In this document: positions 1 through 64,000 of the stretch, piece after piece
Layout: each line of letters starts with the position of its first letter
How positions within the stretch are numbered: the first letter of the stretch is position 1
From: Cellulomonas chengniuliangii
GTDB lineage: Bacteria > Actinomycetota > Actinomycetes > Actinomycetales > Cellulomonadaceae
DNA length: 64,000 nucleotides
Direction: 5' to 3'
NCBI RefSeq assembly: GCF_024508335.1
Contig: NZ_CP101988.1
Span: 3,286,001-3,350,000, forward strand
Program-made: the position numbers and the translations under genes
Notes under the pieces: model-generated
Seen by the model: only the letters and a program-made list of their open reading frames with translations
The model's database searches: none
Told to the model about the DNA's origin: nothing

Positions 1-266
1 CGACGGCGCTCGTCGTGCTCGTCTGGCCGCTCCTGCGCAGCCGCTGGCTGAAGGCGGGGGCGGTCGTCGGCGCCGCGTCGCTCATGGTGCTCACCGCGCT
101 GGACCGGGTGATGCTCGGCGCCCATTACCCGTCCGACGTGTTCGCCGGCGCCGTCCTCGGCGTCGGACTCGTCCTGGCGTCCTACCTCGGGTACCGGGGC
201 TGGTCGCCGCCGCACGACACCGCACTGGTGGATCCGATCGACCGATCGACGGAGGCAGCTCGATGA
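1..266 (+). CDS. PAP2-family phosphatase, C-terminal part (5' end outside window)
   Basis: The frame is open from the first full codon at base 3, so the start lies to the left. What remains is two hydrophobic segments around the motif GAHYPSDVFAG, the third PAP2 signature (histidine plus aspartate of the phosphatase centre). The family removes phosphate from lipid or isoprenoid phosphates at the membrane. The stop overlaps the next start as ATGA at 263-266, so it is translationally coupled to a second PAP2 gene and then a lipid kinase. The substrate cannot be told from this fragment. Confidence 0.8.
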   Translation, partial: TALVVLVWPLLRSRWLKAGAVVGAASLMVLTALDRVMLGAHYPSDVFAGAVLGVGLVLASYLGYRGWSPPHDTALVDPIDRSTEAAR

Positions 267-997
267 GGCTGGACCTGGACAGGCACACGAACGACCCCTC
301 CATACCCACGGCTCGGCAGGTGCGGCACGACCTGGCGGTCCGGGTGGGTGTGCCCGCTGTCGTGCTGTGGTTGGCGGTGGTCGGGCTCGGGCTGCTGGTC
401 ACCGGCCCACTGGCGGCGCTCGGCGAGCGCGAGCTGACGGTCAACGAGTGGTTCGTGGCGCACCGCACGGAGCTGCTCGACTCGCTCACGCACATCTGGA
501 GCCCGATCGGCACCACGGAGACCGTCATCGGGATCTGCCTCGTGGTGGTCGGCGCCGTGTGGTGGCGCACCCGGCAGTGGTGGTACGCCGTCGTGCCCGC
601 GATCGCTGTCGCCACGCAGGCCGCGGTGTTCCTGGTGGCGGCGCTCGTGGTCGGCAGGGAACGGCCAGACGTGGCGCAGCTGGACGTGGCGCCGCCGACG
701 TCGAGCTTCCCGAGCGGGCACTCCGGCGCCGCGACGGCGCTGTACGTCACGCTCGCGATGATGGCTCAGCGCGTGGAACGCACCTGGGTGCGCGTCAGCG
801 TCACGGTGATCCTGCTCGTGCTGCCGATGCTCGTCGTCTACTCCCGCCTCTACCGCGGGATGCACCACGTGAGCGACGTCATCGTCGGCGTGCTCAACGG
901 CCTGGTGTGCGCGGTGCTGGCCTGGAACTACCTGCGCACGTCGCCGCGCCCGGCACGCGACGCCACCGCTGTGCGCGCCGTCGAGCGTGCCCGATGA
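263..997 (+). CDS. PAP2-family membrane phosphatase
   Basis: A 244-residue integral membrane protein with all three PAP2 phosphatase motifs in order: VVGRERPD, the central FPSGHSGA, and SRLYRGMHHVSDV. About five or six hydrophobic segments are visible. The family dephosphorylates phosphatidic acid, undecaprenyl pyrophosphate or related lipids. It overlaps its neighbours by 4 nt on both sides (ATGA), so three genes are coupled: PAP2, PAP2 and a diacylglycerol-kinase-like enzyme. That pairing of a lipid kinase with lipid phosphatases suggests phospholipid or carrier-lipid turnover. Exact substrate unknown. Confidence 0.88.
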   Translation: MRLDLDRHTNDPSIPTARQVRHDLAVRVGVPAVVLWLAVVGLGLLVTGPLAALGERELTVNEWFVAHRTELLDSLTHIWSPIGTTETVIGICLVVVGAVWWRTRQWWYAVVPAIAVATQAAVFLVAALVVGRERPDVAQLDVAPPTSSFPSGHSGAATALYVTLAMMAQRVERTWVRVSVTVILLVLPMLVVYSRLYRGMHHVSDVIVGVLNGLVCAVLAWNYLRTSPRPARDATAVRAVERAR

Positions 998-1902
998 CCC
1001 GGGTCGCCGTCGTCGCGAACCCCGTCAAGCTCGACGACCCAGACTCGGTGCGGCGCGTCGTCGACGGAGTGTTGGCGGACCGCGGGCTGGAGCCCGCGCT
1101 GTGGCTGGAGACGACCGAGGAGGACCCGGGCTGCGGGCCAACCCGCGAGGCGCTGGACCAGGGCGCCGACCTGGTGTGCGCGCTCGGCGGCGACGGCACC
1201 GTGCGCGCCGTCGGCGAGGCGCTGGCGGGTGGCGACGTCCCGCTCGGGTTGCTGCCGGCGGGCACCGGCAACCTGCTCGCCCGCGCGCTGGGCCTCCCCC
1301 TCACCAGCCTCGAGGACGCGCTCGACATCGCGTTGGACGGCCGGACCCACCGGCTCGACGTCGGAGGGCTGCGCGTCGACGGGTCGGATGAGGAGCTGGT
1401 GTTCCTCGTCATGGCGGGCATGGGGCTGGACGCCGAGGCGATGGCCCACGCGGACGAGCGGCTCAAGGGCGCCGTCGGATGGCCGGCCTACCTCGTGTCC
1501 GGCGCGCGGGCGGCGGTGCGCGGTGGCTTCGTCGCCAGCGTGCAGACCCGTGGCGGCAAGGCGGTGACGCGCACGGTCCGCGCCGTCGTCATCGGGAACA
1601 GCGGGCGCCTGCAGGGCGGAGTCGAGCTCCTGCCGGACGCCAGCCTCGACGACGGGCTGCTCGACGTCGCGGTCGTCGCCCCGCGGGGCCTCGTCGGCTG
1701 GATCCGCACGATCACGACGGTCGTCTCATCCGGCCGTGGCCACGCGCACCTGGAGCGGCGCCAGACGACGGACGTGCGGGTGTCCACGCGCCACCCCACC
1801 GAGGTGCAGCTCGACGGCGACGCCCTCGGCGAGCACCGGGTGCTCACCTGTCGGGTCCGGCCGGGCGCGCTCCCGGTGCGGCTGCCCGCTGAACACGACT
1901 GA
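994..1902 (+). CDS. Diacylglycerol kinase family lipid kinase
   Basis: A 302-residue soluble protein beginning MTRVAVVANPVK, with the ATP-binding GGDGTVRAV motif near residue 68 and a following LLPAGTGNLLARALGLP segment, both typical of the DAGK catalytic domain (DagK, YegS, sphingosine-kinase-like). The C-terminal half fits the usual beta-sandwich domain. The start at 994 is preferred because it overlaps the preceding stop as ATGA; the same frame is open far upstream but only as a shadow. It probably phosphorylates diacylglycerol or a related lipid, opposing the two upstream phosphatases. Confidence 0.88.
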   Translation: MTRVAVVANPVKLDDPDSVRRVVDGVLADRGLEPALWLETTEEDPGCGPTREALDQGADLVCALGGDGTVRAVGEALAGGDVPLGLLPAGTGNLLARALGLPLTSLEDALDIALDGRTHRLDVGGLRVDGSDEELVFLVMAGMGLDAEAMAHADERLKGAVGWPAYLVSGARAAVRGGFVASVQTRGGKAVTRTVRAVVIGNSGRLQGGVELLPDASLDDGLLDVAVVAPRGLVGWIRTITTVVSSGRGHAHLERRQTTDVRVSTRHPTEVQLDGDALGEHRVLTCRVRPGALPVRLPAEHD

Positions 1903-1958
1903 GCACCCACGAGGCCCGGGCCGCTGAGAGACATCGCGATCCGAACCATGCTGGCCTC

Positions 1959-2921
1959 TCAGGGGTGGGGCTTCGGCGGATGTGCTTCGGGACGGCCCAC
2001 CTCAGCCACGTCGGATGACCGACGACGCCGGACGATCGTCCCCGCCCCGCCGATAGCCGCCCCGAGAGCCGCTCCCCCGATCGCGCTGCGCCCGTCGTGA
2101 GGTCCCGGCCGGACTGTCACGGAGTACGAGAGGAAGCCGGGTCCGTCCACGGAGACCGTTCCCTCGACATTCGCGCGCGCCACGGTGAAGCTCGTCGCGC
2201 CGACCTCCCGTTTGACGTCGTCGATGCGCCAGCCGGCCGCGACGATCGCCGCCTGCACATCGTCGACGTCGGGCGTCGAGGTCGGTGGCGTCGCCAGGAG
2301 CATCACCGTCTCGGCGATCGGCACGGGTTCATCCGGCGTATAGCCGGGCGGCACCAGGTCACGAGCTGCGGCCTCCAGATCGCTCTGCGACGGGCGCAGC
2401 ACGAGGAAGCCGAGGCCCCCGCCGACCGTCGTCCCGACCAGGCCGCCCGCGAGCGCGGCCAGCGCCGCCACAACGAGTCCCCGTCGGGCGCCATCGCGCA
2501 TCGGCACCACCCTTCCAGTGAGCCGGCGCTCCGTGATGAGGAAGGCCACCGTGCCTGCGGCGGGCAAGCTCACCGGGACGAGGCCTGCCATGAATGGCAC
2601 CCCCACAGCGGTGAGAAGGCCGGTCGCGAACCCGAGCAGCACAGCGCCGACGACCGCGGCGAGCGTCGCCCAGCCCGCGGCCGCCCGGGCGTGCGGGTGC
2701 GGGAACGTCCGACGCGCGACGACGTAGAGGAGCCACACAGAACCACCGAACGACACCAGCCCGGCGAGGAGGGCCGCGACGACGGCGCCCCCGAGGTTCC
2801 CCATCCCGCCCTCGTCCGTCGTGAACGCCTCGACAAGAAGCAGCCCGACACCCCACGCGACGACGTTCGCGACGGCGACCGCGAGCCACGGGGACAGCAC
2901 GAGCCAGGCGGTGCGTCGCAC
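1959..2921 (-). CDS. Hypothetical multi-pass membrane protein
   Basis: A 320-residue protein with about five hydrophobic segments in its first 180 residues, then a roughly 120-residue extracytoplasmic region rich in T, V and D, a small glycine/alanine hydrophobic stretch (AIGGAALGAAIGGAG) and a basic tail. I do not recognise a family. It is convergent with the lipid-kinase operon and stands alone on its strand. The soluble part resembles small sensory or lipoprotein-like folds only in a general way, and no function is proposed. Confidence 0.6.
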   Translation of the reverse strand: MRRTAWLVLSPWLAVAVANVVAWGVGLLLVEAFTTDEGGMGNLGGAVVAALLAGLVSFGGSVWLLYVVARRTFPHPHARAAAGWATLAAVVGAVLLGFATGLLTAVGVPFMAGLVPVSLPAAGTVAFLITERRLTGRVVPMRDGARRGLVVAALAALAGGLVGTTVGGGLGFLVLRPSQSDLEAAARDLVPPGYTPDEPVPIAETVMLLATPPTSTPDVDDVQAAIVAAGWRIDDVKREVGATSFTVARANVEGTVSVDGPGFLSYSVTVRPGPHDGRSAIGGAALGAAIGGAGTIVRRRRSSDVAEVGRPEAHPPKPHP

Positions 2922-3280
2922 GACGGCCCCTTCCGGTCGGGCCCGACGCTAGGGCGTCGCACGAGCGCATCGCGCCCGGCGGACGGGTGACGGCCTCAGA
3001 CCGGCCATCCCTCGCTGGCAGGCCCGCCCGATAATCGCCTGGCTGCGCAGCTGAGACGGCAATCGCGCCCAACGGTCATCGCGTCCGTCGAAGGACGGCG
3101 AGAGGCCCATCGCGCCCGCAGCGCGAGGGCCCCTCTCGGACCCGGCCCGGCTTGAACGGGCAGCCACCCTCACCAACTGCGGGCTGGGCGCGCCCTTACC
3201 GGGTAGACGCACCTTGGGCGGGTTCAGGCATGAACGTACATCCAGTTGCCAGCGCGATCAGCCGGAATAGGAGACACGTC
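2922..3280. other. Gene-free stretch
   Basis: About 360 bases without a frame I would defend on either strand. The only texture I see is a short motif, ATCGCGCCC or a one-base variant, recurring four times at roughly 2966, 3062, 3077 and 3109. It probably holds the promoter of the leftward membrane-protein gene near 2922-3000 and the end of the leftward reductase operon near 3280. Confidence 0.5.
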
Positions 3281-3967
3281 CTAGGTCGCGGCCCACTCCG
3301 CCGCGGCGAGTGCCGCGCGAACGACCTCGGCGCCTGCGGGCCTTGCGGGAAGCGGGCCGGATGCCAGCTCGGCGCCGTACGGAATGGCATACGCGGGGGT
3401 GTCGCGCTGCGTGCGCCAGTTCTCGGCGAGTGGGCCGGCATCCACGGTGTCGAAGCCGATGCTGTCGAAGAACTCGCTCACCGTCTGCTTCGCGGCCGAG
3501 TCGTCACCGGTGATCGGCAGCGCCGACCGATCCGCGCTGCCGGCCGGCCGCGCCAGCGACCTCAGGTGCTCGACCCAGATGTTGTTGAGGCCTTTGACCA
3601 CGCGGGCGTTCGGGAGGTGCTTCTGCAGCAGCTCACCGGTGGTGGTGGACCGGTTCTCCAGCTCGTCGACGACGCCGTCCCGTGCCGGGTAGTAGTTGTT
3701 GGCGTCGATGACCACCTTGCCCGCCAGGGGCTCCACCGGGACGTCGAGATATGCCCGCAGCGGCACGGCCACCACCACGATGTCCGCAGCCGATGCGGCC
3801 TCCGCGGGGGTCGCGGCCCGCGCCCGCGGCCCCAGCTCGGACACGAGGTCCCGGAGGGTCTCCGGGCCACGTGAGTTGCTGAGCACCACGTCATGACCGG
3901 CGGCGACCGCCAACCGCGCCACAGTGCTGCCGATGTCGCCGCTGCCGATCAGCCCGATCGTCGTCAT
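3281..3967 (-). CDS. NADPH-dependent F420 reductase-like oxidoreductase
   Basis: A 228-residue protein starting MTTIGLIGSGDIGSTVARLA, a Rossmann nucleotide-binding loop (GxGxxG). It continues with features of the F420:NADP oxidoreductase (Fno/NpdG-like) family such as VVVAVPLRAYLDVP, VVIDANNYYPARDG and GDDSAAKQTVSEF. Family members move hydride between NADP and F420 or are annotated as NAD(P)-binding proteins of unknown acceptor. It follows the flavin reductase gene by 5 nt on the same strand, so the two form an operon divergent from a MarR gene. The acceptor cannot be read from sequence. Confidence 0.8.
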   Translation of the reverse strand: MTTIGLIGSGDIGSTVARLAVAAGHDVVLSNSRGPETLRDLVSELGPRARAATPAEAASAADIVVVAVPLRAYLDVPVEPLAGKVVIDANNYYPARDGVVDELENRSTTTGELLQKHLPNARVVKGLNNIWVEHLRSLARPAGSADRSALPITGDDSAAKQTVSEFFDSIGFDTVDAGPLAENWRTQRDTPAYAIPYGAELASGPLPARPAGAEVVRAALAAAEWAAT

Positions 3968-3972
3968 GGGAG

Positions 3973-4617
3973 TCAACGACCCGTCGCCGAAGCGGCTGCC
4001 GTGCGGCCGGCCTGCGAGGCCGCCTCGTGGGCGACCTTCTTCATGAGCTCGGCGGACTCCAGGAACGGATCCATGGCGGGGTTGACTCCGGCCAGGGTGA
4101 GCTCGCGCTCGATGAGGGTGAGCTCGGCGCCCCACACGTCGCCGATGATGCGACGCAGGTACTCGGTGTTGTGGTCCCAGCCCTCGCGTGGAGTGCCGGG
4201 CGCGTACCCACCGCCCCGGGTGGTGAGCACGATCGCGTGCTTGCCCTCGAGCAGCCGCTCGCCGTTCTCCCCGCCGGCGATGGCCAGGTCGATCCAGGTC
4301 TTGACGTGCTGGGAGACGCCCCAGTTGTAGAGGGGCAGCGCGAGGACGGCCGCCTCGGCCTGCCGCAGCTCGTCGGCGAGGGTGCGGGCGAGGGCGACGG
4401 CGTCGCGCTGGGCGGGTGTGCGCTGGTCCTCGGGGGTGAACCCGGCGTGGACGGCCGCCGCCCAGGCGTCGCCGGGAAGCGGCTCGGCGCCCAGGTGGCG
4501 GCGGACGAAGGCGGTCTCTCGGCGGGTGGCGGACCACTCGGCCTCGACGACGTCGGCAAGTTCTGTGCTGGCTGAGCGCTGACCCTGGATGCTGGCGTCG
4601 ATGCGAAGGACGGACAT
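3973..4617 (-). CDS. FMN-dependent NAD(P)H quinone/azo reductase (AzoR/flavodoxin-fold)
   Basis: A 214-residue flavodoxin-fold protein. It begins MSVLRIDASIQGQRSAST, the FMN phosphate loop of the AzoR/MdaB group, and later shows LPLYNWGVSQHVKTWIDL and LTTRGGGYAPGTPREGWD, the flavin-contacting segments of AzoR-type enzymes. The start at 4617 has a GGAG Shine-Dalgarno 8 nt upstream; a longer start at 4653 would run into the operator. The family reduces quinones, azo compounds and electrophiles by two electrons. Two palindromic operators immediately upstream and a divergent MarR gene point to induction by a toxic compound. Confidence 0.85.
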   Translation of the reverse strand: MSVLRIDASIQGQRSASTELADVVEAEWSATRRETAFVRRHLGAEPLPGDAWAAAVHAGFTPEDQRTPAQRDAVALARTLADELRQAEAAVLALPLYNWGVSQHVKTWIDLAIAGGENGERLLEGKHAIVLTTRGGGYAPGTPREGWDHNTEYLRRIIGDVWGAELTLIERELTLAGVNPAMDPFLESAELMKKVAHEAASQAGRTAAASATGR

Positions 4618-4638
4618 GGGTGGGATCTCCTGTCGGGC

Positions 4639-4688
4639 GACTTGAACGTTCAAGTCACACTGCCACGGCTGACTTGAACATTCAAGTC
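4639..4688. promoter_or_regulatory. Twin palindromic operator, probably for the divergent MarR regulator
   Basis: Two 18-bp inverted repeats: GACTTGAACGTTCAAGTC at 4639-4656 (perfect) and GACTTGAACATTCAAGTC at 4671-4688 (one mismatch at the dyad). Their centres are 32 bp apart, about three helical turns. The left one abuts the reductase start and the right one ends 5 nt before the MarR gene's -10 box, so one protein could shut both promoters. That MarR binds here is inferred from position and symmetry. Confidence 0.85.
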
Positions 4689-4692
4689 GGGA

Positions 4693-4698
4693 TAGGGT
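4693..4698 (+). promoter_or_regulatory. -10 box (TAGGGT) of a leaderless start
   Basis: TAGGGT lies 6 nt before the GTG start of the MarR gene, the spacing expected if transcription begins at the start codon. No Shine-Dalgarno is seen. The operator palindrome ends at 4688 and so sits in the promoter spacer. Confidence 0.6.
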
Positions 4699-4704
4699 GT
4701 CGTC

Positions 4705-5250
4705 GTGCCCAGTCCCACCCCGTGGCTCGACCAGGACGAGCGGTCCGCCTGGATCTCACTGATGGCCATGCTGGCGAGCGTTCCGCCGGCGATCGACGCG
4801 CAGCTCAAGGGCGACTCGGGGTTGAACTTCTTCGAGTACTCGATGCTGTCGCAACTGTCCGGCGCCCCCGACCGTGCGCTACAGATGAGCGGGCTGGCCC
4901 AGCTGGTCGGCGGCACACTCTCGCGGCTGTCCCACGCCGCGAGCAGGCTCGAAGCCCAAGGCCTGGTCCGCCGGCGCGTGGCCACCGGCGAGTCCCGCTG
5001 CACCGAGCTGGTGCTCACCGACGAGGGCATGACGCTGCTCGAGAACGCGGCCCCAGGCCACGTCCGGGAGGCGCGCCGACTGGTCTTCGACGTGCTCACC
5101 CGGGAGCAGGTGGTTCACCTCCGCGAGATCGCCCAGGCGCTGGTCAGGGTCGCGGCCCCGGACGTCGCCGAGGCGTTACAGCGGGCGATTGAAGCCGCTG
5201 ACGCGGCGGAGAAGCGCCAGACCGACGCCGACGACCGCCGCCTCGACTGA
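4705..5250 (+). CDS. MarR-family transcriptional regulator
   Basis: A 181-residue protein with the MarR layout: an N-terminal helical dimer region (WISLMAMLASVPPAIDAQL, FFEYSMLSQLSG), a winged helix near residues 55-105 (LQMSGLAQLVGGTLSRLSHAASRLEAQGLVRRR), then the wing (ESRCTELVLTDEGMTLLENA) and a long C-terminal helix. It starts with GTG and is leaderless by the look of its -10 box. It is divergent from the flavin reductase/F420 reductase pair and separated from it by two strong palindromes, so it very likely represses both units and responds to an electrophile or quinone. The inducer is unknown. Confidence 0.9.
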   Translation: MPSPTPWLDQDERSAWISLMAMLASVPPAIDAQLKGDSGLNFFEYSMLSQLSGAPDRALQMSGLAQLVGGTLSRLSHAASRLEAQGLVRRRVATGESRCTELVLTDEGMTLLENAAPGHVREARRLVFDVLTREQVVHLREIAQALVRVAAPDVAEALQRAIEAADAAEKRQTDADDRRLD

Positions 5251-5255
5251 CGCGG

Positions 5256-5705
5256 TCAGCCGGCGCAGCCCTCGCTGGCGACGCGCATCATCCCGCGGAT
5301 GCCCACGAGCAGCCCGGAGACCTCGTCGGGCGTGAGGCGTTCGAGCAACTCCCGGCCGAAGGAGTCGGGCATCACCACGGTGTCGCGGAGCACCTCTTGG
5401 CCGTGCTCGGTGATGGAGAGCAGGCGCACGCGGCGGTCGTCGGCCCCGGCGCGCCGGGCGACGAGGCCGAGCCCCACGAGCCCGTCGACGATGCCCGTGG
5501 TCGTGGCCGGGGTGACGTCGAGCAGTCTGGCGACCTCACCCGCGGGGACGGCGCCTGACACCTGGAGGACGGCGAGGACCCGGACCTGCTGCGCGGTGAG
5601 GTGGGTGCGGGAGGAGATGGCGTGCAGGCGCTGGGCGACGAGCAGGTCCTCGAGCTCGTCGCGGGCGGCGAGCAGCTCGTCGAGGGCGCCGGGCTGCGTC
5701 GTCAT
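5256..5705 (-). CDS. MarR-family transcriptional regulator (second)
   Basis: A 149-residue MarR protein from MTTQPGALDELLAARDEL. The winged helix is clear ([41 protein letters not shown], then AGADDRRVRLLSITEHGQEVL). A longer start at 5741 would add 12 residues and overlap the promoter repeats, so 5705 is preferred. Its stop lies 5 nt from that of the other MarR gene (convergent). It is divergent from the RND exporter, with two GGTTRGGCTAASC repeats in between. It may control that exporter, or both may answer to an iron regulator. Confidence 0.85.
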   Translation of the reverse strand: MTTQPGALDELLAARDELEDLLVAQRLHAISSRTHLTAQQVRVLAVLQVSGAVPAGEVARLLDVTPATTTGIVDGLVGLGLVARRAGADDRRVRLLSITEHGQEVLRDTVVMPDSFGRELLERLTPDEVSGLLVGIRGMMRVASEGCAG

Positions 5706-5723
5706 GCACGGCAGCCTACTACT

Positions 5724-5765
5724 TAGGGTTGGGCTAAGCATTTACTTCGGGTTAGGCTAACCAAC
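5724..5765. promoter_or_regulatory. Iron-box-like (DtxR/IdeR) double site upstream of exporter and MarR
   Basis: GGTTAGGCTAACC at 5750-5762 is a perfect 13-bp core of the DtxR/IdeR iron box. Aligned by eye to TTAGGTTAGGCTAACCTAA, bases 5747-5765 match 15 of 19. A second copy, GGTTGGGCTAAGC at 5727-5739, matches 12 of 19 over 5724-5742; the centres are 23 bp apart. The sites lie in the only promoter region between the MarR and RND genes. They could instead be operators of the MarR protein itself. Confidence 0.6.
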
Positions 5766-5815
5766 CCCGAGCGACGCCCGCCGCCACGGACCCCTGCCCC
5801 TGAGGGAGCCCTCTC

Positions 5816-8800
5816 GTGTACAGACTCGCCCGGCTGTCGCTCGCCCAGCGCGCAGTGACCGCCCTCGTGACCGTCGCGGTCACGCTCCTCGGCCTCGTCA
5901 GCCTCGGGTCGCTCAAGCAGGAGCTCATCCCGTCCGTTTCCTTCCCGACCGCCGCGGTCCTCGCCGTGGCGCCCGGCTCGTCGCCCGACGTCGTCGAGCA
6001 GCAGGTCACCGTGCCACTGGAGAACGCCATCCAAGGCGTGCGCGGCGTCGAGGACGTGACCTCGTCCGCGTCCACGGGCCTGACCGTGTCCACCGTGACG
6101 TTCACCTACGGCACCGACATGGCCTCCGCGACGAGCCAGCTCACCGCGGCCATCTCCCGCGTGCAGCGCCAACTGCCCGCCGACGTCGACCCGCAGGTGA
6201 TCGCCGGATCCATCGACGACCTGCCTGTGGTGCAGCTCGCCGCCGCGGGCAGCGCCGACCCGAAGGCGCTCGCGCAGGCCGTCGACGAGGTCCTCGTGCC
6301 CGAGCTCGAGGAGCTCGACGGCATCCGCGACGTCACCGTCACCGGCTCCGCCGCCCGGCAGATCACGCTCGACGTCGACCCCGCCGCCCTCGCCGCCGCG
6401 GGCCTCACGCCCACCGACGTGTCCTCCGTGCTCCAGCAGAACGGCATCACGCTCCCGGCCGGCACCGTCACCGAGGGGCACACCACCTGGTCGGTGCAGG
6501 CGGGCGCGCCGATCACCAGCGTGGAGCAGCTCGCCGCCCTGCCGCTGACCGGCGCGACCGGAGCCGTGGCGCCGCTCGGCGACGTCGTCGACGTCATCGA
6601 CGGCGAGCAGGCGCAGACGTCGTTCTCGCGCCTCGACGGCGAGCCGTCGCTGGCCGTCGCGATCACCAAGACGCCGGACGGGAACACCGTCGACGTCTCG
6701 CACGAGGTGAACGACGTCCTCGCGTCCGCCCGCGACAGCCTCGCGGCGCGCGGCGTGACCGTGTCCATCGTCTTCGACCAGGCCCCGTTCATCGAGGAGT
6801 CCATCCACGGCCTGGCCACCGAGGGCGGGCTCGGCCTGCTGTTCGCGGTCATCGTGATCCTGGCGTTCCTCGCGTCGGTGCGCTCCACGCTCGTGTCCGC
6901 CGTGTCGATCCCGCTGTCGCTGCTCGTCGCGTTCGCCGTCATGAACGTCACCGGCTACACCCTCAACCTGCTCACGCTGTCCGCGCTCACCATCGCCATC
7001 GGCCGCGTGGTCGACGACGCGATCGTCGTCATCGAGAACATCAAGCGGCACCTGTCCTACGGGGAGCCGAAGCGCGAGGCGATCATCGGCGCCGTCCGCG
7101 AGGTCGGCGGCGCGATCACCGCATCGACCGTCGCGACCGTCGCCGTGTTCGCGCCCATCGGGTTCGTCGGCGGCGTGGTCGGAGAGCTGTTCCGGCCCTT
7201 CGCCATGACCGTCGCGATCGCCATGGGCGCGTCGCTGCTCGTCGCGCTCACCATCGTGCCGGTCCTCGCGTACTGGTTCCTCAAGGAGCCCGCGCACGCC
7301 GACGCCGAGGAGGCGGCACGGGTGCGCGAGGCCGCCGAGGCCAAGGAGCGGACCGGGATCTGGCAGCGCGCGTACGTGCCGACCCTGAACGCCGCCCTGC
7401 GCCGGCCGTGGACCGCGATCGCCGTCGCCGGCGCGGTGCTCGTCGGCACGCTCGCCCTGGTCCCCCGCTTGGAGACGAACCTGCTGGGCGACACCGGGCA
7501 GGACACCGCGACCGTCACGCAGACGTTCGCACCCGGCACCTCGCTGCAGGCCCAGGACGACGCCGCCCGGACCGTCGAGCAGGCGCTCGCCGACGTCCCC
7601 GGCGTCATGACCGTGCTCACCACGGTCGGTAACGACGGGCTCGCCACGCTGTTCGGCGGCGGCTCCGCCCCGAAGGCGTCCTACTCCCTCACGCTCGACG
7701 AGGACGCCGACGCCGGGCGCGTGCAGGACGACGCCCGGGCCGCCATCGCGGACCTCGGCGCCGCGCCGACCACGCAGCTCACCGTCTCCGGCGGCGAGGC
7801 CGCGTTCGGCAGCTCGACCGTTGACCTCGTCATCACCGCCGACGACAACGACGCGCTCGCCGACGTCGCCACCACGGTCACCGACGCGGTGTCCGACGTC
7901 GACGGCGTCGAGAGCGTGACGAACAACCTCGCCGCCGACCAGCAGATCGTCGACGTCACGGTCGACCGCGACAAGGCCGCCGCCGCCGGGCTGTCGGAGA
8001 CGGCGCTCGCGGGCATGGTCACCGCGGTCATGCAGCCGTCCCAGATCGGCCAGCTCGACCTCGGGGACGGGCCCGTCACGGTCCGCATGCAGGTCGGGGA
8101 CGCCCCCGCGACCCTCGACGCGCTCGCCGCGACGCCCGTGCTGACCGCGGGCGGCCCGGTGCCGCTGTCGTCGCTCGCCACCGTCGAGAAGGTGGACGTC
8201 CCGTCCGCCATCACCCGCGTCGACGGCTCGCGCTCCGCCACCGTCTCCGTCACGCCCGCCGGGCAGGACGTCGGCAGCCTGTCGCAGTCGCTGCAGAAGG
8301 TCGTCGACGAGATGGAGCTGCCCGCCGGCGCCCACGTCGAGCTCGGCGGTGTCGCCGCCGACCAGCAGGACGCGTTCGGCGACCTGGGGCTCGCGCTGCT
8401 GCTGGCGATCGCGATCGTCTACATCGTCATGGTCGCGACGTTCAACAGCCTCGCCCAGCCGTTCATCCTGCTCATCTCCGTGCCGTTCGCCGCGACCGGC
8501 GCCCTCGGCGCCCTGCTGGTCACCGGCACGCCGCTCGGCGTCCCGGCGCTCATCGGGATGCTCATGCTCGTCGGTGTCGTCGTGTCCAACGCGATCGTGC
8601 TGATCGACCTCATCAACCAGTACCGGGCCGCCGGACGGCCCCTGCTCGAGGCCGTCACCGAGGGCGCCCGCCAGCGGCTGCGGCCCATCGTCATGACCGC
8701 CGCGGCGACGATCTTCGCGCTGCTGCCCATGGCGTTCGGCGCGACCGGCGGCGGGGCGTTCATCTCCCAGCCGCTCGCGCTCGTCGTCATCGGCGGCCTG

Positions 8801-8929
8801 CTCTCGTCGACGCTGTTGACCCTGGTCGTTGTCCCGGCGCTGTACACGCTGTACGAGGGCCGAGGAGAGCGGCGGTCCGCTCGTCACGCGCAGCGGGCCG
8901 AGGAACCGGCCGTGCGCGTGACCGTCTGA
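5816..8929 (+). CDS. RND-family efflux transporter (AcrB/SwrC-like)
   Basis: A 1037-residue RND pump of normal length. It has the N-terminal membrane helix, a periplasmic-type porter domain (about residues 40-330), a block of helices, a second porter domain (about 550-850) and the C-terminal helix block. The sequence IGRVVDDAIVVIENIKRHL carries the paired aspartates of the proton relay in TM4. The start is GTG with GAGGGAG upstream at 5802-5808. No adaptor (MFP) or outer-membrane partner is nearby, as is usual for Gram-positive SwrC/YerP-like pumps. Substrate unknown; the iron-box-like sites upstream raise a siderophore or iron-linked role. Confidence 0.92.
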   Translation: MYRLARLSLAQRAVTALVTVAVTLLGLVSLGSLKQELIPSVSFPTAAVLAVAPGSSPDVVEQQVTVPLENAIQGVRGVEDVTSSASTGLTVSTVTFTYGTDMASATSQLTAAISRVQRQLPADVDPQVIAGSIDDLPVVQLAAAGSADPKALAQAVDEVLVPELEELDGIRDVTVTGSAARQITLDVDPAALAAAGLTPTDVSSVLQQNGITLPAGTVTEGHTTWSVQAGAPITSVEQLAALPLTGATGAVAPLGDVVDVIDGEQAQTSFSRLDGEPSLAVAITKTPDGNTVDVSHEVNDVLASARDSLAARGVTVSIVFDQAPFIEESIHGLATEGGLGLLFAVIVILAFLASVRSTLVSAVSIPLSLLVAFAVMNVTGYTLNLLTLSALTIAIGRVVDDAIVVIENIKRHLSYGEPKREAIIGAVREVGGAITASTVATVAVFAPIGFVGGVVGELFRPFAMTVAIAMGASLLVALTIVPVLAYWFLKEPAHADAEEAARVREAAEAKERTGIWQRAYVPTLNAALRRPWTAIAVAGAVLVGTLALVPRLETNLLGDTGQDTATVTQTFAPGTSLQAQDDAARTVEQALADVPGVMTVLTTVGNDGLATLFGGGSAPKASYSLTLDEDADAGRVQDDARAAIADLGAAPTTQLTVSGGEAAFGSSTVDLVITADDNDALADVATTVTDAVSDVDGVESVTNNLAADQQIVDVTVDRDKAAAAGLSETALAGMVTAVMQPSQIGQLDLGDGPVTVRMQVGDAPATLDALAATPVLTAGGPVPLSSLATVEKVDVPSAITRVDGSRSATVSVTPAGQDVGSLSQSLQKVVDEMELPAGAHVELGGVAADQQDAFGDLGLALLLAIAIVYIVMVATFNSLAQPFILLISVPFAATGALGALLVTGTPLGVPALIGMLMLVGVVVSNAIVLIDLINQYRAAGRPLLEAVTEGARQRLRPIVMTAAATIFALLPMAFGATGGGAFISQPLALVVIGGLLSSTLLTLVVVPALYTLYEGRGERRSARHAQRAEEPAVRVTV

Positions 8930-9095
8930 TCAGCGTCGCCAGCAGGCCGGCAAGCTCACGCGGCCGCTCGCCGCGAGCCTCGGCTCGTGGAGGGCGGCCG
9001 CGTGGCGTATGGCCGCTGAGAGAAGTCGTTAACCTACGAAGCGTGCGGCAGGCCGACATCCGGCCGCCGCACTGGTCCATCGACGCAGCCGAGCC

Positions 9096-9867
9096 GTGAG
9101 CCGCGTGGTGGTCACCGGGGGCAGCGGAAAACTCGGGCGTGCGGTCGTCGAGCATCTCGCGGAGCACGGGTACGACGTGGTGAACGTGGACATGGCCCTC
9201 CCCCCGGCTGGGCAGAGAGCGGTGTTCACTCGCGTTGACCTGACCGACCTGGGGCAGGTCACCGAGGCCCTGACCGGCATCGACGACCGGTACGAGGGCG
9301 TCGACGCGGTCGTGCATCTCGCTGCGATCCCCGCGCCCGGCCTGCGTCCCAGCTGCGCGACCTTCGCCAACAACGTCGTCGCCACCAACAACGTGTTCAG
9401 CGCCGCCCGCCGCGCGGGCGTCAGGAACGTCGTCTGGGCGTCCAGCGAGACCGTCCTCGGGCTGCCGTTCGACACGCCCCCGCCGTACGTCCCCGTCGAC
9501 GAGGAGTACGCGGTCCGCCCTGAGAGCACCTACTCGCTGGGCAAGGCGGTCGAGAGGAGATGGCGCGGCACTTCACGCGCTGGGACCCCGCGCTCAAGCT
9601 CATCGGGCTGCGGTACTCCAACGTGATGGAGGTCGCCGACTACGCCGCGTTCCCGGGCTTCGCCGACGACCCGCGCAGCCGGATCTGGAACCTGTGGGGC
9701 TACATCGACGCCCGCGACGGCGCGCTCGCGGTCAGGCTCGCGCTGGAGAGCGACCTCACCGGGTTCGAGGCGTTCATCGTCGCGTCGCCCGACACCATGC
9801 TCGAGACTCCGTCGGCCGAGCTGGTCGCGGAGCACCTCCCCGACGTCCCGGTGACCCGCCCGATGTC
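9096..9867 (+). pseudogene. NAD-dependent epimerase/dehydratase, frameshifted and 3'-truncated
   Basis: The first frame opens MSRVVVTGGSGKLGRAVVEHLAE, an extended-SDR Rossmann fold, with HLAAIPAPG and the catalytic YSLGK (YxxxK). At about 9550-9556 the reading frame is lost. Restoring one G after gtcgag makes VEEEMARHFTRWDP and joins the second frame (IGLRYSNVMEV, FPGFADDPRSRIWNLWGYIDARD). The homology then stops near 9867, after VPVTRP, about 40 residues short of a complete enzyme. So there is one frameshift and one missing end. A sequencing error could explain the first but not the second. Confidence 0.75.
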
Positions 9868-10065
9868 CGTAGGATCCAGACACAACGGCCGCACACGGCT
9901 GCAGCCTCCATCGAACTCGGAAGCTGCCGCTCCAGGTCTCTCCCATCGCCGTGGGCAACCTGCATACTTGCTGGCGTCCGAGCGCGGGTCGTGCGCCACG
10001 ATGGGCGTCGTCAGTTTCGCGATGTCGGGCACTTCGTCCACGTGGCGACCATGACCGGAGGACTC
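9868..10065. other. Junction between broken epimerase and AbiTii gene
   Basis: The epimerase similarity ends near 9867 and the defence gene starts at 10066. No gene is apparent here. The stretch is less GC-rich than its surroundings and contains a CATACT box near 9963 that could act as a -10 element. It is the likely left edge of the inserted material. Confidence 0.45.
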
Positions 10066-10983
10066 ATGTCCCGGCTCAGCGCACTCATCGACCAGGCGGC
10101 AGACAGCGCTCGGCCCCTCTCGGACGTGTTGAGGCAGGTGAAGATCGTCGCCGCGCGGATCGATGATCCCGGGCTCGCTGAGTGGTCGAGCAAGGAACTG
10201 ACCGGCTACGGGACTGACGATCAGCTGCCGACGTACCGCTCGAAGCGGGAGTTCCCGGTGTTAGGGAACTGGTCCGGGCCGTTCGGCTCGGCTGTGAACA
10301 ACGCCCCGATCTCCTCAGCGGGCATCACCGATGGCTTCCTCGACTGGTTCCAGTGCGAGATCCGGCACCCCGTTGCTGAACTAGAAGCGCTCAGCGATAG
10401 CGGCCAGGACCCGACGATCCGGTGGGATCCCTGGGCCGTCGTCGAGTACAACAGGCGGACAGAGAATGGTGAGGGCGGCGCCACCTTCGAGATGATGAGC
10501 CTCCTCGACGCCCGGCTCGTCATCCCGCGGAACGCGTTGACCGGGATCCTCGACATGATCCGGACACGTGTCCTCGACCTCGCTTTGGCGCTCGAAGGCG
10601 TTGCGCCAGACGCCGGTGAGCCGGATGGCCCGACCGTGGCGAACAAGCGAGTCGAAGCAGTGACCCAGACGTTCCACATCACGGTCAACGGCGACGGTGC
10701 GAACATCGCCACCGGGGACCATGTGCGCCAGCGGTCCACGATCAAGAAGGGCGACGTGGACGGGTTGCTGGAAGCGGCCCGGACTCTCGGCCTTGACAAT
10801 GACAGCGCCGCCGAGTTCCATCGCGCCATCGAGGCGGATGGCGGCCATGTGGGCGAGAACACGCGGAGCTTCGTCGAGCGGGTGCGGAGCGGGGTGGTCT
10901 CGCTTGTCGGCAGCATCGCCGCCAACGTTGCCGCCACCGGCCTGCTCGAACTGGCGGCCCAATTCGCTGGCGCCGTGGGCTGA
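10066..10983 (+). CDS. AbiTii-domain protein (putative abortive-infection defence)
   Basis: A 305-residue protein. Residues 1-110 match what I know of the AbiTii domain: a helical opening (MSRLSALIDQAADSARPLSDVL), then WSSKELTGYGTDDQLPTYR and GNWSGPFGSAVNNAPI. A middle stretch (TFHITVNGDGANIATGDH) leads to a C-terminal glycine/alanine hydrophobic segment (SGVVSLVGSIAANVAATGLLEL) that could insert in a membrane. The start at 10066 has GGAGG 4 nt upstream. AbiTii proteins are linked to phage abortive infection, but their mechanism is poorly known. Base composition is less GC-rich than the core genes, consistent with transfer. Confidence 0.75.
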   Translation: MSRLSALIDQAADSARPLSDVLRQVKIVAARIDDPGLAEWSSKELTGYGTDDQLPTYRSKREFPVLGNWSGPFGSAVNNAPISSAGITDGFLDWFQCEIRHPVAELEALSDSGQDPTIRWDPWAVVEYNRRTENGEGGATFEMMSLLDARLVIPRNALTGILDMIRTRVLDLALALEGVAPDAGEPDGPTVANKRVEAVTQTFHITVNGDGANIATGDHVRQRSTIKKGDVDGLLEAARTLGLDNDSAAEFHRAIEADGGHVGENTRSFVERVRSGVVSLVGSIAANVAATGLLELAAQFAGAVG

Positions 10984-11300
10984 CTAGGGATTCCACTTCG
11001 CCTCGGAGGGGGCGCTTACTGCACAACCTAACTGGCGCGAACCTTTGCCTGGAGCCCGTGGTGCGCACGGTGCTGGCAGTAGTGTCTGCGCCAACCAGAC
11101 GACCCTGATCTGCAGAACGAAAAGCACCGCGGTGTCGCCGATAACTTGCGCCTTATGACATTCTGTCGTCTGCGTATTGGCTTTGGTGAACGTCCCGGTC
11201 ACGCGCCCCGGGCTCCGCTTGCGCGGCTGCACCCGCCCTCACTGCGCATTCGCCCTGTTGTCGCCTCGCGCGACCTAGAAACCTTGCTACGGTGCCTGAC
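10984..11300. other. Intergenic region in the accessory segment
   Basis: About 317 bases, less GC-rich than the flanking core genes, with no frame I can support on either strand. A TACGGT box at 11288-11293 sits 7 nt before the ATG at 11301 and probably is the promoter of the next gene. Confidence 0.5.
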
Positions 11301-12104
11301 ATGGCGCTGACCGAATCAGAACGCGCGTCTCTAGCCCAGATGCTTAACACAGCGCCCGACCTCGATGGCTGGCGGCTCAGAGCCCATCGTGTGGAGGAAC
11401 CAGAGCGGGGCAGCGACCTGGCAGTCGACGACAAGATCTTCCCGCACATTGCGATTAGCCAACTTGCGCGGATGTCACTCGTCCTCGCTGGCGAACACCT
11501 CCGCCTCGCGCTCGACGCCATCAAGGCCAAGCAGCTCTATCCCTCTTCGCATTTCACAGTGCTGCGAGGAGCGCTGGTCGGCGCATCCCAAGCGGTATGG
11601 ATTCTGGGACCGGAAGACCGCGGTCTGCGCCGTGAGCGGGCGCTCACGGTCCTCACGGAGATGTATGCCCAAATGGGCAAGTACTACGGCTTCCTCGCCG
11701 ACACCCGGCTCGATGGCACCGATCGCGCGAGTCTTGATGATCAGCGGTCATGGTTGAGTGTGCGCCAGAATGGCGTCGCCGCAATACGAACTGGCAAGGC
11801 GAGCCTCAACCTCACAGACGTCATCGGCGCCGCGTCCGATCACGCCTTTGCGAACGCTGCGAGTCGTGAAGCCGTCCGGCGACTGTGGCGTGAGATGAGC
11901 GCCGACGCACATGTTCTGGGCTGGTCACTCTTTCAACGGACATCGTTCGGGCCACCTGACCGACGCACCGGCATCGGCGAGGGTCGCGCGCCCGGAAGTC
12001 CTGAGCATGTCGCGGAGCCGTTCCTGGCCTCGTACCGGCTACTCAGATGTGGGTGGTCGCTATTCGACCGCCGCTGCGAGGCGCCGACCACGCCATCGCG
12101 GTGA
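11301..12104 (+). CDS. Hypothetical protein of the accessory segment
   Basis: A 267-residue, mostly helical soluble protein with no family I can name. A central segment (HFTVLRGALVGASQAVWILGP, then RERALTVLTEMYAQMGKYYGF) resembles helical cores seen in many uncharacterised actinobacterial proteins. A GTG 9 nt upstream (11292) is possible, but the -10 box TACGGT at 11288-11293 favours a leaderless start at 11301. It lies between the AbiTii gene and tRNA-Ser and shares their lower GC content, so it may belong to the same insertion. A partnership with AbiTii is only a suggestion; the 317-nt gap argues against one operon. Confidence 0.6.
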   Translation: MALTESERASLAQMLNTAPDLDGWRLRAHRVEEPERGSDLAVDDKIFPHIAISQLARMSLVLAGEHLRLALDAIKAKQLYPSSHFTVLRGALVGASQAVWILGPEDRGLRRERALTVLTEMYAQMGKYYGFLADTRLDGTDRASLDDQRSWLSVRQNGVAAIRTGKASLNLTDVIGAASDHAFANAASREAVRRLWREMSADAHVLGWSLFQRTSFGPPDRRTGIGEGRAPGSPEHVAEPFLASYRLLRCGWSLFDRRCEAPTTPSR

Positions 12105-12195
12105 GCTCGGCCGACCGCTGCGGCGTTAGCTCGGCACCGATGCCAGGCCCGCCTGTGCGTACAACGCGTTGCACGAAAGGTAGTGGGGGCAACGA

Positions 12196-12239
12196 CGAAG
12201 GGCCCCACGTCCGCAGGATCCTGCGGGTGGGGCCCTTCG
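12196..12239. terminator. Large hairpin, terminator of tRNA-Ser
   Basis: Arms CGAAGGGCCCCAC (12196-12208) and GTGGGGCCCTTCG (12227-12239) are perfect complements. They enclose a further perfect palindrome, CCGCAGGATCCTGCGG (12211-12226). The hairpin lies 5 nt beyond the tRNA 3' end and most likely ends its transcription. It also marks the right edge of the accessory segment. Confidence 0.75.
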
Positions 12240-12244
12240 GCTGG

Positions 12245-12331
12245 CGGTAGCGGTGGGATTTGAACCCACGGTGGACTTTCACCCACACACGCTTTCGAGG
12301 CGTGCTCCTTAGGCCGCTCGGACACGCTACC
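12245..12331 (-). tRNA. tRNA-Ser (anticodon CGA)
   Basis: On the minus strand the acceptor arms GGTAGCG and CGCTACC pair, with G as discriminator. The anticodon stem CACGC/GCGTG holds the loop CTCGAAA, giving anticodon CGA. A long variable arm and the GGTTCAAATCC T-loop are present, as in serine tRNAs. No CCA is encoded. The 3' end faces the accessory genes to the left, the usual geometry for integration at a tRNA. Confidence 0.95.
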
Positions 12332-12427
12332 TCGCCGAGAAGGGTACCTGGTCGGAGCCCATGGTCCGTAATCGGCCAGCCCAGACACCCCTCGGCGACC
12401 GCAGCGGCGACCTCCAGACCCGCGTCG

Positions 12428-12433
12428 TACGGT
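12428..12433 (+). promoter_or_regulatory. -10 box (TACGGT) of a leaderless start
   Basis: TACGGT ends 6 nt before the GTG of the sirtuin gene. No ribosome binding site is visible, so transcription probably starts at the start codon. Confidence 0.55.
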
Positions 12434-12439
12434 GGTCCG

Positions 12440-13318
12440 GTGACCCTCTCGACTGCGCTCCCCCGCCCTGCGGCCGGCTCGCTCGAGGACGTGGTCGACC
12501 TGCTCCGCGGCAGGCGGCTGGCTGTGCTGACGGGCGCGGGCATCTCGACGGACTCGGGGATCCCGGACTACCGCGGCCCGGATTCGCCGCCGCGCACCCC
12601 CATGACGTTCCAGCAGTTCGTGGGCGATGAGGCGTTCCGCCGGCACTACTGGGCCCGCAACCACGTCGGTTGGCGGCACATGCACCGCACGGAGCCGAAC
12701 GCGGGCCATCGGGCGTTGGCCGAGCTGGAGGCGCGTGGGGTGGTGAACGGCGTCATCACGCAGAACGTGGACCTGCTCCATGAGGAGGCGGGATCGCGCA
12801 CGGTGATCGACCTGCACGGCCGGTACGACCGGGTGGTGTGCCTGCGCTGCGGCACGGTGCGCCCGCGGGCCGAGGTGGCGGAGCGGTTGGAGGCGCTCAA
12901 CCCGGGGTTCGTGGAGTCGGTGGGCGCCGTGGCGGACATCGAGATCGCGCCGGACGCCGATGCGGTGATCGAGTCGACGGCGGACTTCCGGATCGCGTCG
13001 TGCTGGGCCCCCGACCCGGACGGCGGCGCCGGCGAGTGCGGCGGGATGCTGAAGCCGGACATCGTGTACTTCGGCGAGAACGTGCCGAAGGAGCGGGTCG
13101 AGCGGGCGTTCGCGCTGGTGGACGACGCGCAGGCGCTGCTCGTCGCCGGATCGTCCCTGACGGTCATGTCGGGCCGGCGCTTCGTGGTGCACGCCTCCCG
13201 GACGGGCAAGCCGGTGGTCATCGTCAACCAGGGGCCGACCCGGGGCGACGCCCTCGCCACCCTCACCCTCGACGCGGGCACCACGCCGACGCTGACGGCT
13301 TTGGCGCGGCGCCTCTAG
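12440..13318 (+). CDS. NAD-dependent protein deacylase (Sir2 family)
   Basis: A 292-residue sirtuin. The NAD-binding signature TGAGISTDSGIPDYRGPDSPP is clear, followed by TQNVDLLHEEAGS and the catalytic histidine in VIDLHGRYDRVVCLRCG. A Cys-x2-Cys pair (CLRCG) and a later Cys pair (ASCW with GECGG) would hold the structural zinc, and KPDIVYFGENVP and GSSLTV complete the fold. It removes acyl groups from lysines using NAD. The GTG at 12440 is chosen for the -10 box 6 nt upstream. The stop overlaps that of tadA on the other strand (convergent). Confidence 0.92.
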   Translation: MTLSTALPRPAAGSLEDVVDLLRGRRLAVLTGAGISTDSGIPDYRGPDSPPRTPMTFQQFVGDEAFRRHYWARNHVGWRHMHRTEPNAGHRALAELEARGVVNGVITQNVDLLHEEAGSRTVIDLHGRYDRVVCLRCGTVRPRAEVAERLEALNPGFVESVGAVADIEIAPDADAVIESTADFRIASCWAPDPDGGAGECGGMLKPDIVYFGENVPKERVERAFALVDDAQALLVAGSSLTVMSGRRFVVHASRTGKPVVIVNQGPTRGDALATLTLDAGTTPTLTALARRL

Positions 13319-13800
13319 TCGGCCGGTCGGCCCGGGTCGGCCCGGTGCTCGGCGAAGAACTCGCGCAGCAGCTCCCCGCACTCGGCCTCCCGCACCCCGC
13401 CGATGACCTCGACGCGGTGGTTGAGCCGCCGGTCGCGCACCACGTCCCACTGCGAGCCGCACGCCCCGGCCTTGGGGTCCCAGGCGCCCAGCACCAGCCG
13501 TGGGACGCGGGCCAGCACGGTGGCGCCCGCGCACATCAGGCAGGGCTCGAGGGTGACGACGAGGGTGCAGTCGTCGAGCCGCCAGCGCCCGAGCCGCTCG
13601 GAGGCGTCGCGCAGCGCCAGCACCTCGGCGTGCGCGGTGGGGTCGCCGGTGGCCTCGCGCTGGTTGTGCCCGCGCCCGACGATGCCGCCGTCCGGCCCGA
13701 TGACGACCGCCCCGACCGGGACGTCGCCGGTGGCGAGGGCGGAGCGCGCCTCTGCGAGCGCGCACGCCATGTCTTCTGCGTCACGCGGCAGGCCGATCAT
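13315..13800 (-). CDS. tadA: tRNA-specific adenosine deaminase / nucleoside deaminase
   Basis: A 161-residue zinc deaminase. The metal-binding and catalytic motifs are HAEVLAL (His-Ala-Glu) and EPCLMCAGA (PCxxC). GHNQREATGDPTAHAE is typical of TadA, which converts the wobble adenosine of tRNA-Arg(ACG) to inosine. The ATG at 13800 lies 9 nt after GGAAGG; a start at 13809 would leave no spacing. The gene is divergent from upp with under 70 nt between them. A guanine or cytosine deaminase role is less likely given size and motif context. Confidence 0.85.
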   Translation of the reverse strand: MIGLPRDAEDMACALAEARSALATGDVPVGAVVIGPDGGIVGRGHNQREATGDPTAHAEVLALRDASERLGRWRLDDCTLVVTLEPCLMCAGATVLARVPRLVLGAWDPKAGACGSQWDVVRDRRLNHRVEVIGGVREAECGELLREFFAEHRADPGRPAD

Positions 13801-13856
13801 GCTGGTCATCCTTCCATCCGGGACCTCGGGCGGCGTCCACTCTGTGGGACTGGCGG

Positions 13857-13862
13857 TAGCCT
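13857..13862 (+). promoter_or_regulatory. -10 box (TAGCCT) of a leaderless start
   Basis: TAGCCT ends 7 nt before the ATG of upp and no Shine-Dalgarno is present, which suggests a leaderless transcript. Confidence 0.55.
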
Positions 13863-13869
13863 GTGAGCC

Positions 13870-14505
13870 ATGCGCCTGCACGTCGCCGACCACCCGCTGG
13901 TCGCCCACAAGCTCACCGTCCTGCGAGACGAGCGGACGGCGTCCCCGACGTTCCGGCTGCTGGTCGACGAGCTGGTGACGCTGCTCGCGTACGAGGCCAC
14001 CCGCGAGGTCCGCACGGAGCCCACCGTCATCCAGACTCCGGTCACGCAGACCACCGGCATCAAGCTGGCGGACCCGCGTCCGCTGGTGGTGCCCATCCTG
14101 CGCGCCGGCCTGGGGATGCTCGAGGGGATGACCCGCCTGCTGCCCACGGCCGAGGTCGGCTTCCTGGGCATGCAGCGCGACGAGGAGACCCTCGAGGCGA
14201 TCACCTACGCGAACCGCCTCCCGGACGACCTGGCGGGCCGCCAGTGCTTCCTGCTGGACCCGATGCTGGCCACGGGCGCCACGCTCGTCGCCGCGATCGA
14301 CTTCCTGTTCGCCCGCGGGGCCCGCGACGTGACGGCCGTGTGCCTGCTGGCCGCGCCCGAGGGCCTGAAGGTCCTCGAGGACGCCGTCGGCGACCGGGGC
14401 GACGTCAAGGTGGTCGTCGCGTCGGTGGACGAGCGGCTCAACGAGAACGCGTACATCGTCCCGGGCCTGGGCGACGCGGGCGACCGCCTGTACGGCGTCG
14501 TCTGA
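13870..14505 (+). CDS. upp: Uracil phosphoribosyltransferase
   Basis: A 211-residue enzyme of normal length, [29 protein letters not shown] at the N terminus. The PRPP-binding loop is [33 protein letters not shown] and the C-terminal uracil-contacting [14 protein letters not shown] agree with the family. It makes UMP from uracil and PRPP in pyrimidine salvage. It appears leaderless and stands divergent from tadA, the common arrangement in actinomycetes. Confidence 0.97.
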
Positions 14506-14797
14506 CCTGTCCGACGCCAGCCCGGCCACCCGGACCGCGCCCCGGGCTGCCCGGTGAGCCTCACCAGCCAGTTTTCTCACGCAGTTCTCACACGGTGAGA
14601 TCTCGGGCATTCCCCCTTGGGCATCTCGGCATCTCCTGACACGATCAAGTCGTGTACCCCGCGCTGCCCACCCTCGTCGCCGACTCGGCGCACGATCCGG
14701 CGCGCCTGTGCTCCCCATGCTGTCGGTCCTGACGCGCGTCAGCCCATCGACCACATGCCCATCCCGTCCGGGGTGGGATCGCACACCGGAGGCCTGC

Positions 14798-15151
14798 ATG
14801 ACCCTCCCCGCCAAGAAGAGCCTGCCTGAGCCGCGTCCCCGTGCCGGGTTCGTGCTCTACGTCGGGCTGCGGGACCACGACGACACCACCGAGCCCCACG
14901 ACCCGCCGCTCGACGACGTCCACTCCGCCCGCGCCGACCTCGGCGTGGCCGAGCTGACCGAGATCGCCGAGACTCTGCGCGACCTCGCCCGCGAGATCCT
15001 GCCGACCGCGGAGACGTTCACCGCGCTGTCGCTCGTGCCGGGCGGCGGCGAAGGCCCGGACGACGTCCAGGGCCTGCGGGAGCGGCTCTCCCATCTGCGC
15101 CTCCTCGAGGCGCCATCGACTGTCCTCGGCGGCTCGGGGGACGCCCGCTGA
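14798..15151 (+). CDS. Small hypothetical protein
   Basis: A 117-residue acidic protein from MTLPAKKSLPEPRPRAGF. The ATG at 14798 has GGAGG at 14788-14792 with 5 nt spacing, so this start is well supported; the frame upstream is open but lacks support. It includes a predicted helix (VAELTEIAETLRDLAREILP) and a low-complexity tail. I know of no family. It is followed at once by a hairpin terminator, so it is probably a single-gene unit. Confidence 0.65.
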   Translation: MTLPAKKSLPEPRPRAGFVLYVGLRDHDDTTEPHDPPLDDVHSARADLGVAELTEIAETLRDLAREILPTAETFTALSLVPGGGEGPDDVQGLRERLSHLRLLEAPSTVLGGSGDAR

Positions 15152-15157
15152 GGACAC

Positions 15158-15210
15158 GCGCTGCCGGGCCCACGACTGGTCTGGGGGGACCCACGTCGGC
15201 CCGGCAGCGC
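15158..15210. terminator. Hairpin after the small hypothetical gene
   Basis: GCGCTGCCGGGCC (15158-15170) and GGCCCGGCAGCGC (15198-15210) are perfect 13-bp complements with a 27-nt loop, starting 7 nt past the stop codon. There is no T run, as is common in high-GC hosts. Confidence 0.6.
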
Positions 15211-15267
15211 ACCCACCCGCCTCGCACGCGGCGGCTACCCGCCCGCGCGGAGAGGACGTATCGGACC

Positions 15268-15273
15268 TAGCGT
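15268..15273 (+). promoter_or_regulatory. -10 box (TAGCGT) of a leaderless start
   Basis: TAGCGT ends 7 nt before ATG 15281, which supports that start over the in-frame GTG at 15272 lying inside the box. Confidence 0.55.
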
Positions 15274-15280
15274 GGGGCCC

Positions 15281-15946
15281 ATGCGCATCGTCATCGCCGG
15301 AGGCCACGGCCAGATCGCCCGTCGTCTGACTCGCCTGCTGGTGGCACGCGGGGACACGCCCATAGCGATCGTGCGCAACCCCGAGCACATCCCCGACGTC
15401 CGGAGCGACGGCGCGGGCGCGGTGCTGATCGACCTCGAGAAGGTCGACCCCGGCGCGTTGCCCGGCGCCCTGTCCGGCGCCGACGCGGTGGTGTTCGCCG
15501 CAGGGGCCGGCCCGGGCAGCGGCGCCGCCCGCAAGGACACCGTCGATCGGGCGGCTGCCGCGGCACTGGCCGACGCCGCCTCCCACGCGGGCGTCCACCG
15601 CTACATCCTGGTGTCGTCGATGGGCGCGGGCGAGGAGCCACCCGAGGACGCGTCGGAGGCGTTCGCCGCGTACCTGCGCGCCAAGACGGCCAGCGAGCGC
15701 TACCTGGCCGGTCACGAGCTGGACTGGACGATCCTGCGGCCCGGCCGCCTGACCGATGAGCCCGGCACCGGCCGGGTCCGCCTGGACACCGAGGCGCCTC
15801 CCGGGTCGGTGCCACGGGACGACGTGGCCGCGGTGATCGCCGCGCTGCTGCACGAGCCGCTCTCCTCGGGCCTGACCCTCGAGCTGGTCTCCGGCGACGT
15901 CCCCATCGAGGCCGCGGTCGCCGCGGTGACCGAGCTCGAAGACTGA
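15281..15946 (+). CDS. NAD(P)-binding atypical short-chain dehydrogenase/epimerase-like protein
   Basis: A 221-residue single-domain Rossmann protein: MRIVIAGGHGQIARRLTRLL at the N terminus (GxxGxxG), VVFAAGAGPGSGAARKDTVD, HRYILVSSMGAGEEP and WTILRPGRLTDEPGTG. This is the pattern of the YwnB/HSCARG-like atypical SDRs, which often lack a catalytic tyrosine and act as NADPH sensors or reductases of unknown substrate. It is followed 31 nt later by a flavin monooxygenase on the same strand, so the two may be cotranscribed. Confidence 0.82.
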   Translation: MRIVIAGGHGQIARRLTRLLVARGDTPIAIVRNPEHIPDVRSDGAGAVLIDLEKVDPGALPGALSGADAVVFAAGAGPGSGAARKDTVDRAAAAALADAASHAGVHRYILVSSMGAGEEPPEDASEAFAAYLRAKTASERYLAGHELDWTILRPGRLTDEPGTGRVRLDTEAPPGSVPRDDVAAVIAALLHEPLSSGLTLELVSGDVPIEAAVAAVTELED

Positions 15947-15977
15947 CGCCACCCCGCAGGGCCGCATGGGAGCGACG

Positions 15978-17450
15978 ATGACCGACCACGCCGTGGCGAT
16001 AGCCGGCGGCGGCCCGACGGGACTCATGCTGGCTGCCGAGCTGGCCATCGCCGGGGTCGACGCCGTCGTCGTCGAGCGGTGCGCCACCCAGCAGGTCGAC
16101 GGCTCCCGCGCCGGTGGGCTGCACTCCCGCACCCTCGAGGTGCTCGACCAGCGCGGCGTCGTCGACAGGTTCCTCGCGGCGGGGCAGCCGATGCAGATCC
16201 AGGGCTTCGCCGGGATCCCGCTGGACATCAGCGACTTCCCCACCCGGCACCCCTACGGGCTCGCGCTCTGGCAGGGGCACATCGAGCGGCTCCTCGCGGA
16301 GTGGGTCGCCGAGCTGGGCGTCCCCGTGATCCGGGAGACCGAGGTGACCGGCTTCGCGCAGGACGACGACGGCGTCGACGTGCGCCTCTCCGACGGCCGC
16401 TCGATCCGCGCGCAGTTCCTGGTGGGCTGCGACGGCGGGCGCAGCACGGTGCGGAGGGCCGCGGGCATCGAGTTCCCCGGGTCGGACGCCACGACGAGCT
16501 GGCTGATCGCCGAGGTGGACATGACGGAGCATCCGCAGATCGGGATGCGCCGTGAGGGCGGCGGCATCGGGCCGGTCGATCGCGAGCGGGGCGGCGGGCC
16601 GTACCGGGTGGTGCTCAAGGAGCAGCACATCGGCCAGCCCGGCGAGCCCACGCTGCAGCAGGTCAGCGAGGCGCTCGTCCTCGCCTACGGGACTGACTAC
16701 GGGGTGCGCAGCCCCACCTGGATCTCCCGGTTCACCGACGCGACCCGGCAGGCGGCGTCCTACCGTGCGGGCCGCGTGCTGCTCGCGGGCGACGCCGCCC
16801 ACGTGCACCCGCCGCAGGGCGGCCAAGGGCTCAACACCGGCGTGCAGGACGCGGTGAACCTCGGCTGGAAGCTGGCCCAGGTCGTCGAGAACGCCTCGCC
16901 CGACGCCCTCCTGGACAGCTACCGCGCGGAGCGGCACCCGGTGGCGGCGCAGGTGCTGCGGCACACCATGGCGCAGGTCGCGCTGAGCACCCCGGATGAC
17001 CGCCACGACGCCCTGCGCGGCGTCCTCATCGACCTGCTGGGGCTCGACCAGGCGCGCCGACGCCTGGCCGGGAGCCTCTCCGGCCTGGACATCCACTACG
17101 ACCTCGATGGAACGCACCCGGTGGTCGGGCGGCGCATGCCTGATCTCGACCTCGACGGCCCCGACGGCCCCACCCACGTCTTCGAGCTGCTGCACGACGC
17201 ACGCCCGATCCTGCTCGTCCTCGCAGAGCCCGGTGGGCCCGTACCGCCCCCGTCGGCTGATCGCGTGCGCCTGGTCGAGGCCAGGCGCCAGGGCGGCTGG
17301 GAGCTGCCGGTGCTGGGCGAGGTCACCGCTCCCCCGGCCGTTCTGATCCGGCCTGACGGGCATGTCGCCTGGGCTGGGGACCCCACCGACCCGGCGCTGC
17401 CCCGGACGATCGAGGCCTGGTTCGGCGTCAGTCCCGGGTCTGCACCGTGA
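15978..17450 (+). CDS. FAD-dependent aromatic monooxygenase (PheA/TetX/RdmE-type)
   Basis: A 490-residue class A flavin hydroxylase. The three family motifs are present: GGGPTG near the N terminus (FAD ADP), CDGGRSTVR (DG motif) and AGDAAHVHPPQGGQGLNTGVQDAVNLGWKLA (GD motif). The C-terminal 130 residues form the thioredoxin-like tail usual in this group. The ATG at 15978 follows GGGAG by 5 nt and is preferred over 15966. Members hydroxylate phenols, polyketides, rifamycin or tetracycline. The substrate here is not evident and no biosynthetic cluster surrounds it. Its 3' end overlaps the convergent ECF-fusion gene by 23 nt. Confidence 0.88.
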   Translation: MTDHAVAIAGGGPTGLMLAAELAIAGVDAVVVERCATQQVDGSRAGGLHSRTLEVLDQRGVVDRFLAAGQPMQIQGFAGIPLDISDFPTRHPYGLALWQGHIERLLAEWVAELGVPVIRETEVTGFAQDDDGVDVRLSDGRSIRAQFLVGCDGGRSTVRRAAGIEFPGSDATTSWLIAEVDMTEHPQIGMRREGGGIGPVDRERGGGPYRVVLKEQHIGQPGEPTLQQVSEALVLAYGTDYGVRSPTWISRFTDATRQAASYRAGRVLLAGDAAHVHPPQGGQGLNTGVQDAVNLGWKLAQVVENASPDALLDSYRAERHPVAAQVLRHTMAQVALSTPDDRHDALRGVLIDLLGLDQARRRLAGSLSGLDIHYDLDGTHPVVGRRMPDLDLDGPDGPTHVFELLHDARPILLVLAEPGGPVPPPSADRVRLVEARRQGGWELPVLGEVTAPPAVLIRPDGHVAWAGDPTDPALPRTIEAWFGVSPGSAP

Positions 17451-20400
17451 TGACGCCGAGCAGGTAACGGTCGCCTGTGGCGACCGCGGTCAGGGTGCTG
17501 ACCGGCTGGCGCAGCGGCGCCTCCTGGAAGGGCTTGGCGTCCACGCCCAGCGAGTTGGCGCCGCTCCATCCGACGGCGGTCGAGTCGAACGCGTTCGCGG
17601 ACGAACCGGTCGCGGCGAGCGCCGAGCCCGTCCAGCGCCACGGGGTCAGGGCCGAGCCGTCGAGCAGCAGCGAGTCGCCGCTCGAACTCCGGTCGCCCTC
17701 CCAGCCGACGACGCCGATCTGCGCTCGGGACCCGTCAGCGGCGAAGGCGAACGCTGGCGCGGACTGGCCCAACCCGCTGGCCCAGGCGCCGCCGTCGTAC
17801 ACGGCGACGGCTCCGGCGCCCGGCTCGGCGTAGACCACCACGAGCGCCCACCCGGCGTAGTAGGTCGGGGTCAGGTCGAGCCGGGTCGACGCGACGGCGA
17901 TGTCGGCGACGGACCACACCCCGGGGCCGCCCGCGCGCACCTGCTCGGTCACGTCGGCGAACGACTGGTAGTAGGCCCGGCGCGCGTCGTCCTGGACCTC
18001 GGCGAGCACCTCGCCGGTGAGGGCGCTGTACGCCACCTCCCCCGGCCCGCGCAGGCGGACGGTCGCGCGGTCGCCGGTGAGCTGGTCGAAGCGGGCGTGG
18101 TTCGCCGACCAGTAGAGGCCCGCGAAGGCGATCTCCCGATCGGCGGGGACCTCGAGCCGGGCGCTGGAGGAGACGTGCCGCCCTCCGGCCGCGTTGAGCG
18201 GGACCATGAGGAAGTCGTTGTTGTCGAGTGCCGACCCGGCGCCGGCCACGGCGTTCTGGCACGCGCCGGGCAAGGTCACGCCGGTGCCGGGCACGCCCAG
18301 GCAGCTGAGCAGCGGCGCGCCGACCTGGGTGACCGACCACCCGCCCGCTTGGCTGAACCGTGGCGCGAAGCCGCCCCACCCGGCGGCGGCGGCCGCCCGC
18401 TCCACAACCTCGGCGCCGGTTCCGCCGGTCAGCCGCACTGTGACGTCGTCCGAGCCCGCGGCGACGGCCCGCACGCCCACCGCCACGGATGCCGTCGCGC
18501 CGGGCTCCACCGTCCCGAGGGCGCACCGCACCGTTCCGGCCTCTCCCACCACGCACGACGCCCCGCCGAGATCCGACGTGAGGTTCGCGGCCAGGTGGCG
18601 CGGGAGGACGAACTCGGCGACCGCCCCCTGCGCGGGGTGGTTCCCGGAGTTGGCCACCGTGGCCTCCACCCGACCGCCGCCGCCATCGAGCAGACGCGCC
18701 ACCGGGGCCGAGGCGAAGGCCAGCCGCGACGCCCGGGCCACGACGCCGATGTCCACCTGTCCGGCGCGTGCCCCCGCCGCCGACGCCGTCACGTGGAAGG
18801 CGCCGATCGGGCCAGGGACGACGCCCGTCGCCGCCCGCACGTGCAGCATCAGCGGCGCCACCGCCCCGGCGTCGAGGTCGCGAACGCACAGCACCGCACC
18901 CGAGGGCTCCGACTCGCACGACCAGCCCGGCCCGGACGCGCCGGGCGACGCCGCCCACTCGACACCGGTCGGCGGCGCGACCCGCACCGCCGCGCCCCGC
19001 ACGGGGACGTCCCCGCCGTTGGCGACGGTCACCCGCACCTGCTGCCGCTGCCCCTCCACGAGGTCGACCGACGAGGCCGCCGCCACGTCCAACCGCGCCT
19101 GGCGGTGCACCAGCACCGGCGCCTGCAGCCGCAGGGGCGCGAGCCCGTCACCGGTGACCTGGATCGAGACGACTGCCTCAGCGCCGCCCAGCGCCGAGTC
19201 GTCCACCACCACCTGCAGCGTGAGGATCGCCGTGGAACCCGGCTCCAACCGGTCGAGCGCGCACGTCGCGACGCCGCCGCCGGCGGTCCCGGCGCAGACC
19301 CACCCGCTCGCGCCGCCCACGGCGAGACGGGCACCCACCGCGGACGGGGAGGCCAGCGCCATGCGGAGCGGTGACGCGACGATCCGCGTCGTGGTGGACG
19401 CGAGGACCGCACCCGGCGGGAGGGTGATCTCGGCCCGGAGGCCGGTGGCGGTCGCCCCACCCGAGTTCTCGATGTTGATGCTGAGGCCCTGCTCGGCGCC
19501 GTCCGCGACCAGCACCACGGGACCCGAGGCCGGGACGGTGATCTGGGCTGGCGTCGGGCTGACCGGCGGCTCGGTCGGCTGACCGGGCGCCGGCGACGGG
19601 CCCGGCGCAGGGGATGGCGCCGGCGACGCTCCAGAATCCGGCTCCGCGGCAGGCGGCGCGGCGGCGGATCCCGGCTCCGCGGCGGGTCCCGCGTCGCCCT
19701 CGGGCTCGGCTGCGCCTCCGACGGCAACCGTAGTCACCGGAGGGCGCCTCGAATCCGTGCTCACGCCCGGGTCCACGGACTCGGGGCCCGCGTCGGCAGC
19801 GGGCACGTCCGGGGAGGCGAACGGGCTCGGCAGGTCGGTGGGCGAGACGGGCCGGGCAGTGGTCGTGTCGCTCGTCGTGGGCGCAGGAGCGGACGTGACC
19901 ACCGCGTCCGAGGCGGAGGCGTCCGGATCTTGCGAGAAGACGCCGAGCGCCCCGGCGGTGGCCACGGCAGCAACGACCACGATCGACGCCGCGGCCAGCC
20001 CGATGACGGCCAGCGGCAAGGAGGCCAGCGCGGCGCCGATCCCGGCGACCCCGCCCACTGCGGCGGCGCCCCCCGCCGCCGCGCCCGCTGCTACTCCACC
20101 CGCTGCCGCACCGCTCGCGCTCGCACCTCCAACGGCCCCCGCACCGGTCGCCGAAGTGCCGGTCGCCGCAGTGCCGGTCGCCGCAGTGCCGGTCGCGGCG
20201 GTGCCAGACGCCGTGGTGCCAGACGCCGTGGTGCCAGCTGCGGCCGCCGTGCCGGCCGCCGTGGTTGCCGTCGCGGTGGTCCCGGCCGCGATGGCTGCCC
20301 CACCCCCGCCGCCCAACGCCGCGACGCCAGCGGCGAGGCCACCGCTGACCGGCAACGGGTGCGCGAGGACGCCGAGCCCGACGGCGCCGAGCACCAGCGG

Positions 20401-21153
20401 CGCGATGACCGCCCGCATCCCGTGGTTGACGTCGCCAAGCTCGAGCAGCAACGCACGGCAGTCGCCGCATCCTTCGAGATGGCCGTCGACCTGCGTGGTG
20501 TCCCGGGCGGCGAGGCCGCCGCGGACGTATGCCCCGAGCTTGCCGGCCACCTCACGGCACCCGGAAGCCAACGGCTCTTGCAGGTGCTGCTGGAGGTAGG
20601 CCTGCCGCAACCCCTCGCGGGCCCGGTAGGCGAGCGCGGCGACCCCGTTCGCGGACAGGCCGAGCAGCGGACCGATCTTCGCCGGGCTGAGCGACTCGAC
20701 CTCGGTGTACCAGAGCACGGCCTGCCAGCGCTCGGGCAGCGTGCTGTAGGCCTGGGCGACGACTCCGCGCTCGAAGTCGGCCATGGCAGGGGCCTCGGTG
20801 GACTCCTCGGCGCCGAGGACAGACTCGAGGACGCGGACGTCGTCGGTGGCCTCGGTGCGACGGCCCGCCTGGACGCGTTGCATGCCGAGGCGCCGTGCGG
20901 CGGTGAACACGTACGCGCGGAAGGCCACGTCAGGACCGCCACCCTCTTTGAGGATCGCGAAGACCTTGGCGAACGTCTCGGCGACGACATCCTCCGCGTC
21001 GGCGGCGGAGTTCGTGTACTGGCGGGCCACGGCCCAGGTGGCCCCGGCGTGCCGCTCGTAGAGCTGGCCGAACGCCTCGGCGTCTCCGGCGCGGGCAGCG
21101 GTGATGAGCTCGGCATCACCGAGGGGTGAATCCTCGGGTCGCGTCCCACCCAT
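17428..21153 (-). CDS. ECF sigma factor fused to zinc-finger, membrane and surface DUF11-type domains
   Basis: A 1241-residue protein. Residues 10-100 are sigma region 2 (DAEDVVAETFAKVFAIL) and 130-190 region 4 (LPERWQAVLWYTEVESLSP, then an HTH). H225-x3-C229-x2-C232 follows, the zinc-binding anti-sigma motif. Residues 249-264 are weakly hydrophobic, 285-370 an Ala/Gly/Thr linker with 15-bp DNA repeats, and 380-407 a strong membrane helix. Beyond it come a Pro/Ala stalk (410-540), about three DUF11/CARDB-like beta repeats, and a final domain (FAGLYWSANHA, YYQSFADVTEQV, YYAGWALVVVYAEP) known from bacterial surface proteins. The ATG at 21153 follows GAGGAGG. It could pass an outside signal straight to transcription. 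It is divergent from a GGDEF-like gene. Confidence 0.88.
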   Translation of the reverse strand: MGGTRPEDSPLGDAELITAARAGDAEAFGQLYERHAGATWAVARQYTNSAADAEDVVAETFAKVFAILKEGGGPDVAFRAYVFTAARRLGMQRVQAGRRTEATDDVRVLESVLGAEESTEAPAMADFERGVVAQAYSTLPERWQAVLWYTEVESLSPAKIGPLLGLSANGVAALAYRAREGLRQAYLQQHLQEPLASGCREVAGKLGAYVRGGLAARDTTQVDGHLEGCGDCRALLLELGDVNHGMRAVIAPLVLGAVGLGVLAHPLPVSGGLAAGVAALGGGGGAAIAAGTTATATTAAGTAAAAGTTASGTTASGTAATGTAATGTAATGTSATGAGAVGGASASGAAAGGVAAGAAAGGAAAVGGVAGIGAALASLPLAVIGLAAASIVVVAAVATAGALGVFSQDPDASASDAVVTSAPAPTTSDTTTARPVSPTDLPSPFASPDVPAADAGPESVDPGVSTDSRRPPVTTVAVGGAAEPEGDAGPAAEPGSAAAPPAAEPDSGASPAPSPAPGPSPAPGQPTEPPVSPTPAQITVPASGPVVLVADGAEQGLSINIENSGGATATGLRAEITLPPGAVLASTTTRIVASPLRMALASPSAVGARLAVGGASGWVCAGTAGGGVATCALDRLEPGSTAILTLQVVVDDSALGGAEAVVSIQVTGDGLAPLRLQAPVLVHRQARLDVAAASSVDLVEGQRQQVRVTVANGGDVPVRGAAVRVAPPTGVEWAASPGASGPGWSCESEPSGAVLCVRDLDAGAVAPLMLHVRAATGVVPGPIGAFHVTASAAGARAGQVDIGVVARASRLAFASAPVARLLDGGGGRVEATVANSGNHPAQGAVAEFVLPRHLAANLTSDLGGASCVVGEAGTVRCALGTVEPGATASVAVGVRAVAAGSDDVTVRLTGGTGAEVVERAAAAAGWGGFAPRFSQAGGWSVTQVGAPLLSCLGVPGTGVTLPGACQNAVAGAGSALDNNDFLMVPLNAAGGRHVSSSARLEVPADREIAFAGLYWSANHARFDQLTGDRATVRLRGPGEVAYSALTGEVLAEVQDDARRAYYQSFADVTEQVRAGGPGVWSVADIAVASTRLDLTPTYYAGWALVVVYAEPGAGAVAVYDGGAWASGLGQSAPAFAFAADGSRAQIGVVGWEGDRSSSGDSLLLDGSALTPWRWTGSALAATGSSANAFDSTAVGWSGANSLGVDAKPFQEAPLRQPVSTLTAVATGDRYLLGVITVQTRD
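20142..20235 (-). repeat. 15-bp tandem repeats in the ECF-fusion linker
   Basis: About six near-identical 15-bp units, GTGCCGGTCGCCGCA-like on the plus strand and drifting to GTGCCAGACGCCGTG, encode repeating Ala-Thr-Gly-Thr-Ala pentapeptides. The period is a multiple of 3, so copy-number change would lengthen or shorten the linker without a frameshift. Confidence 0.85.
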
Positions 21154-21339
21154 TGCCCGCCGAACCTCCTCGATCACCCGGGCGGAGGACCGCCGTGGGC
21201 ATCGTCGCCCTGCCTGCACCGTCGGCGGTGCGCCATGTGGGGCTCAGCCTTGCACAGTTGGACGTATCGGTGCGAAAACGACTGAAAATTGGCGCCGGGT
21301 TCCGCGTCATGATTCGGGGAGAGCGCCGTCTCACCAGGC
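21154..21339. promoter_or_regulatory. Divergent promoter region between ECF fusion and GGDEF-like gene
   Basis: A 186-bp region serves both genes. The part at 21236-21320 is noticeably less GC-rich (ttgcacagttggacgtatcg area), as expected for promoters. I could not fix a -35/-10 pair for either direction, and an ECF-type self-promoter is plausible but not identified. Confidence 0.4.
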
Positions 21340-22152
21340 ATGACGCCCAACGAGCCGCGCGGCGCCCCTGCCGCGGGCGCGCCCCTGAGGGAGCGCTGGC
21401 GCGAGCGGAGCGTCGCCTCGACCTGGCGGCGGGCGTCCGACTGGCGCCATCCGGCCGTGGACGGACTCGTCGCGGCGGTGCTCGCGGGCGAGGACGGCGA
21501 GGCTGCGGCCGTGCGCCTCGGCGCCGCCCGATGCGCGGCCGGGGTGGGCATCGCGGAGGCCATCGACGATCTGGCCGCGTTCTACCAGTGCGTCGACGGT
21601 GGTCCGCCACCGACGCCGATGCTGCGGGCACTATGCGAGGGCTGGACGGACGAGCAGACCTCCGGCATCGCCTTGGGGTCGTGCCTCGACCCGTCCTCAG
21701 GCCTGCCGACACGCGACTACCTGGCCACCCGGCTCGTCGAGACGTACGCCGTGAGCCGCCGCGCCGGGGTCTCCCCGACGCAGTCCCACCGCCTGCTGGT
21801 GCTGGACGCGGCGACACCCTCGGCCACCCCGTGGTCACGGCTCGCCCGATCAGCCACGGTCGGGGCCGCCCTGCGCGACCAGTTCGGCGACGTCCACCCC
21901 ATGGCGAGCCTGGGCGGCGACGTGTTCGTGGTGCTCGTGGACGAGATGGAGCTGGACGAGCAGCCGTCTGACGATCCCGACGGCCCGACTGCCCTCGACC
22001 GGGTGGTCACCCGCACCCTCGCCCATGTCGCGCGGCACGCGTTACAGCTCGACGTCCCCCAGCTCGTGCGCCATCCGCCGCGCGTGCGCCTCGTAGGATT
22101 GCCAGCTGTGTATGAGGACGCCGAGCGGCTGCTGGTCGACCTCACGCGCTGA
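21340..22152 (+). CDS. Protein with a degenerate GGDEF domain
   Basis: A 270-residue protein. Residues 115-130 read LDPSSGLPTRDYLATRL, matching the D-x-LTGL-x-NR-x-L opening of GGDEF domains. LLVLDAATPS stands where the metal-binding strand should be, and MASLGGDVFVVLVDE (about 188-202) fits the signature loop with GGDVF in place of GGDEF. The lost glutamate is catalytic in diguanylate cyclases, so this is probably not an active enzyme. Residues 1-100 are a helical domain I do not recognise. It is divergent from the ECF fusion, suggesting a signalling partner, but a link to c-di-GMP is inference. Confidence 0.65.
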   Translation: MTPNEPRGAPAAGAPLRERWRERSVASTWRRASDWRHPAVDGLVAAVLAGEDGEAAAVRLGAARCAAGVGIAEAIDDLAAFYQCVDGGPPPTPMLRALCEGWTDEQTSGIALGSCLDPSSGLPTRDYLATRLVETYAVSRRAGVSPTQSHRLLVLDAATPSATPWSRLARSATVGAALRDQFGDVHPMASLGGDVFVVLVDEMELDEQPSDDPDGPTALDRVVTRTLAHVARHALQLDVPQLVRHPPRVRLVGLPAVYEDAERLLVDLTR

Positions 22153-22326
22153 GCCGTTCCTTCGCGCGCGCTCCCCGCAGCGCTTGACCGAATGTTGTAC
22201 GTCACATCACCATGTCTGGCGGTCTGACGGTGCAGGTCAAAAGTTCATGCGGGATCCACTGACCTCGAGAGCGGTCATTCTGTACAGTGCAAAGGCTCTG
22301 CACGGGACAATTTGCCGAGACACGTC

Positions 22327-22332
22327 TACCGT
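22327..22332 (+). promoter_or_regulatory. -10 box (TACCGT) of a leaderless start
   Basis: TACCGT ends 6 nt before ATG 22339. It follows a less GC-rich promoter region at 22190-22320. Confidence 0.55.
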
Positions 22333-22338
22333 CGATGT

Positions 22339-23121
22339 ATGTGCTCCGCCGGAATCGCTCCCGACGCCGCCCCACATGCTCCGGCCGTCCCGGGTCCCGT
22401 GCTCGCCGCAGGGCGTGACGCGGACGTCTTCGCCCTCGACGAGGAGCGGGTGCTGCGGCGCTACCGCTCCGGCCGCTCCGCCCTCGGCGAGGTGCGGCTG
22501 ATGGCCCACGCCCGCTCCCACGGCTTCCCCGCCCCCGAGGTCTTCAGCGCCCAAGGCCCCGACCTGGAGATGGAGCGGCTGCACGGCCCCACCCTGCTGC
22601 AGGCCATGGCCGCGGACGAGGTGTCGATCGCTGACGGGGCCGCCGTCCTCGCCGACCTGCACACCCGCCTGCACACCGTGCCGCTGCCCGAGGTGGCGGG
22701 AGACGGCTCCGCGCAGTCCGGGGCGCCGCTGGCCAGTCGGCTCGACCAGTGCCTCGTCCACCTGGACCTGCACCCGGCCAACATCATCCTCACCGAGCCG
22801 CACGGCCCCGCGCTGGTCGACTGGGCCAACGCCACGATCGGCCCGGCAGGCCTCGACGTCGCCATGACGTCCGTGATCATCGCCGAGGTCGCCGTCGACG
22901 CTGGCGGCGCCTACTCACGGGCCGCCCGCGCCCTGCTGGTCGCCTTCCTCGCTCTCGCCGGTGTGGACCCGCGCCCCCATCTCGACGTCGCGGCCCAGCG
23001 GCGCGCCCACGACACCACCCTGGTGCCCGGCGAGCGCGAGCTCGTCCCGCTGGCCCAGGAGTTGGTCCGGCACTACGCCGACATCGCCTTCGACTCGCCC
23101 GCGAGCGACGCCCGCGCCTGA
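22339..23121 (+). CDS. Phosphotransferase of the APH/choline-kinase family
   Basis: A 260-residue kinase-fold protein. CLVHLDLHPANIIL is the catalytic loop (HxDxxxxN) and ALVDWANATIGPAGLDVA the metal-binding segment with D-W. The N-terminal lobe is short: VFALDEERVLRRYR would supply the ATP lysine or arginine region, but no clear lysine stands there. The family phosphorylates small molecules such as aminoglycosides, choline or sugars, or is of unknown substrate. Start 22339 is favoured by the -10 box; an in-frame ATG 27 nt upstream overlaps it. I see no resistance context. Confidence 0.75.
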   Translation: MCSAGIAPDAAPHAPAVPGPVLAAGRDADVFALDEERVLRRYRSGRSALGEVRLMAHARSHGFPAPEVFSAQGPDLEMERLHGPTLLQAMAADEVSIADGAAVLADLHTRLHTVPLPEVAGDGSAQSGAPLASRLDQCLVHLDLHPANIILTEPHGPALVDWANATIGPAGLDVAMTSVIIAEVAVDAGGAYSRAARALLVAFLALAGVDPRPHLDVAAQRRAHDTTLVPGERELVPLAQELVRHYADIAFDSPASDARA

Positions 23122-23251
23122 CCCGGACGCCGGCGCGGTCTCACGCGTCAGGCGGCTCGGCGGCTCCGGGAGCGGCGGGTCCGTGTTCGGCGCGTCCGCT
23201 CTCGACGTCGGGCCGTGCGCGCTCGGGCGCCGGCCCGAGCACGGTAGAGAC

Positions 23252-24004
23252 CTACCGCTCGGCGCGCCGCCGGGGCGCGAACGTCTCGCCGCGGTCGGGC
23301 TCATGCAGCGCGCACACCAGGGACGCGCACCACGCCGGGTGCTCGACCAGCACACCGTGCGAGGCATGGGGAACGACCGCGAGCTCGCCCCGCGGCAGTG
23401 CCCGGTACAGCGCGATCGCGTGCTCGAGCCGCACCTCGTCGTCGTCGCCGACGATGACCAGCGCCGGGCAGGCCACAGCCGCGACGTCCTCCTCGGTGAG
23501 CGTCAGCTCGCTGCGGCGCATCTGCGCGTTCTTGGCCACGATCACCGGGTAGTGCTCCGGCCCATCGGGCGAGACCTCGGCGTAGGCGTCAGCCATGGGC
23601 GCGACGACCGCCTCCGCCTCCTCCAGCACCCCGGGTTCCCACCCGTCCCGGTGGAAGACCCCAGCGACCAGCACGACATCCCGGACCAGGTCCGGGCGTC
23701 GGCGAGCGACCTCCAGCGCGACCACGGCGCCGTCGCTGTACCCGAGCAGGTGCACCGGCGCCCCGACTTGCGCGTCGATGAGGTCGGCCGTGTCGTCGGC
23801 CATCGCGGCGTAGGTCAGCGGGCCGTCGACGTCCGGGGTGCGCCCGTGACCGCGCCGGTCCGGCATGAGCACCCGGTAGCGGTGCCCCAGGTGCGGGAGC
23901 AGCGACTCGAAGACCCGCGAGTCGGCGCCACCGGGGTGCAGCAGCACCAGCGGCTCGGGCCCATCGCCGTGCCCGGCGAACCACTGGCGGACGGGCGGGG
24001 TCAT
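23252..24004 (-). CDS. Alpha/beta hydrolase
   Basis: A 250-residue hydrolase with LVLLHPGGADSRVF (oxyanion region), the nucleophile elbow LGYSDGA, an acid residue in ALVIVGDDDEV and the catalytic histidine in VVPHASHGVLVEHP. It belongs to the esterase/lactonase-like branch (AB hydrolase_1). On the minus strand a CATACT box lies 6 nt before the ATG, so it is probably leaderless. The substrate is not recognisable. Its neighbours (a kinase on one side, Atu4866 genes on the other) give no pathway. Confidence 0.85.
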   Translation of the reverse strand: MTPPVRQWFAGHGDGPEPLVLLHPGGADSRVFESLLPHLGHRYRVLMPDRRGHGRTPDVDGPLTYAAMADDTADLIDAQVGAPVHLLGYSDGAVVALEVARRRPDLVRDVVLVAGVFHRDGWEPGVLEEAEAVVAPMADAYAEVSPDGPEHYPVIVAKNAQMRRSELTLTEEDVAAVACPALVIVGDDDEVRLEHAIALYRALPRGELAVVPHASHGVLVEHPAWCASLVCALHEPDRGETFAPRRRAER

Positions 24005-24121
24005 CGGGCCAGTATGCGCAGGGCCCGGCCTCGCCCGCCGGGCGGAGTGCTGCCGCGGATGCGGACCGCCAGAGGCCTCCCCCTGGGCGCGCCCGCATCC
24101 ACGACCTCGCCAACGGCGCGG

Positions 24122-24370
24122 CTACTCGACGCGGCGCAGGACCATGCCGCCGTGATGCAGAACGCCCTGGATGAAGTCGCCGTCCGCGGTGAACCCCGTG
24201 TCGTCCACGTAGTCGATGTGATCGCCGGTGACGGTGTACCTGCCGGTGTACGCGGACTCCCGCGTCCCGCGAGCCTCGACGTATCGCCCGCCGGGGAGCA
24301 ACTCGTGGCGGACGCGCCCGTCAGCGGTGTGCCACATGCCGACATAGGGGTGAGAGGTGGTCTCGGGCAT
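24122..24370 (-). CDS. Atu4866-domain protein
   Basis: An 82-residue protein that is one whole Atu4866 domain: HPYVGMWHTADGRVRHEL, then GRYVEARGTRESAYTGRYTV, HIDYVDDTGFTADGDF and VLHHGGMVL. The fold is a small beta barrel of unknown function found in many proteobacteria and actinomycetes, often next to short-chain dehydrogenases and MmyB-type regulators. It lies 27 nt after a longer gene carrying the same domain at its C terminus, so the pair is one operon and probably arose by duplication. Confidence 0.85.
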   Translation of the reverse strand: MPETTSHPYVGMWHTADGRVRHELLPGGRYVEARGTRESAYTGRYTVTGDHIDYVDDTGFTADGDFIQGVLHHGGMVLRRVE

Positions 24371-24397
24371 GTCAGTTCTCCTTCGTGGTCGTCGGGC

Positions 24398-25141
24398 TCA
24401 GCGGCGCTCGAGCGTGTAGGGCCCGTGGTGGAGGACACCGTCGATGAACTCGCCGAACGCCCAGAAGCCCAGGTCGTCGAGGTAGTCGATGCGCTCGCCA
24501 TCGATCCAGAAGGAACCCTGGAACGCGTGCGGGCGGCCGCCACGGGTCTCGTCGTAGCGTCCATCCGCCGTGAGCTCCTGGTGAAGGAAGTCAGACGTGT
24601 CGATCCACATCCCCAGGTAAGGGCTGGTGGAAGCGGCGACCTCACCCGCACGCGTGGAGTCCGGCCGTTCGGGGGCGTTCGCGGTCCGCTCCCCGTTCCA
24701 GAGCACGACCTTGCCGTCGACGACGATCGCCGCCACGGACTCAGGCCGCGTCAGCACGGTCATGATGGCGCTCGCGGCGTCGGTCGCCAGCGCGGCGTCC
24801 ACGATCGCGAAGCTCCCCGTGTTCCCCGGCCAGAGGGTCCCGACATCCGAGGCCCGGCTGGCATTGAGGCCGAGCGCGGCACGGGCATCGATCACCACGG
24901 GCACGATGACCATGCCCGCGCAGTCGATCACGAGGGCGTTGTCGTCGCCCGCGGCTGTCACGATGCCCGGGCCGGTGCCGACGATGAACCCCTCGCCGAG
25001 GAGGATGTCAGCATCCTCCATCTCTCCGACCAGCGAGTCGAACACGTGGACCTGGGCGCCGACGAACAGCAACGGCTGCGCGTAGGCGGCCTGGTTGTCG
25101 ATGATGCGTGCCAGCAGCTCGGGTGTGAATGCGTTGTTCAT
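24398..25141 (-). CDS. Amidohydrolase-remnant fused to an Atu4866 domain
   Basis: A 247-residue protein. Residues 20-130 resemble the small composite beta domain of amidohydrolases: LLFVGAQVHVFDSLVGEMEDADILLGEGFIV, CAGMVIVPVVIDARAAL where active enzymes have PGLIDxHxH, and VGTLWPGNTGSFAIVDA. The metal-binding histidines and nearly all of the TIM barrel are absent, so it cannot be an ordinary amidohydrolase. Residues 170-247 are an Atu4866 domain (SPYLGMWIDTSDFLHQEL, RIDYLDDLGFWAFGEF, VLHHGPYTL). The ATG at 25141 follows GGAGG with 4 nt spacing. It is divergent from an MmyB-type regulator. Confidence 0.8.
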   Translation of the reverse strand: MNNAFTPELLARIIDNQAAYAQPLLFVGAQVHVFDSLVGEMEDADILLGEGFIVGTGPGIVTAAGDDNALVIDCAGMVIVPVVIDARAALGLNASRASDVGTLWPGNTGSFAIVDAALATDAASAIMTVLTRPESVAAIVVDGKVVLWNGERTANAPERPDSTRAGEVAASTSPYLGMWIDTSDFLHQELTADGRYDETRGGRPHAFQGSFWIDGERIDYLDDLGFWAFGEFIDGVLHHGPYTLERR

Positions 25142-25225
25142 GCTTCCTCCTCGATCCCCTCGGTGGAGATCCTGACCACGAGCCTGCGGGGCCGCGTTCG
25201 GAGCAAACAGACCGTGACGCACCGA

Positions 25226-25320
25226 GGGTGGGCGCACCCCGGCTGCACGGTGGGGAACGCGCGGGGACAGCCTGGGTGTGCCACGCCCTGTCACCGACGC
25301 TCCCGAGCGGGCAGGCTGTC
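25226..25320. promoter_or_regulatory. Candidate operators between Atu4866 operon and MmyB-type regulator
   Basis: Perfect 9-bp inverted repeats GACAGCCTG (25266-25274) and CAGGCTGTC (25312-25320) are 46 bp apart centre to centre; the second includes the -10-like CAGGCT 6 nt before the regulator's ATG. GGGTGGGCGCACCC (25226-25239) and GGGTGTGCCACGCCC (25274-25288) are imperfect dyads between them. Binding by the regulator is inferred from position. Confidence 0.4.
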
Positions 25321-25323
25321 TGC

Positions 25324-26178
25324 ATGGCGACCAATGACCTCGGGCTCTTCCTCACCGCGCGCCGCGCGGCCCTCAGCCCCGACGCCGCCGGAGTCCGCTG
25401 GAGCGGGGTGCGTCGCGTGCCCGGCCTCCGCCGCGAAGAGGTGGCGATGCTGGCCGGCGTCAGCGTCGACTACTACTCCAGGCTCGAGCAGGGGCGCGAG
25501 CACAACCCGTCAGCATCCGTTCTCAATGCGCTGAGCCGAGCACTCGACCTCGCAACCGATGCGCGCGAGCACCTGTTCCGCCTGGCGGGCGCGACGCCCT
25601 CCGCATCCCCGTCACCTGTCAGCGAGCAGGTCGACCCGTCGCTGCATCGCCTGATGGACGCGTGGCCCGACACCCCGGCCCTCATCCTGAACCGCCGCCT
25701 GGACATCCTCGCCCTGAACCCGCTCGCCCGAGCGCTCTACTCGCCGTTCGAGGAGACCGAGAATCTCGCCCGGATGGTCTTCGTGGATCCCGCGGGGGCG
25801 GCCTTCTTCGACGACTGGGACCGGTCCGCGCAGGCGTGCGTCGCGAACATCCGGCTGGCGCTGGGCTACGACCCGCATGACGGCGCCACGCTCGCACTGG
25901 CGGAGGAGCTGCGCGTGAGCCCGCGCTTCCGCGCGCTCTGGGCCCATAACGACGCGCGTGGGAAGACTCATGAGGCCAAGGTGTTCGTCCACCCGGACGT
26001 CGGGCGTCTCACCCTTGAGTTCAACTCGTTCGATGTGCGGGGCGCCGCCGGCCAGCAGCTCATCGTCTACCGTGCGGAACCCGCGTCCGCGAGCGATCAC
26101 GCCCTGAGGCTCCTCGCGACGATCGCGGCGACCCGCGATGCCGCGGTCCACGCTGCAGGGCAGGAGCTCGGCCGGTAG
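25324..26178 (+). CDS. XRE-family regulator with MmyB-like ligand-binding domain
   Basis: A 284-residue regulator. The HTH spans about residues 8-75, with VPGLRREEVAMLAGVSVDYYSRLEQGREHNPSASVLNALSRAL. The C-terminal PAS-like MmyB domain follows: ALILNRRLDILALNPLARALY, DPAGAAFFDDWD, and FRALWAHNDARGKTHEAKVFVHPDVGRLTLEFNSFDV. This architecture is very common in actinomycetes, where it usually controls the divergent gene, and the C-terminal domain has been reported to bind fatty acids in one member. The most likely target is the Atu4866 operon. It appears leaderless. Confidence 0.9.
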   Translation: MATNDLGLFLTARRAALSPDAAGVRWSGVRRVPGLRREEVAMLAGVSVDYYSRLEQGREHNPSASVLNALSRALDLATDAREHLFRLAGATPSASPSPVSEQVDPSLHRLMDAWPDTPALILNRRLDILALNPLARALYSPFEETENLARMVFVDPAGAAFFDDWDRSAQACVANIRLALGYDPHDGATLALAEELRVSPRFRALWAHNDARGKTHEAKVFVHPDVGRLTLEFNSFDVRGAAGQQLIVYRAEPASASDHALRLLATIAATRDAAVHAAGQELGR

Positions 26179-26240
26179 GAGCTGTGGCGACATTCCCACG
26201 CCGGCGCGCACGGGTCACACGGGGACCAACGGAACGCACT

Positions 26241-26273
26241 GACGCCGCCGACCTCGTGGAGGTCGGCGGCGTC
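26241..26273. terminator. Bidirectional hairpin terminator
   Basis: A perfect 14-bp stem, GACGCCGCCGACCT (26241-26254) with AGGTCGGCGGCGTC (26260-26273), and a 5-nt loop, between the convergent regulator and nrdF genes. It can serve both. Confidence 0.85.
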
Positions 26274-26293
26274 GGTACGTCAGGGGCGGGAGG

Positions 26294-29456
<3,163 letters not shown>

Positions 29457-29909
29457 AATGTTCCCAACCCTTCGCGGACGCGTGTGACGTCCTCAGTCGT
29501 TCCTAGGAGCTCGAAGCCGTACAGGTAGGGGACGTGGCACTTGGCCGCGATGATGTCCCCCGCGATGCAGTACGCCTCGCCGAAGTTCGTGTTTCCCGCG
29601 GCGATGACGCCGCGGATGAGTGAGCGGTTGCCCTCGTCATTGAGGAACTTGACCACCTGCCGCGGCACGGCCCCACCCTCGTTGCCGCCACCGTAGGTGG
29701 GCGTCATCAAGACGTAGGGCTCGTGCACGCGCAGGAAGGGCTGCGTGGGCGTCAGCGGGATGCGCTGCGCCGCGATCCCGAGACGCTGGACGAACCGGTG
29801 CGTGTTGTCTGACGCACTCGAGAAGTAGACCAGTGAGCTCATGATGGCTCCCTCGCCTCGAGTCAGTCAGGTGATGCCGTGATGCTCGGCCCGTCGGGGC
29901 CGCGAGCGG

Positions 29910-30155
29910 TCAGGCGACCGCGACAGCCGCACGCTCGGCGAGCGCCTTGATCTGGTCGGGCCGGTAGCCGGACCAGTGCTCGCCGTCTGCGACGACGACG
30001 GGCGCCTGCATGTGGCCCAGCGACACGACGTAGTCACGAGCGGCGGAGTCCTGGCTGATGTCCACGATCTCGTACTCGAAACCGGCCTTGTCCAGCGCAC
30101 GGTAGGTAGCAGTGCACTGCACGCACGACGGCTTGCTGTAGACCGTGATCGTCAT
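29910..30155 (-). CDS. nrdH: Glutaredoxin-like electron donor for class Ib RNR
   Basis: An 81-residue thioredoxin-fold protein, MTITVYSKPSCVQCTATYRALD with the CVQC redox motif, then MQAPVVVADGEHWSGYRPDQI, the NrdH-specific C-terminal signature (WSGFRPD-like). It reduces NrdE with electrons from thioredoxin reductase. It is the first gene of the nrd operon and lies just downstream of the NrdR-box pair. Confidence 0.96.
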   Translation of the reverse strand: MTITVYSKPSCVQCTATYRALDKAGFEYEIVDISQDSAARDYVVSLGHMQAPVVVADGEHWSGYRPDQIKALAERAAVAVA

Positions 30156-30206
30156 CGTGGCTCCCCCAGATGTGGCACCCGCGGACTGCCCGCGGCGAGG
30201 GTCTCG

Positions 30207-30254
30207 ACACTACACCTAGTGGTCGGTGATTGCTCTCACCACTAGCGGTTGTGC
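30207..30254 (-). promoter_or_regulatory. Pair of NrdR boxes upstream of nrdHIEF
   Basis: Compared by eye with ACACTATATATAGTGT, ACACTACACCTAGTGG (30207-30222) matches 12 of 16 and CCACTAGCGGTTGTGC (30239-30254) matches 9 of 16. The start-to-start distance is 32 bp, about three turns, the spacing known for cooperative NrdR binding. The pair lies 52-99 nt before nrdH. Confidence 0.75.
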
Positions 30255-30539
30255 TTACACGCGTGTCGTTCTTCACCCTCTGTGGACAACTCCAGGCTAG
30301 AGCGAGGGTCCGACACGGCCCGGACCTGCATGTTCTCCACGGTCCACAGAGCGCCCACATGGCCCTCCACAGGGCCCTCCACAGGCCCTCGCCCGATTCG
30401 TCCCGCGTGCCGTCGCGCGACGCACCGGACGAATCGCCGCGCCTGCCCTCGTGGTTGTGCCGGACATCACCCGGACGGACCTCTGGGACGCGCCGACGCA
30501 GACGCGCCGCAGCGCCGCGAGCGGTGCCAGAGTGGGCGC

Positions 30540-30980
30540 ATGGCCGAACTCAGCGAGCTGTTCGCAGCAGACCACGCGACCGCACTCACCCGCACCGCCG
30601 CGCTGGACGCCGGCGACGTGCCCGACACCGCCACCCACATCGAGCTCACGTCGGTGGGCCCGGCCGAGCTCGAGGCCCTCGGCGAGATCGCCGCCGAGGT
30701 GGTGCGCTTCGGCACCGGCGACCTCGAGTTGGAGGAGGTCGACCTGGACCACGAGAACCTCTTCGAGCTGCCGCCGTTCCTGGTCGACCTGCTGGTCGAG
30801 CTCGGGCGCACGGACGACGAGGACGCGCTGGGCGAGGTCGCCGAGCGCTGGGCCGCCTCGGACGTGATGGAGGCGACGGCCGGCGAGCTGGCCCTGGTCC
30901 TCTCGGACATCGTCGACCTGGTGACGACGGCCTCCCGCGAGGACCTGCACGTCTACCTGTGGACCGAGCCCCTCGGCTGA
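30540..30980 (+). CDS. Hypothetical acidic protein
   Basis: A 146-residue, strongly acidic, alpha-helical protein, MAELSELFAADHATALTRTAALD at the start, with LEALGEIAAEVVRFGTGDLELEEVDLDHENLFELPPFLVDLLVEL in the middle. No metal or catalytic motif is seen and I do not recognise the family. A CAGAGT box 6 nt before the ATG suggests a leaderless transcript. It is divergent from nrdH with about 380 nt between, and is followed by the TTGCGCAA array. Confidence 0.6.
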   Translation: MAELSELFAADHATALTRTAALDAGDVPDTATHIELTSVGPAELEALGEIAAEVVRFGTGDLELEEVDLDHENLFELPPFLVDLLVELGRTDDEDALGEVAERWAASDVMEATAGELALVLSDIVDLVTTASREDLHVYLWTEPLG

Positions 30981-31021
30981 CGGCGGTCGCCTCGACGATC
31001 CACGCGTCGTCCTTCGCGACA

Positions 31022-31063
31022 TCTCTTGCGCAATAACTCTTGCGCAAGAGATGTTGCGCATCT
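31022..31063. repeat. Three TTGCGCAA cores at exact 14-bp spacing
   Basis: TTGCGCAA at 31026-31033 and 31040-31047, and TTGCGCAT at 31054-31061. The middle one extends to the perfect dyad CTCTTGCGCAAGAG (31037-31050). The array lies in the 270-nt gap between a hypothetical gene and the end of the Fur-family gene. It looks like a protein-binding array. It contains TTGC half-sites like those of Nur boxes but not at the Nur spacing. Confidence 0.6.
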
Positions 31064-31253
31064 GCGCTCCTCATCATGGACGGGCACGAGGCACAGCCGA
31101 CACCGCGCACGGACGCCGCGGTCCGCACCAGCGACCCCGAGCGGATCCGCGCCCTGCCTCGCGACCCGCACCGCCCGGGAGGCCGACATCGCGCGGGCCC
31201 TCGCACTCCGCTCAGGCGCGGGCGTCTGACCGCACCCGCCCGGGACGGGGTCC

Positions 31254-31670
31254 CTACCGGGGGTCCGTCGGGCGACGGCAGTCGCCGCACAGGGCGACGA
31301 CCGTCACGCCGAGCACCGGGCCCGAGGCCCGCTCGAGCAGCGGCATGACCTCGCGGATGTCGAGGTCGTCGATCCGGTCGCACCGTGGGCACACGGCGTG
31401 CCCGTGGCCGTGGCCGACGCCGTACCGCGACCCGCGGAAGCCGTCGACGCGGTGGGCTAGCCCGGTCTCGACGAACCGCGCCATGGTGCGGTAGACGGTC
31501 GAAGGCCGGATGTGGGGCAGCTCGGCGCGGACAGCGTCGACCAGCTCGTTGCCGGTGAGGTGGCGGTCGGCGTCTTCCAGTGCGCGGAGGCAGGACAGGC
31601 GTTGCTGGGTGACACGCCCGGTCGCGGAGAGCGCGTCGCGCAGTGCCTCGTCGTTGGTCCTACCCGGCAA
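31254..31670 (-). CDS. Fur-family metal regulator, probably nickel-responsive (Nur-like)
   Basis: A 138-residue Fur protein: winged helix (VTQQRLSCLRALEDADRHLTGNELVDAV, PSTVYRTMARFVETGLAHRV), a histidine-rich GHGHGHAVCPRCDRI with the first CxxC, and CGDCRR with the second. The start appears to be TTG at 31670, inside the last codons of the upstream transporter gene (11-nt overlap), so the two are coupled. The partner is a NiCoT nickel/cobalt transporter preceded by a Nur-type box, so nickel is the best guess; zinc (Zur) is the alternative. Confidence 0.82.
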   Translation of the reverse strand: MPGRTNDEALRDALSATGRVTQQRLSCLRALEDADRHLTGNELVDAVRAELPHIRPSTVYRTMARFVETGLAHRVDGFRGSRYGVGHGHGHAVCPRCDRIDDLDIREVMPLLERASGPVLGVTVVALCGDCRRPTDPR

Positions 31671-32829
31671 TGTGGGACGACCACCTCTCCTCGACGCGCC
31701 CGAAGCGCCAGACGGCGAGTGCGACCAGCCACGAGACCAGGAACAGCCCCACGATGACGTAGCCGGCGTAGTCGAGGCCGATGTCGGCGATCGCCCCCAC
31801 GAGCCCGGTCGTGATGTCGAACCGGTCCGCGAACACGCTGACGAGCTGGATCGTGCCGATCACCAGCGCGACGATCACCGAGATGGTGGTGATCGTCAGG
31901 TTGTAGAACACCTTGCGCACCGGGCGCGCGAACGCCCAGCCGTAGGCGCCGTTCATGAAGACGCCGTCGAGGGTGTCCATCAGGCACATCCCCGCCGCGA
32001 ACAGGATCGGCAGCAGCAGGATCGCGTAGAACGGCAGGTTGAACGCCGCAGCGCCGCCCGCCAGGACCAGGAGGCCGATCTCGGTGGCCGTGTCGAAGCC
32101 GAGCCCGAACAGCACGCCCACGGGGTAGATCTGCCAGGGCTTGGTGATCGACTTGGTGAGCCCGCCCAGGAAGCGGTTCATGAATCCCCGGGAGTCGAGC
32201 TGCTTCTCGAGCGCGGCCTCGTCATAGGCGCCGGTGCGCATGGAGCGGAAGACCTTGAGGATGCCGACGAGCGCGGCGAGGTTCAGGATGCCGAGGATCC
32301 ACAGGAAGGCCCCGGACACCGACGGGCCGATGATGCCGGTCACGGTGTGCAGCGTCGAGCTGTCGTCCTCGAGCGGGCCGACGATGGCCTTGACCCCGAG
32401 CGCGAGCAGGAACGCCAGGCCGAACACGATGGTCGAGTGCCCCAGCGAGAACCAGAAGCCGACCGAGAGCGGCTTCTTCTGGCGTCCGGCGCCCTGGGCC
32501 TCGCGGGCGATGTTGTCGCCGATGAGCTTGCGCGTCGTGTTGTCGACCGCCGCGATGTGGTCCGCGTCGAACGCGTGCCGCAGGCCGAACGTGTAGGCCA
32601 GGATCCCGACGCCAACGGTGTAGACGGGGTAGTCGCCTCCGAGAGCGAAGTGCTGCGGCGCCACGACGCCGAGCAGCAGCCCGAATCCGACGACGTGGAG
32701 GACCGCGATGAGCGACGTCATCCCGATGAGGCTCCGCCGGTCGGCGCTGGACAGGCTGCGCCGGAAGTCCCGGAGGTGTGCCCCCACTCCTGGCGCCTGG
32801 TCGGTCGATGCGGTGGAGCGCTCTGCCAT
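31660..32829 (-). CDS. NiCoT-family nickel/cobalt transporter
   Basis: A 389-residue membrane protein with eight or so helices. The family signature is FGLRHAFDADHIAAVDN (HAxDADHI, the metal-binding HX4DH motif in TM2), followed by VGFWFSLGHSTIVF and LFGLGFDTATEIGLL. Members (HoxN, NixA, NicT) import Ni2+ or Co2+ for urease, hydrogenase, Ni-SOD or cobalamin. The ATG at 32829 has a G-rich Shine-Dalgarno 6-7 nt upstream. A TTGCGA-N5-TCGCAA box lies 65-83 nt before the start, and a Fur-family gene follows in the operon. Confidence 0.93.
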   Translation of the reverse strand: MAERSTASTDQAPGVGAHLRDFRRSLSSADRRSLIGMTSLIAVLHVVGFGLLLGVVAPQHFALGGDYPVYTVGVGILAYTFGLRHAFDADHIAAVDNTTRKLIGDNIAREAQGAGRQKKPLSVGFWFSLGHSTIVFGLAFLLALGVKAIVGPLEDDSSTLHTVTGIIGPSVSGAFLWILGILNLAALVGILKVFRSMRTGAYDEAALEKQLDSRGFMNRFLGGLTKSITKPWQIYPVGVLFGLGFDTATEIGLLVLAGGAAAFNLPFYAILLLPILFAAGMCLMDTLDGVFMNGAYGWAFARPVRKVFYNLTITTISVIVALVIGTIQLVSVFADRFDITTGLVGAIADIGLDYAGYVIVGLFLVSWLVALAVWRFGRVEERWSSHIAG

Positions 32830-32893
32830 GGTGGTTCCCCCCTGGGACAGGCCGTCGGCTCACCGCCGCATGACCGAATTCCAGGACAACCCA

Positions 32894-32912
32894 GTTGCGA
32901 CTCGCTCGCAAC
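32894..32912 (-). promoter_or_regulatory. Nur-type operator upstream of the NiCoT transporter
   Basis: GTTGCGACTCGCTCGCAAC is a perfect 7-bp inverted repeat around 5 nt. It fits the Streptomyces Nur box pattern TTGCaa-N5-ttGCAA with one base changed symmetrically in each half. Its location in the transporter's promoter region supports nickel repression by the downstream Fur-family protein. Confidence 0.65.
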
Positions 32913-32960
32913 ACGTGCGGCCTCCGCCCAGCCGCGCAGCGGCTCCGGGGCGGCAGGCCC

Positions 32961-33398
32961 TCAGCGGTAAGTGATCTCCGTGCGTCTCGTCGGGCGCCAC
33001 AGCACGATGGCCCCGCCCGTGCTCCGCTGCTCCCCCATCCGGGCCCGCTGGCCGCGGCGCATCGCGATCACGTCGCCCGTGGGGCCGGCGGTGAACACCC
33101 GCCGGCCCGGCTCCGCGAACGAGCGCAGGTACTCGACCTGCTGGGTCAGCCGCGCGACCTCGGCCTCGAGGTCGAGGATGCGCTTGATCCCCGCGAGGTT
33201 GACGCCCTCGTCCTGCGAGAGCCGATGCACCTCGCGGAGCTGCTCGATGTCCCGCCACGAGTAGCGGCGGCCCCGGCCACGGGTGCGCCGGGGCGAGACG
33301 ATGCCCAGCCGGTCGTACTGCCGCAGGGTCTGCGGGTGCATGCCCGCGAGCTCGGCCGCCACCGAGATCACGTACACCTGCGCGTCTTCCGCCAGCAT
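32961..33398 (-). CDS. hspR: MerR-family heat-shock repressor
   Basis: A 145-residue HspR. The MerR HTH reads YVISVAAELAGMHPQTLRQYDRLGIVSPRRTRGRGRRYSWRDIEQLREVHRLSQDEGVNLAGI, diagnostic of HspR, and a coiled coil (EAEVARLTQQVEYLRSF) follows. HspR binds HAIR sites with DnaK as co-repressor. ATG 33398 has AAGGGG 6 nt upstream and is preferred over GTG 33419. It is the last gene of dnaK-grpE-dnaJ-hspR, and two HAIR sites lie upstream of dnaK, closing the feedback loop. Confidence 0.93.
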   Translation of the reverse strand: MLAEDAQVYVISVAAELAGMHPQTLRQYDRLGIVSPRRTRGRGRRYSWRDIEQLREVHRLSQDEGVNLAGIKRILDLEAEVARLTQQVEYLRSFAEPGRRVFTAGPTGDVIAMRRGQRARMGEQRSTGGAIVLWRPTRRTEITYR

Positions 33399-33438
33399 GT
33401 CTCGCCCCTTCGCCGTCACGTGTTCAGGTCAGGTCACA

Positions 33439-34446
33439 TCAGGTCCGGGCCTGCGCCCGGAGGTCGGCGCGCACGTCCTCGCCCGCGGTCGCCACACCGA
33501 AGGCCTCGACCGCGTCGCGCGCGGCCCCCGTGAGCTTCTGCGGCACCACGACCAGCACGGTGACCAGCAGGTCGCCCGTGCCCTTGGACGTGGTGATGCC
33601 CCGGCCCTTGACCCGCAGGGTGCGTCCCGACGGGGTGCCCGCCGGGACCTTGAGCCGCACCGTGCCGCCGTCCAGGGTCGGCACCTCGATCTGCGCGCCG
33701 AGCGCGGCCTCGTCGAAGGACACGGGCACCGTCTCGCGCAGGTTGTTGCCATCGAGGGTGAACACGGGGTGCGGGGTGACCCGCACCGTGACGACCAGGT
33801 CCCCCGCGGGCCCGCCGTTGGCGCCGGGCCGGCCCTTGCCGCGCAACCGGATCTTCTGCCCGTCGTGGACCCCCGGGGGGATGCGGGCGTTGACCGTCCG
33901 CCCCTCGACGCTCAGTGAGACGGTCGAGCCCTCAGTGGCCTGCCGGAACGGCAGGGTGGTGACGGCCTCGAGGTCGGCGCCCTGGCGGGGTCCGCGGCCC
34001 CCGCCGCCGAACCCACCGCCGAAGCCGCCGCCACCGCCGCCGAACAGGCCGCCGAGGATGTCCTCGAAGCCGCCGGGCATGTCCTGTCCGCCACCGCCGC
34101 CGGTGGAGAACCGCACCCGCTGGCCGCCTCCACCGCCGAAGGCTCCGCCGAACAGGTCCTCGAACCCGGCGGCGCCCCCGCCTGCGCCGGCGCCCGAGAA
34201 CCGCGGGCCGCCGGCCATCGCGCGCAGCTGGTCGTACTGCTGACGCTGCTCGGGGTCGGACAGGACCGAGTAGGCCTCGCCGACCTCCTTGAACTTCGCC
34301 TCGGCGCTCGAGTCGCCCGGGTTGTGGTCCGGGTGCATCTGCCGGGCGAGCTTGCGGTACGCCTTCTTGATCGCGGCCTGGTCTGCGTCCTTGGGGACGC
34401 CGAGAGCGGCGTAGTAGTCCTTCTCCAGCCAGTCCTGGCCGCTCAC
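33439..34446 (-). CDS. dnaJ: DnaJ-type chaperone without zinc finger (class B/CbpA-like)
   Basis: A 335-residue J-protein. The J domain has the HPD motif in QMHPDHNPGDSSAEAKFKEV. A long Gly/Phe-rich region (about residues 80-160) follows, then two substrate-binding beta domains (GSTVSLSVEGRTVNARIPPGV and LDGGTVRLKVPAGTPSGRTLRVKGRG). The CxxCxGxG zinc repeats are absent, which marks the class B type usual in the actinobacterial dnaK operon. It stimulates DnaK ATPase. It lies 57 nt after grpE and 40 nt before hspR. Confidence 0.93.
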   Translation of the reverse strand: MSGQDWLEKDYYAALGVPKDADQAAIKKAYRKLARQMHPDHNPGDSSAEAKFKEVGEAYSVLSDPEQRQQYDQLRAMAGGPRFSGAGAGGGAAGFEDLFGGAFGGGGGQRVRFSTGGGGGQDMPGGFEDILGGLFGGGGGGFGGGFGGGGRGPRQGADLEAVTTLPFRQATEGSTVSLSVEGRTVNARIPPGVHDGQKIRLRGKGRPGANGGPAGDLVVTVRVTPHPVFTLDGNNLRETVPVSFDEAALGAQIEVPTLDGGTVRLKVPAGTPSGRTLRVKGRGITTSKGTGDLLVTVLVVVPQKLTGAARDAVEAFGVATAGEDVRADLRAQART

Positions 34447-34503
34447 GGCGTCTCCCTCCGGCTCAACTCAGGCTGCTCGACGCACCCCAGCGGATGCCGA
34501 GCC

Positions 34504-35147
34504 TCAGGCATCCGGGTCGACGACTGCGACCCGGGCCGCCCGCAGGATGCGCTCGCCCGCCCGGTACCCGGGCTGCAGCACCGTCGCGACGGTCGGCTCC
34601 GCGACCTCCGAGGAGTGCGAGTGCATGAGCGCCTCGTGCACGTTGGGGTCGAAGACCTCGCCCTCGGCCCCGTACCGGACGATGCCGAACCGGCCCAGGA
34701 TCGCCTCGAGCTTCTCCGCGATCGAGCCGAAGGGCCCAGTCAGGTCGCCGTGCTGACGCGCGAGCTGGATGTCGTCGAGCACGGGGATGAGCGCCTCGGC
34801 GACCTCCGCGACACCCCGCTCGCGAGCGACCGAGGCATCGCTCTTCGAGCGCTTCACGTAGGACGTGTACTGCTGCTCGAGGTTGTAGTACGCCGCGTTG
34901 GCGCGCTGCAGCTCGTCGAGTCGCTCGGCCGCCAGGCCCTCCGCCGCGACGAGCGCCTCGTGCATGTGCGCGTCCGCCTCGGCCTCGAGCCCGGCGAGCG
35001 GGTCGGCCTCGGCGCCCTCGGGCTGGGCGCCCTGGTCGCGCACTGCGCCCGTCTCCGGGTCGATGCGCCGCTTGTCGGTGAAGCGGGGCGTCTCCTCGCC
35101 GGAGGGGTCGGGGCGGCCTTCCCCGCCGGCGGGGGTCCGGTCCTCGC

Positions 35148-35151
<4 letters not shown>
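34504..35151 (-). CDS. grpE: Nucleotide exchange factor GrpE
   Basis: A 215-residue GrpE: a disordered acidic N terminus, the long dimerising helix ([37 protein letters not shown]), then [18 protein letters not shown] and the C-terminal beta domain [42 protein letters not shown]. It releases ADP from DnaK. The start (GTG at 35151) overlaps the dnaK stop by 4 nt, so translation is coupled. Confidence 0.95.
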
Positions 35152-37022
<1,871 letters not shown>

Positions 37023-37082
37023 GAGCGTGCGCCTTCTTTCGTGTGGGTGCGTGAACCCCGGGGATGTCGCCACCGAGGGTCG

Positions 37083-37166
37083 CTTGAGTCTGCTGCGCTC
37101 AAGTTTGCGCGCCCGAGGCGCGCCACGCAAGTTCCGAGGCCCAATGTTGAGTCTGGTCGGCTCAAT
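37083..37166 (-). promoter_or_regulatory. Two HAIR elements (HspR operators) upstream of dnaK
   Basis: CTTGAGT-N7-GCTCAAG at 37083-37103 matches the HAIR consensus CTTGAGT-N7-ACTCAAG at 13 of 14 positions. GTTGAGT-N7-GCTCAAT at 37146-37166 matches 11 of 14. Their starts are 63 bp apart, six turns. A lone half-site ACTCAAG stands at 37192-37198. Confidence 0.92.
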
Positions 37167-37249
37167 GTGCGAGGACGGAAGCGCCCCCACCACTCAAGTT
37201 GACTCCACCACCGTCAGCCCCGCACCCCGGGGGCGCCGACACGAGCCCG

Positions 37250-38044
37250 TCAGCTCACCCGGGTGCGGCGAGGGCTCGCGGTCGACGACGTCGCGGCGCC
37301 GCTCCACCACGTCTCCCAGCGGGCGAGCACCCTCGCGACAGCCTCGTCGTCGACGCCGTACAGCGAGAGCACCGCGGTCAGCAGGCCGTGCGGGGGCCGG
37401 CTGCCCGCCGGCGTCTCCATGAGCACCAGCAGCGCGGGGCGCTCCGCGTACAGGCGCAGGCCCACCTGGTGCTGGGACTTGTAGAGGATCTGCCCGCCGA
37501 TCATCGACCCGTCCGGCAGCTCCGCCTCGACGTGGCCGCCCACCGGGACGCCGCGCAGGCCGTGGAGGCCGAGGCGGTCCAGCAGTCGGTCGCGCAGCGG
37601 CCCCGCGTCCACGTCGCGCATGACGACGGTGCGGCGCTCTTCGCCCGGGAACTGCTCGAGGGCGAACTTCAACTGGTGGGCGCCCGCGATCCACGCCTCG
37701 TCGCGCGGGTCGTGCACGCCGTCGAACGTCGTGATGCCGTCATGCGCGGTGCGCTGCACCGACAGGTGGGAGCGATGGTGCGACTCCCCCGCGACAGGCG
37801 TCACCTGCACGCGGTCCCCGCGCGGCCACGCCAGGGCGCGCACCGGCGCGCCGCCCACCGAGGACGTCTCGGAGGCCACGGGGCGCACGCCGAACATCTC
37901 GCGGATCTCGCCGTCGATGCCCTCGCGGTCCCATCCGAACCAGCGCCGGACCAGAGCCGGGTCCCGCAGATGGTCCCAGACCACGTCCGGGGCCGCGTCA
38001 ATGTCCAGCCCCACCACCTCGCGGTGCTCGAGTCCGCCAGCCAT
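37250..38044 (-). CDS. SRPBCC/START-like domain protein
   Basis: A 264-residue protein. Its first 150 residues resemble SRPBCC (AHSA1/polyketide-cyclase-like) ligand-binding domains: VVGLDIDAAPDVVWDHLRDPALVRRWFGWD at the start and a helix-grip arrangement after it. The C-terminal half (MIGGQILYKSQHQVGLRLYAERPALLVLME) repeats a related pattern, so it may hold two such domains. No catalytic residue is evident. It lies upstream of dnaK on the same strand, but separated by the HAIR promoter, so it is not part of that operon. Role unknown. Confidence 0.65.
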   Translation of the reverse strand: MAGGLEHREVVGLDIDAAPDVVWDHLRDPALVRRWFGWDREGIDGEIREMFGVRPVASETSSVGGAPVRALAWPRGDRVQVTPVAGESHHRSHLSVQRTAHDGITTFDGVHDPRDEAWIAGAHQLKFALEQFPGEERRTVVMRDVDAGPLRDRLLDRLGLHGLRGVPVGGHVEAELPDGSMIGGQILYKSQHQVGLRLYAERPALLVLMETPAGSRPPHGLLTAVLSLYGVDDEAVARVLARWETWWSGAATSSTASPRRTRVS

Positions 38045-38164
38045 GCCGCGTCACCCCAACCTGCGTCTCGCCGGGGACAGGCCCTCCCCGGTCCTCCTCC
38101 GACCGTAGACCGCGCACGGCTTCGCGGCCCCCCGGGCCAATGCCCGATGCGTCACACCTGAAGG

Positions 38165-39214
38165 TCAGAGCAGGGCCACAGCCTGCGGGTCTACCCCCAG
38201 CGCCACGTCGTCTCCCGGCGCGGCCGAGACCCCCGGGCGTGCCGCAGCGGTCACCCGCCCGATGCCCTCGACGCGCACCCCGAGCTCGGTGCGCCCACGC
38301 CGGAACGCCGACGAGAGCACGACGCCACGGGCCAGCGCCCCGGCCTCGGCGAGGGAATCGCCCGGGAGCACCACGAGCGCGCCCTCCGCGAGAGCCGCGA
38401 GCCGCGCCCCCGCCGGGATGTCCCCGCCGAGGGACGCGCGCACCCGCGCGCCCAGCGGCGAGTCGAGGGGGACGAACGCCTCGTACCCGAGGAACTCGGC
38501 GACCTCGCGGGTCGCCGGCCGCCGCCACAGGTCGGCGGGGGTTGCCGCCTGCAGCAGGCGCCCCGCGCTCATCACCGCGACCCGATCGCCCACCGTGGCA
38601 GCCTCGTCGTGGTCGTGCGTGACGAACAGCGCCGTGGTGCCGGTGGCGACGAGGGCGGCCCGCAGATCGTCGGCGAGGCGCTCTCGCAGCGCCCGGTCGA
38701 GGGCCGACAGCGGCTCGTCGAGCAGCAGCAGGCGCGGCTGCGGCGCCAACGACCGGGCCAGCGCGACCCGCTGCCGCTCCCCGCCCGACAGCGTCGCCAC
38801 CGAGCGCGCGCCGTACCCGGCCAGCCCCACGAGGTCGAGCAGGCCGGCCACCCGGGCGCGCCGCTCCGCTCGGGGGAGCCGCGCCATGCGCAGCCCGAAC
38901 TCGACGTTGCCCGCGACGTCCCGGTGAGGGAACAGCTGGCCGTCCTGGAACATCAGGCCGAACCCGCGACGGTGCACCGGGACCCCGGCGAGGTCCTGCC
39001 CGTCCCAGGCGACGGCGCCCCCGGCGAGCGGCTCGAGGCCCGCGATGGCGCGGAGCACGCTCGACTTGCCGCAGCCCGAGGGTCCGAGCAGCGCCACGAC
39101 CTCGCCCCGCCGCACCTCGAGGCTGAGCCCGTCGACCGCGGGCGGTCCCTGGTCGCGGCCCTTGCGGGCGTCGTCGTACCGGACGCTCATGGCGTCGATC
39201 GTGAGCCCGTCCAT
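38165..39214 (-). CDS. Thiamine ABC transporter, ATP-binding protein (ThiQ-like)
   Basis: A 349-residue ABC ATPase: Walker A LLGPSGCGKSSVLR, Q-loop FGLMFQDGQLFPHRD, signature LSGGERQRVALARSLA, Walker B LLLLDEPLSALD, H-loop FVTHDHDEA. A roughly 110-residue C-terminal beta domain follows (TOBE-like). The start overlaps the permease stop by 1 nt (TGATG). With the permease, the lipoprotein and a TPP riboswitch upstream, thiamine or a thiamine phosphate is the cargo. Confidence 0.9.
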   Translation of the reverse strand: MDGLTIDAMSVRYDDARKGRDQGPPAVDGLSLEVRRGEVVALLGPSGCGKSSVLRAIAGLEPLAGGAVAWDGQDLAGVPVHRRGFGLMFQDGQLFPHRDVAGNVEFGLRMARLPRAERRARVAGLLDLVGLAGYGARSVATLSGGERQRVALARSLAPQPRLLLLDEPLSALDRALRERLADDLRAALVATGTTALFVTHDHDEAATVGDRVAVMSAGRLLQAATPADLWRRPATREVAEFLGYEAFVPLDSPLGARVRASLGGDIPAGARLAALAEGALVVLPGDSLAEAGALARGVVLSSAFRRGRTELGVRVEGIGRVTAAARPGVSAAPGDDVALGVDPQAVALL

Positions 39215-40974
39215 CAGAGCTCCCCTCCTGCTGGGCCGCGCAGGCGCTCGGCGACGGAGATGATCCCGGCGGTGACCAGGGCGAGCAGCACCGACGCGGC
39301 CAACGCCATGCCGTGGTTCTCCGCGCCGGGCCGGCCGATGAGCTTGAAGATGACGACCGGCAGCGTGGGCCGGTCGGGGCGGGCGAGGAAGGACGTGGCG
39401 CCGAACTCGCCGAGGGACACGGCGAACGCGAGCCCGACGGCGAGCCCCAGCGCCCGGACCGCCATCGCCACGTCGACGGAGGCGAGCACCCGGCCCGGCC
39501 CCGCGCCCAGCGCGGCGGCGGCCTCGCGCAGCCGGGGGTCGATCGCGCGCAGCACCGGCAGCACGGTCCGCACCACCAGCGGCACGGCGACGACCGCCTG
39601 GGCGATCGGCACCAGCAGCGCGCTGCGGCGCAGGTCGAGGTCGAGCCCGAAGGGGTTGTCCAGGGTGAGCAGGAAGCCGAACCCGACGGTCACGGCCGAG
39701 ACACCCAGCGGGAGCATGAACACCGCGTCGAGCAGGGAGACCGCGCGGCGGGCCGAGCGGCGGCGAGGGCGGCGGGAGACGACGAGCGCCACGAGCCCCC
39801 CGACCACCACCGCGATGACCGTCGCGTCGAACGCGATGCGCAGCGAGTTCGCCGCGGCCTCCCACACCGTCACCGTGAGCGCGTTGCCGCCGCCTGTGGT
39901 CCCCAGGGCCGCGTAGTTGCCCAGCCCCCACCCCGTGGGCGTGCGCAGCGAGCGCACCACGAGGCTGGCCAGGGGCAGCGCGATCAGCACGACCACCAGC
40001 GCCGTCACACCGGCCGCCACGGCGTCGGACCCGTTGCGCAGCCGCAGGGGGCGCTCGCCTCCCGCGGGCGCCGCGAGTGACAGGGCGCGCTCCCGGGTGC
40101 GGCGGGCGCGCGCGGCGACGGCGAGCGCCGCCGCGACGATCACGAGCTGCACCACGGACAGCACGGACGCCGCGCGCAGGTCCAGGAACTGGGTGGTCTG
40201 GATCCAGATCTCGGTCTCGATGGTGCCGTACCGCATCCCGCCCAGCACCAGCACCGTCCCGAACGCGGTCGCCGAGAACAGGAACACCAGCGACGCCGCC
40301 GAGGCGATCGCCGGGGCCAGTGCGGGCAGGGTCACCGAGCCGAAGGCCCGCAACGGCGAGGCTCCGAGGGCCCGTGCCGCCTGCTCGGTGCGCGGGTCCA
40401 GGTGCTCCCACAGGCCGCCCACGGTGCGCACCACGAGCGCGTAGTTGAAGAACACCAGCGCCGCGACGATGGCCGCGAACGTCCCGTCCAGCCCCAGGAA
40501 GTCCAGCGGGCCGCCGGTGGCGAGCAGCGAGCGGAACGCGACGCCGACCACCACCGTGGGCAGCACGAAGGGGACCGTGACGAAGGCCCGCACGGCGGCG
40601 CGCCCCGGGAACCGGCGACGGTGCAGCACGTAGGCGCCCGGCACCCCGAGCGCCACCGCGATCACCGTGGCGATGCCGGCCTGCGCCAGCGTGAGCCCGA
40701 TGATCCGCCAGGTCCGCTGCCGCGCGAAGACCTCGGTGAACGCGGACAGGTCCAGCGCGCCGTCGGTGGTGAACCCCCGGGCCACGAGCGTGGCGACGGG
40801 CCAGGCGAAGAAGACGCCCAGGAAGGCCAGCGGGACGGCCGCGGCGAGCGCCCACCACAAGGCCCCGCCCACGCCCGACCGACCGCGCCCCGCACGCGGG
40901 GGGCGGCCGGACGAGGCGGGCGCGGACGGCCGGGGCGCGTCGAGCGTGGTCAGCCCGTGACGATGTCCGTCCAT
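39214..40974 (-). CDS. Thiamine ABC transporter, fused permease (ThiP-like)
   Basis: A 586-residue permease with about twelve helices in two homologous halves, each with the EAA-like coupling loop (EQAARALGASPLRAFGSVTLPALAP and LREAAAALGAGPGRVLASVDVAM). The double length is that of ThiP/FbpB-type proteins. The first half begins after a Pro/Arg-rich cytoplasmic stretch. ATG 40974 lies 25 nt inside the 3' end of the lipoprotein gene, so translation is coupled. Confidence 0.9.
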   Translation of the reverse strand: MDGHRHGLTTLDAPRPSAPASSGRPPRAGRGRSGVGGALWWALAAAVPLAFLGVFFAWPVATLVARGFTTDGALDLSAFTEVFARQRTWRIIGLTLAQAGIATVIAVALGVPGAYVLHRRRFPGRAAVRAFVTVPFVLPTVVVGVAFRSLLATGGPLDFLGLDGTFAAIVAALVFFNYALVVRTVGGLWEHLDPRTEQAARALGASPLRAFGSVTLPALAPAIASAASLVFLFSATAFGTVLVLGGMRYGTIETEIWIQTTQFLDLRAASVLSVVQLVIVAAALAVAARARRTRERALSLAAPAGGERPLRLRNGSDAVAAGVTALVVVLIALPLASLVVRSLRTPTGWGLGNYAALGTTGGGNALTVTVWEAAANSLRIAFDATVIAVVVGGLVALVVSRRPRRRSARRAVSLLDAVFMLPLGVSAVTVGFGFLLTLDNPFGLDLDLRRSALLVPIAQAVVAVPLVVRTVLPVLRAIDPRLREAAAALGAGPGRVLASVDVAMAVRALGLAVGLAFAVSLGEFGATSFLARPDRPTLPVVIFKLIGRPGAENHGMALAASVLLALVTAGIISVAERLRGPAGGEL

Positions 40975-42068
40975 GCCCTGATCCACTCGTCGCGGTGCTG
41001 CTCGATGGCCGCGGGGGCCACCGCGAAGGGGGCGTCCGCGAGCGGCGCCCACCGGGCCCACTCGGCGGGCAGTTCGACGTCGCCGCTCACCGGGTACATG
41101 TACATGGAGCCGGGGATGCCGGCCTGCACCTCGTCCGAGAGCAGGAAATCGACGAGCTGCCGGGCGCCGTCCGGGTTCTGCGCGTTCGCCAGCACCCCGG
41201 CGTACTCGACCTGCCGGAAGCAGGTGTCGAGCAGCGCCGACGTGGTCGGCTCCGAACCGCCCTCGGGCACGGTGAACGGCGGGGACGACGCGTACGAGAG
41301 CACGAGGGGCCGCTGGCCCTGGCCGCTGCCGCCCGAGAAGTCGACGTCGTACGCGTCGGACCAGCTCTCGACCACCTTGACGCCGTTCGCCTGCAGCCGC
41401 TGCCAGTACTCCTGCCAGCCGTCCTCGCCGAAGGCGCCCACCGTGGCCAGCAGGAACGACAGCCCTGGGGAGGACGTCGCGGCGTTCGTCACGACGAGCT
41501 GATCCCGGTACTCCGGCCGGGCCAGGTCCTCGAGCGTGGCCGGCGCCGCGAGCCCGCGCTCGGCGAACCACGCGTCGTCGACGTTCACGCACACGTCGCC
41601 CACGTCGATCGCGGTGAGCGAGCCGGAGTCGTCCGGGGCGTACTGCTCCGCGTCCGCGGCCGCGGGGGCCTGCGACGTGTAGGGGTCCAGCACACCCGCG
41701 TCGATGGCCCGCGAGGCGAAGGAGTTGTCGATCCCGAAGACGGCGTCGCCGAGCGGCGCGTCCTTGGTCAGCACGAGCTGGTTGACCAGCGACCCGCCGT
41801 CACCGGGCGTGACGATCTCGACGCGCAGGCCGGACTCCCGCTCGAAGGACTCGATCAGGCCGTCGCCCACAGCGAACGAGTCGTGGGTGACGAGGGTGAC
41901 CGTGTCCGACGGGCTGGACGGGTCGTCCGAGGCGTCGATAGCCGAGCAGGCGCTCAGCGCGAGCGCCGCGACGGCCGCGACGGCGCCCGCCCGACGTGCT
42001 CGTGCGGCCGGGGTCGGTGAGGCCCGGCGCGCTCCCGCGGATCGGTGGGGCATGGTGGTGCGTGGCAT
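40950..42068 (-). CDS. Thiamine-binding lipoprotein (ThiB-like)
   Basis: A 372-residue extracellular solute-binding protein. The signal peptide is basic and ends in a lipobox (AALALSACSA). Then come VTLVTHDSFAVGDGLIESFERESGLRVEIV and VFGIDNSFASRAIDAGVLDPY, both characteristic of ThiB/TbpA. ATG 42068 follows GGGAGG by 5-6 nt. It is the first gene after the TPP riboswitch and passes thiamine to the ThiP/ThiQ pair. Confidence 0.92.
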   Translation of the reverse strand: MPRTTMPHRSAGARRASPTPAARARRAGAVAAVAALALSACSAIDASDDPSSPSDTVTLVTHDSFAVGDGLIESFERESGLRVEIVTPGDGGSLVNQLVLTKDAPLGDAVFGIDNSFASRAIDAGVLDPYTSQAPAAADAEQYAPDDSGSLTAIDVGDVCVNVDDAWFAERGLAAPATLEDLARPEYRDQLVVTNAATSSPGLSFLLATVGAFGEDGWQEYWQRLQANGVKVVESWSDAYDVDFSGGSGQGQRPLVLSYASSPPFTVPEGGSEPTTSALLDTCFRQVEYAGVLANAQNPDGARQLVDFLLSDEVQAGIPGSMYMYPVSGDVELPAEWARWAPLADAPFAVAPAAIEQHRDEWIRAWTDIVTG

Positions 42069-42154
42069 GGCGTCCTCCCAGATGCAGGAGGGGGTCGCCG
42101 CCGCCACCGGTCCCGCGGCATCCGCCGTGGCCGACGACGACGGGACTGAGAAGC

Positions 42155-42245
42155 CCGACTCCCTACGCCGGTGTGACCCGGATCAGGTTCGAGGGTCTGC
42201 GGATGGCCCGCACTCTCAGCGCCCTGGACCCCTCGGCACGTCGCC
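42155..42245 (-). promoter_or_regulatory. TPP (THI-box) riboswitch
   Basis: On the minus strand the leader of the lipoprotein gene contains GCGCTGAGAGTGCGG (the CUGAGA pyrimidine-sensor motif), then ACCCTCGAACCTGATCCGGG (the ACCUGAUC pyrophosphate-sensor motif) and CACACCGGCGTAGGGAGT closing the structure. The order and spacing are those of the thi-box aptamer. Its 3' edge is about 90 nt before the start codon. High TPP should lower expression of the transporter. Confidence 0.93.
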
Positions 42246-42346
42246 GGAGGGGCTGTGGCGCTCCCCTGTCGTTCAGCGGCGAGACTACACCGCGCGTACG
42301 GTGAGCAGCAGCCTCGCCCCCGTTTCCCCACCCCTGAGGAGGATCA

Positions 42347-42625
42347 GTGAACGACGAGCAGAAGAACTCGATGCTCGCCAAGGTCGCCGGCGCGGCCGTC
42401 GCCCTGGCTGCCGCCTGGGTCGCCCACAAGGCGATCGACGCCGCGTGGAAGGCCGCCAGCGGGCACAAGGCGCCGAAGCCGGACGACGACGGCGACGCTG
42501 GCCTGAGCGAGCTCGTCGCGGCCGCAGCCCTCAGCGGCGCCCTGGTCGCCGCGTCCCGGGTGCTCGCCACCCGCGGGACGAAGTCCTTCGCGTCGCGGGT
42601 GAACCGCAACCGCCTCACCCGCTGA
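42347..42625 (+). CDS. DUF4235 small membrane protein
   Basis: A 92-residue protein with two hydrophobic segments (VAGAAVALAAAWVAHKAIDAAWKAASGH and ELVAAAALSGALVAASRVLATRGTK), the layout of DUF4235. The start is GTG with a perfect GAGGAGG Shine-Dalgarno 5 nt upstream. Function unknown. It stands alone, divergent from the thiamine operon and convergent with the mrp operon. Confidence 0.85.
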   Translation: MNDEQKNSMLAKVAGAAVALAAAWVAHKAIDAAWKAASGHKAPKPDDDGDAGLSELVAAAALSGALVAASRVLATRGTKSFASRVNRNRLTR

Positions 42626-42659
42626 CCGCGGCGGGAGCAGGGCGCCGGGCGCCGGGACG

Positions 42660-43139
42660 TCAGTCGAAGCCGGGCTTCCCGTCGGTGTCCGGGTCGTTCC
42701 GGCGGCTGGCGTCCGGGCGGGCTCCCGGCTCGGGCCGCTGGTCGTTGTCCGGCACCGGCGGCGCGACGTTCTGCGGCTCGGCGCTGTCCGCGCGCGCCTG
42801 GTCGAGCGTGAGCTCGTCCACCACGAGCAGGTCCTTGCGCACCTTGCCGGTGCGGTAGCCCGCGCGCCCCACCATGTGGGCGGCGACGGGCGCGGTGATC
42901 ATCTGGAACAGCACCACCAGGACGAGCGCGCCCACCTCGGGCCCGGGCCCGAGCCGCAGCGCGAGGCCGATGAGCACCAGCACCAGGCCGAGCACCTGCG
43001 GCTTGGTGCCGGCGTGCATCCGCGACAGCAGGTCGGGGAAGCGCAGCACGCCCACGCCCGCGGCGAAGGCCAAGAACGCCCCGCCGATCATGCACGCGGA
43101 CGCGACGACGTCCGCCACAGCCATCCAGTCGATGCTCAT
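42660..43139 (-). CDS. mrpG: Mrp Na+/H+ antiporter subunit G
   Basis: A 159-residue protein. Three membrane helices cover the first 100 residues (ADVVASACMIGGAFLAFAAGVGVLRFPDLLSRMHAGTKPQVLGLVLVLIG is the MnhG signature). An acidic, probably cytoplasmic tail of about 60 residues is longer than usual. It is the last gene of the operon and overlaps mrpF by 4 nt. Confidence 0.92.
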   Translation of the reverse strand: MSIDWMAVADVVASACMIGGAFLAFAAGVGVLRFPDLLSRMHAGTKPQVLGLVLVLIGLALRLGPGPEVGALVLVVLFQMITAPVAAHMVGRAGYRTGKVRKDLLVVDELTLDQARADSAEPQNVAPPVPDNDQRPEPGARPDASRRNDPDTDGKPGFD

Positions 43140-43522
43140 CGCAGCTCACCGCCGTACTGGTCGCCCGAGGGGTCGGCGCTGGGACCCGCGGCGCTCTCCC
43201 GGCGAAGCCGCTCGGCCTCTTCAGCCGCGATCTCCTCGCGGGTGCGCACGCGCCCCTCGCCCTCCGGCTCCACCGAGGCGAACCGCGCGATGGTCACGGA
43301 GGCCACGAACCCGACCAGCGCGAGCGCCACCAGGATCGGCACGATGTCCGCACGACGCTCGACGGCCGCGTACAGGGCGCCCGCGGAGATCATCGTCGCG
43401 ACGACGATGTCCAGCGCGACGGTCCTGTCGAGCATCGACGGGCCCTTCTCGACGCGCACCACGGCCATGGCGCAGCCGACCGCCAGCAGCGCGCTGCACA
43501 CGATCACCACCCAGTCGCTCAC
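43136..43522 (-). CDS. mrpF: Mrp Na+/H+ antiporter subunit F
   Basis: A 128-residue protein with three helices: WVVIVCSALLAVGCAMAVVRVEKGPSMLDRTVALDIVVATMISAGALYAAVERRADIVPILVALALVGFV, the MrpF pattern with the conserved G-P-x-x-x-D-R. A charged C-terminal extension follows. GTG start at 43522 with a G-rich Shine-Dalgarno; overlaps mrpE and mrpG by 4 nt each. Confidence 0.92.
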   Translation of the reverse strand: MSDWVVIVCSALLAVGCAMAVVRVEKGPSMLDRTVALDIVVATMISAGALYAAVERRADIVPILVALALVGFVASVTIARFASVEPEGEGRVRTREEIAAEEAERLRRESAAGPSADPSGDQYGGELR

Positions 43523-44100
43523 GCGTTCACCCCTTCCCCACGACGCCCGCGAGCCGGGCGCAGCGGAAGCCCCGCCTGGCGCAGCTCCTCGTCGGAGGCG
43601 AACGCGCGCAGCACCCGCTCCTCCTGGGCCAGGACCGTCTGCCGGGCCTTCTCCACACCGCCCGACTGCTCGACGTCCAGCACGTGCAGGTACAGCTTGC
43701 CGGTCAGCCGGTGCGCCTCGACCACGAGGGAGCCAGGCACCAGCGACGACAGCTCGGAGGTGAGCGTCAGGTACAGGTCGGAGTGGCTGCGCAGCTGCAC
43801 GCCGATGACCGCGCCGTGCGGGACATGCCCGGGGCGAAGCGCCAGCAGGCTCACCTCGAACGACGCGCGCACCAGGTCGAAGGCGAACCGCCCGACCAGG
43901 CGCATCAGCCCCAGCGGGCGCACGCGGCCGTGGAACACGATCGGCGTCATCCGCAGGCCGCCGGTGACCAGCACGCCGATCAGGAGCCCGACGATCAGGT
44001 TCGCGACGCTGAGGGAGCCCCACAGCATCATCCAGACGAACGCCAGCCACACGACGGTGGGCCACTGCCGGATCACAGACCGGCGGCGCGACGGGCTCAC
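43519..44100 (-). CDS. mrpE: Mrp Na+/H+ antiporter subunit E
   Basis: A 193-residue protein. WPTVVWLAFVWMMLWGSLSVANLIVGLLIGVLV forms the membrane part, followed by the cytoplasmic MrpE domain (LTLTSELSSLVPGSLVVEAHRLTGKLYLHVLDVE). The GTG at 44100 overlaps the mrpD stop by 4 nt. Confidence 0.92.
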   Translation of the reverse strand: MSPSRRRSVIRQWPTVVWLAFVWMMLWGSLSVANLIVGLLIGVLVTGGLRMTPIVFHGRVRPLGLMRLVGRFAFDLVRASFEVSLLALRPGHVPHGAVIGVQLRSHSDLYLTLTSELSSLVPGSLVVEAHRLTGKLYLHVLDVEQSGGVEKARQTVLAQEERVLRAFASDEELRQAGLPLRPARGRRGEGVNA

Positions 44101-45680
44101 GGGGTCACCTCCGGCGCCGGGGTCTCGAGCTCGATGACGGCCTCGTCGGACACCACGTCCGCCGACTCGCCCGCGCCGCGCACACCGTCCGGCAGGACGG
44201 CGTCGATGTACGGCGACCGCTCCTTGAGGGCGTCGGCGGCACGCTCGGTGTAGGCGTACAGCGGGCCGCCCGCGAAGGTCAGCGCCAGGCCGAGGCCGAC
44301 GAGCGCGGCGGTGGGGCCGATCATCCCGCCCGGCAGCCGGGTGTCGGGCAGCTCGGCCGGCGGCGTCTGCCAGAACGCCTTGTTCCAGGCCTTCACCAGC
44401 GCGTACAGCGTCAGCAGCGACGTCACCACGCCACCGACCACGAGCGTGTACGCCAGCGGGGTGCCAAGCTCGACGCCGGCCTGCAGCAGGCCGACCTTGC
44501 CGAGGAACCCGGACAGCGGCGGGATGCCCGACAGGTTCATCGCCGGGATGAAGAACAGGATGGCGAGCACCGGCGCCAGCTTGGCGAGGCCGCCGAGCCG
44601 GTCGAGGCTCGTGGTGCCGCCGCGGCGTTCGATGAGCCCGACCACCAGGAACAGCGCCGTCTGCACCGTGATGTGGTGGGCGACGTAGTAGATGGACGCC
44701 GTCCAGCCCATGGTGGTGGACAGGGCGATGCCGAAGATCATGTAGCCGATGTGGCTGACCAGGGTGAACGAGAGCAGACGTTTGATGTCGTCCTGCGCCA
44801 CGGCGCCCAGGATGCCGATGATCATCGTCGCCAGCGCGGCCCACATCAGCACGTCGTCGAGCCGGCCCTCGGGGAACAGCAACGTCTGGGTACGGATGAT
44901 CGCGTAGACGCCGACCTTGGTCAGCAGGCCCGCGAACACCGCCGTGACCGGCGCGGGCGCCGTCGGGTAGGAGTCGGGCAGCCAGGCGGAGAGCGGGAAG
45001 ATGGCCGCTTTGATGCCGAACGCGACGAGCAGCATGATCTGCAGCACCAGCCGCACGCCCGGGTCGATCTCCGGCAGCCGCACGGCGAGCTGGGCCAGGT
45101 TCACGGTGCCCGTCGCCGCGTAGATCATCGCGATGGAGATGAGGAACAGCGCCGAGGACAGCAGCGCCACGACCACGTAGATGCTGCCCGCCCGGATCCG
45201 CTCCCCGGTGCCGCCCAGCGTCAGCAGCACGTAGGACGCCGCGAGCAGGATCTCGAAGCCGACGTAGATGTTGAACAGGTCGCCGGACAGGAACGCGTTC
45301 GCGACCCCCGCCGTCAGCACCAGGTACGTCGGGTGGTAGATCGAGACCGGGGCTGCCTCGTCACCGTCCGCGTCACCCTCGGCGAGCGAGTACAGCAGCA
45401 CCGCCAGGGTGACCGCGCTGGAGATGGTGAGCATCAGAGCCGAGAGGCGGTCCGCGACCAGGTCGATGCCCACCGGCGCCGCCCAGCCGCCCACGTCGAC
45501 CACCAGCGGCCCGCCGTCGGCGAGCACCAGCAGTGTCGCGGAGGCGGCCAGCACCAGGCTCAGCGCGATGACGCTGATCAGGCGCTGCGCTCGCGGCTTG
45601 CGGTAGAGCGCCAAGGCCAGCCCGGCGCCGAACAGCGGCACCACGACGGGCAGCGGCACCAGCCACGTCGGGTCGTTCAT
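44097..45680 (-). CDS. mrpD: Mrp Na+/H+ antiporter subunit D
   Basis: A 527-residue protein related to the antiporter-like subunits of complex I, with about fourteen helices. Proton-path residues are visible in FNIYVGFEILLAASYVLL (glutamate of TM5), FGIKAAIFPLSAWLPDSYPTAPAPVTAVFAGLLTKVGVYAI (the TM7/TM8 lysines) and DDIKRLLSFTLVSHIGYM. ATG 45680 overlaps the mrpC stop by 1 nt. Confidence 0.94.
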   Translation of the reverse strand: MNDPTWLVPLPVVVPLFGAGLALALYRKPRAQRLISVIALSLVLAASATLLVLADGGPLVVDVGGWAAPVGIDLVADRLSALMLTISSAVTLAVLLYSLAEGDADGDEAAPVSIYHPTYLVLTAGVANAFLSGDLFNIYVGFEILLAASYVLLTLGGTGERIRAGSIYVVVALLSSALFLISIAMIYAATGTVNLAQLAVRLPEIDPGVRLVLQIMLLVAFGIKAAIFPLSAWLPDSYPTAPAPVTAVFAGLLTKVGVYAIIRTQTLLFPEGRLDDVLMWAALATMIIGILGAVAQDDIKRLLSFTLVSHIGYMIFGIALSTTMGWTASIYYVAHHITVQTALFLVVGLIERRGGTTSLDRLGGLAKLAPVLAILFFIPAMNLSGIPPLSGFLGKVGLLQAGVELGTPLAYTLVVGGVVTSLLTLYALVKAWNKAFWQTPPAELPDTRLPGGMIGPTAALVGLGLALTFAGGPLYAYTERAADALKERSPYIDAVLPDGVRGAGESADVVSDEAVIELETPAPEVTP

Positions 45681-46234
45681 CACGGGCGCTCCTCGGGGTT
45701 GGCGGATCCGGCGTCGCCGTCGGCGTCTGCCGGCCCCGCGTCCTCGGAGGCTGTGGCCTCCGCGCCTCGGAGCACCTCGTCCGTCTCGTCTCGGGTCTCC
45801 GCGGCCTCGTCGTCCAGCGTCTCGCCGGCGTCCTCGGTGTCGCGGTCGGTGAAGGCGTGCTCGTCGATGGCGGCGAGCCGCGCGATACGGCGGTCCTCGA
45901 CGTCGTCCTGCACCTCGTCGTGGCGGTGCAGCTGCCACGAGCGGTACGCCATGGCCATGAGGAAGGCCGTCATGCCGAGCGTGATGACGATGGCCGTCAG
46001 CACCATGGCCTGCGGCAACGGGTCGCTCATCTCGGAGACCGGCGCGTCTCCCACGATCGGCGGCTTGCCGGCGGCGCCCCCCGAGATCAGGAACAGCAGG
46101 TTCGCGCCGTTGCCGATCAGGATCACGCCGATCAGCACGCGGGACAGGCTGCGCTCGAGCAGCAGGTAGACGCCGACGGTGAACAGCACGCCGATCACCA
46201 CGACCAGCACGATGTTGGGGCTCATGTCGATCAT
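45680..46234 (-). CDS. mrpC: Mrp Na+/H+ antiporter subunit C
   Basis: A 184-residue NuoK-like subunit with three helices (VGVYLLLERSLSRVLIGVILIGNGANLLFLISG; DPLPQAMVLTAIVITLGMTAFLMAMAYRSW). The 75-residue acidic C-terminal tail is longer than in most MrpC proteins. The ATG at 46234 overlaps the mrpA stop (ATGA); a second ATG at 46225 is possible. Confidence 0.92.
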   Translation of the reverse strand: MIDMSPNIVLVVVIGVLFTVGVYLLLERSLSRVLIGVILIGNGANLLFLISGGAAGKPPIVGDAPVSEMSDPLPQAMVLTAIVITLGMTAFLMAMAYRSWQLHRHDEVQDDVEDRRIARLAAIDEHAFTDRDTEDAGETLDDEAAETRDETDEVLRGAEATASEDAGPADADGDAGSANPEERP

Positions 46235-49200
46235 CGGGCGCCTCCGCTCTCGCCGGCGCCACGCGAGCCCTGCGCGATCACCGCCGACACGTCGTAGGAG
46301 TCCGGCCCGTCGCCTTGCTCGGCCTGCTGGTCGATCTCCGCGCCGAGGCTGCGCAGGATGTCGAGCACCAGGCCGATCACCACGAGGTACACGCCCACGT
46401 CGAAGAACAGCGACGTCACCAGGTGCACGTCCCCGACCAGCGGCAGGTGGAAGTCGAGCATCCAGGACTGCAGCACCGAGCCGCCCGCGAGCAGCGCGAC
46501 GATGCCGACGCCGGCGGACAGGAACAGGCCGCTGCCGAGCAGGAGGCCGGGCTGCACCGGGGCGGCCTCGCCCAGCTCGTACCTGCCACCCGCGAGGTAC
46601 CGCACCACGAGCGCGATACCGGTGATGAGGCCGGCCGCGAACCCGCCGCCTGGCGAGTTGTGCCCGGAGAACAGCAGGAACACCGAGTAGACGATCATCG
46701 AGTGGAACAGCAGCCGCACGGTGACCTCGAAGATCACCGACCGGCGCTGCGGGGCGAGTGTGCTCCCGGCGCGCAGCCACTCACGCGAGCGCGATCCAGT
46801 GCCGGACTGGCTGCCGGTTCCGCCGCCGCCCGGGCGCTGGGCCGCGGTGGGCTGGCGCAGCGCGGCCATCGGGTCGCTGCCGCCGCCCCACACCTGGCGG
46901 CTCTCCGCGGCGTCGTCGGTGCGGAAGATGGCCCCTCCACGGCGCCTCAGGAAGACCAGCGACGCGACGCCGGTGGCTGCCACGAGCAGCACCGAGATCT
47001 CGCCCATGGTGTCCCAGGCGCGGATGTCCACGAGGGTCACGTTGACGATGTTCTTGCCGCCGCCGAACTCCACGGCCTCGACGGCGAAGCTCTCCGAGAC
47101 GGGCGCGTGCATGCGGGCGCCGGGCACCACGAGGGCCAGGCCCGCGACGGTCAGCCCGACCGCGATCCCGATGCCGAGGCGCAGCCAGCGCGACGCCGCG
47201 AGGGGCCGGTTGGAGAAGTACGGGGGGAGGCGGCGCAGCACCAAGACGAACACCGTCAGCGTGACCGTCTCGGTGAGCACCTGGGTCAGCGCCAGGTCCG
47301 GGGCGCCGTGCAGCAGGAACAGCCCGGCCACGCCGTACCCGCCCACGCCGACCAGGATCACGGCCTTCAGGCGCCGGCGGGCCCGCGCGGCCAGGATCGC
47401 GGAGACGATGACGAGGAGGCCGAGCGCCGCCTGCGCGGGGGTGTCCCACGCCTTGACGTCGTCGGGGAGCGCGGTTGAGGTCAGCAGCGCGCCGCCGACC
47501 GCCAGCACGAACACGCCGAGGATCCAGCCCAGGTACACGGGCAGGGAACCGCGCTGCGTGAGCGCCGTGACGTCCGCCGCGACCTCGTCGAGCTTGCGCA
47601 TGAACCGCCGGTAGACGCGGTCGGCCTCCGGGCCGGCCGACAGGGCCGCCTGCAGCCGCTCCACCGGGCGACGGCCCACGAAGAGCAGGACGCCGATGCC
47701 CACGACCAGCACGGTCAGGCCCAGCGTCGGGGTCAGTCCCGCCCACAGCGCCAGGTGCCCGGGCTCGCCCAGGGGGTAGGTGTCGGCGTAGGGCTGCAGC
47801 AGGTCCTCGCCGAACGTCGGCAGCAGCGCCACGGCGAGCCCCAGCACCGCCAGCACGAGCGCGGGCATCACGAGCAGCGGCGCCGGCTTGGTGATGGTCG
47901 CGGGGGCGGCGGGCCGCTCCAGCTCGGCGGGCGTGGCGCCGGCCGAGGCGTCGGTGGGCAGCGCGTGGATGACGGGCTTGGTGGCGAACGCGCCCCACCA
48001 CAGGCGCAGGCCGTAGGCGACGGTCAGCATCGAGCCCACCACCACGGCCGCGAGGACGACACCGCCCATCCAGCCCTGGTCCAGGTGGGCCAACGACTCG
48101 AGCGCGGCCTCCTTGGCCACGTAGCCGGCCAGCGGCGGCAACCCGATCATCGACGCGGTGGCGAGCCCGGCAGCCGTCGCGGTGACGGGCAGCGCCCTTC
48201 CGACCCCCGACAGGCGGCGGAGGTCACGGGTGCCGGTGGCGGCGTCGACAACGCCGACCACCAGGAACAGCGACGCTTTGAACATGGCGTGCGCGCCGAG
48301 CATCGCGAGCCCGGCCAGCGCCGTGGCGCGGGTGCCCATGCCCACCAGCAGGATGATCAGGCCCAACTGGCTGACGGTGCCGAAGGCGAGGATGAGCTTG
48401 AGGTCCTGCTGGCGGAGTGCGCGGTAGCCGCCGAGCAGCAGCGTGCCGCAGCCGAGCACCACGACCATGGCCTGCCAGACGGCCAGCTCGGAGTACGCGG
48501 GCGCGAACCGGGCGACCAGGTACACCCCGGCCTTCACCATCGCGGCGGCGTGCAGGTACGCGCTCACCGGCGTCGGCGCCGCCATCGCCGCCGGCAGCCA
48601 GAAGTGGAAGGGGATCAGCGCGGACTTGCTCACGGCGCCCACGAGCAGGCACGCGACGGCGATCGTGATCGCCGTGCCGTGCGGCGGGTCGGCGATCACC
48701 TCGGAGATCCGGTACGTGCCCGCGGCCGAGCCGAGCAGGATGATGCCGATGAGCATCACCAGGCCGCCGGCCGTGGTGATGACGATGGCCTGCATCGCCG
48801 CGCGACGGCTGGCCTTGCGCTCGTTGTAGTGGCCGATGAGCAGGTACGACAGCACCGTCGTCAGCTCCCAGAACACGTACAACAGCAGCATGTCGTCCGA
48901 GACGACCAGGCCGAACATGGCGCCGGCGAACGCCGTGAGCGTCGCCGAGAAACGGCCCAGCCCTCGGGCGCTGGCGGAGAAGTACGCCGAGCAGTAGATG
49001 AGCACCAGCGCGCCGATGCCGCCCACCAGCAGGCACATCAGCCAGGACAGGGTGTCCAATCGGAACGCGAGCTCGAGGCCCAGGCCGGGGATCCACTGGA
49101 CCACCTCGACCGGGCCGTTCCCGGCCATGACGTCACCGCTGAGGGCGAGGGCCCACACCGCCACCGACGCAGGGGCCAGCGCGAGGACCCAGAACGCTTT

Positions 49201-49272
49201 GCGCCCCAGCCACGACACCAGCGCAGGCGCAGCCAAGGCTGCGACGAGATGCACGGCGAGCAGTGTCAGCAC
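46231..49272 (-). CDS. mrpA: Mrp Na+/H+ antiporter subunit A fused to subunit B
   Basis: A 1013-residue protein. Residues 1-800 are the MrpA type (LLYVFWELTTVLSYLLIGHYNERKASRRAAMQAIVITTAGG, KSALIPFHFWLPAAMAAPTPVSAYLHAAAMVKAGVYL), with the extra MrpA C-terminal helices. The final 170 residues are an MrpB domain (RLLFHSMIVYSVFLLFSGHNSPGGGFAAGLITGIALVVRYLAGG), so no separate mrpB gene is needed. The complex exchanges Na+ (or K+) for H+ and supports pH and salt balance. It is the first gene of a six-gene operon with start-stop overlaps throughout. Confidence 0.95.
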   Translation of the reverse strand: MLTLLAVHLVAALAAPALVSWLGRKAFWVLALAPASVAVWALALSGDVMAGNGPVEVVQWIPGLGLELAFRLDTLSWLMCLLVGGIGALVLIYCSAYFSASARGLGRFSATLTAFAGAMFGLVVSDDMLLLYVFWELTTVLSYLLIGHYNERKASRRAAMQAIVITTAGGLVMLIGIILLGSAAGTYRISEVIADPPHGTAITIAVACLLVGAVSKSALIPFHFWLPAAMAAPTPVSAYLHAAAMVKAGVYLVARFAPAYSELAVWQAMVVVLGCGTLLLGGYRALRQQDLKLILAFGTVSQLGLIILLVGMGTRATALAGLAMLGAHAMFKASLFLVVGVVDAATGTRDLRRLSGVGRALPVTATAAGLATASMIGLPPLAGYVAKEAALESLAHLDQGWMGGVVLAAVVVGSMLTVAYGLRLWWGAFATKPVIHALPTDASAGATPAELERPAAPATITKPAPLLVMPALVLAVLGLAVALLPTFGEDLLQPYADTYPLGEPGHLALWAGLTPTLGLTVLVVGIGVLLFVGRRPVERLQAALSAGPEADRVYRRFMRKLDEVAADVTALTQRGSLPVYLGWILGVFVLAVGGALLTSTALPDDVKAWDTPAQAALGLLVIVSAILAARARRRLKAVILVGVGGYGVAGLFLLHGAPDLALTQVLTETVTLTVFVLVLRRLPPYFSNRPLAASRWLRLGIGIAVGLTVAGLALVVPGARMHAPVSESFAVEAVEFGGGKNIVNVTLVDIRAWDTMGEISVLLVAATGVASLVFLRRRGGAIFRTDDAAESRQVWGGGSDPMAALRQPTAAQRPGGGGTGSQSGTGSRSREWLRAGSTLAPQRRSVIFEVTVRLLFHSMIVYSVFLLFSGHNSPGGGFAAGLITGIALVVRYLAGGRYELGEAAPVQPGLLLGSGLFLSAGVGIVALLAGGSVLQSWMLDFHLPLVGDVHLVTSLFFDVGVYLVVIGLVLDILRSLGAEIDQQAEQGDGPDSYDVSAVIAQGSRGAGESGGAR

Positions 49273-49516
49273 GTCCGCTCCGTCCTGTGGTGGGCGGGTG
49301 GTCGGTCAGACCCCTGGGGGCAGGGGAAGTACGTGTGTTTTTGACTGGTGCGGGCAGCTTCGAGCACGCGTGACGACCACAGTGGGCCGACCACGATGCG
49401 TGACTGGATTGGCACGCAGCCTACCAAGCGCGAATGTATGCCTCGGTCGCCTGATCAGCCGTGACGGCTGGCTGACCGCGTGCGAAGGTCCTCCACCCAC
49501 CCCCAGCGGGACCCGC

Positions 49517-49522
49517 TAGCGT
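49517..49522 (+). promoter_or_regulatory. -10 box (TAGCGT) of a leaderless start
   Basis: TAGCGT ends 6 nt before GTG 49529. The rest of the 49273-49528 gap is unremarkable, and the mrp promoter should lie at its left side. Confidence 0.55.
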
Positions 49523-49528
49523 GACCTG

Positions 49529-51736
49529 GTGACCGCCCTGGAGATCGTCTGCCTCGTCGTCGTGGTCCTCGCCACCTTGGTCGGCACGGCGGTGTTCGTG
49601 AGAGGCGCTGTCGCCATCGTCCGCACGGTCCGGACGGGGACGTCGGAGCGCGGCCGGTGGCGTCCGGTGGGGCCCCGCCTGCGCATCGTCCTCGACGAGG
49701 CGCTGAGCCACGACCGCTTCCAGGGCCGCCCTGTGGTGCGGGCCGCGCACTGGGCGGTGATGCTCTCCTTCCCGGTGCTGTTCTTCACCCTGGTGACGGG
49801 ATACGCGCAGATCGTGGACCAGCGTTTCGCGCTCCCGCTGATCGGCCACCTCCCGCTGTGGGAGTGGATCACCGAGGCCATCGCGTGGGCGTCGCTGGTC
49901 GGCATCGTGGCGCTCATCGGCATCCGCCAGCGGCGCCGCCCGCGACCCAGCGACCCGGCCAGCGAGCAGCGGCGGTCGCGGTTCTTCGGGTCCAACGAGG
50001 CCCAGGCGTACTTCGTCGAGGCGACCGTGCTGCTGGTGGTGCTGGCCGTCCTCGTGCTCCGCGGGCTCGAGCACGCGCTGCTCGCCCAGGACGCGACGAC
50101 CGCGCACCTGGCGGGGGCGTGGCACTTCCCGCTGACGGCCTGGTACGGCGCCCCCCTGGAGGGCCTGTCCACCGGCGCCCTCGAGGCGGCCGTGGTGGTC
50201 GCCGCGACCGTGAAGATCCTCGTGTCGATGTCGTGGTTCGTGGTGGTGGGCCTGCAGCCCACGATGGGCGTGGCTTGGCACCGGTTCCTCGCGGTCGTGA
50301 ACATCTACGCCCGCCGCTACCCGCAGGGCGGCGTGTCCCTCGGCCCTCTGCAGCCCATCCAGGTGGGCGGGGCGGCGCTCGACATGGCCACCATCGAGGA
50401 CCTGCCCGACGACGCGCGGCTGGGCGTCGGCGCCATCGAGGACTTCACGTGGAAGGGCCTGCTCGACTTCGCGAGCTGCACCGAGTGCGGCCGCTGCCAG
50501 GACCAGTGCCCTGCCTGGGCGACGGGCAAGCCGCTGTCCCCCAAGCTCGTGACGTTGGCCCTGCGCGACCACGCGGCCGCCACGGCGCCGTACCTCCAGG
50601 CGGCTCGGTCCGCCGGGGCGGACGGTTCCGGGGCCACGGCCGACGAGTCGCACGCCGGCCTCGACCTGATCGGCGCGGGCGTGCTCGACCCGGACGCGCT
50701 GTGGGCCTGCACCACGTGCGGCGCCTGCGTGCAGCAGTGCCCCGTGGACATCGAGCACGTCGACGCGATCGTGGACGTGCGCCGCTACCAGGTGCTCATG
50801 GAGTCGGCGTTCCCCAAGGAGCTCGGGGGCACGTTCACGAAGCTCGAGCGGCAGGGCAACCCCTGGGGGCTGCCGGCGCGCGCCCGGCTCGACTGGGCCA
50901 AGGGGCTGCCCTTCGACGTGCCCGTGGTCGGCGCCGACGTCGACTCCGCCGCGGACGTCGACTACCTGTTCTGGGTGGGCTGCGCGGGCGCCTACGAGGA
51001 CCGCGCCAAGCGCACCACCCGCGCCGTCGCGGAGCTGCTGCACACGGCCGGTGTCTCGTTCGCGGTGCTGGGCGACGGCGAGTCCTGCACGGGCGACCCG
51101 GCCCGCCGCGCCGGCAACGAGGTGCTGTTCCAGATGCTCGCGACCGCGAACGTCGAGACGCTCAACGAGGTCGGCGCGCAGGCCATCGTCGTCACGTGCG
51201 CGCACTGCTTCAACACCATCAGCCGTGAGTACCCGCAGCTGGGCGGGCGGTACGACGTGGTGCACCACAGCGAGCTGCTCAACCGGCTCGTCGCCGAGGG
51301 CCGCCTGACCCCCACCGACCCCCAGCCCGGGACCCCCGCCGACGGGCAGCGCGTCACCTACCACGACCCCTGCTACCTGGGCCGGCACAACCAGGTGTAC
51401 GCGCCCCCACGCGAGCTGCTGGGCGCGCTGCCCGGCGTCGAGCTCGCCGAGATGCCCCGCAACCGCGAGAACTCCTTCTGCTGCGGAGCCGGTGGCGCCC
51501 GCATGTGGATGGAGGAGTCGATCGGCACGCGCATCAGCACCAACCGGGCGGCCGAGGCCGTCGCGACGGGCGCCGACGTCGTGGCCACCGCCTGCCCGTT
51601 CTGCACGGTCATGCTCTCCGACGGGGTCGCCGCGCAGCCCGCCGCCGCCGGTGGCGTCTCCACCCCGCCGGTGGGCGTCCCCGAGGTCGTCGACATCGCC
51701 CAGCTCCTGCTCGACCGCGTCCGCGCCCGCGACTGA
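49529..51736 (+). CDS. Membrane-anchored iron-sulfur oxidoreductase (heterodisulfide-reductase-like)
   Basis: A 735-residue fusion. Residues 1-270 are a five- or six-helix membrane domain like the nitrate reductase gamma/DsrM cytochrome b subunit. Two 4Fe-4S motifs follow ([12 protein letters not shown] near 319 and [12 protein letters not shown] near 397). Two CCG domains end the protein ([18 protein letters not shown], then [12 protein letters not shown] and [14 protein letters not shown]). This is the HdrD/GlpC/LutA-type arrangement that moves electrons between quinone and a soluble partner. The family is common in actinomycetes, and the physiological donor is unknown. GTG start, apparently leaderless. 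Confidence 0.9.
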
Positions 51737-51895
51737 CCCCGTCGCGCCCGGCCTCGCGGGATGGCGACCGCGTCCGGCGTCTCGGTGGGGACCGCTAGGC
51801 GGTACTCGCGCGTCTGAAGCGTGGACGCGAGCCTTCCGCCGCCTCCTCCAGCGACCTAGCGTTATCGAGGAGACGCGACAGGCCGGGGGGCAGTC

Positions 51896-52753
51896 ATGTC
51901 GGACGACGCCACACACCGCGGCACGCCGGGGGATGACAAGGGCCCTCGCAGACGACGGCGGCCCTGGTACTTCTGGCCGGTCGCCGCGGTCGCCTTCGCG
52001 GTCATGGCCTTCGTGTTCTTCGGGCTCGGAGCGGCCGCTGGCACCGTGCCGAACACGACCTCCCCGCCTCAACAGGCGGAGGGCAGCTCCCCCGCGCCGG
52101 ACCCATCCGACCCGGACCCAGACGACGTGGAGCGGCAGCGTGACCGGGCGGTCGACGAGGCGGAGCAGTGCGCTGAGGACCTCCTCGCCGCCACGGCCGC
52201 AGCCAAGAACGCGCTCGACGACCTCGAGGAACGTGAGGCTGCGGTCTCCCAGGAGGAGGACCGGCTCGACGAGCTCGCCGTCGCCCTGAAGGGGCGGGAC
52301 GACGACATGGCGGCAAGCCAGCAGGCGCAGGATGACCGGACGAAGGAGCTGGACGCGGCGAGCGCCGAGCTCCAGGCCCGCGAGGACGAGCTCGCAGCGG
52401 CGCAGCGCGAGCACGACGACCGCACCAAGGAGCTCGCCGCCGCCAGGACCGAGCTCGAGGAACGGACGAAGGCCGTGTCCGAGGCCGAGGAGAAGATCCG
52501 CGGCGCAACGCCGACGCCCGCAGCACCTCCGGAGCCGGCGCCGACATCAGAACCCGCGCCCACGCCTGCGCCCGCACCGGCGGCACCGCCACCTCCACCA
52601 CCTCCTCCCGCGCCCGCACCCGCGCCCGATGTCGACGCGTACTACGAGAACTGCGCGGCCGCGCGAGCCGCGGGCGCGGCTCCGGTCTACGTCGGGGAGC
52701 CCGGCTACGGCCCCCATCTCGATCGCGACCGGGACGGCGTCGGCTGCGAATGA
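51896..52753 (+). CDS. Coiled-coil membrane protein with excalibur domain
   Basis: A 285-residue protein: basic N terminus (RRRRRPW), one membrane helix (YFWPVAAVAFAVMAFVFFGLGAAAG), a long coiled coil (about residues 80-205, repeats of DDRTKELDAA-type), a Pro/Ala-rich spacer and a C-terminal excalibur calcium-binding motif (DRDRDGVGCE, preceded by YENCAAARAAG). The C-terminal part should lie outside the cell. The excalibur motif occurs in surface nucleases and other exported proteins. No known function; it is followed by a similar gene. Confidence 0.75.
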   Translation: MSDDATHRGTPGDDKGPRRRRRPWYFWPVAAVAFAVMAFVFFGLGAAAGTVPNTTSPPQQAEGSSPAPDPSDPDPDDVERQRDRAVDEAEQCAEDLLAATAAAKNALDDLEEREAAVSQEEDRLDELAVALKGRDDDMAASQQAQDDRTKELDAASAELQAREDELAAAQREHDDRTKELAAARTELEERTKAVSEAEEKIRGATPTPAAPPEPAPTSEPAPTPAPAPAAPPPPPPPPAPAPAPDVDAYYENCAAARAAGAAPVYVGEPGYGPHLDRDRDGVGCE

Positions 52754-52860
52754 CCCTCGGCGGAGAGGCCGCCACCCGTGCGGAGAGGGCGGCGGGCGAT
52801 GAGCGGGCGGGCCACTGCTCGACGTACCGTGGAAGCGGACCCGATCGGCTGGGGGCAGCC

Positions 52861-53682
52861 ATGGCGGACGACGATCGCGCGGAGGACTGGGGCCCGGGGG
52901 CGGCGGTGAGGCCGGCTGGGAGCACACCCCGCAGACGCGCCCTGTACGACCGGCCGATCCTGATCGCCTGTCTGGCGGCTGGCCTGGCGGTGGGCCTGCT
53001 GGCGGGGTTGTCGCTGGCGACGCTGCGGGTCACCCGCACCCCGGTGTACCGGGCGCTGGCGGACCACGTCCAGCAGCTCGCGGACCAGCGGGACGAGGCG
53101 ACGGGCACGGTGGAGTCGCTCCGCGAGGACCTGGAGTCGTCGCAGCAGACGGCGCAGGGCCTGCAGGCCAAGGTCGTCGAGTTCGAGGGGATCCAGGCCC
53201 AGGACGCGGCGCGCGACGGCGCCCTCGCCGAGCGGGAGGCCGCGCTGACGGCGGGCGAGTCGGCGCTGGCGGCGAACCGGCAGGAGGCCGAGAAGCGGGA
53301 GAAGGCCCTGGCCGCCAGGGAGTCGACGATCAAGGACCGGGAGAAGGCTGTCAGCGCCAAGGAGGGGCAGGTGTCCCGCGCTGACGCGGCGACCGGCACG
53401 TCGAAGGCGACCGGCGGCAGCGCTGCGGAGAAGGCGGCTCTCGAGGCCCGCGCCGCCGAGGTGGAGCGTGCCGCCGCGAACCTCGCGGCACGGGAGGCGG
53501 CGGTGAGCGCCCGGGAGTCGAAGGTCAGCGCCCGGGAGGACGCGGCGTCGAGGGCTGGCTCGGCCCCGCCCACGTGCACGCCGCCATCAGCGGCCGGGGC
53601 CCCAGCGCCTCAGCCCGCGCCTGCGCCCGCTCCCGAACCGGAGCCAGCACCTGCGCCCGAGCCGGAGCCTGCCGTGCCATGA
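52861..53682 (+). CDS. Coiled-coil membrane protein, paralogue of the preceding gene
   Basis: A 273-residue protein with the same plan as its neighbour: basic N terminus (RRRALYDRP), one helix (ILIACLAAGLAVGLLAGLSLATL), a long extracellular coiled coil (LADHVQQLADQRDEATGTVESL to SARESKVSAREDAAS, with repeated ALxAREA/AxxARE units) and a Pro/Glu/Ala tail. The excalibur motif is missing, replaced by a short segment with one cysteine (PPTCTPP). ATG 52861 with GGGGGC upstream. The role is unknown; a cell-wall spacer or scaffold is possible. Confidence 0.7.
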   Translation: MADDDRAEDWGPGAAVRPAGSTPRRRALYDRPILIACLAAGLAVGLLAGLSLATLRVTRTPVYRALADHVQQLADQRDEATGTVESLREDLESSQQTAQGLQAKVVEFEGIQAQDAARDGALAEREAALTAGESALAANRQEAEKREKALAARESTIKDREKAVSAKEGQVSRADAATGTSKATGGSAAEKAALEARAAEVERAAANLAAREAAVSARESKVSAREDAASRAGSAPPTCTPPSAAGAPAPQPAPAPAPEPEPAPAPEPEPAVP

Positions 53683-53704
53683 CCCGCCGCGGCGTGCGAC
53701 GGGC

Positions 53705-54832
53705 CTAGAGGTCCTCGGGCGCCACGAGGAACTCCGCGGCGTCGGCGATCTCGCCGCCGACCGCGGCGTGCAGCTCCCGCACGATGGCCTGCATGGGAGG
53801 GATGGCGCGGCCGCGGGCGACCTTGTGCGCGAATGAGGGCCGCTCGAGCTCGAGCTCGTCGACGTCGGACGGCTCCCAGCGCACCCGGTACGCGACGGCG
53901 CCGGCCCTGGTCCACGGCAGGTCGCGGAGCAGCGGGGGCAGGATCTCCTCGGCGCCGACCTCGAGCGCGACGAGCCCGTCGACCCCGAGGTCCACGATCG
54001 CGCCGAACCCCTCGCGCGGCGGCGGGTCCGCGAGCATCGCCGCGTCGTAGGCAAGGGCCTCGGCGACGAGCCGCTCGCGCTCCCGCTCATCCTGGACGCC
54101 ATGCTGCGCCAGCGCCGCGCTCAGCCCTGAGCCGCCGCGCTCGGGCAGGCCCGTGCCCATGATCCCGGCGAGCGCCCGGCGCCCCGCGTCGGTGGCCGGT
54201 CCTGCCCAGGGCGTCCCGTCCATCGCGAGGCGGGCGCGCGGAACCGCCCGCTGCACCACGGCCAGGGCCTCGTCGGGCTCGAGCCAGCGGCTGCTGTAGA
54301 GCGTGAGGTCGATGGTCCCGTCGACGTCGGGGTGGAGCACCACGCCGTGCTCGCCGGTGCGCACGGCGCCGCCCAGCCGGCGCGCCGCCGCGACCAGCCA
54401 CAGCAGCACGCGCTCCTCCTCGCGGATGGGCATCGCGTCGGGGAAGGCCCGCTTGAGGCCGTCGCGGTCGCCGCCCGGGTACGGCTTGGCGCCGCGCTCA
54501 CGAGGGCAGGCCGCGTCATACACGACGGCGGTCTGGGCGGGGAGCCCCAGGCTCACGGCCTCGGCCTGGTCCACGGCGTAGGGGCCTGTCAGGGTGGAGA
54601 GCCGCGAGACGCGCAGCACCCCCGGCTCGACGGGCGCCGAGGAACGACCACGCCCGGCCGCCCGATCCGGCTCGGCTCCGGGCAGCCGCTCCCAGCGGGC
54701 GGACGGGAACCGGCTGATGGCGAGCACCTCGACCTCGTCGGCCCCGATGCCCGCGGGGAGCGCGAGGAGGTGACGCGTGCGCAGGCCCAGGTCGTCGAGC
54801 GGGATCCGGGGCAGCACAGGGGGCCAGACCAC
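53705..54832 (-). CDS. Hypothetical protein
   Basis: A 375-residue soluble protein beginning MVWPPVLPRIPLDDLGLRTRHLLALPAG. It reads as a well-folded alpha/beta protein (YAVDQAEAVSLGLPAQTAVVYDAACPRERGAKPYPGGDRDGLKRAFPD; LHPDVDGTIDLTLYSSRWLEPDEAL), of a type I recall as conserved but uncharacterised in Cellulomonas-like genomes. No catalytic motif is obvious. It follows dcd on the same strand by 4 nt, so the two are probably cotranscribed. Confidence 0.65.
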   Translation of the reverse strand: MVWPPVLPRIPLDDLGLRTRHLLALPAGIGADEVEVLAISRFPSARWERLPGAEPDRAAGRGRSSAPVEPGVLRVSRLSTLTGPYAVDQAEAVSLGLPAQTAVVYDAACPRERGAKPYPGGDRDGLKRAFPDAMPIREEERVLLWLVAAARRLGGAVRTGEHGVVLHPDVDGTIDLTLYSSRWLEPDEALAVVQRAVPRARLAMDGTPWAGPATDAGRRALAGIMGTGLPERGGSGLSAALAQHGVQDERERERLVAEALAYDAAMLADPPPREGFGAIVDLGVDGLVALEVGAEEILPPLLRDLPWTRAGAVAYRVRWEPSDVDELELERPSFAHKVARGRAIPPMQAIVRELHAAVGGEIADAAEFLVAPEDL

Positions 54833-54836
54833 GGTC

Positions 54837-55412
54837 CTAGACCTCCGTGCGGTGGAAGCTCTGCCACGAGCGCGACGCTGTGGGACCGCGCTGGCCCTGG
54901 TAGCGCGAGCCGTACTCGCTCGACCCGTAGGGGTGCTCGGAGGCCGAGGACAGCCGGAAGAAGCACATCTGGCCGATCTTCATCCCGGGCCACAGCAGGA
55001 TCGGCAGCGTCGCGACGTTCGACAGCTCGAGCGTGACGTGCCCGGAGAACCCGGGGTCGATGAAGCCCGCCGTGGAGTGCGTGAGGAGGCCCAGGCGCCC
55101 CAGCGACGACTTGCCCTCCAGACGCGCCGCGATGTCGTCCGGCAGGGACACCGCCTCGTACGTGGAGCCCAGGACGAACTCCCCGGGGTGCAGCACGAAG
55201 GGCTCGTCTCCCTGGACCTCCACCAGCCGGGTGAGGTCCGGCTGCTCGGCCGCGGGGTCGATCACCGGGTACTTGTGGTTGTCGAACAGCCGGAAGAACC
55301 GATCGAGCCGGACGTCGATGCTCGACGGCTGGAGCATGGTCGCGTCGTAGGGATCGAGCTGGACCCTGCCGGACTCGAGCTCGGCGGTGATGTCGCGGTC
55401 GGAGAGAAGCAC
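54837..55412 (-). CDS. dcd: dCTP deaminase
   Basis: A 191-residue enzyme: [43 protein letters not shown] at the start, then [55 protein letters not shown] with the catalytic glutamate. It makes dUTP from dCTP, or dUMP directly if it is the bifunctional Dcd-Dut type known in other actinobacteria; sequence alone does not settle this. GTG at 55412 with a -10 box 6 nt upstream on the minus strand. Confidence 0.96.
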
Positions 55413-55418
55413 GTGCCC

Positions 55419-55424
55419 ACCGTA
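55419..55424 (-). promoter_or_regulatory. -10 box (TACGGT) of leaderless dcd
   Basis: On the minus strand TACGGT ends 6 nt before GTG 55412. Confidence 0.55.
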
Positions 55425-55445
55425 ACGGTCACCCGTGCCCCACCG

Positions 55446-55474
55446 TTCCCAGAGGGGGGGCGAGGGTCTATGCT
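55446..55474 (+). promoter_or_regulatory. Promoter of the GH94 operon
   Basis: TTCCCA (55446-55451), a 17-nt spacer and TATGCT (55469-55474) form a sigma-70-type promoter. Transcription would start near 55481, about 12 nt before the CebR/CelR-type box, which would then act as a roadblock. Confidence 0.65.
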
Positions 55475-55492
55475 CGTGCCCGTGAGATCGCG

Positions 55493-55506
55493 TGGGAGCG
55501 CTCTCG
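55493..55506 (+). promoter_or_regulatory. CebR/CelR-type operator
   Basis: TGGGAGCGCTCTCG matches the consensus TGGGAGCGCTCCCA at 12 of 14 positions, including the central GAGCGCTC. In cellulolytic actinomycetes the LacI-family repressors CebR/CelR bind this site and let go when cellobiose or cellotriose accumulates. It lies 95 nt before the cellobiose phosphorylase start. Confidence 0.85.
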
Positions 55507-55600
55507 CGCCCACCCAGCGCCGCGTCGGCCACTTCCCGCACAGCCGCGGGAGCACCCCCATGGACGCGCGGCACCTCCGAGCACGCGAGAGGCACAACGA

Positions 55601-58102
55601 ATGCGGTACGGCCACTTCGACGACGCAGCCCGCGAGTACGTCATCACGACGCCTCACACGCCCTACCCCTGGATCAACTACCTGGGCTCAGAGCAGTTCT
55701 TCTCGCTCCTGTCGCACCAGTCGGGCGGGTACTCGTTCTACCGCGACGCCAAGATGCGCCGCCTGACGCGATACCGCTACAACAACATCCCCACGGATGA
55801 GGGCGGCCGGTACTTCTACATCAACGACGGCGGCGACGTCTGGACCCCGTCCTGGATGCCGGTCAAGGCCGAGCTCGAGCACTTCGAGGCCCGCCACGGC
55901 CTGGGTTACTCGACCATCACGGGCGAGCGGGGCGGCCTGCGGGTCGAGTCGCTGTTCTTCGTGCCGCTCGGTGAGAACGCCGAGGTGCAGAAGGTCACGG
56001 TGACCAACACCTCCGCCGCGGCCAAGAGCTTCACGCTGTTCTCGTTCGTCGAGTTCTGCCTGTGGAACGCCCAGGACGACCAGACGAACTACCAGCGCAA
56101 CCTGTCGATCGGCGAGGTCGAGGTCGAGATGGACGGGCCGTCCGGCTCGGCGATCTACCACAAGACCGAGTACCGCGAGCGCCGCGACCACTACGCCGTC
56201 TACGGCGTGAACGCCCAGGCCAGCGGCTTCGACACCGACCGCGACACGTTCGTGGGCGCCTACAACGGCCTGGGCGACGCCGCGGTGCCGCTCGCCGGGA
56301 AGTCGGCCGGCTCGGTCGCCTCCGGCTGGTACCCGATCGGCTCCCACTCGCTCGACATCACGCTGGCCCCGGGCGAGTCCGCGAGCCACACCTTCGTGCT
56401 CGGCTACATCGAGAACCCGCAGGACGAGAAGTGGGCCCCGGCCGACGACGCCGCGGGCATCGCCGACAAGCAGGTCATCAACAAGACGCGCGCCCACGAG
56501 CTCCTGGCCCGCTTCGCGACGACCGAGCAGACCGACGCCGCGTTCGAGGCGCTCAAGGCCCACTGGACCGAGCTGCTCTCCGGCTACTCGGTGTCCAGCA
56601 CCGACGAGAAGCTCGACCGCATGGTCAACGTGTGGAACCAGTACCAGTGCATGGTCACGTTCAACATGTCCCGCTCGGCCTCGTACTTCGAGACGGGCAT
56701 CGGGCGCGGGATGGGCTTCCGCGACTCCAACCAGGACCTGCTCGGCTTCGTGCACCTCATCCCCGAGCGCGCCCGCGAGCGGATCCTCGACATCGCCGCC
56801 ACGCAGTTCCCGGACGGCTCGGCGTACCACCAGTACCAGCCGCTGACGAAGCGTGGGAACAACGACATCGGGTCGGGCTTCAACGACGACCCGCTGTGGC
56901 TCATCGCCGGCGTGGCCGCGTACATCAAGGAGTCGGGCGACTTCTCGATCCTCGACGAGCAGGTGCCGTTCGACAACGACGAGTCGCTCGCCGAGTCGCT
57001 GTTCGAGCACCTCACGCGCTCGTTCCGCTACACAATCGACAACCGCGGCCCGCACGGCCTGCCGCTGATCGGCCGTGCCGACTGGAACGACTGCCTCAAC
57101 CTCAACTGCTTCTCCAACGAGCCGGGCGAGTCGTTCCAGACGACCGAGAACCAGGCCGGCGGGGTCGCGGAGTCCGTGTTCATCGCCGCGCAGTTCGTCC
57201 TCTACGGCGCCGAGTACGCCGAGCTGGCCGAGCGCCGTGGCCTGGCCGACGTCGCCGCCGAGGCGCGCGCCGCGGTCGAGGACATGCGCGCCGCGGTGCT
57301 GTCGCACGGCTGGGACGGCGACTGGTTCCTGCGGGCGTACGACTTCTACGGCAACAAGATCGGCACGGACGAGAAGCCCGAGGGCAAGATCTGGATCGAG
57401 CCGCAGGGCTTCGCGGTCATGGCCGGCATCGGCGTCGAGGGCGCCGACCCGACCACGCCCGAGGCCAAGGCCAGCCCCGCGATCAAGGCGCTCGACTCGG
57501 TCAACGAGATGCTCGCCACCGACCACGGCATGGTGCTCCAGTACCCGGCCTACACGAGCTACCAGATCGAGCTCGGCGAGGTCTCCACGTATCCCCCGGG
57601 CTACAAGGAGAACGGCGGCATCTTCTGCCACAACAACCCGTGGGTCATCATCGGCGAGACCGTGGTGGGTCGTGGCGCGCAGGCGTTCGACTACTACAAG
57701 CGCATCACGCCGGCGTACCGCGAGGACATCTCCGACGTGCACAAGCTCGAGCCGTACGTGTACGCGCAGATGATCGCTGGCAAGGAGGCCGTGCGGCACG
57801 GTGAGGCCAAGAACTCGTGGCTCACCGGCACCGCCGCGTGGAACTTCGTGGCCGTCTCGCAGTACCTGCTGGGTGTGCGCCCGGGCTACGACGGCCTGGT
57901 CGTCGACCCGCAGATCGGCCCGGACGTCCCCGAGTACACCGTGACCCGCCGCGCGCGGGGCGCCGTGTACGAGATCACGGTGACGAACTCCGGCGCCCCG
58001 GGGGCCCGTGCGGCCCTCGAGGTGGACGGTGTGGCGGTCGACGGCAACGTCGTGCCGTACGCCCCCGCCGGCTCCACGGTCAAGGTGCGCGCCACCCTCT
58101 GA
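55601..58102 (+). CDS. Cellobiose phosphorylase (GH94)
   Basis: An 833-residue cytoplasmic enzyme. The N terminus [20 protein letters not shown] and most blocks I remember from Cellulomonas gilvus/uda cellobiose phosphorylase are present. The general acid is D494 in [13 protein letters not shown]. The +1 site residues E660, Y664 and K669 ([16 protein letters not shown]) match those of the characterised enzyme. It converts cellobiose and phosphate to glucose 1-phosphate and glucose, saving an ATP. Shine-Dalgarno GAGAGG lies 8 nt before the ATG. First gene of an operon with a second GH94 and an epimerase, under a CebR/CelR box. Confidence 0.97.
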
Positions 58103-58116
58103 CCTGCCGTATCCCG

Positions 58117-58163
58117 CCGTGGGCCGGGTGTGCTGAGCTGCTGCTCAGACGCCCGGCCCACGG
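58117..58163 (+). terminator. Strong hairpin between the two GH94 genes
   Basis: CCGTGGGCCGGG (58117-58128) pairs perfectly with CCCGGCCCACGG (58152-58163). An inner CTGAGC/GCTCAG stem lies at 58133-58148. No T run follows and no new promoter is obvious after it, so it may be a partial terminator or an mRNA-protecting structure that lowers the second gene relative to the first. Confidence 0.6.
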
Positions 58164-58260
58164 CGTCCAACGAGCGTGAGGGGTCCCCGCCCACCGACCC
58201 CCTGCGGCGGGACATCCACTGACGGTCGGGCCGACCCGAGCACCGAAGGGCACAGCGACG

Positions 58261-60660
58261 ATGCGCTACGGCCATTTCGACGACGACGCGCGCGAGTACG
58301 TCATCACCCGACCCGACACCCCGCGCGCGTGGAGCAACTACCTGGGCTCCCGGCGGTACGGCGGCATCGTCACGCAGAACGCCGGCGGGTACAGCTTCTA
58401 CCGGTCGGGTGGCACGGGGCGCCTGCTGCGGATGCGGTTCAACGGGGTGCCGCAGGACGAGAGCGGCCGGTACGTCTACCTGCGCGACGATGTGACGGGC
58501 GACTTCTGGTCCGCGTCGTGGCAGCCCGTCGGCAAGCCGCTCGACGGCCCAGGCGCGTACCGGGCGACCGTCCGCCACGGGCTCGGGTACTCGGTGCTCG
58601 AGTCCTCCTACGCGGGCATCGACACCGAGATGACGATGTTCGTCCCCCGCGACCAGGCCTTCGAGCACTGGTCGCTGCGGATCACCAACACCGGCGCCGA
58701 GCCGCGCGTGATCTCGGCGTTCTCCTACGCCGAGCTGGCGAACGACTGGGGCTTCCGCCAGGACCTGGAGAACCTCCAGTACAGCCAGTACGTGGTCCGG
58801 GCCGACTACCGCGACGGGTTCATCCACCGGGTCAACCGCACGCGGGCCGCGACGAGCGAGTGCTGGTTCGCGCTCAGCGGCGCCGAGGTCGTCTCGTTCG
58901 ACACCGACCGCGACGCGTTCCTGGGCGCCTACCGCACCACCGCGGCCCCGTTGGCCGTCGAGAAGGGCGAGTGCTCGGGCAGCGAGACGTGGGGTGACAA
59001 CGCGTGCGCGTCCCTGCACACGCGCCTCGAGCTGGCGCCCGGCGAGACCCGGCAGATCGTCTTCACCCTGGGCGTCGGCTCCCCCGACGAGCCCTGGGAC
59101 GACGGGGACGCCGTGCTGCCTCCCGGCCGCGAGCTCGTCGCCGCGCACGCGACGCCCGAGCGCATCGCCGCCGAGGTCGACGCGCTGCGCGAGGAGTGGG
59201 CGGCCCGGCTCGCGCCGCTGCACGTCACCACCCCCGACCCGCAGCTCGACTCGATGGTCAACGTGTGGCACGCCTACCAGACGCACATGACGTTCAACTG
59301 GTCCCGCGGGGTCTCGCTGATCGAGGCGGGCGACCGTGACGGCCTCGGCTTCAGGGACACCGCCCAGGACATCTTGGCGATCGTGCACTCCATCCCCGAC
59401 GCCGCCCAGGAGCGCCTGAACCTGCTGCTCACCGGGCAGACCGCCGAGGGCGGCGCGCTGCCGCTGGTCCACCCGCTGACCCACACTCCGGGCAAGGAGC
59501 AGGCCCCGCAGCTCGAGCAGTACCGCAGCGACGACGCGCTCTGGCTGCCGATGTCGGTCACCGCCCTGGTCAACGAGACGGGCGACCTCGACTACCTGTC
59601 GACCACGCTGCCCTACGCCGACGCGGGCGAGGACACCGTGCTGGGCCACCTGGTGCAGGCGCTGCGCTTCTCGCTCGAGCACCGTGGCGCGCACGGGCTG
59701 GTCCAGGGCCTGGCGGCCGACTGGAACGACTGCCTGCAGTTCGGCGTCGAGGGCGAGTCGATGTTCTCCACGTTCCTGCTGGCCAACGGGCTGCGCGCGG
59801 TCAGCGAGCTCGCGGCGCTGATCGGCGACGGCTCCGTGGCGGCGTGGTGCGTCGAGCAGCTGTCTCTGCTGCTCGAGGCCATCGAGGGCGCGTGGGACGG
59901 CGAGTGGTACGTGCGGGGCATCTCCGCCGTCGGGGTCCCGCTCGGCTCCGCGGACGCCGACGAGGGCCGCATCTACCTGGAGCCGAACGTGTGGGCGGTG
60001 ATCTCCGGGGCGGCGAGCCCGGGGCGCGCCCGGCAGGCCATGGACGCCGTCCACGAGCACCTGTCCTCGGAGCACGGGGTCGCGCTGTGCGCGCCCCCGC
60101 ACACGCGCCCCCTGGACGGCGTCGGGCTGTCGTTGCTGGTGTTCCCGCCCGGGCACAAGGAGAACGGCGGCATCTTCTGCCACGCGACCGCGTGGGCCGT
60201 CGTCGCCGAGGCGATGCTGGGCCACGGGGAGCGGGCGTACGAGTACTACCGCGCCTACCTGCCGGGCCGGCACAACGACGACGCCGGCCTCCGGCAGACC
60301 GAGCCCTACGTGTACTCGCAGTTCACGCACGGCCCGTCGTCCCCGCGGTTCGGGCAGTCCCGCAACCCGTGGCTGACGGGCGCCGCGAGCTGGACGTACG
60401 TGGCCGTGACGCAGCGGATCCTCGGCGTCAGGCCGGTTCCCACGGGGCTCAAGGTGGACCCGTGCGTCCCCGCCGACTGGGACGGGTTCACGGTGCGACG
60501 AGACTTCCGAGGTCGATCGGTGACGATTCAGGTCGCCAACCCGGACGGAGTGAACAGAGGAGTGGCAATGCTCAGCGTGGACGGCACAGCAGTGGACGGG
60601 GACATCGCTCCCACGGACCTGCTCCGGGACGGCTCCCTGGTCGAGGTGGTGCTCGGATGA
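58261..60660 (+). CDS. GH94 phosphorylase of undetermined specificity
   Basis: A 799-residue GH94 enzyme that shares the N-terminal pattern ([20 protein letters not shown]) and the general acid D487 (LAADWNDCLQFG) with its neighbour. It is closer in several blocks to chitobiose phosphorylases (YVYLRDDVTGDFWSASWQPVGKPL, ending SLVEVVLG). The +1 site differs: where cellobiose phosphorylase has E660 and Y664, this protein has S624 and F628, with K633 kept. It probably uses another beta-linked disaccharide with phosphate. Candidates are diacetylchitobiose, laminaribiose or a cellobiose derivative. SD GAAGGG lies 9-10 nt before the ATG. Confidence 0.88.
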   Translation: MRYGHFDDDAREYVITRPDTPRAWSNYLGSRRYGGIVTQNAGGYSFYRSGGTGRLLRMRFNGVPQDESGRYVYLRDDVTGDFWSASWQPVGKPLDGPGAYRATVRHGLGYSVLESSYAGIDTEMTMFVPRDQAFEHWSLRITNTGAEPRVISAFSYAELANDWGFRQDLENLQYSQYVVRADYRDGFIHRVNRTRAATSECWFALSGAEVVSFDTDRDAFLGAYRTTAAPLAVEKGECSGSETWGDNACASLHTRLELAPGETRQIVFTLGVGSPDEPWDDGDAVLPPGRELVAAHATPERIAAEVDALREEWAARLAPLHVTTPDPQLDSMVNVWHAYQTHMTFNWSRGVSLIEAGDRDGLGFRDTAQDILAIVHSIPDAAQERLNLLLTGQTAEGGALPLVHPLTHTPGKEQAPQLEQYRSDDALWLPMSVTALVNETGDLDYLSTTLPYADAGEDTVLGHLVQALRFSLEHRGAHGLVQGLAADWNDCLQFGVEGESMFSTFLLANGLRAVSELAALIGDGSVAAWCVEQLSLLLEAIEGAWDGEWYVRGISAVGVPLGSADADEGRIYLEPNVWAVISGAASPGRARQAMDAVHEHLSSEHGVALCAPPHTRPLDGVGLSLLVFPPGHKENGGIFCHATAWAVVAEAMLGHGERAYEYYRAYLPGRHNDDAGLRQTEPYVYSQFTHGPSSPRFGQSRNPWLTGAASWTYVAVTQRILGVRPVPTGLKVDPCVPADWDGFTVRRDFRGRSVTIQVANPDGVNRGVAMLSVDGTAVDGDIAPTDLLRDGSLVEVVLG

Positions 60661-61619
60661 GCGCCTCCCCGGTGATCGAGCTCGAGTCGTCCGGGTGGCG
60701 CCTCGGCGTGCTGCCCCGCACCGGAGCCTCCCTGGCCCACGGCCGCGTCCTCGTGGACGGGGAGTGGCTCGACCTGCTGCGCCCCACCCGCCCGACCGCC
60801 TACGGCAACCCCGAGCTGTGCTCGAGCTTCCCGATGGTCCCGTGGTCCAACCGCGTCCGCGACGGCCAGCTCCGCTTCCGCGGCCGCTCGTGGACCCTGG
60901 CGCACAACGGCGCCGACGGCACCGCGATCCACGGCGCCACCCGCGACCACACCTGGCAGGTCGCCTCGCAGGCGTCTGACCGCGTCGAGCTGACCCTCGA
61001 CAGCCGCGGCCTGGTGGGCGTGAACTTCCCCTGGCAGTTCCGCGCCGCGATCGCCTACGCGCTGGACGGCGACCGGCTGACCGTCACCACCACCGTGGAG
61101 AACGTCGACACCGAGCCCTTCCCGGCCGGGTTCGGCCACCACCCGTACTTCGAGCGGCGCCTGCGGCCCGTCGAGCAGCACGGGACGCCAGGCCCGGACG
61201 AGGACGCCGACGGCTCCGACGCGCTGCTCGAGCTCCCCTTCGATCGGGCGTTCCCCCTGGCCGAGGGCATGGCCACCGGGCCCGCGGGCGACATCCCGGC
61301 GCGCGCCGACTACCGCGCGGCCCGGGTGATCGGGCACGACTTCGTCGACGACGTGCTCACCGCGCAGCGCGACGGCGAGCCCGCGGCCCGTCTCGCGTAC
61401 CCCGACCACGGCCTGGGCGTGCGCCTGGACATGGACCCCGTCTACGAGAGCCTCGTGGTGTACGTGCCCCGCCGGCGCGCGTACTTCGCCGTGGAGCCCG
61501 TGACCAACACGAACGACGGGTTCGGGCTCTTCGAGGACGGCGTGCCCGGCACCGGGGTGTTCGTGCTCGAGCCCGGCGAGTCACGCACCGGCTCGTTCAG
61601 CCTCACGCTCGAGCGCTGA
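60657..61619 (+). CDS. Aldose 1-epimerase (mutarotase) family protein
   Basis: A 320-residue galactose-mutarotase-fold protein: LCSSFPMVPWSNRVRDGQLRFRG, then HGATRDHTWQV and FGHHPYFERRL (the catalytic histidines), and a C-terminal VEPVTNTNDGFGLFEDG with the catalytic glutamate. It interconverts alpha and beta anomers of free sugars. The ATG overlaps the GH94 stop (ATGA), so it is coupled. In a phosphorolysis operon it could supply the preferred anomer of the released or accepted sugar. Confidence 0.9.
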   Translation: MSASPVIELESSGWRLGVLPRTGASLAHGRVLVDGEWLDLLRPTRPTAYGNPELCSSFPMVPWSNRVRDGQLRFRGRSWTLAHNGADGTAIHGATRDHTWQVASQASDRVELTLDSRGLVGVNFPWQFRAAIAYALDGDRLTVTTTVENVDTEPFPAGFGHHPYFERRLRPVEQHGTPGPDEDADGSDALLELPFDRAFPLAEGMATGPAGDIPARADYRAARVIGHDFVDDVLTAQRDGEPAARLAYPDHGLGVRLDMDPVYESLVVYVPRRRAYFAVEPVTNTNDGFGLFEDGVPGTGVFVLEPGESRTGSFSLTLER

Positions 61620-61674
61620 CACCCCCTCGGCCCTGCTGGCCGGACCCCCGGTGGACGTGATCCACCCCTGGGGG

Positions 61675-61703
61675 TTCGGTCCAGCGGCTCGGGCGGGTAT
61701 ATT
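61675..61703 (+). promoter_or_regulatory. Promoter of tRNA-Gly
   Basis: TTCGGT (61675-61680), a 17-nt spacer and TATATT (61698-61703), followed about 38 nt later by the mature tRNA 5' end. Confidence 0.7.
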
Positions 61704-61741
61704 GGTCGGCGCGTGGCCGACGTCGACCGTCAGCCGATCGC

Positions 61742-61812
61742 GCGGGTGTAGTTCAGTGGTAGAACTTCAGCTTCCCAAGCTGATAGCGCGAGTTCGATTC
61801 TCGTCACCCGCT
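61742..61812 (+). tRNA. tRNA-Gly (anticodon CCC)
   Basis: Acceptor arms GCGGGTG and CACCCGC pair, with T as discriminator. The anticodon stem TCAGC/GCTGA holds the loop TTCCCAA, giving CCC. The D-loop (AGTTCAGTGGTAGAAC) and T-loop (GAGTTCGATTCTC) are normal. Total 71 nt, no encoded CCA. The 3' end faces the gene-poor segment to the right. Confidence 0.96.
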
Positions 61813-62428
61813 CCGAGTAGTCACCCCAGGTCAGAGGGGCAAGGGTGCCCCGCTGCCGGGACGGACGACGCGTTCCAGATGGTGTCACGACCATGGGTAA
61901 GCGGCGGTGCGGATCGATCGCGAGTCACCTTCGGGCCACTTCCAGGCGAGCGCTCCCGTCGGCAATGGCCAGATGAAGCCGATCGGGATGGTCAACAACG
62001 AGGCTCTGGCTGAGCATTCGCTAACTGAGCACCGAGTCCGACACGGAGGCGGCTTGGCTGCGACCGATCCGACCGATGTTCCGGTCGCCGTCTACTTGGG
62101 CAACGGTGGGCAGGTCGCACCGCAGGCGACCGGGCATGATGCACGAGCGAGAGGAGCACGACCGACCGCTCCCCCAGGGCGTGAGGCGAGGCCGGTTCAG
62201 TGGGTCTCAGATGCGGCGGGCAGCTCCCATCAGCACAAGTGAGCGTCCGCCGAACGATGGCAACGGCGGCGTCATCGGGTTCACGTTCTCACGGTGACCA
62301 CGTTGCCACACATGCTGCGGAACCAAACCAGGCGGGTCAGGCGGCGGGGTCCCGTTGCCCGGTTGCCCGGTTTCCCAGTCTCCTCGGTCGGCCGGTCCGT
62401 GCGCCGACGGCACATACCGGGGCTCAGA
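61813..62428. other. Gene-poor segment after tRNA-Gly
   Basis: About 615 bases with lower GC content and no frame I can support. Short open frames exist on both strands but lack ribosome binding sites and protein-like composition. It may be eroded accessory DNA, since it begins directly at a tRNA 3' end, but no integrase or direct repeat of the tRNA end was found. Confidence 0.5.
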
Positions 62429-62638
62429 TCAGGAGTTTCCGCTGTTGTCGTCAGCGTCAACAACGTGCTGGACGGGAGTTCCTGGTGCACGCAACGCACC
62501 GCAGTGCACACAGGCCGACGCGCATCGCCCTCGGCACTGCCCTACACCCTCGCTCTTGAGAATCGAAAGCCCGAGCGGCTCACCATGGCCGCAGTACCCA
62601 ACCGCCAACGGGCAATCAGGGCACCGCGGCCATGGCAA
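62429..62638 (-). CDS. Possible small cysteine-rich protein
   Basis: A 69-residue frame with TTG start, 18 nt downstream of the well-supported 70-aa gene. Four Cys pairs or near-pairs (CPDC, YCGHG, GRCASAC, VHCG) could form a zinc ribbon. No Shine-Dalgarno is visible, so it would need coupling to the gene before it. It may equally be a chance frame. Confidence 0.3.
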   Translation of the reverse strand: MPWPRCPDCPLAVGYCGHGEPLGLSILKSEGVGQCRGRCASACVHCGALRAPGTPVQHVVDADDNSGNS

Positions 62639-62656
62639 GCCATCGCACGATATTCG

Positions 62657-62869
62657 CTAATCGATGCGACCAGTCTCTGGGTCGACGCGGCCCAAGAAGT
62701 TGCGAATCGCCCGTATCAGCACAGCCTCATCGAGTTTCGCTCGATCGTTACGGGCAATCGAGAACCCAGGCCGCGGCCCGCCCGCATGCTCCCAGATGAG
62801 ATCGTAGGCACCAGGTTCATCGGAACGTTCCTGGACATCAAACACTTCACCATCAACCGTCAGGCGCAT
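62657..62869 (-). CDS. Small hypothetical protein (70 aa)
   Basis: MRLTVDGEVFDVQERSDEPG at the start, then YDLIWEHAGGPRPGFSIARND and LIRAIRNFLGRVDPETGRID. I recall similar 65-75-residue proteins in many actinomycetes, none with a known function. GAAGGAGG stands 6 nt before the ATG, an excellent Shine-Dalgarno, which is why this short frame is called as real. It lies on the minus strand in an otherwise gene-poor stretch. Confidence 0.75.
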   Translation of the reverse strand: MRLTVDGEVFDVQERSDEPGAYDLIWEHAGGPRPGFSIARNDRAKLDEAVLIRAIRNFLGRVDPETGRID

Positions 62870-63082
62870 GGGCTCGCCTCCTTCAAAGGTCAGTCACAAT
62901 TGAACTTGAATGTGGGTGTGTACAGCCGGTCCGGGAGGTCTGCCACACCCACGACACACCTACCGCCGGCCGGACGGCATCGCCGTCATTCCGCTCGCGC
63001 TGCTCGGACCCTGAGAACTGCAGCCTCAAGGAGCATGGGGCCGCCGTGACCGTCAGCCCAGCCTCCGCGCCGGGGGTCGCGC

Positions 63083-63088
63083 TAACGT
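63083..63088 (+). promoter_or_regulatory. -10 box (TAACGT) of a leaderless start
   Basis: TAACGT ends 6 nt before ATG 63095. Confidence 0.55.
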
Positions 63089-63094
63089 CGGCGG

Positions 63095-63466
63095 ATGCGC
63101 ATCATCGACCACGACGGCATCGTTGTGCAGCACCTCGACGAGGTCGGGCCCGTCATCGCCACGTCCGCGGACACGTCCGACCTGATCGGCAACGCGTGGG
63201 CGGCGCAGGCCGACCTCGTCGCCGTGCCTGTCAGCCGTCTCGACCCCGAGTTCTTCCGGCTGCGGTCCGGGATGGCCGGCGAGATCCTGCAGAAGGCCGT
63301 CAATTACCACCTGCAGATCGCGGTGGTGGGCGACATCAGCGAGCACCTGGCCGCGAGCGAGGCGCTGCGGGCGTTCGTGGCCGAGTCGAACCGGGGGCAG
63401 CACGCCTGGTTCGTGCCCGACGAGGCCGCCCTCGAGGCCCAGATCGCCCGCATCAGGCGGGTGTGA
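63095..63466 (+). CDS. DUF4180-domain protein
   Basis: A 123-residue protein: MRIIDHDGIVVQHLDEVGPVI, then LIGNAWAAQADLVAVPVSRLDPEFFRLRSGMAGEILQKAVNYHLQIAVVGDISEHLAASEALRAFVAESNRGQHAWFV. This is the DUF4180 pattern in full. The fold resembles STAS-like or related small alpha/beta domains, and no function is established. Apparently leaderless, single gene. Confidence 0.85.
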   Translation: MRIIDHDGIVVQHLDEVGPVIATSADTSDLIGNAWAAQADLVAVPVSRLDPEFFRLRSGMAGEILQKAVNYHLQIAVVGDISEHLAASEALRAFVAESNRGQHAWFVPDEAALEAQIARIRRV

Positions 63467-63617
63467 CCCGAGGACCGTTCAGCCGCTCCGACGTGCTCCC
63501 ACCACCTGGGAGCGGCTGCCGTCCTCGCCGCAGGAGAGGAGAACGACCTCGCTCAGGCCCAGCCCGCCCGCTGAGTGGCGGGACCGCGCCCCGCCGCCAC
63601 GCCCGCCCGGCCGGCCG

Positions 63618-64000
63618 TCACTCCTCGACGAGGCAGCCGTAGGTGTCCGGCAGCTCGACGTAGAACGGCGACTCGTCCGGGCAGGTGGCCGCGTCGGAGA
63701 CCTCCACGATGACCTTGTAGTCGTGCGGCCCGTCGCAGGGCACCTCGTCGAGCATGTCGCTGGACGCGTCGCTCCAGCAGGAGCCCGTCAGCTCGCCGGC
63801 GCTCGGCGGCGAGTCGTCGGCCATCGCCCCGAGGGCGAGCACCCCGACGACGAGGCAGGCGACGGCGCCGCCCGCGACGGCCACCCGGCCGATCGTGCTC
63901 CCCCGGCCGCCCACAGACCGCACGGCCCGGTGCATGCGCCAGGCCCGCCAGAACAGCACGAGGCCGAAGAGCATCCCGCCGGTCCAGATGGTGCCGCCGC
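63618..64000 (-). CDS. Hypothetical membrane protein, 5' end outside window
   Basis: The frame is open to the right edge, and an ATG at 63974 lies inside a hydrophobic run (TIWTGGMLFGLVLFWRAWRMHR), so the true start is probably beyond 64000. A second hydrophobic segment (IGRVAVAGGAVACLVVGVLALGAMA) is followed by a 70-residue, probably extracellular part with four cysteines (SCWSD, VPCDG, ATCPD, YGCLV) that may form two disulfides. The family is not recognised, though the septum-formation-like (C-x-HxYxV) pattern CDGPHDYKVIVEV is common in actinomycete exported proteins. Confidence 0.65.
   Translation of the reverse strand, partial: GGTIWTGGMLFGLVLFWRAWRMHRAVRSVGGRGSTIGRVAVAGGAVACLVVGVLALGAMADDSPPSAGELTGSCWSDASSDMLDEVPCDGPHDYKVIVEVSDAATCPDESPFYVELPDTYGCLVEE

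Follow-up and report, generated by a model that had tools for sequence, protein, structure and literature searches.

RslA of M. tuberculosis, which is paired with SigL (6dv9, 3hug), is the nearest solved anti-sigma relative of the protein described here, and SigL is the top match by Foldseek; the two are separate proteins and are not known to have a large outer domain. IutY of Pseudomonas putida acts in Gram-negative iron cell-surface signalling, with an anti-sigma of another class, and is not known to have an adhesin-like outer part. Like our protein, IutY (ECF243) is a sigma factor fused to a membrane-bound anti-sigma; it is cleaved by Prc and RseP, and a review gives this proteolytic release as shown experimentally (PMC8999054). 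Genome surveys had led to the proposal of ECF sigmas that carry their own anti-sigma and surface domain. The same review covers the sigma-fused designs ECF48, ECF52 and ECF53, of which SCO4117 of Streptomyces coelicolor is the best understood, and lists ECF122 with a Cellulomonas member and an unknown mechanism (PMC8999054). SCO4117 and other ECF52 proteins, as described in the primary report, are single chains made up of an ECF sigma, a PF13490 zinc finger, a membrane segment, a Pro-rich extension and an outer domain; truncation of SCO4117 to its sigma part raises its own expression, and cleavage was proposed (PMC5826349). ECF48 and ECF53 share with our protein the fusion to a zinc anti-sigma (ZAS) segment, one or two membrane helices and a proposed proteolytic activation, but by description their extensions reach at most 400 residues, against about 830 here (PMC8999054). 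In its stalk and tip domain types the outer part resembles fibrillar adhesins with DUF11 stalks and DUF3344, as covered in a survey; the main text of that survey contains the word "sigma" 0 times and places DUF3344 under "ambiguous function" (PMC9210967).

Here we describe a gene from a 64,000-nucleotide stretch of the Cellulomonas chengniuliangii genome (the window). We consider it likely, with a probability of roughly 0.6, that its product (the window protein) is a one-protein transmembrane signalling system, for which we infer the restraint, the cleavage, the ligand and the regulon.

Domain architecture of the window protein

Translation of the frame from ATG 21153 gives 1241 residues with zero internal stops. 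Along the chain, sigma regions 2 and 4 are followed by a ZAS finger, a linker, a helix, a Pro-rich stretch, DUF11-like repeats and a 319-residue beta-rich tip. This order, in one chain with a membrane tether, had been proposed in the initial annotation and was borne out by domain searches (Pfam, NCBIfam) and hydropathy. The sequence supports a complete ECF sigma, a fused ZAS segment, a putative membrane anchor and a predicted exported stalk with a beta-rich tip.

Table 1. Positions of the gene and its features in the window.
Feature	Residues	Position	Strand	Basis or remark
Complete gene for the fused chain (ECF sigma, ZAS, membrane anchor, surface part)		17428..21153	(-)	1241 aa + stop
GAGGAGG, ribosome-binding-like stretch		21165..21171	(-)	12-18 nt upstream of ATG 21153; read from sequence
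ECF sigma domain, regions 2 + 4	13-190	20584..21117	(-)	Pfam, NCBIfam, chain/fold matches
ZAS-type zinc anti-sigma segment	199-255	20389..20559	(-)	zf-HC2, invariant ligands, profile matches
Linker rich in Ala/Gly/Thr/Ser	270-378	20020..20346	(-)	K/R/D/E none
Membrane helix	379-399	19957..20019	(-)	Hydropathy only
Pro-rich stretch	408-555	19489..19932	(-)	33 Pro in residues 408-560
DUF11-like stalk repeats	556-922	18388..19488	(-)	Pfam; Cys pairs 620/631, 746/756, 867/877
Terminal surface domain, distantly DUF3344-like	923-1241	17431..18387	(-)	Alignment, AlphaFold2

In the sigma domain, Pfam matched Sigma70_r2 to residues 31-96 (E=3.1e-9) and Sigma70_r4_2 to residues 133-180 (E=0.0017, below its cut-off), and the NCBIfam sigma70-ECF model (TIGR02937) matched residues 26-185 above its cut-off (1.3e-18). 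The protein thus shows regions 2 and 4 with no region 3 domain, the arrangement that defines ECF factors. By sequence, the best solved sigma was CnrH (6.6e-9), followed by SigL of M. tuberculosis (6dv9; 9.4e-9). SigL was also the top Foldseek match of the AlphaFold2 head, for which whole-length superposition on solved sigmas was poor (TM to query 0.25-0.29, top ten rows); the head model has a pTM of 0.38 and gives no reliable domain arrangement and no view of the ZAS segment docked on sigma.

The zinc segment matched zf-HC2 over residues 199-233 (E=6.7e-9). The H-x3-C-x2-C motif that had been noted at residues 225-232 is present as HLEGCGDC. Residues C199, H225, C229 and C232 are invariant among 44 aligned heads, and the pattern C-x20-32-H-x3-C-x2-C is kept in 112 of 114 rows. 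The best solved anti-sigma relative of the ZAS profile was chain 3hug_B (1.3e-4), identified as RslA of M. tuberculosis, followed by ChrR (0.01). With its zinc ligands in a short helical domain adjoining an ECF sigma, the segment has the sequence features of ZAS-type class I, whose members bind between sigma 2 and sigma 4 and block RNA polymerase.

The linker varies in length among relatives, and 15-bp and 45-bp tandem repeats lie at 20144-20290 within its region. A membrane helix had been placed at residues 380-407; the best hydrophobic 21-mer spans residues 379-399 (Kyte-Doolittle 2.4). Weaker 21-mers were found at 364-384 (1.98, adjoining the best one) and 249-269 (1.94). The latter, absent from the initial annotation, may form another membrane helix, in which case the topology would be the opposite one. 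In some relatives even the best helix has low hydropathy (lowest 1.38, tenth percentile 1.71). Net charge is greater on the N-side of the helix in 91 of 97 rows. This bias arises because acidic residues lie outside; K/R alone show no inside bias (23 N-side, 28 C-side and 46 ties in the 97 rows). In 80 of 84 closed rows the outer part contains an even count of cysteines, with four pairs in the window protein, which supports export of the outer part.

Repeats of DUF11/CARDB type had been suggested for the stalk. DUF11 was recovered at residues 832-909, just below its curated cut-off when the whole protein was searched with Pfam (2.2e-4) and above it when the C-terminal 690 residues were searched alone (1.6e-8). 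CARDB did not match the window protein at E<=1; it was seen only in relatives, in 7 of 20 outer parts (E<=0.01). The terminal domain was modelled by AlphaFold2 with a pLDDT of 91.4 and a pTM of 0.93, and its Cys 951 and Cys 965 are invariant in 27 aligned relatives. It did not match DUF3344 (PF11824) at E<=0.1 or reach the Pfam gathering score; 6 of the 27 aligned tip members matched at E<=0.1 (best 3.8e-6), and the outer parts of L005 and L007 matched below the cut-off. Pfam searches for NPCBM were negative in the whole protein at E<=1 and in two C-terminal pieces at E<=10, and NPCBM_assoc scored 0.013, below its cut-off, in a C-terminal piece. The earlier description of the outer part as adhesin-like is fair, as the fibrillar-adhesin survey counts DUF11 among stalk domains and includes DUF3344 (PMC9210967). 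It is unusually large, as had been said, when compared with the "up to 400 residues" that the review states for ECF48/52/53 (PMC8999054), but not when compared with its own relatives, whose length from the sigma start has a median of 987.5 residues and a maximum of 2149 (86 closed frames).

Group membership, distribution and exchange of outer parts

The window protein shares with the ECF52 chain its sigma and zinc finger as well as a membrane segment and a Pro-rich extension, and its head is 41-43% identical to those of two SCO4117-like relatives (L112 and L113). In the primary report, however, the ECF52 C-terminus is a carbohydrate-binding domain (smart00776; PMC5826349), whereas the window protein has no NPCBM. 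L112 and L113, proteins of about 580 residues, matched PF08305 NPCBM at 4.1e-30 and 2.2e-31, in contrast to the DUF11-like repeats and DUF3344-like tip, about 830 residues, of the window protein. In a quick head tree (81 of 114 rows, midpoint root, a long-branch warning for L112 with L090, and SCO4117 itself not included), the window head fell into a separate 40-row set (SH-aLRT 99) without L112 and L113. Because it lacks NPCBM and branches apart from the SCO4117-like sequences, we do not file the window protein as ECF52. The part of the literature that we covered describes no ECF sigma whose outer domains are of DUF11 or DUF3344 type.

Within the window's family, 136 of the 150 genomes carry a head, as do 25 of 25 genera; the 14 family genomes without one include near-complete assemblies (for example G299, one contig, 99%). 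Across the class, heads were found in 99 of 296 genomes. Relative to L002, omega was 0.15 for sigma (residues 12-190) and 0.14 for the zinc segment, compared with 0.65, 0.48 and 0.35 for the Pro-rich stretch, stalk and tip. These estimates indicate that sigma and the zinc segment are under purifying selection and that the outer part evolves faster. On a tree of 82 heads the DUF3344-like tip was gained or lost at least 8 times, and the tails on related heads (L123 among the rows examined) include DUF3344-like, NPCBM, Ig plus ricin-B lectin, Big_6, fn3 and other domains; 5 of 10 outer parts scanned had any Pfam match. The tip domain also occurs in giant frames of 1597-8199 residues (8 of 47 places), and surface-protein genes adjoin some relatives. 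Searched at E 0.001, the window's own genome contains no paralogue of the terminal domain besides itself. Three further head matches in this genome (26-32% identical, one with an internal stop) we take to be ordinary ECF-type genes. Among 72,556 plasmid records searched with tblastn, 111 matched, none over more than 80% of the protein. What is new is a branch, nearly universal among cellulomonads, whose ectodomain is a large stalk with a tip; it extends the known, little-studied class of one-protein surface sensors.

The initial annotation had pointed to a search for ECF-type promoters. A GGAAC-N18-CGTT site begins 150 nt upstream of the window gene, but 4 of the 82 upstream regions contained such a site, and 200 mononucleotide shuffles gave a mean of 2.3 and a maximum of 6. 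As the site is not conserved and its frequency is near the shuffle expectation, we do not count it as evidence for an autoregulated ECF promoter. At 57 loci an hspR-like (MerR-type) gene lies 1.0-5.5 kb upstream, with dnaJ and dnaK beyond (checked in representatives). No hspR-like gene lies within 8 kb of the window gene, L002 or L003; a heat-shock link was therefore rejected and left out of the mechanism.

Proposed mechanism and alternatives

In the signalling system that we propose, the ZAS segment would fold back on its own sigma and keep it off RNA polymerase, as two-gene anti-sigmas do. A surface cue, such as a polymer, a partner cell or the state of the wall, acting at tip or stalk, would lead to cleavage outside, followed by an intramembrane cut by a site-2 protease. 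Cytosolic proteolysis would then free sigma to transcribe target genes, possibly those of the cell surface. The head would be a constant output module, and the outer module would be swapped between lineages for different cues. That a tethered sigma is released by proteolysis, as the initial annotation had reasoned, is sound but already published for ECF52/53/48 in two papers (PMC8999054, PMC5826349). The genome encodes a protein of the site-2 protease family (PF02163, 6.8e-43), with its gene at genome position 2225674-2226828; as the family occurs in 14 of 14 controls and is near-universal, this is weak support for the cleavage model.

A join of two genes by assembly or sequencing error is hardly credible. 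Stops or frame breaks do occur in single relatives: L003 has an in-frame stop and an insert after the membrane helix, which we take to resemble a common sequencing-adapter contaminant, L004 has an in-frame stop, and the frames of L054 and L122 are broken. The S. clavuligerus protein is likewise reported to be split by a stop in its Pro-rich region, perhaps a sequence error (PMC5826349). Against this, the source genome is a single contig of 3.57 Mb, 99.99% complete, 53 of 63 closed frames from genome contigs have at least 700 residues, and across the class 106 of 119 places with a head fall inside open frames of at least 420. The initial annotation had named an erroneous join, or homologues with sigma and surface parts in separate genes, as grounds for doubt. 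With no internal stop, a one-contig genome and the same fusion in relatives, we reject an artefact at 17428-21153, and separate parts are not the rule, single broken relatives aside. It is very unlikely that the sigma works while still at the membrane or has become a relic without any activity: the AlphaFold2 head without a fixed domain arrangement would fit this, but purifying selection on sigma and ZAS and retention in 136 of the 150 genomes of the family argue against a relic, and SCO4117 cut down to its sigma showed increased expression of its own gene (PMC5826349).

The invariant zinc ligands in 44 heads, with RslA and ChrR as the best solved relatives of the segment, also fit a redox or zinc switch, in which the CxxC segment would sense cytosolic thiol or metal stress and the outer part would merely anchor the protein to the wall or to neighbours. 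A redox response is known for such zinc anti-sigmas. However, a purely passive anchor would not call for outer domains that are retained, folded and swapped, and SCO4117-like relatives carry an NPCBM domain there, so we regard this switch as unlikely. We judge it quite unlikely that the protein serves chiefly as an adhesin at the surface or as a wall protein, with its sigma freed constitutively or at assembly to report export success instead of a ligand. The DUF11-type stalk, the tip domain in giant frames, the fast-evolving outer part and the surface-protein genes beside some relatives are consistent with such a role, but conservation is higher in the head than in the surface part, the restraint segment is kept, and a simple pattern search of the fused proteins themselves gave no sortase motif.

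Returning to the one-protein signalling system, a bolder and rather doubtful version is that in cellulomonads and their kin adhesion itself is the input to sigma: a stalk-and-tip adhesin with several hundred to about 1700 residues outside would serve directly as its sensor, with contact, pulling or polymer binding passed to transcription within one molecule whose tip is exchanged like a cartridge. If true, adhesion-as-input would be a near-core, one-molecule switch from contact to transcription in the family. With its constant head and exchangeable ectodomains, the family lends itself readily to head swaps, release assays and ligand screens, and it may reveal the means by which cellulomonads sense surfaces or polymers.

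A sigma factor and a surface domain in one frame

The minus-strand frame 17428-21153 translates into 1241 residues without an internal stop, and it carries in a single chain the sigma factor, zinc finger, membrane anchor and surface domain that the initial annotation had claimed. The terminal domain is predicted by AlphaFold2 to be a confident beta protein fold (pLDDT 91.4, pTM 0.93). It has no Pfam match of its own in a profile search, and six of 27 aligned members of this domain show a weak match to DUF3344 (best 3.8e-6, Pfam). Tandem repeats of 15 bp and 45 bp (window 20144-20290) code for part of the Ala/Gly/Thr-rich linker, the segment in which many draft contigs of relatives break off. 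The divergent neighbour, a 270-aa ORF on the plus strand (21340-22152), has no Pfam match and, by eye only, a faint putative likeness to GGDEF.

Features of the window protein
Feature	Position	Strand	Evidence or property
Sigma70-ECF	residues 26-185	-	NCBIfam, 1.3e-18
Sigma region 2	residues 31-96	-	Pfam match
Sigma region 4	residues 133-180	-	Pfam match, under cut-off
zf-HC2	residues 199-233	-	Pfam match
Ala/Gly/Thr-rich linker	after zinc segment, before membrane helix	-	110 residues, uncharged
Membrane helix	residues 379-399	-	
Pro-rich stretch	between membrane helix and DUF11-like repeats	-	
DUF11-like repeats	between Pro-rich stretch and terminal domain	-	three cysteine pairs
DUF11	residues 832-909	-	Pfam match
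Terminal domain	residues 923-1241	-	

Six peptides from the window protein served as bait in a scan of genome contigs, and the best 80 of 124 confirmed relatives were kept. Among these 80, 17 frames are ended by a contig end, and 53 of the 63 closed frames are at least 700 aa long. The head (sigma and zinc anti-sigma segment, ZAS; residues 1-250) was searched against 296 class genomes at a threshold of 1e-30 and matched in 99, with 106 of 119 head places inside open frames, counted stop to stop, of at least 420 aa. Within Cellulomonadaceae the head is found in 136 of 150 genomes and in all 25 genera; several of the 14 genomes without it are near-complete. An erroneous join of two genes, named beforehand as grounds for rejecting the fusion, is thus rejected for the window, given the same fusion in relatives and a head that nearly the whole family shares. 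Short members occur (a 249-aa gene at locus L091, 319 aa at L056), as do broken frames in single relatives (L003, L004, L054 and L122). In L003, from a public assembly of Cellulomonas timonensis, an insert (L003:7300-7370) that resembles a sequencing-adapter contaminant interrupts the gene. In L122 the reading frame is broken within or close to the Pro-rich segment that separates the sigma and surface parts, and PMC5826349 reports the same for S. clavuligerus. Such breaks may reflect sequencing error, phase variation or frameshifting.

Conserved head and membrane topology

All 44 aligned heads keep the zinc ligands C199, H225, C229 and C232, and the four-ligand pattern is present in 112 of 114 rows (exceptions L118 and L120). 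The zinc segment resembles the solved anti-sigma domains of RslA (1.3e-4) and ChrR (0.01), and the sigma part resembles SigL and other ECF sigmas in sequence and structure comparison; the whole head model (AlphaFold2, pTM 0.38) superposes poorly. Against the relative L002, dN/dS is 0.15 in sigma, 0.14 in the ZAS, 0.10 in the membrane helix, 0.65 in the Pro-rich stretch, 0.48 in the stalk and 0.35 in the tip; against L007 the values are 0.25, 0.31, 0.51, 0.51, 1.0 and 0.58 in the same order. Judged by sequence, the head is constant and the outer part variable among relatives.

We favor a single spanning helix with the N-terminus inside and the C-terminus outside, because of cysteine, charge and K/R-position evidence. 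Among 84 closed rows, 80 have an even number of cysteines after the helix, which is what disulfide bonding in an exported part would predict; these rows share descent and so do not count as 84 separate tests. In 91 of 97 rows the N side of the helix carries the higher net charge (five ties, one contrary), owing to acidic residues in the outside flank; the K/R count alone shows no side bias in these rows (23 vs 28, 46 ties). The best helix is weakly hydrophobic in some relatives (lowest hydropathy 1.38). The head model predicts a helix at 230-255, adjoining the zinc segment, and a weaker hydrophobic stretch (249-269) overlaps it. Three relatives (L103, L111 and L123) have K/R-bearing residues between the equivalent stretch and the membrane helix, which fits a cytosolic place for the weaker stretch.

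Outer parts and neighboring genes in relatives

Clustering of the outer parts gave 33 rows including the window, joined by stalk or tip, and 17 of a second type; two further rows pair with each other and 13 stand alone. DUF11 was matched by 14 of 20 scanned outer parts and CARDB by seven (E ≤0.01). The tips of 88 rows were labeled DUF3344-like (30), second type (17), NPCBM (2), Ig plus ricin-B lectin (2) and others (37). A quick tree built from 82 heads requires at least 8 changes of state for the DUF3344-like tip, a count made without a shuffled control. This tip occurs, sigma-fused and otherwise, at 47 places in 46 of the 296 class genomes: 18 in one frame with a head, 8 in long frames (1597-8199 aa) and 21 in shorter ones (373-1081 aa). 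Three of these 21 are cut by an upstream contig end (genomes G037, G121 and G060) and one (G232) sits immediately past a head frame that is broken; these may therefore be further sigma fusions.

Of 124 locus records scanned, 7 have ORFs with LPxTG/LAxTG-like sorting tails close to the fused gene, some overlapping (L050, L053, L060, L063, L071, L120 and L090; flanks). At L090 an M11-peptidase-like LAxTG protein begins 91 bp downstream. Such sorting-tail proteins are possible targets of the sigma factor. On a conjugative Paenarthrobacter plasmid (L091), the fused gene has a SpaA-like pilin gene upstream, on the opposite strand, and downstream a second sigma plus zinc-finger gene, which is short and has no membrane part (neighbors at 1-1225 and 5329-5949). 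At 57 loci of L005-L077 an hspR-like gene is found 1.0-5.5 kb upstream of the fused gene, representatives of this neighborhood matching MerR, DnaJ and Hsp70 in Pfam; this setting is absent from the flanks examined in the window, L002 and L003.

Proposed mode of working and relation to known ECF groups

In the simplest reading, the ZAS would restrain its own sigma factor in cis and cleavage would release it, which, from the sequence, is most likely how the window protein works. A site-2 protease homologue is encoded in the genome, and likewise in 14 of 14 control genomes. For SCO4117, the Streptomyces coelicolor ECF52 sigma, PMC5826349 reports higher expression of the gene upon truncation to the sigma part alone and proposes cleavage; for IutY, a Pseudomonas putida sigma fused to its anti-sigma, cleavage was demonstrated, according to PMC8999054. 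No shared promoter motif was found upstream of the relatives, and surface-protein genes are neighbors in some relatives only.

PMC8999054 also describes ECF48, ECF52 and ECF53 as sigma factors fused to a ZAS and membrane segments, with extensions of up to 400 residues. The window protein resembles ECF52 in its proposed mode of working but lacks the NPCBM end, which was not detected by Pfam in the whole protein or its C-terminal pieces. Its head falls in a separate 40-row set (SH-aLRT 99, quick tree) of Cellulomonadaceae, Demequinaceae, Promicromonosporaceae and kin, whereas SCO4117-like proteins of two class genomes (L112 and L113), which end in NPCBM, have heads outside it. We therefore do not file the window protein in ECF52, although it would work alike. 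The fusion is real and conserved, and its principle is already known. The literature searched, whose coverage excluded three key ECF surveys, gave no description of a DUF11/DUF3344 form of ECF sigma; new relative to that literature is a variant whose large, adhesin-like outer part is exchangeable and which is near-universal in one family.
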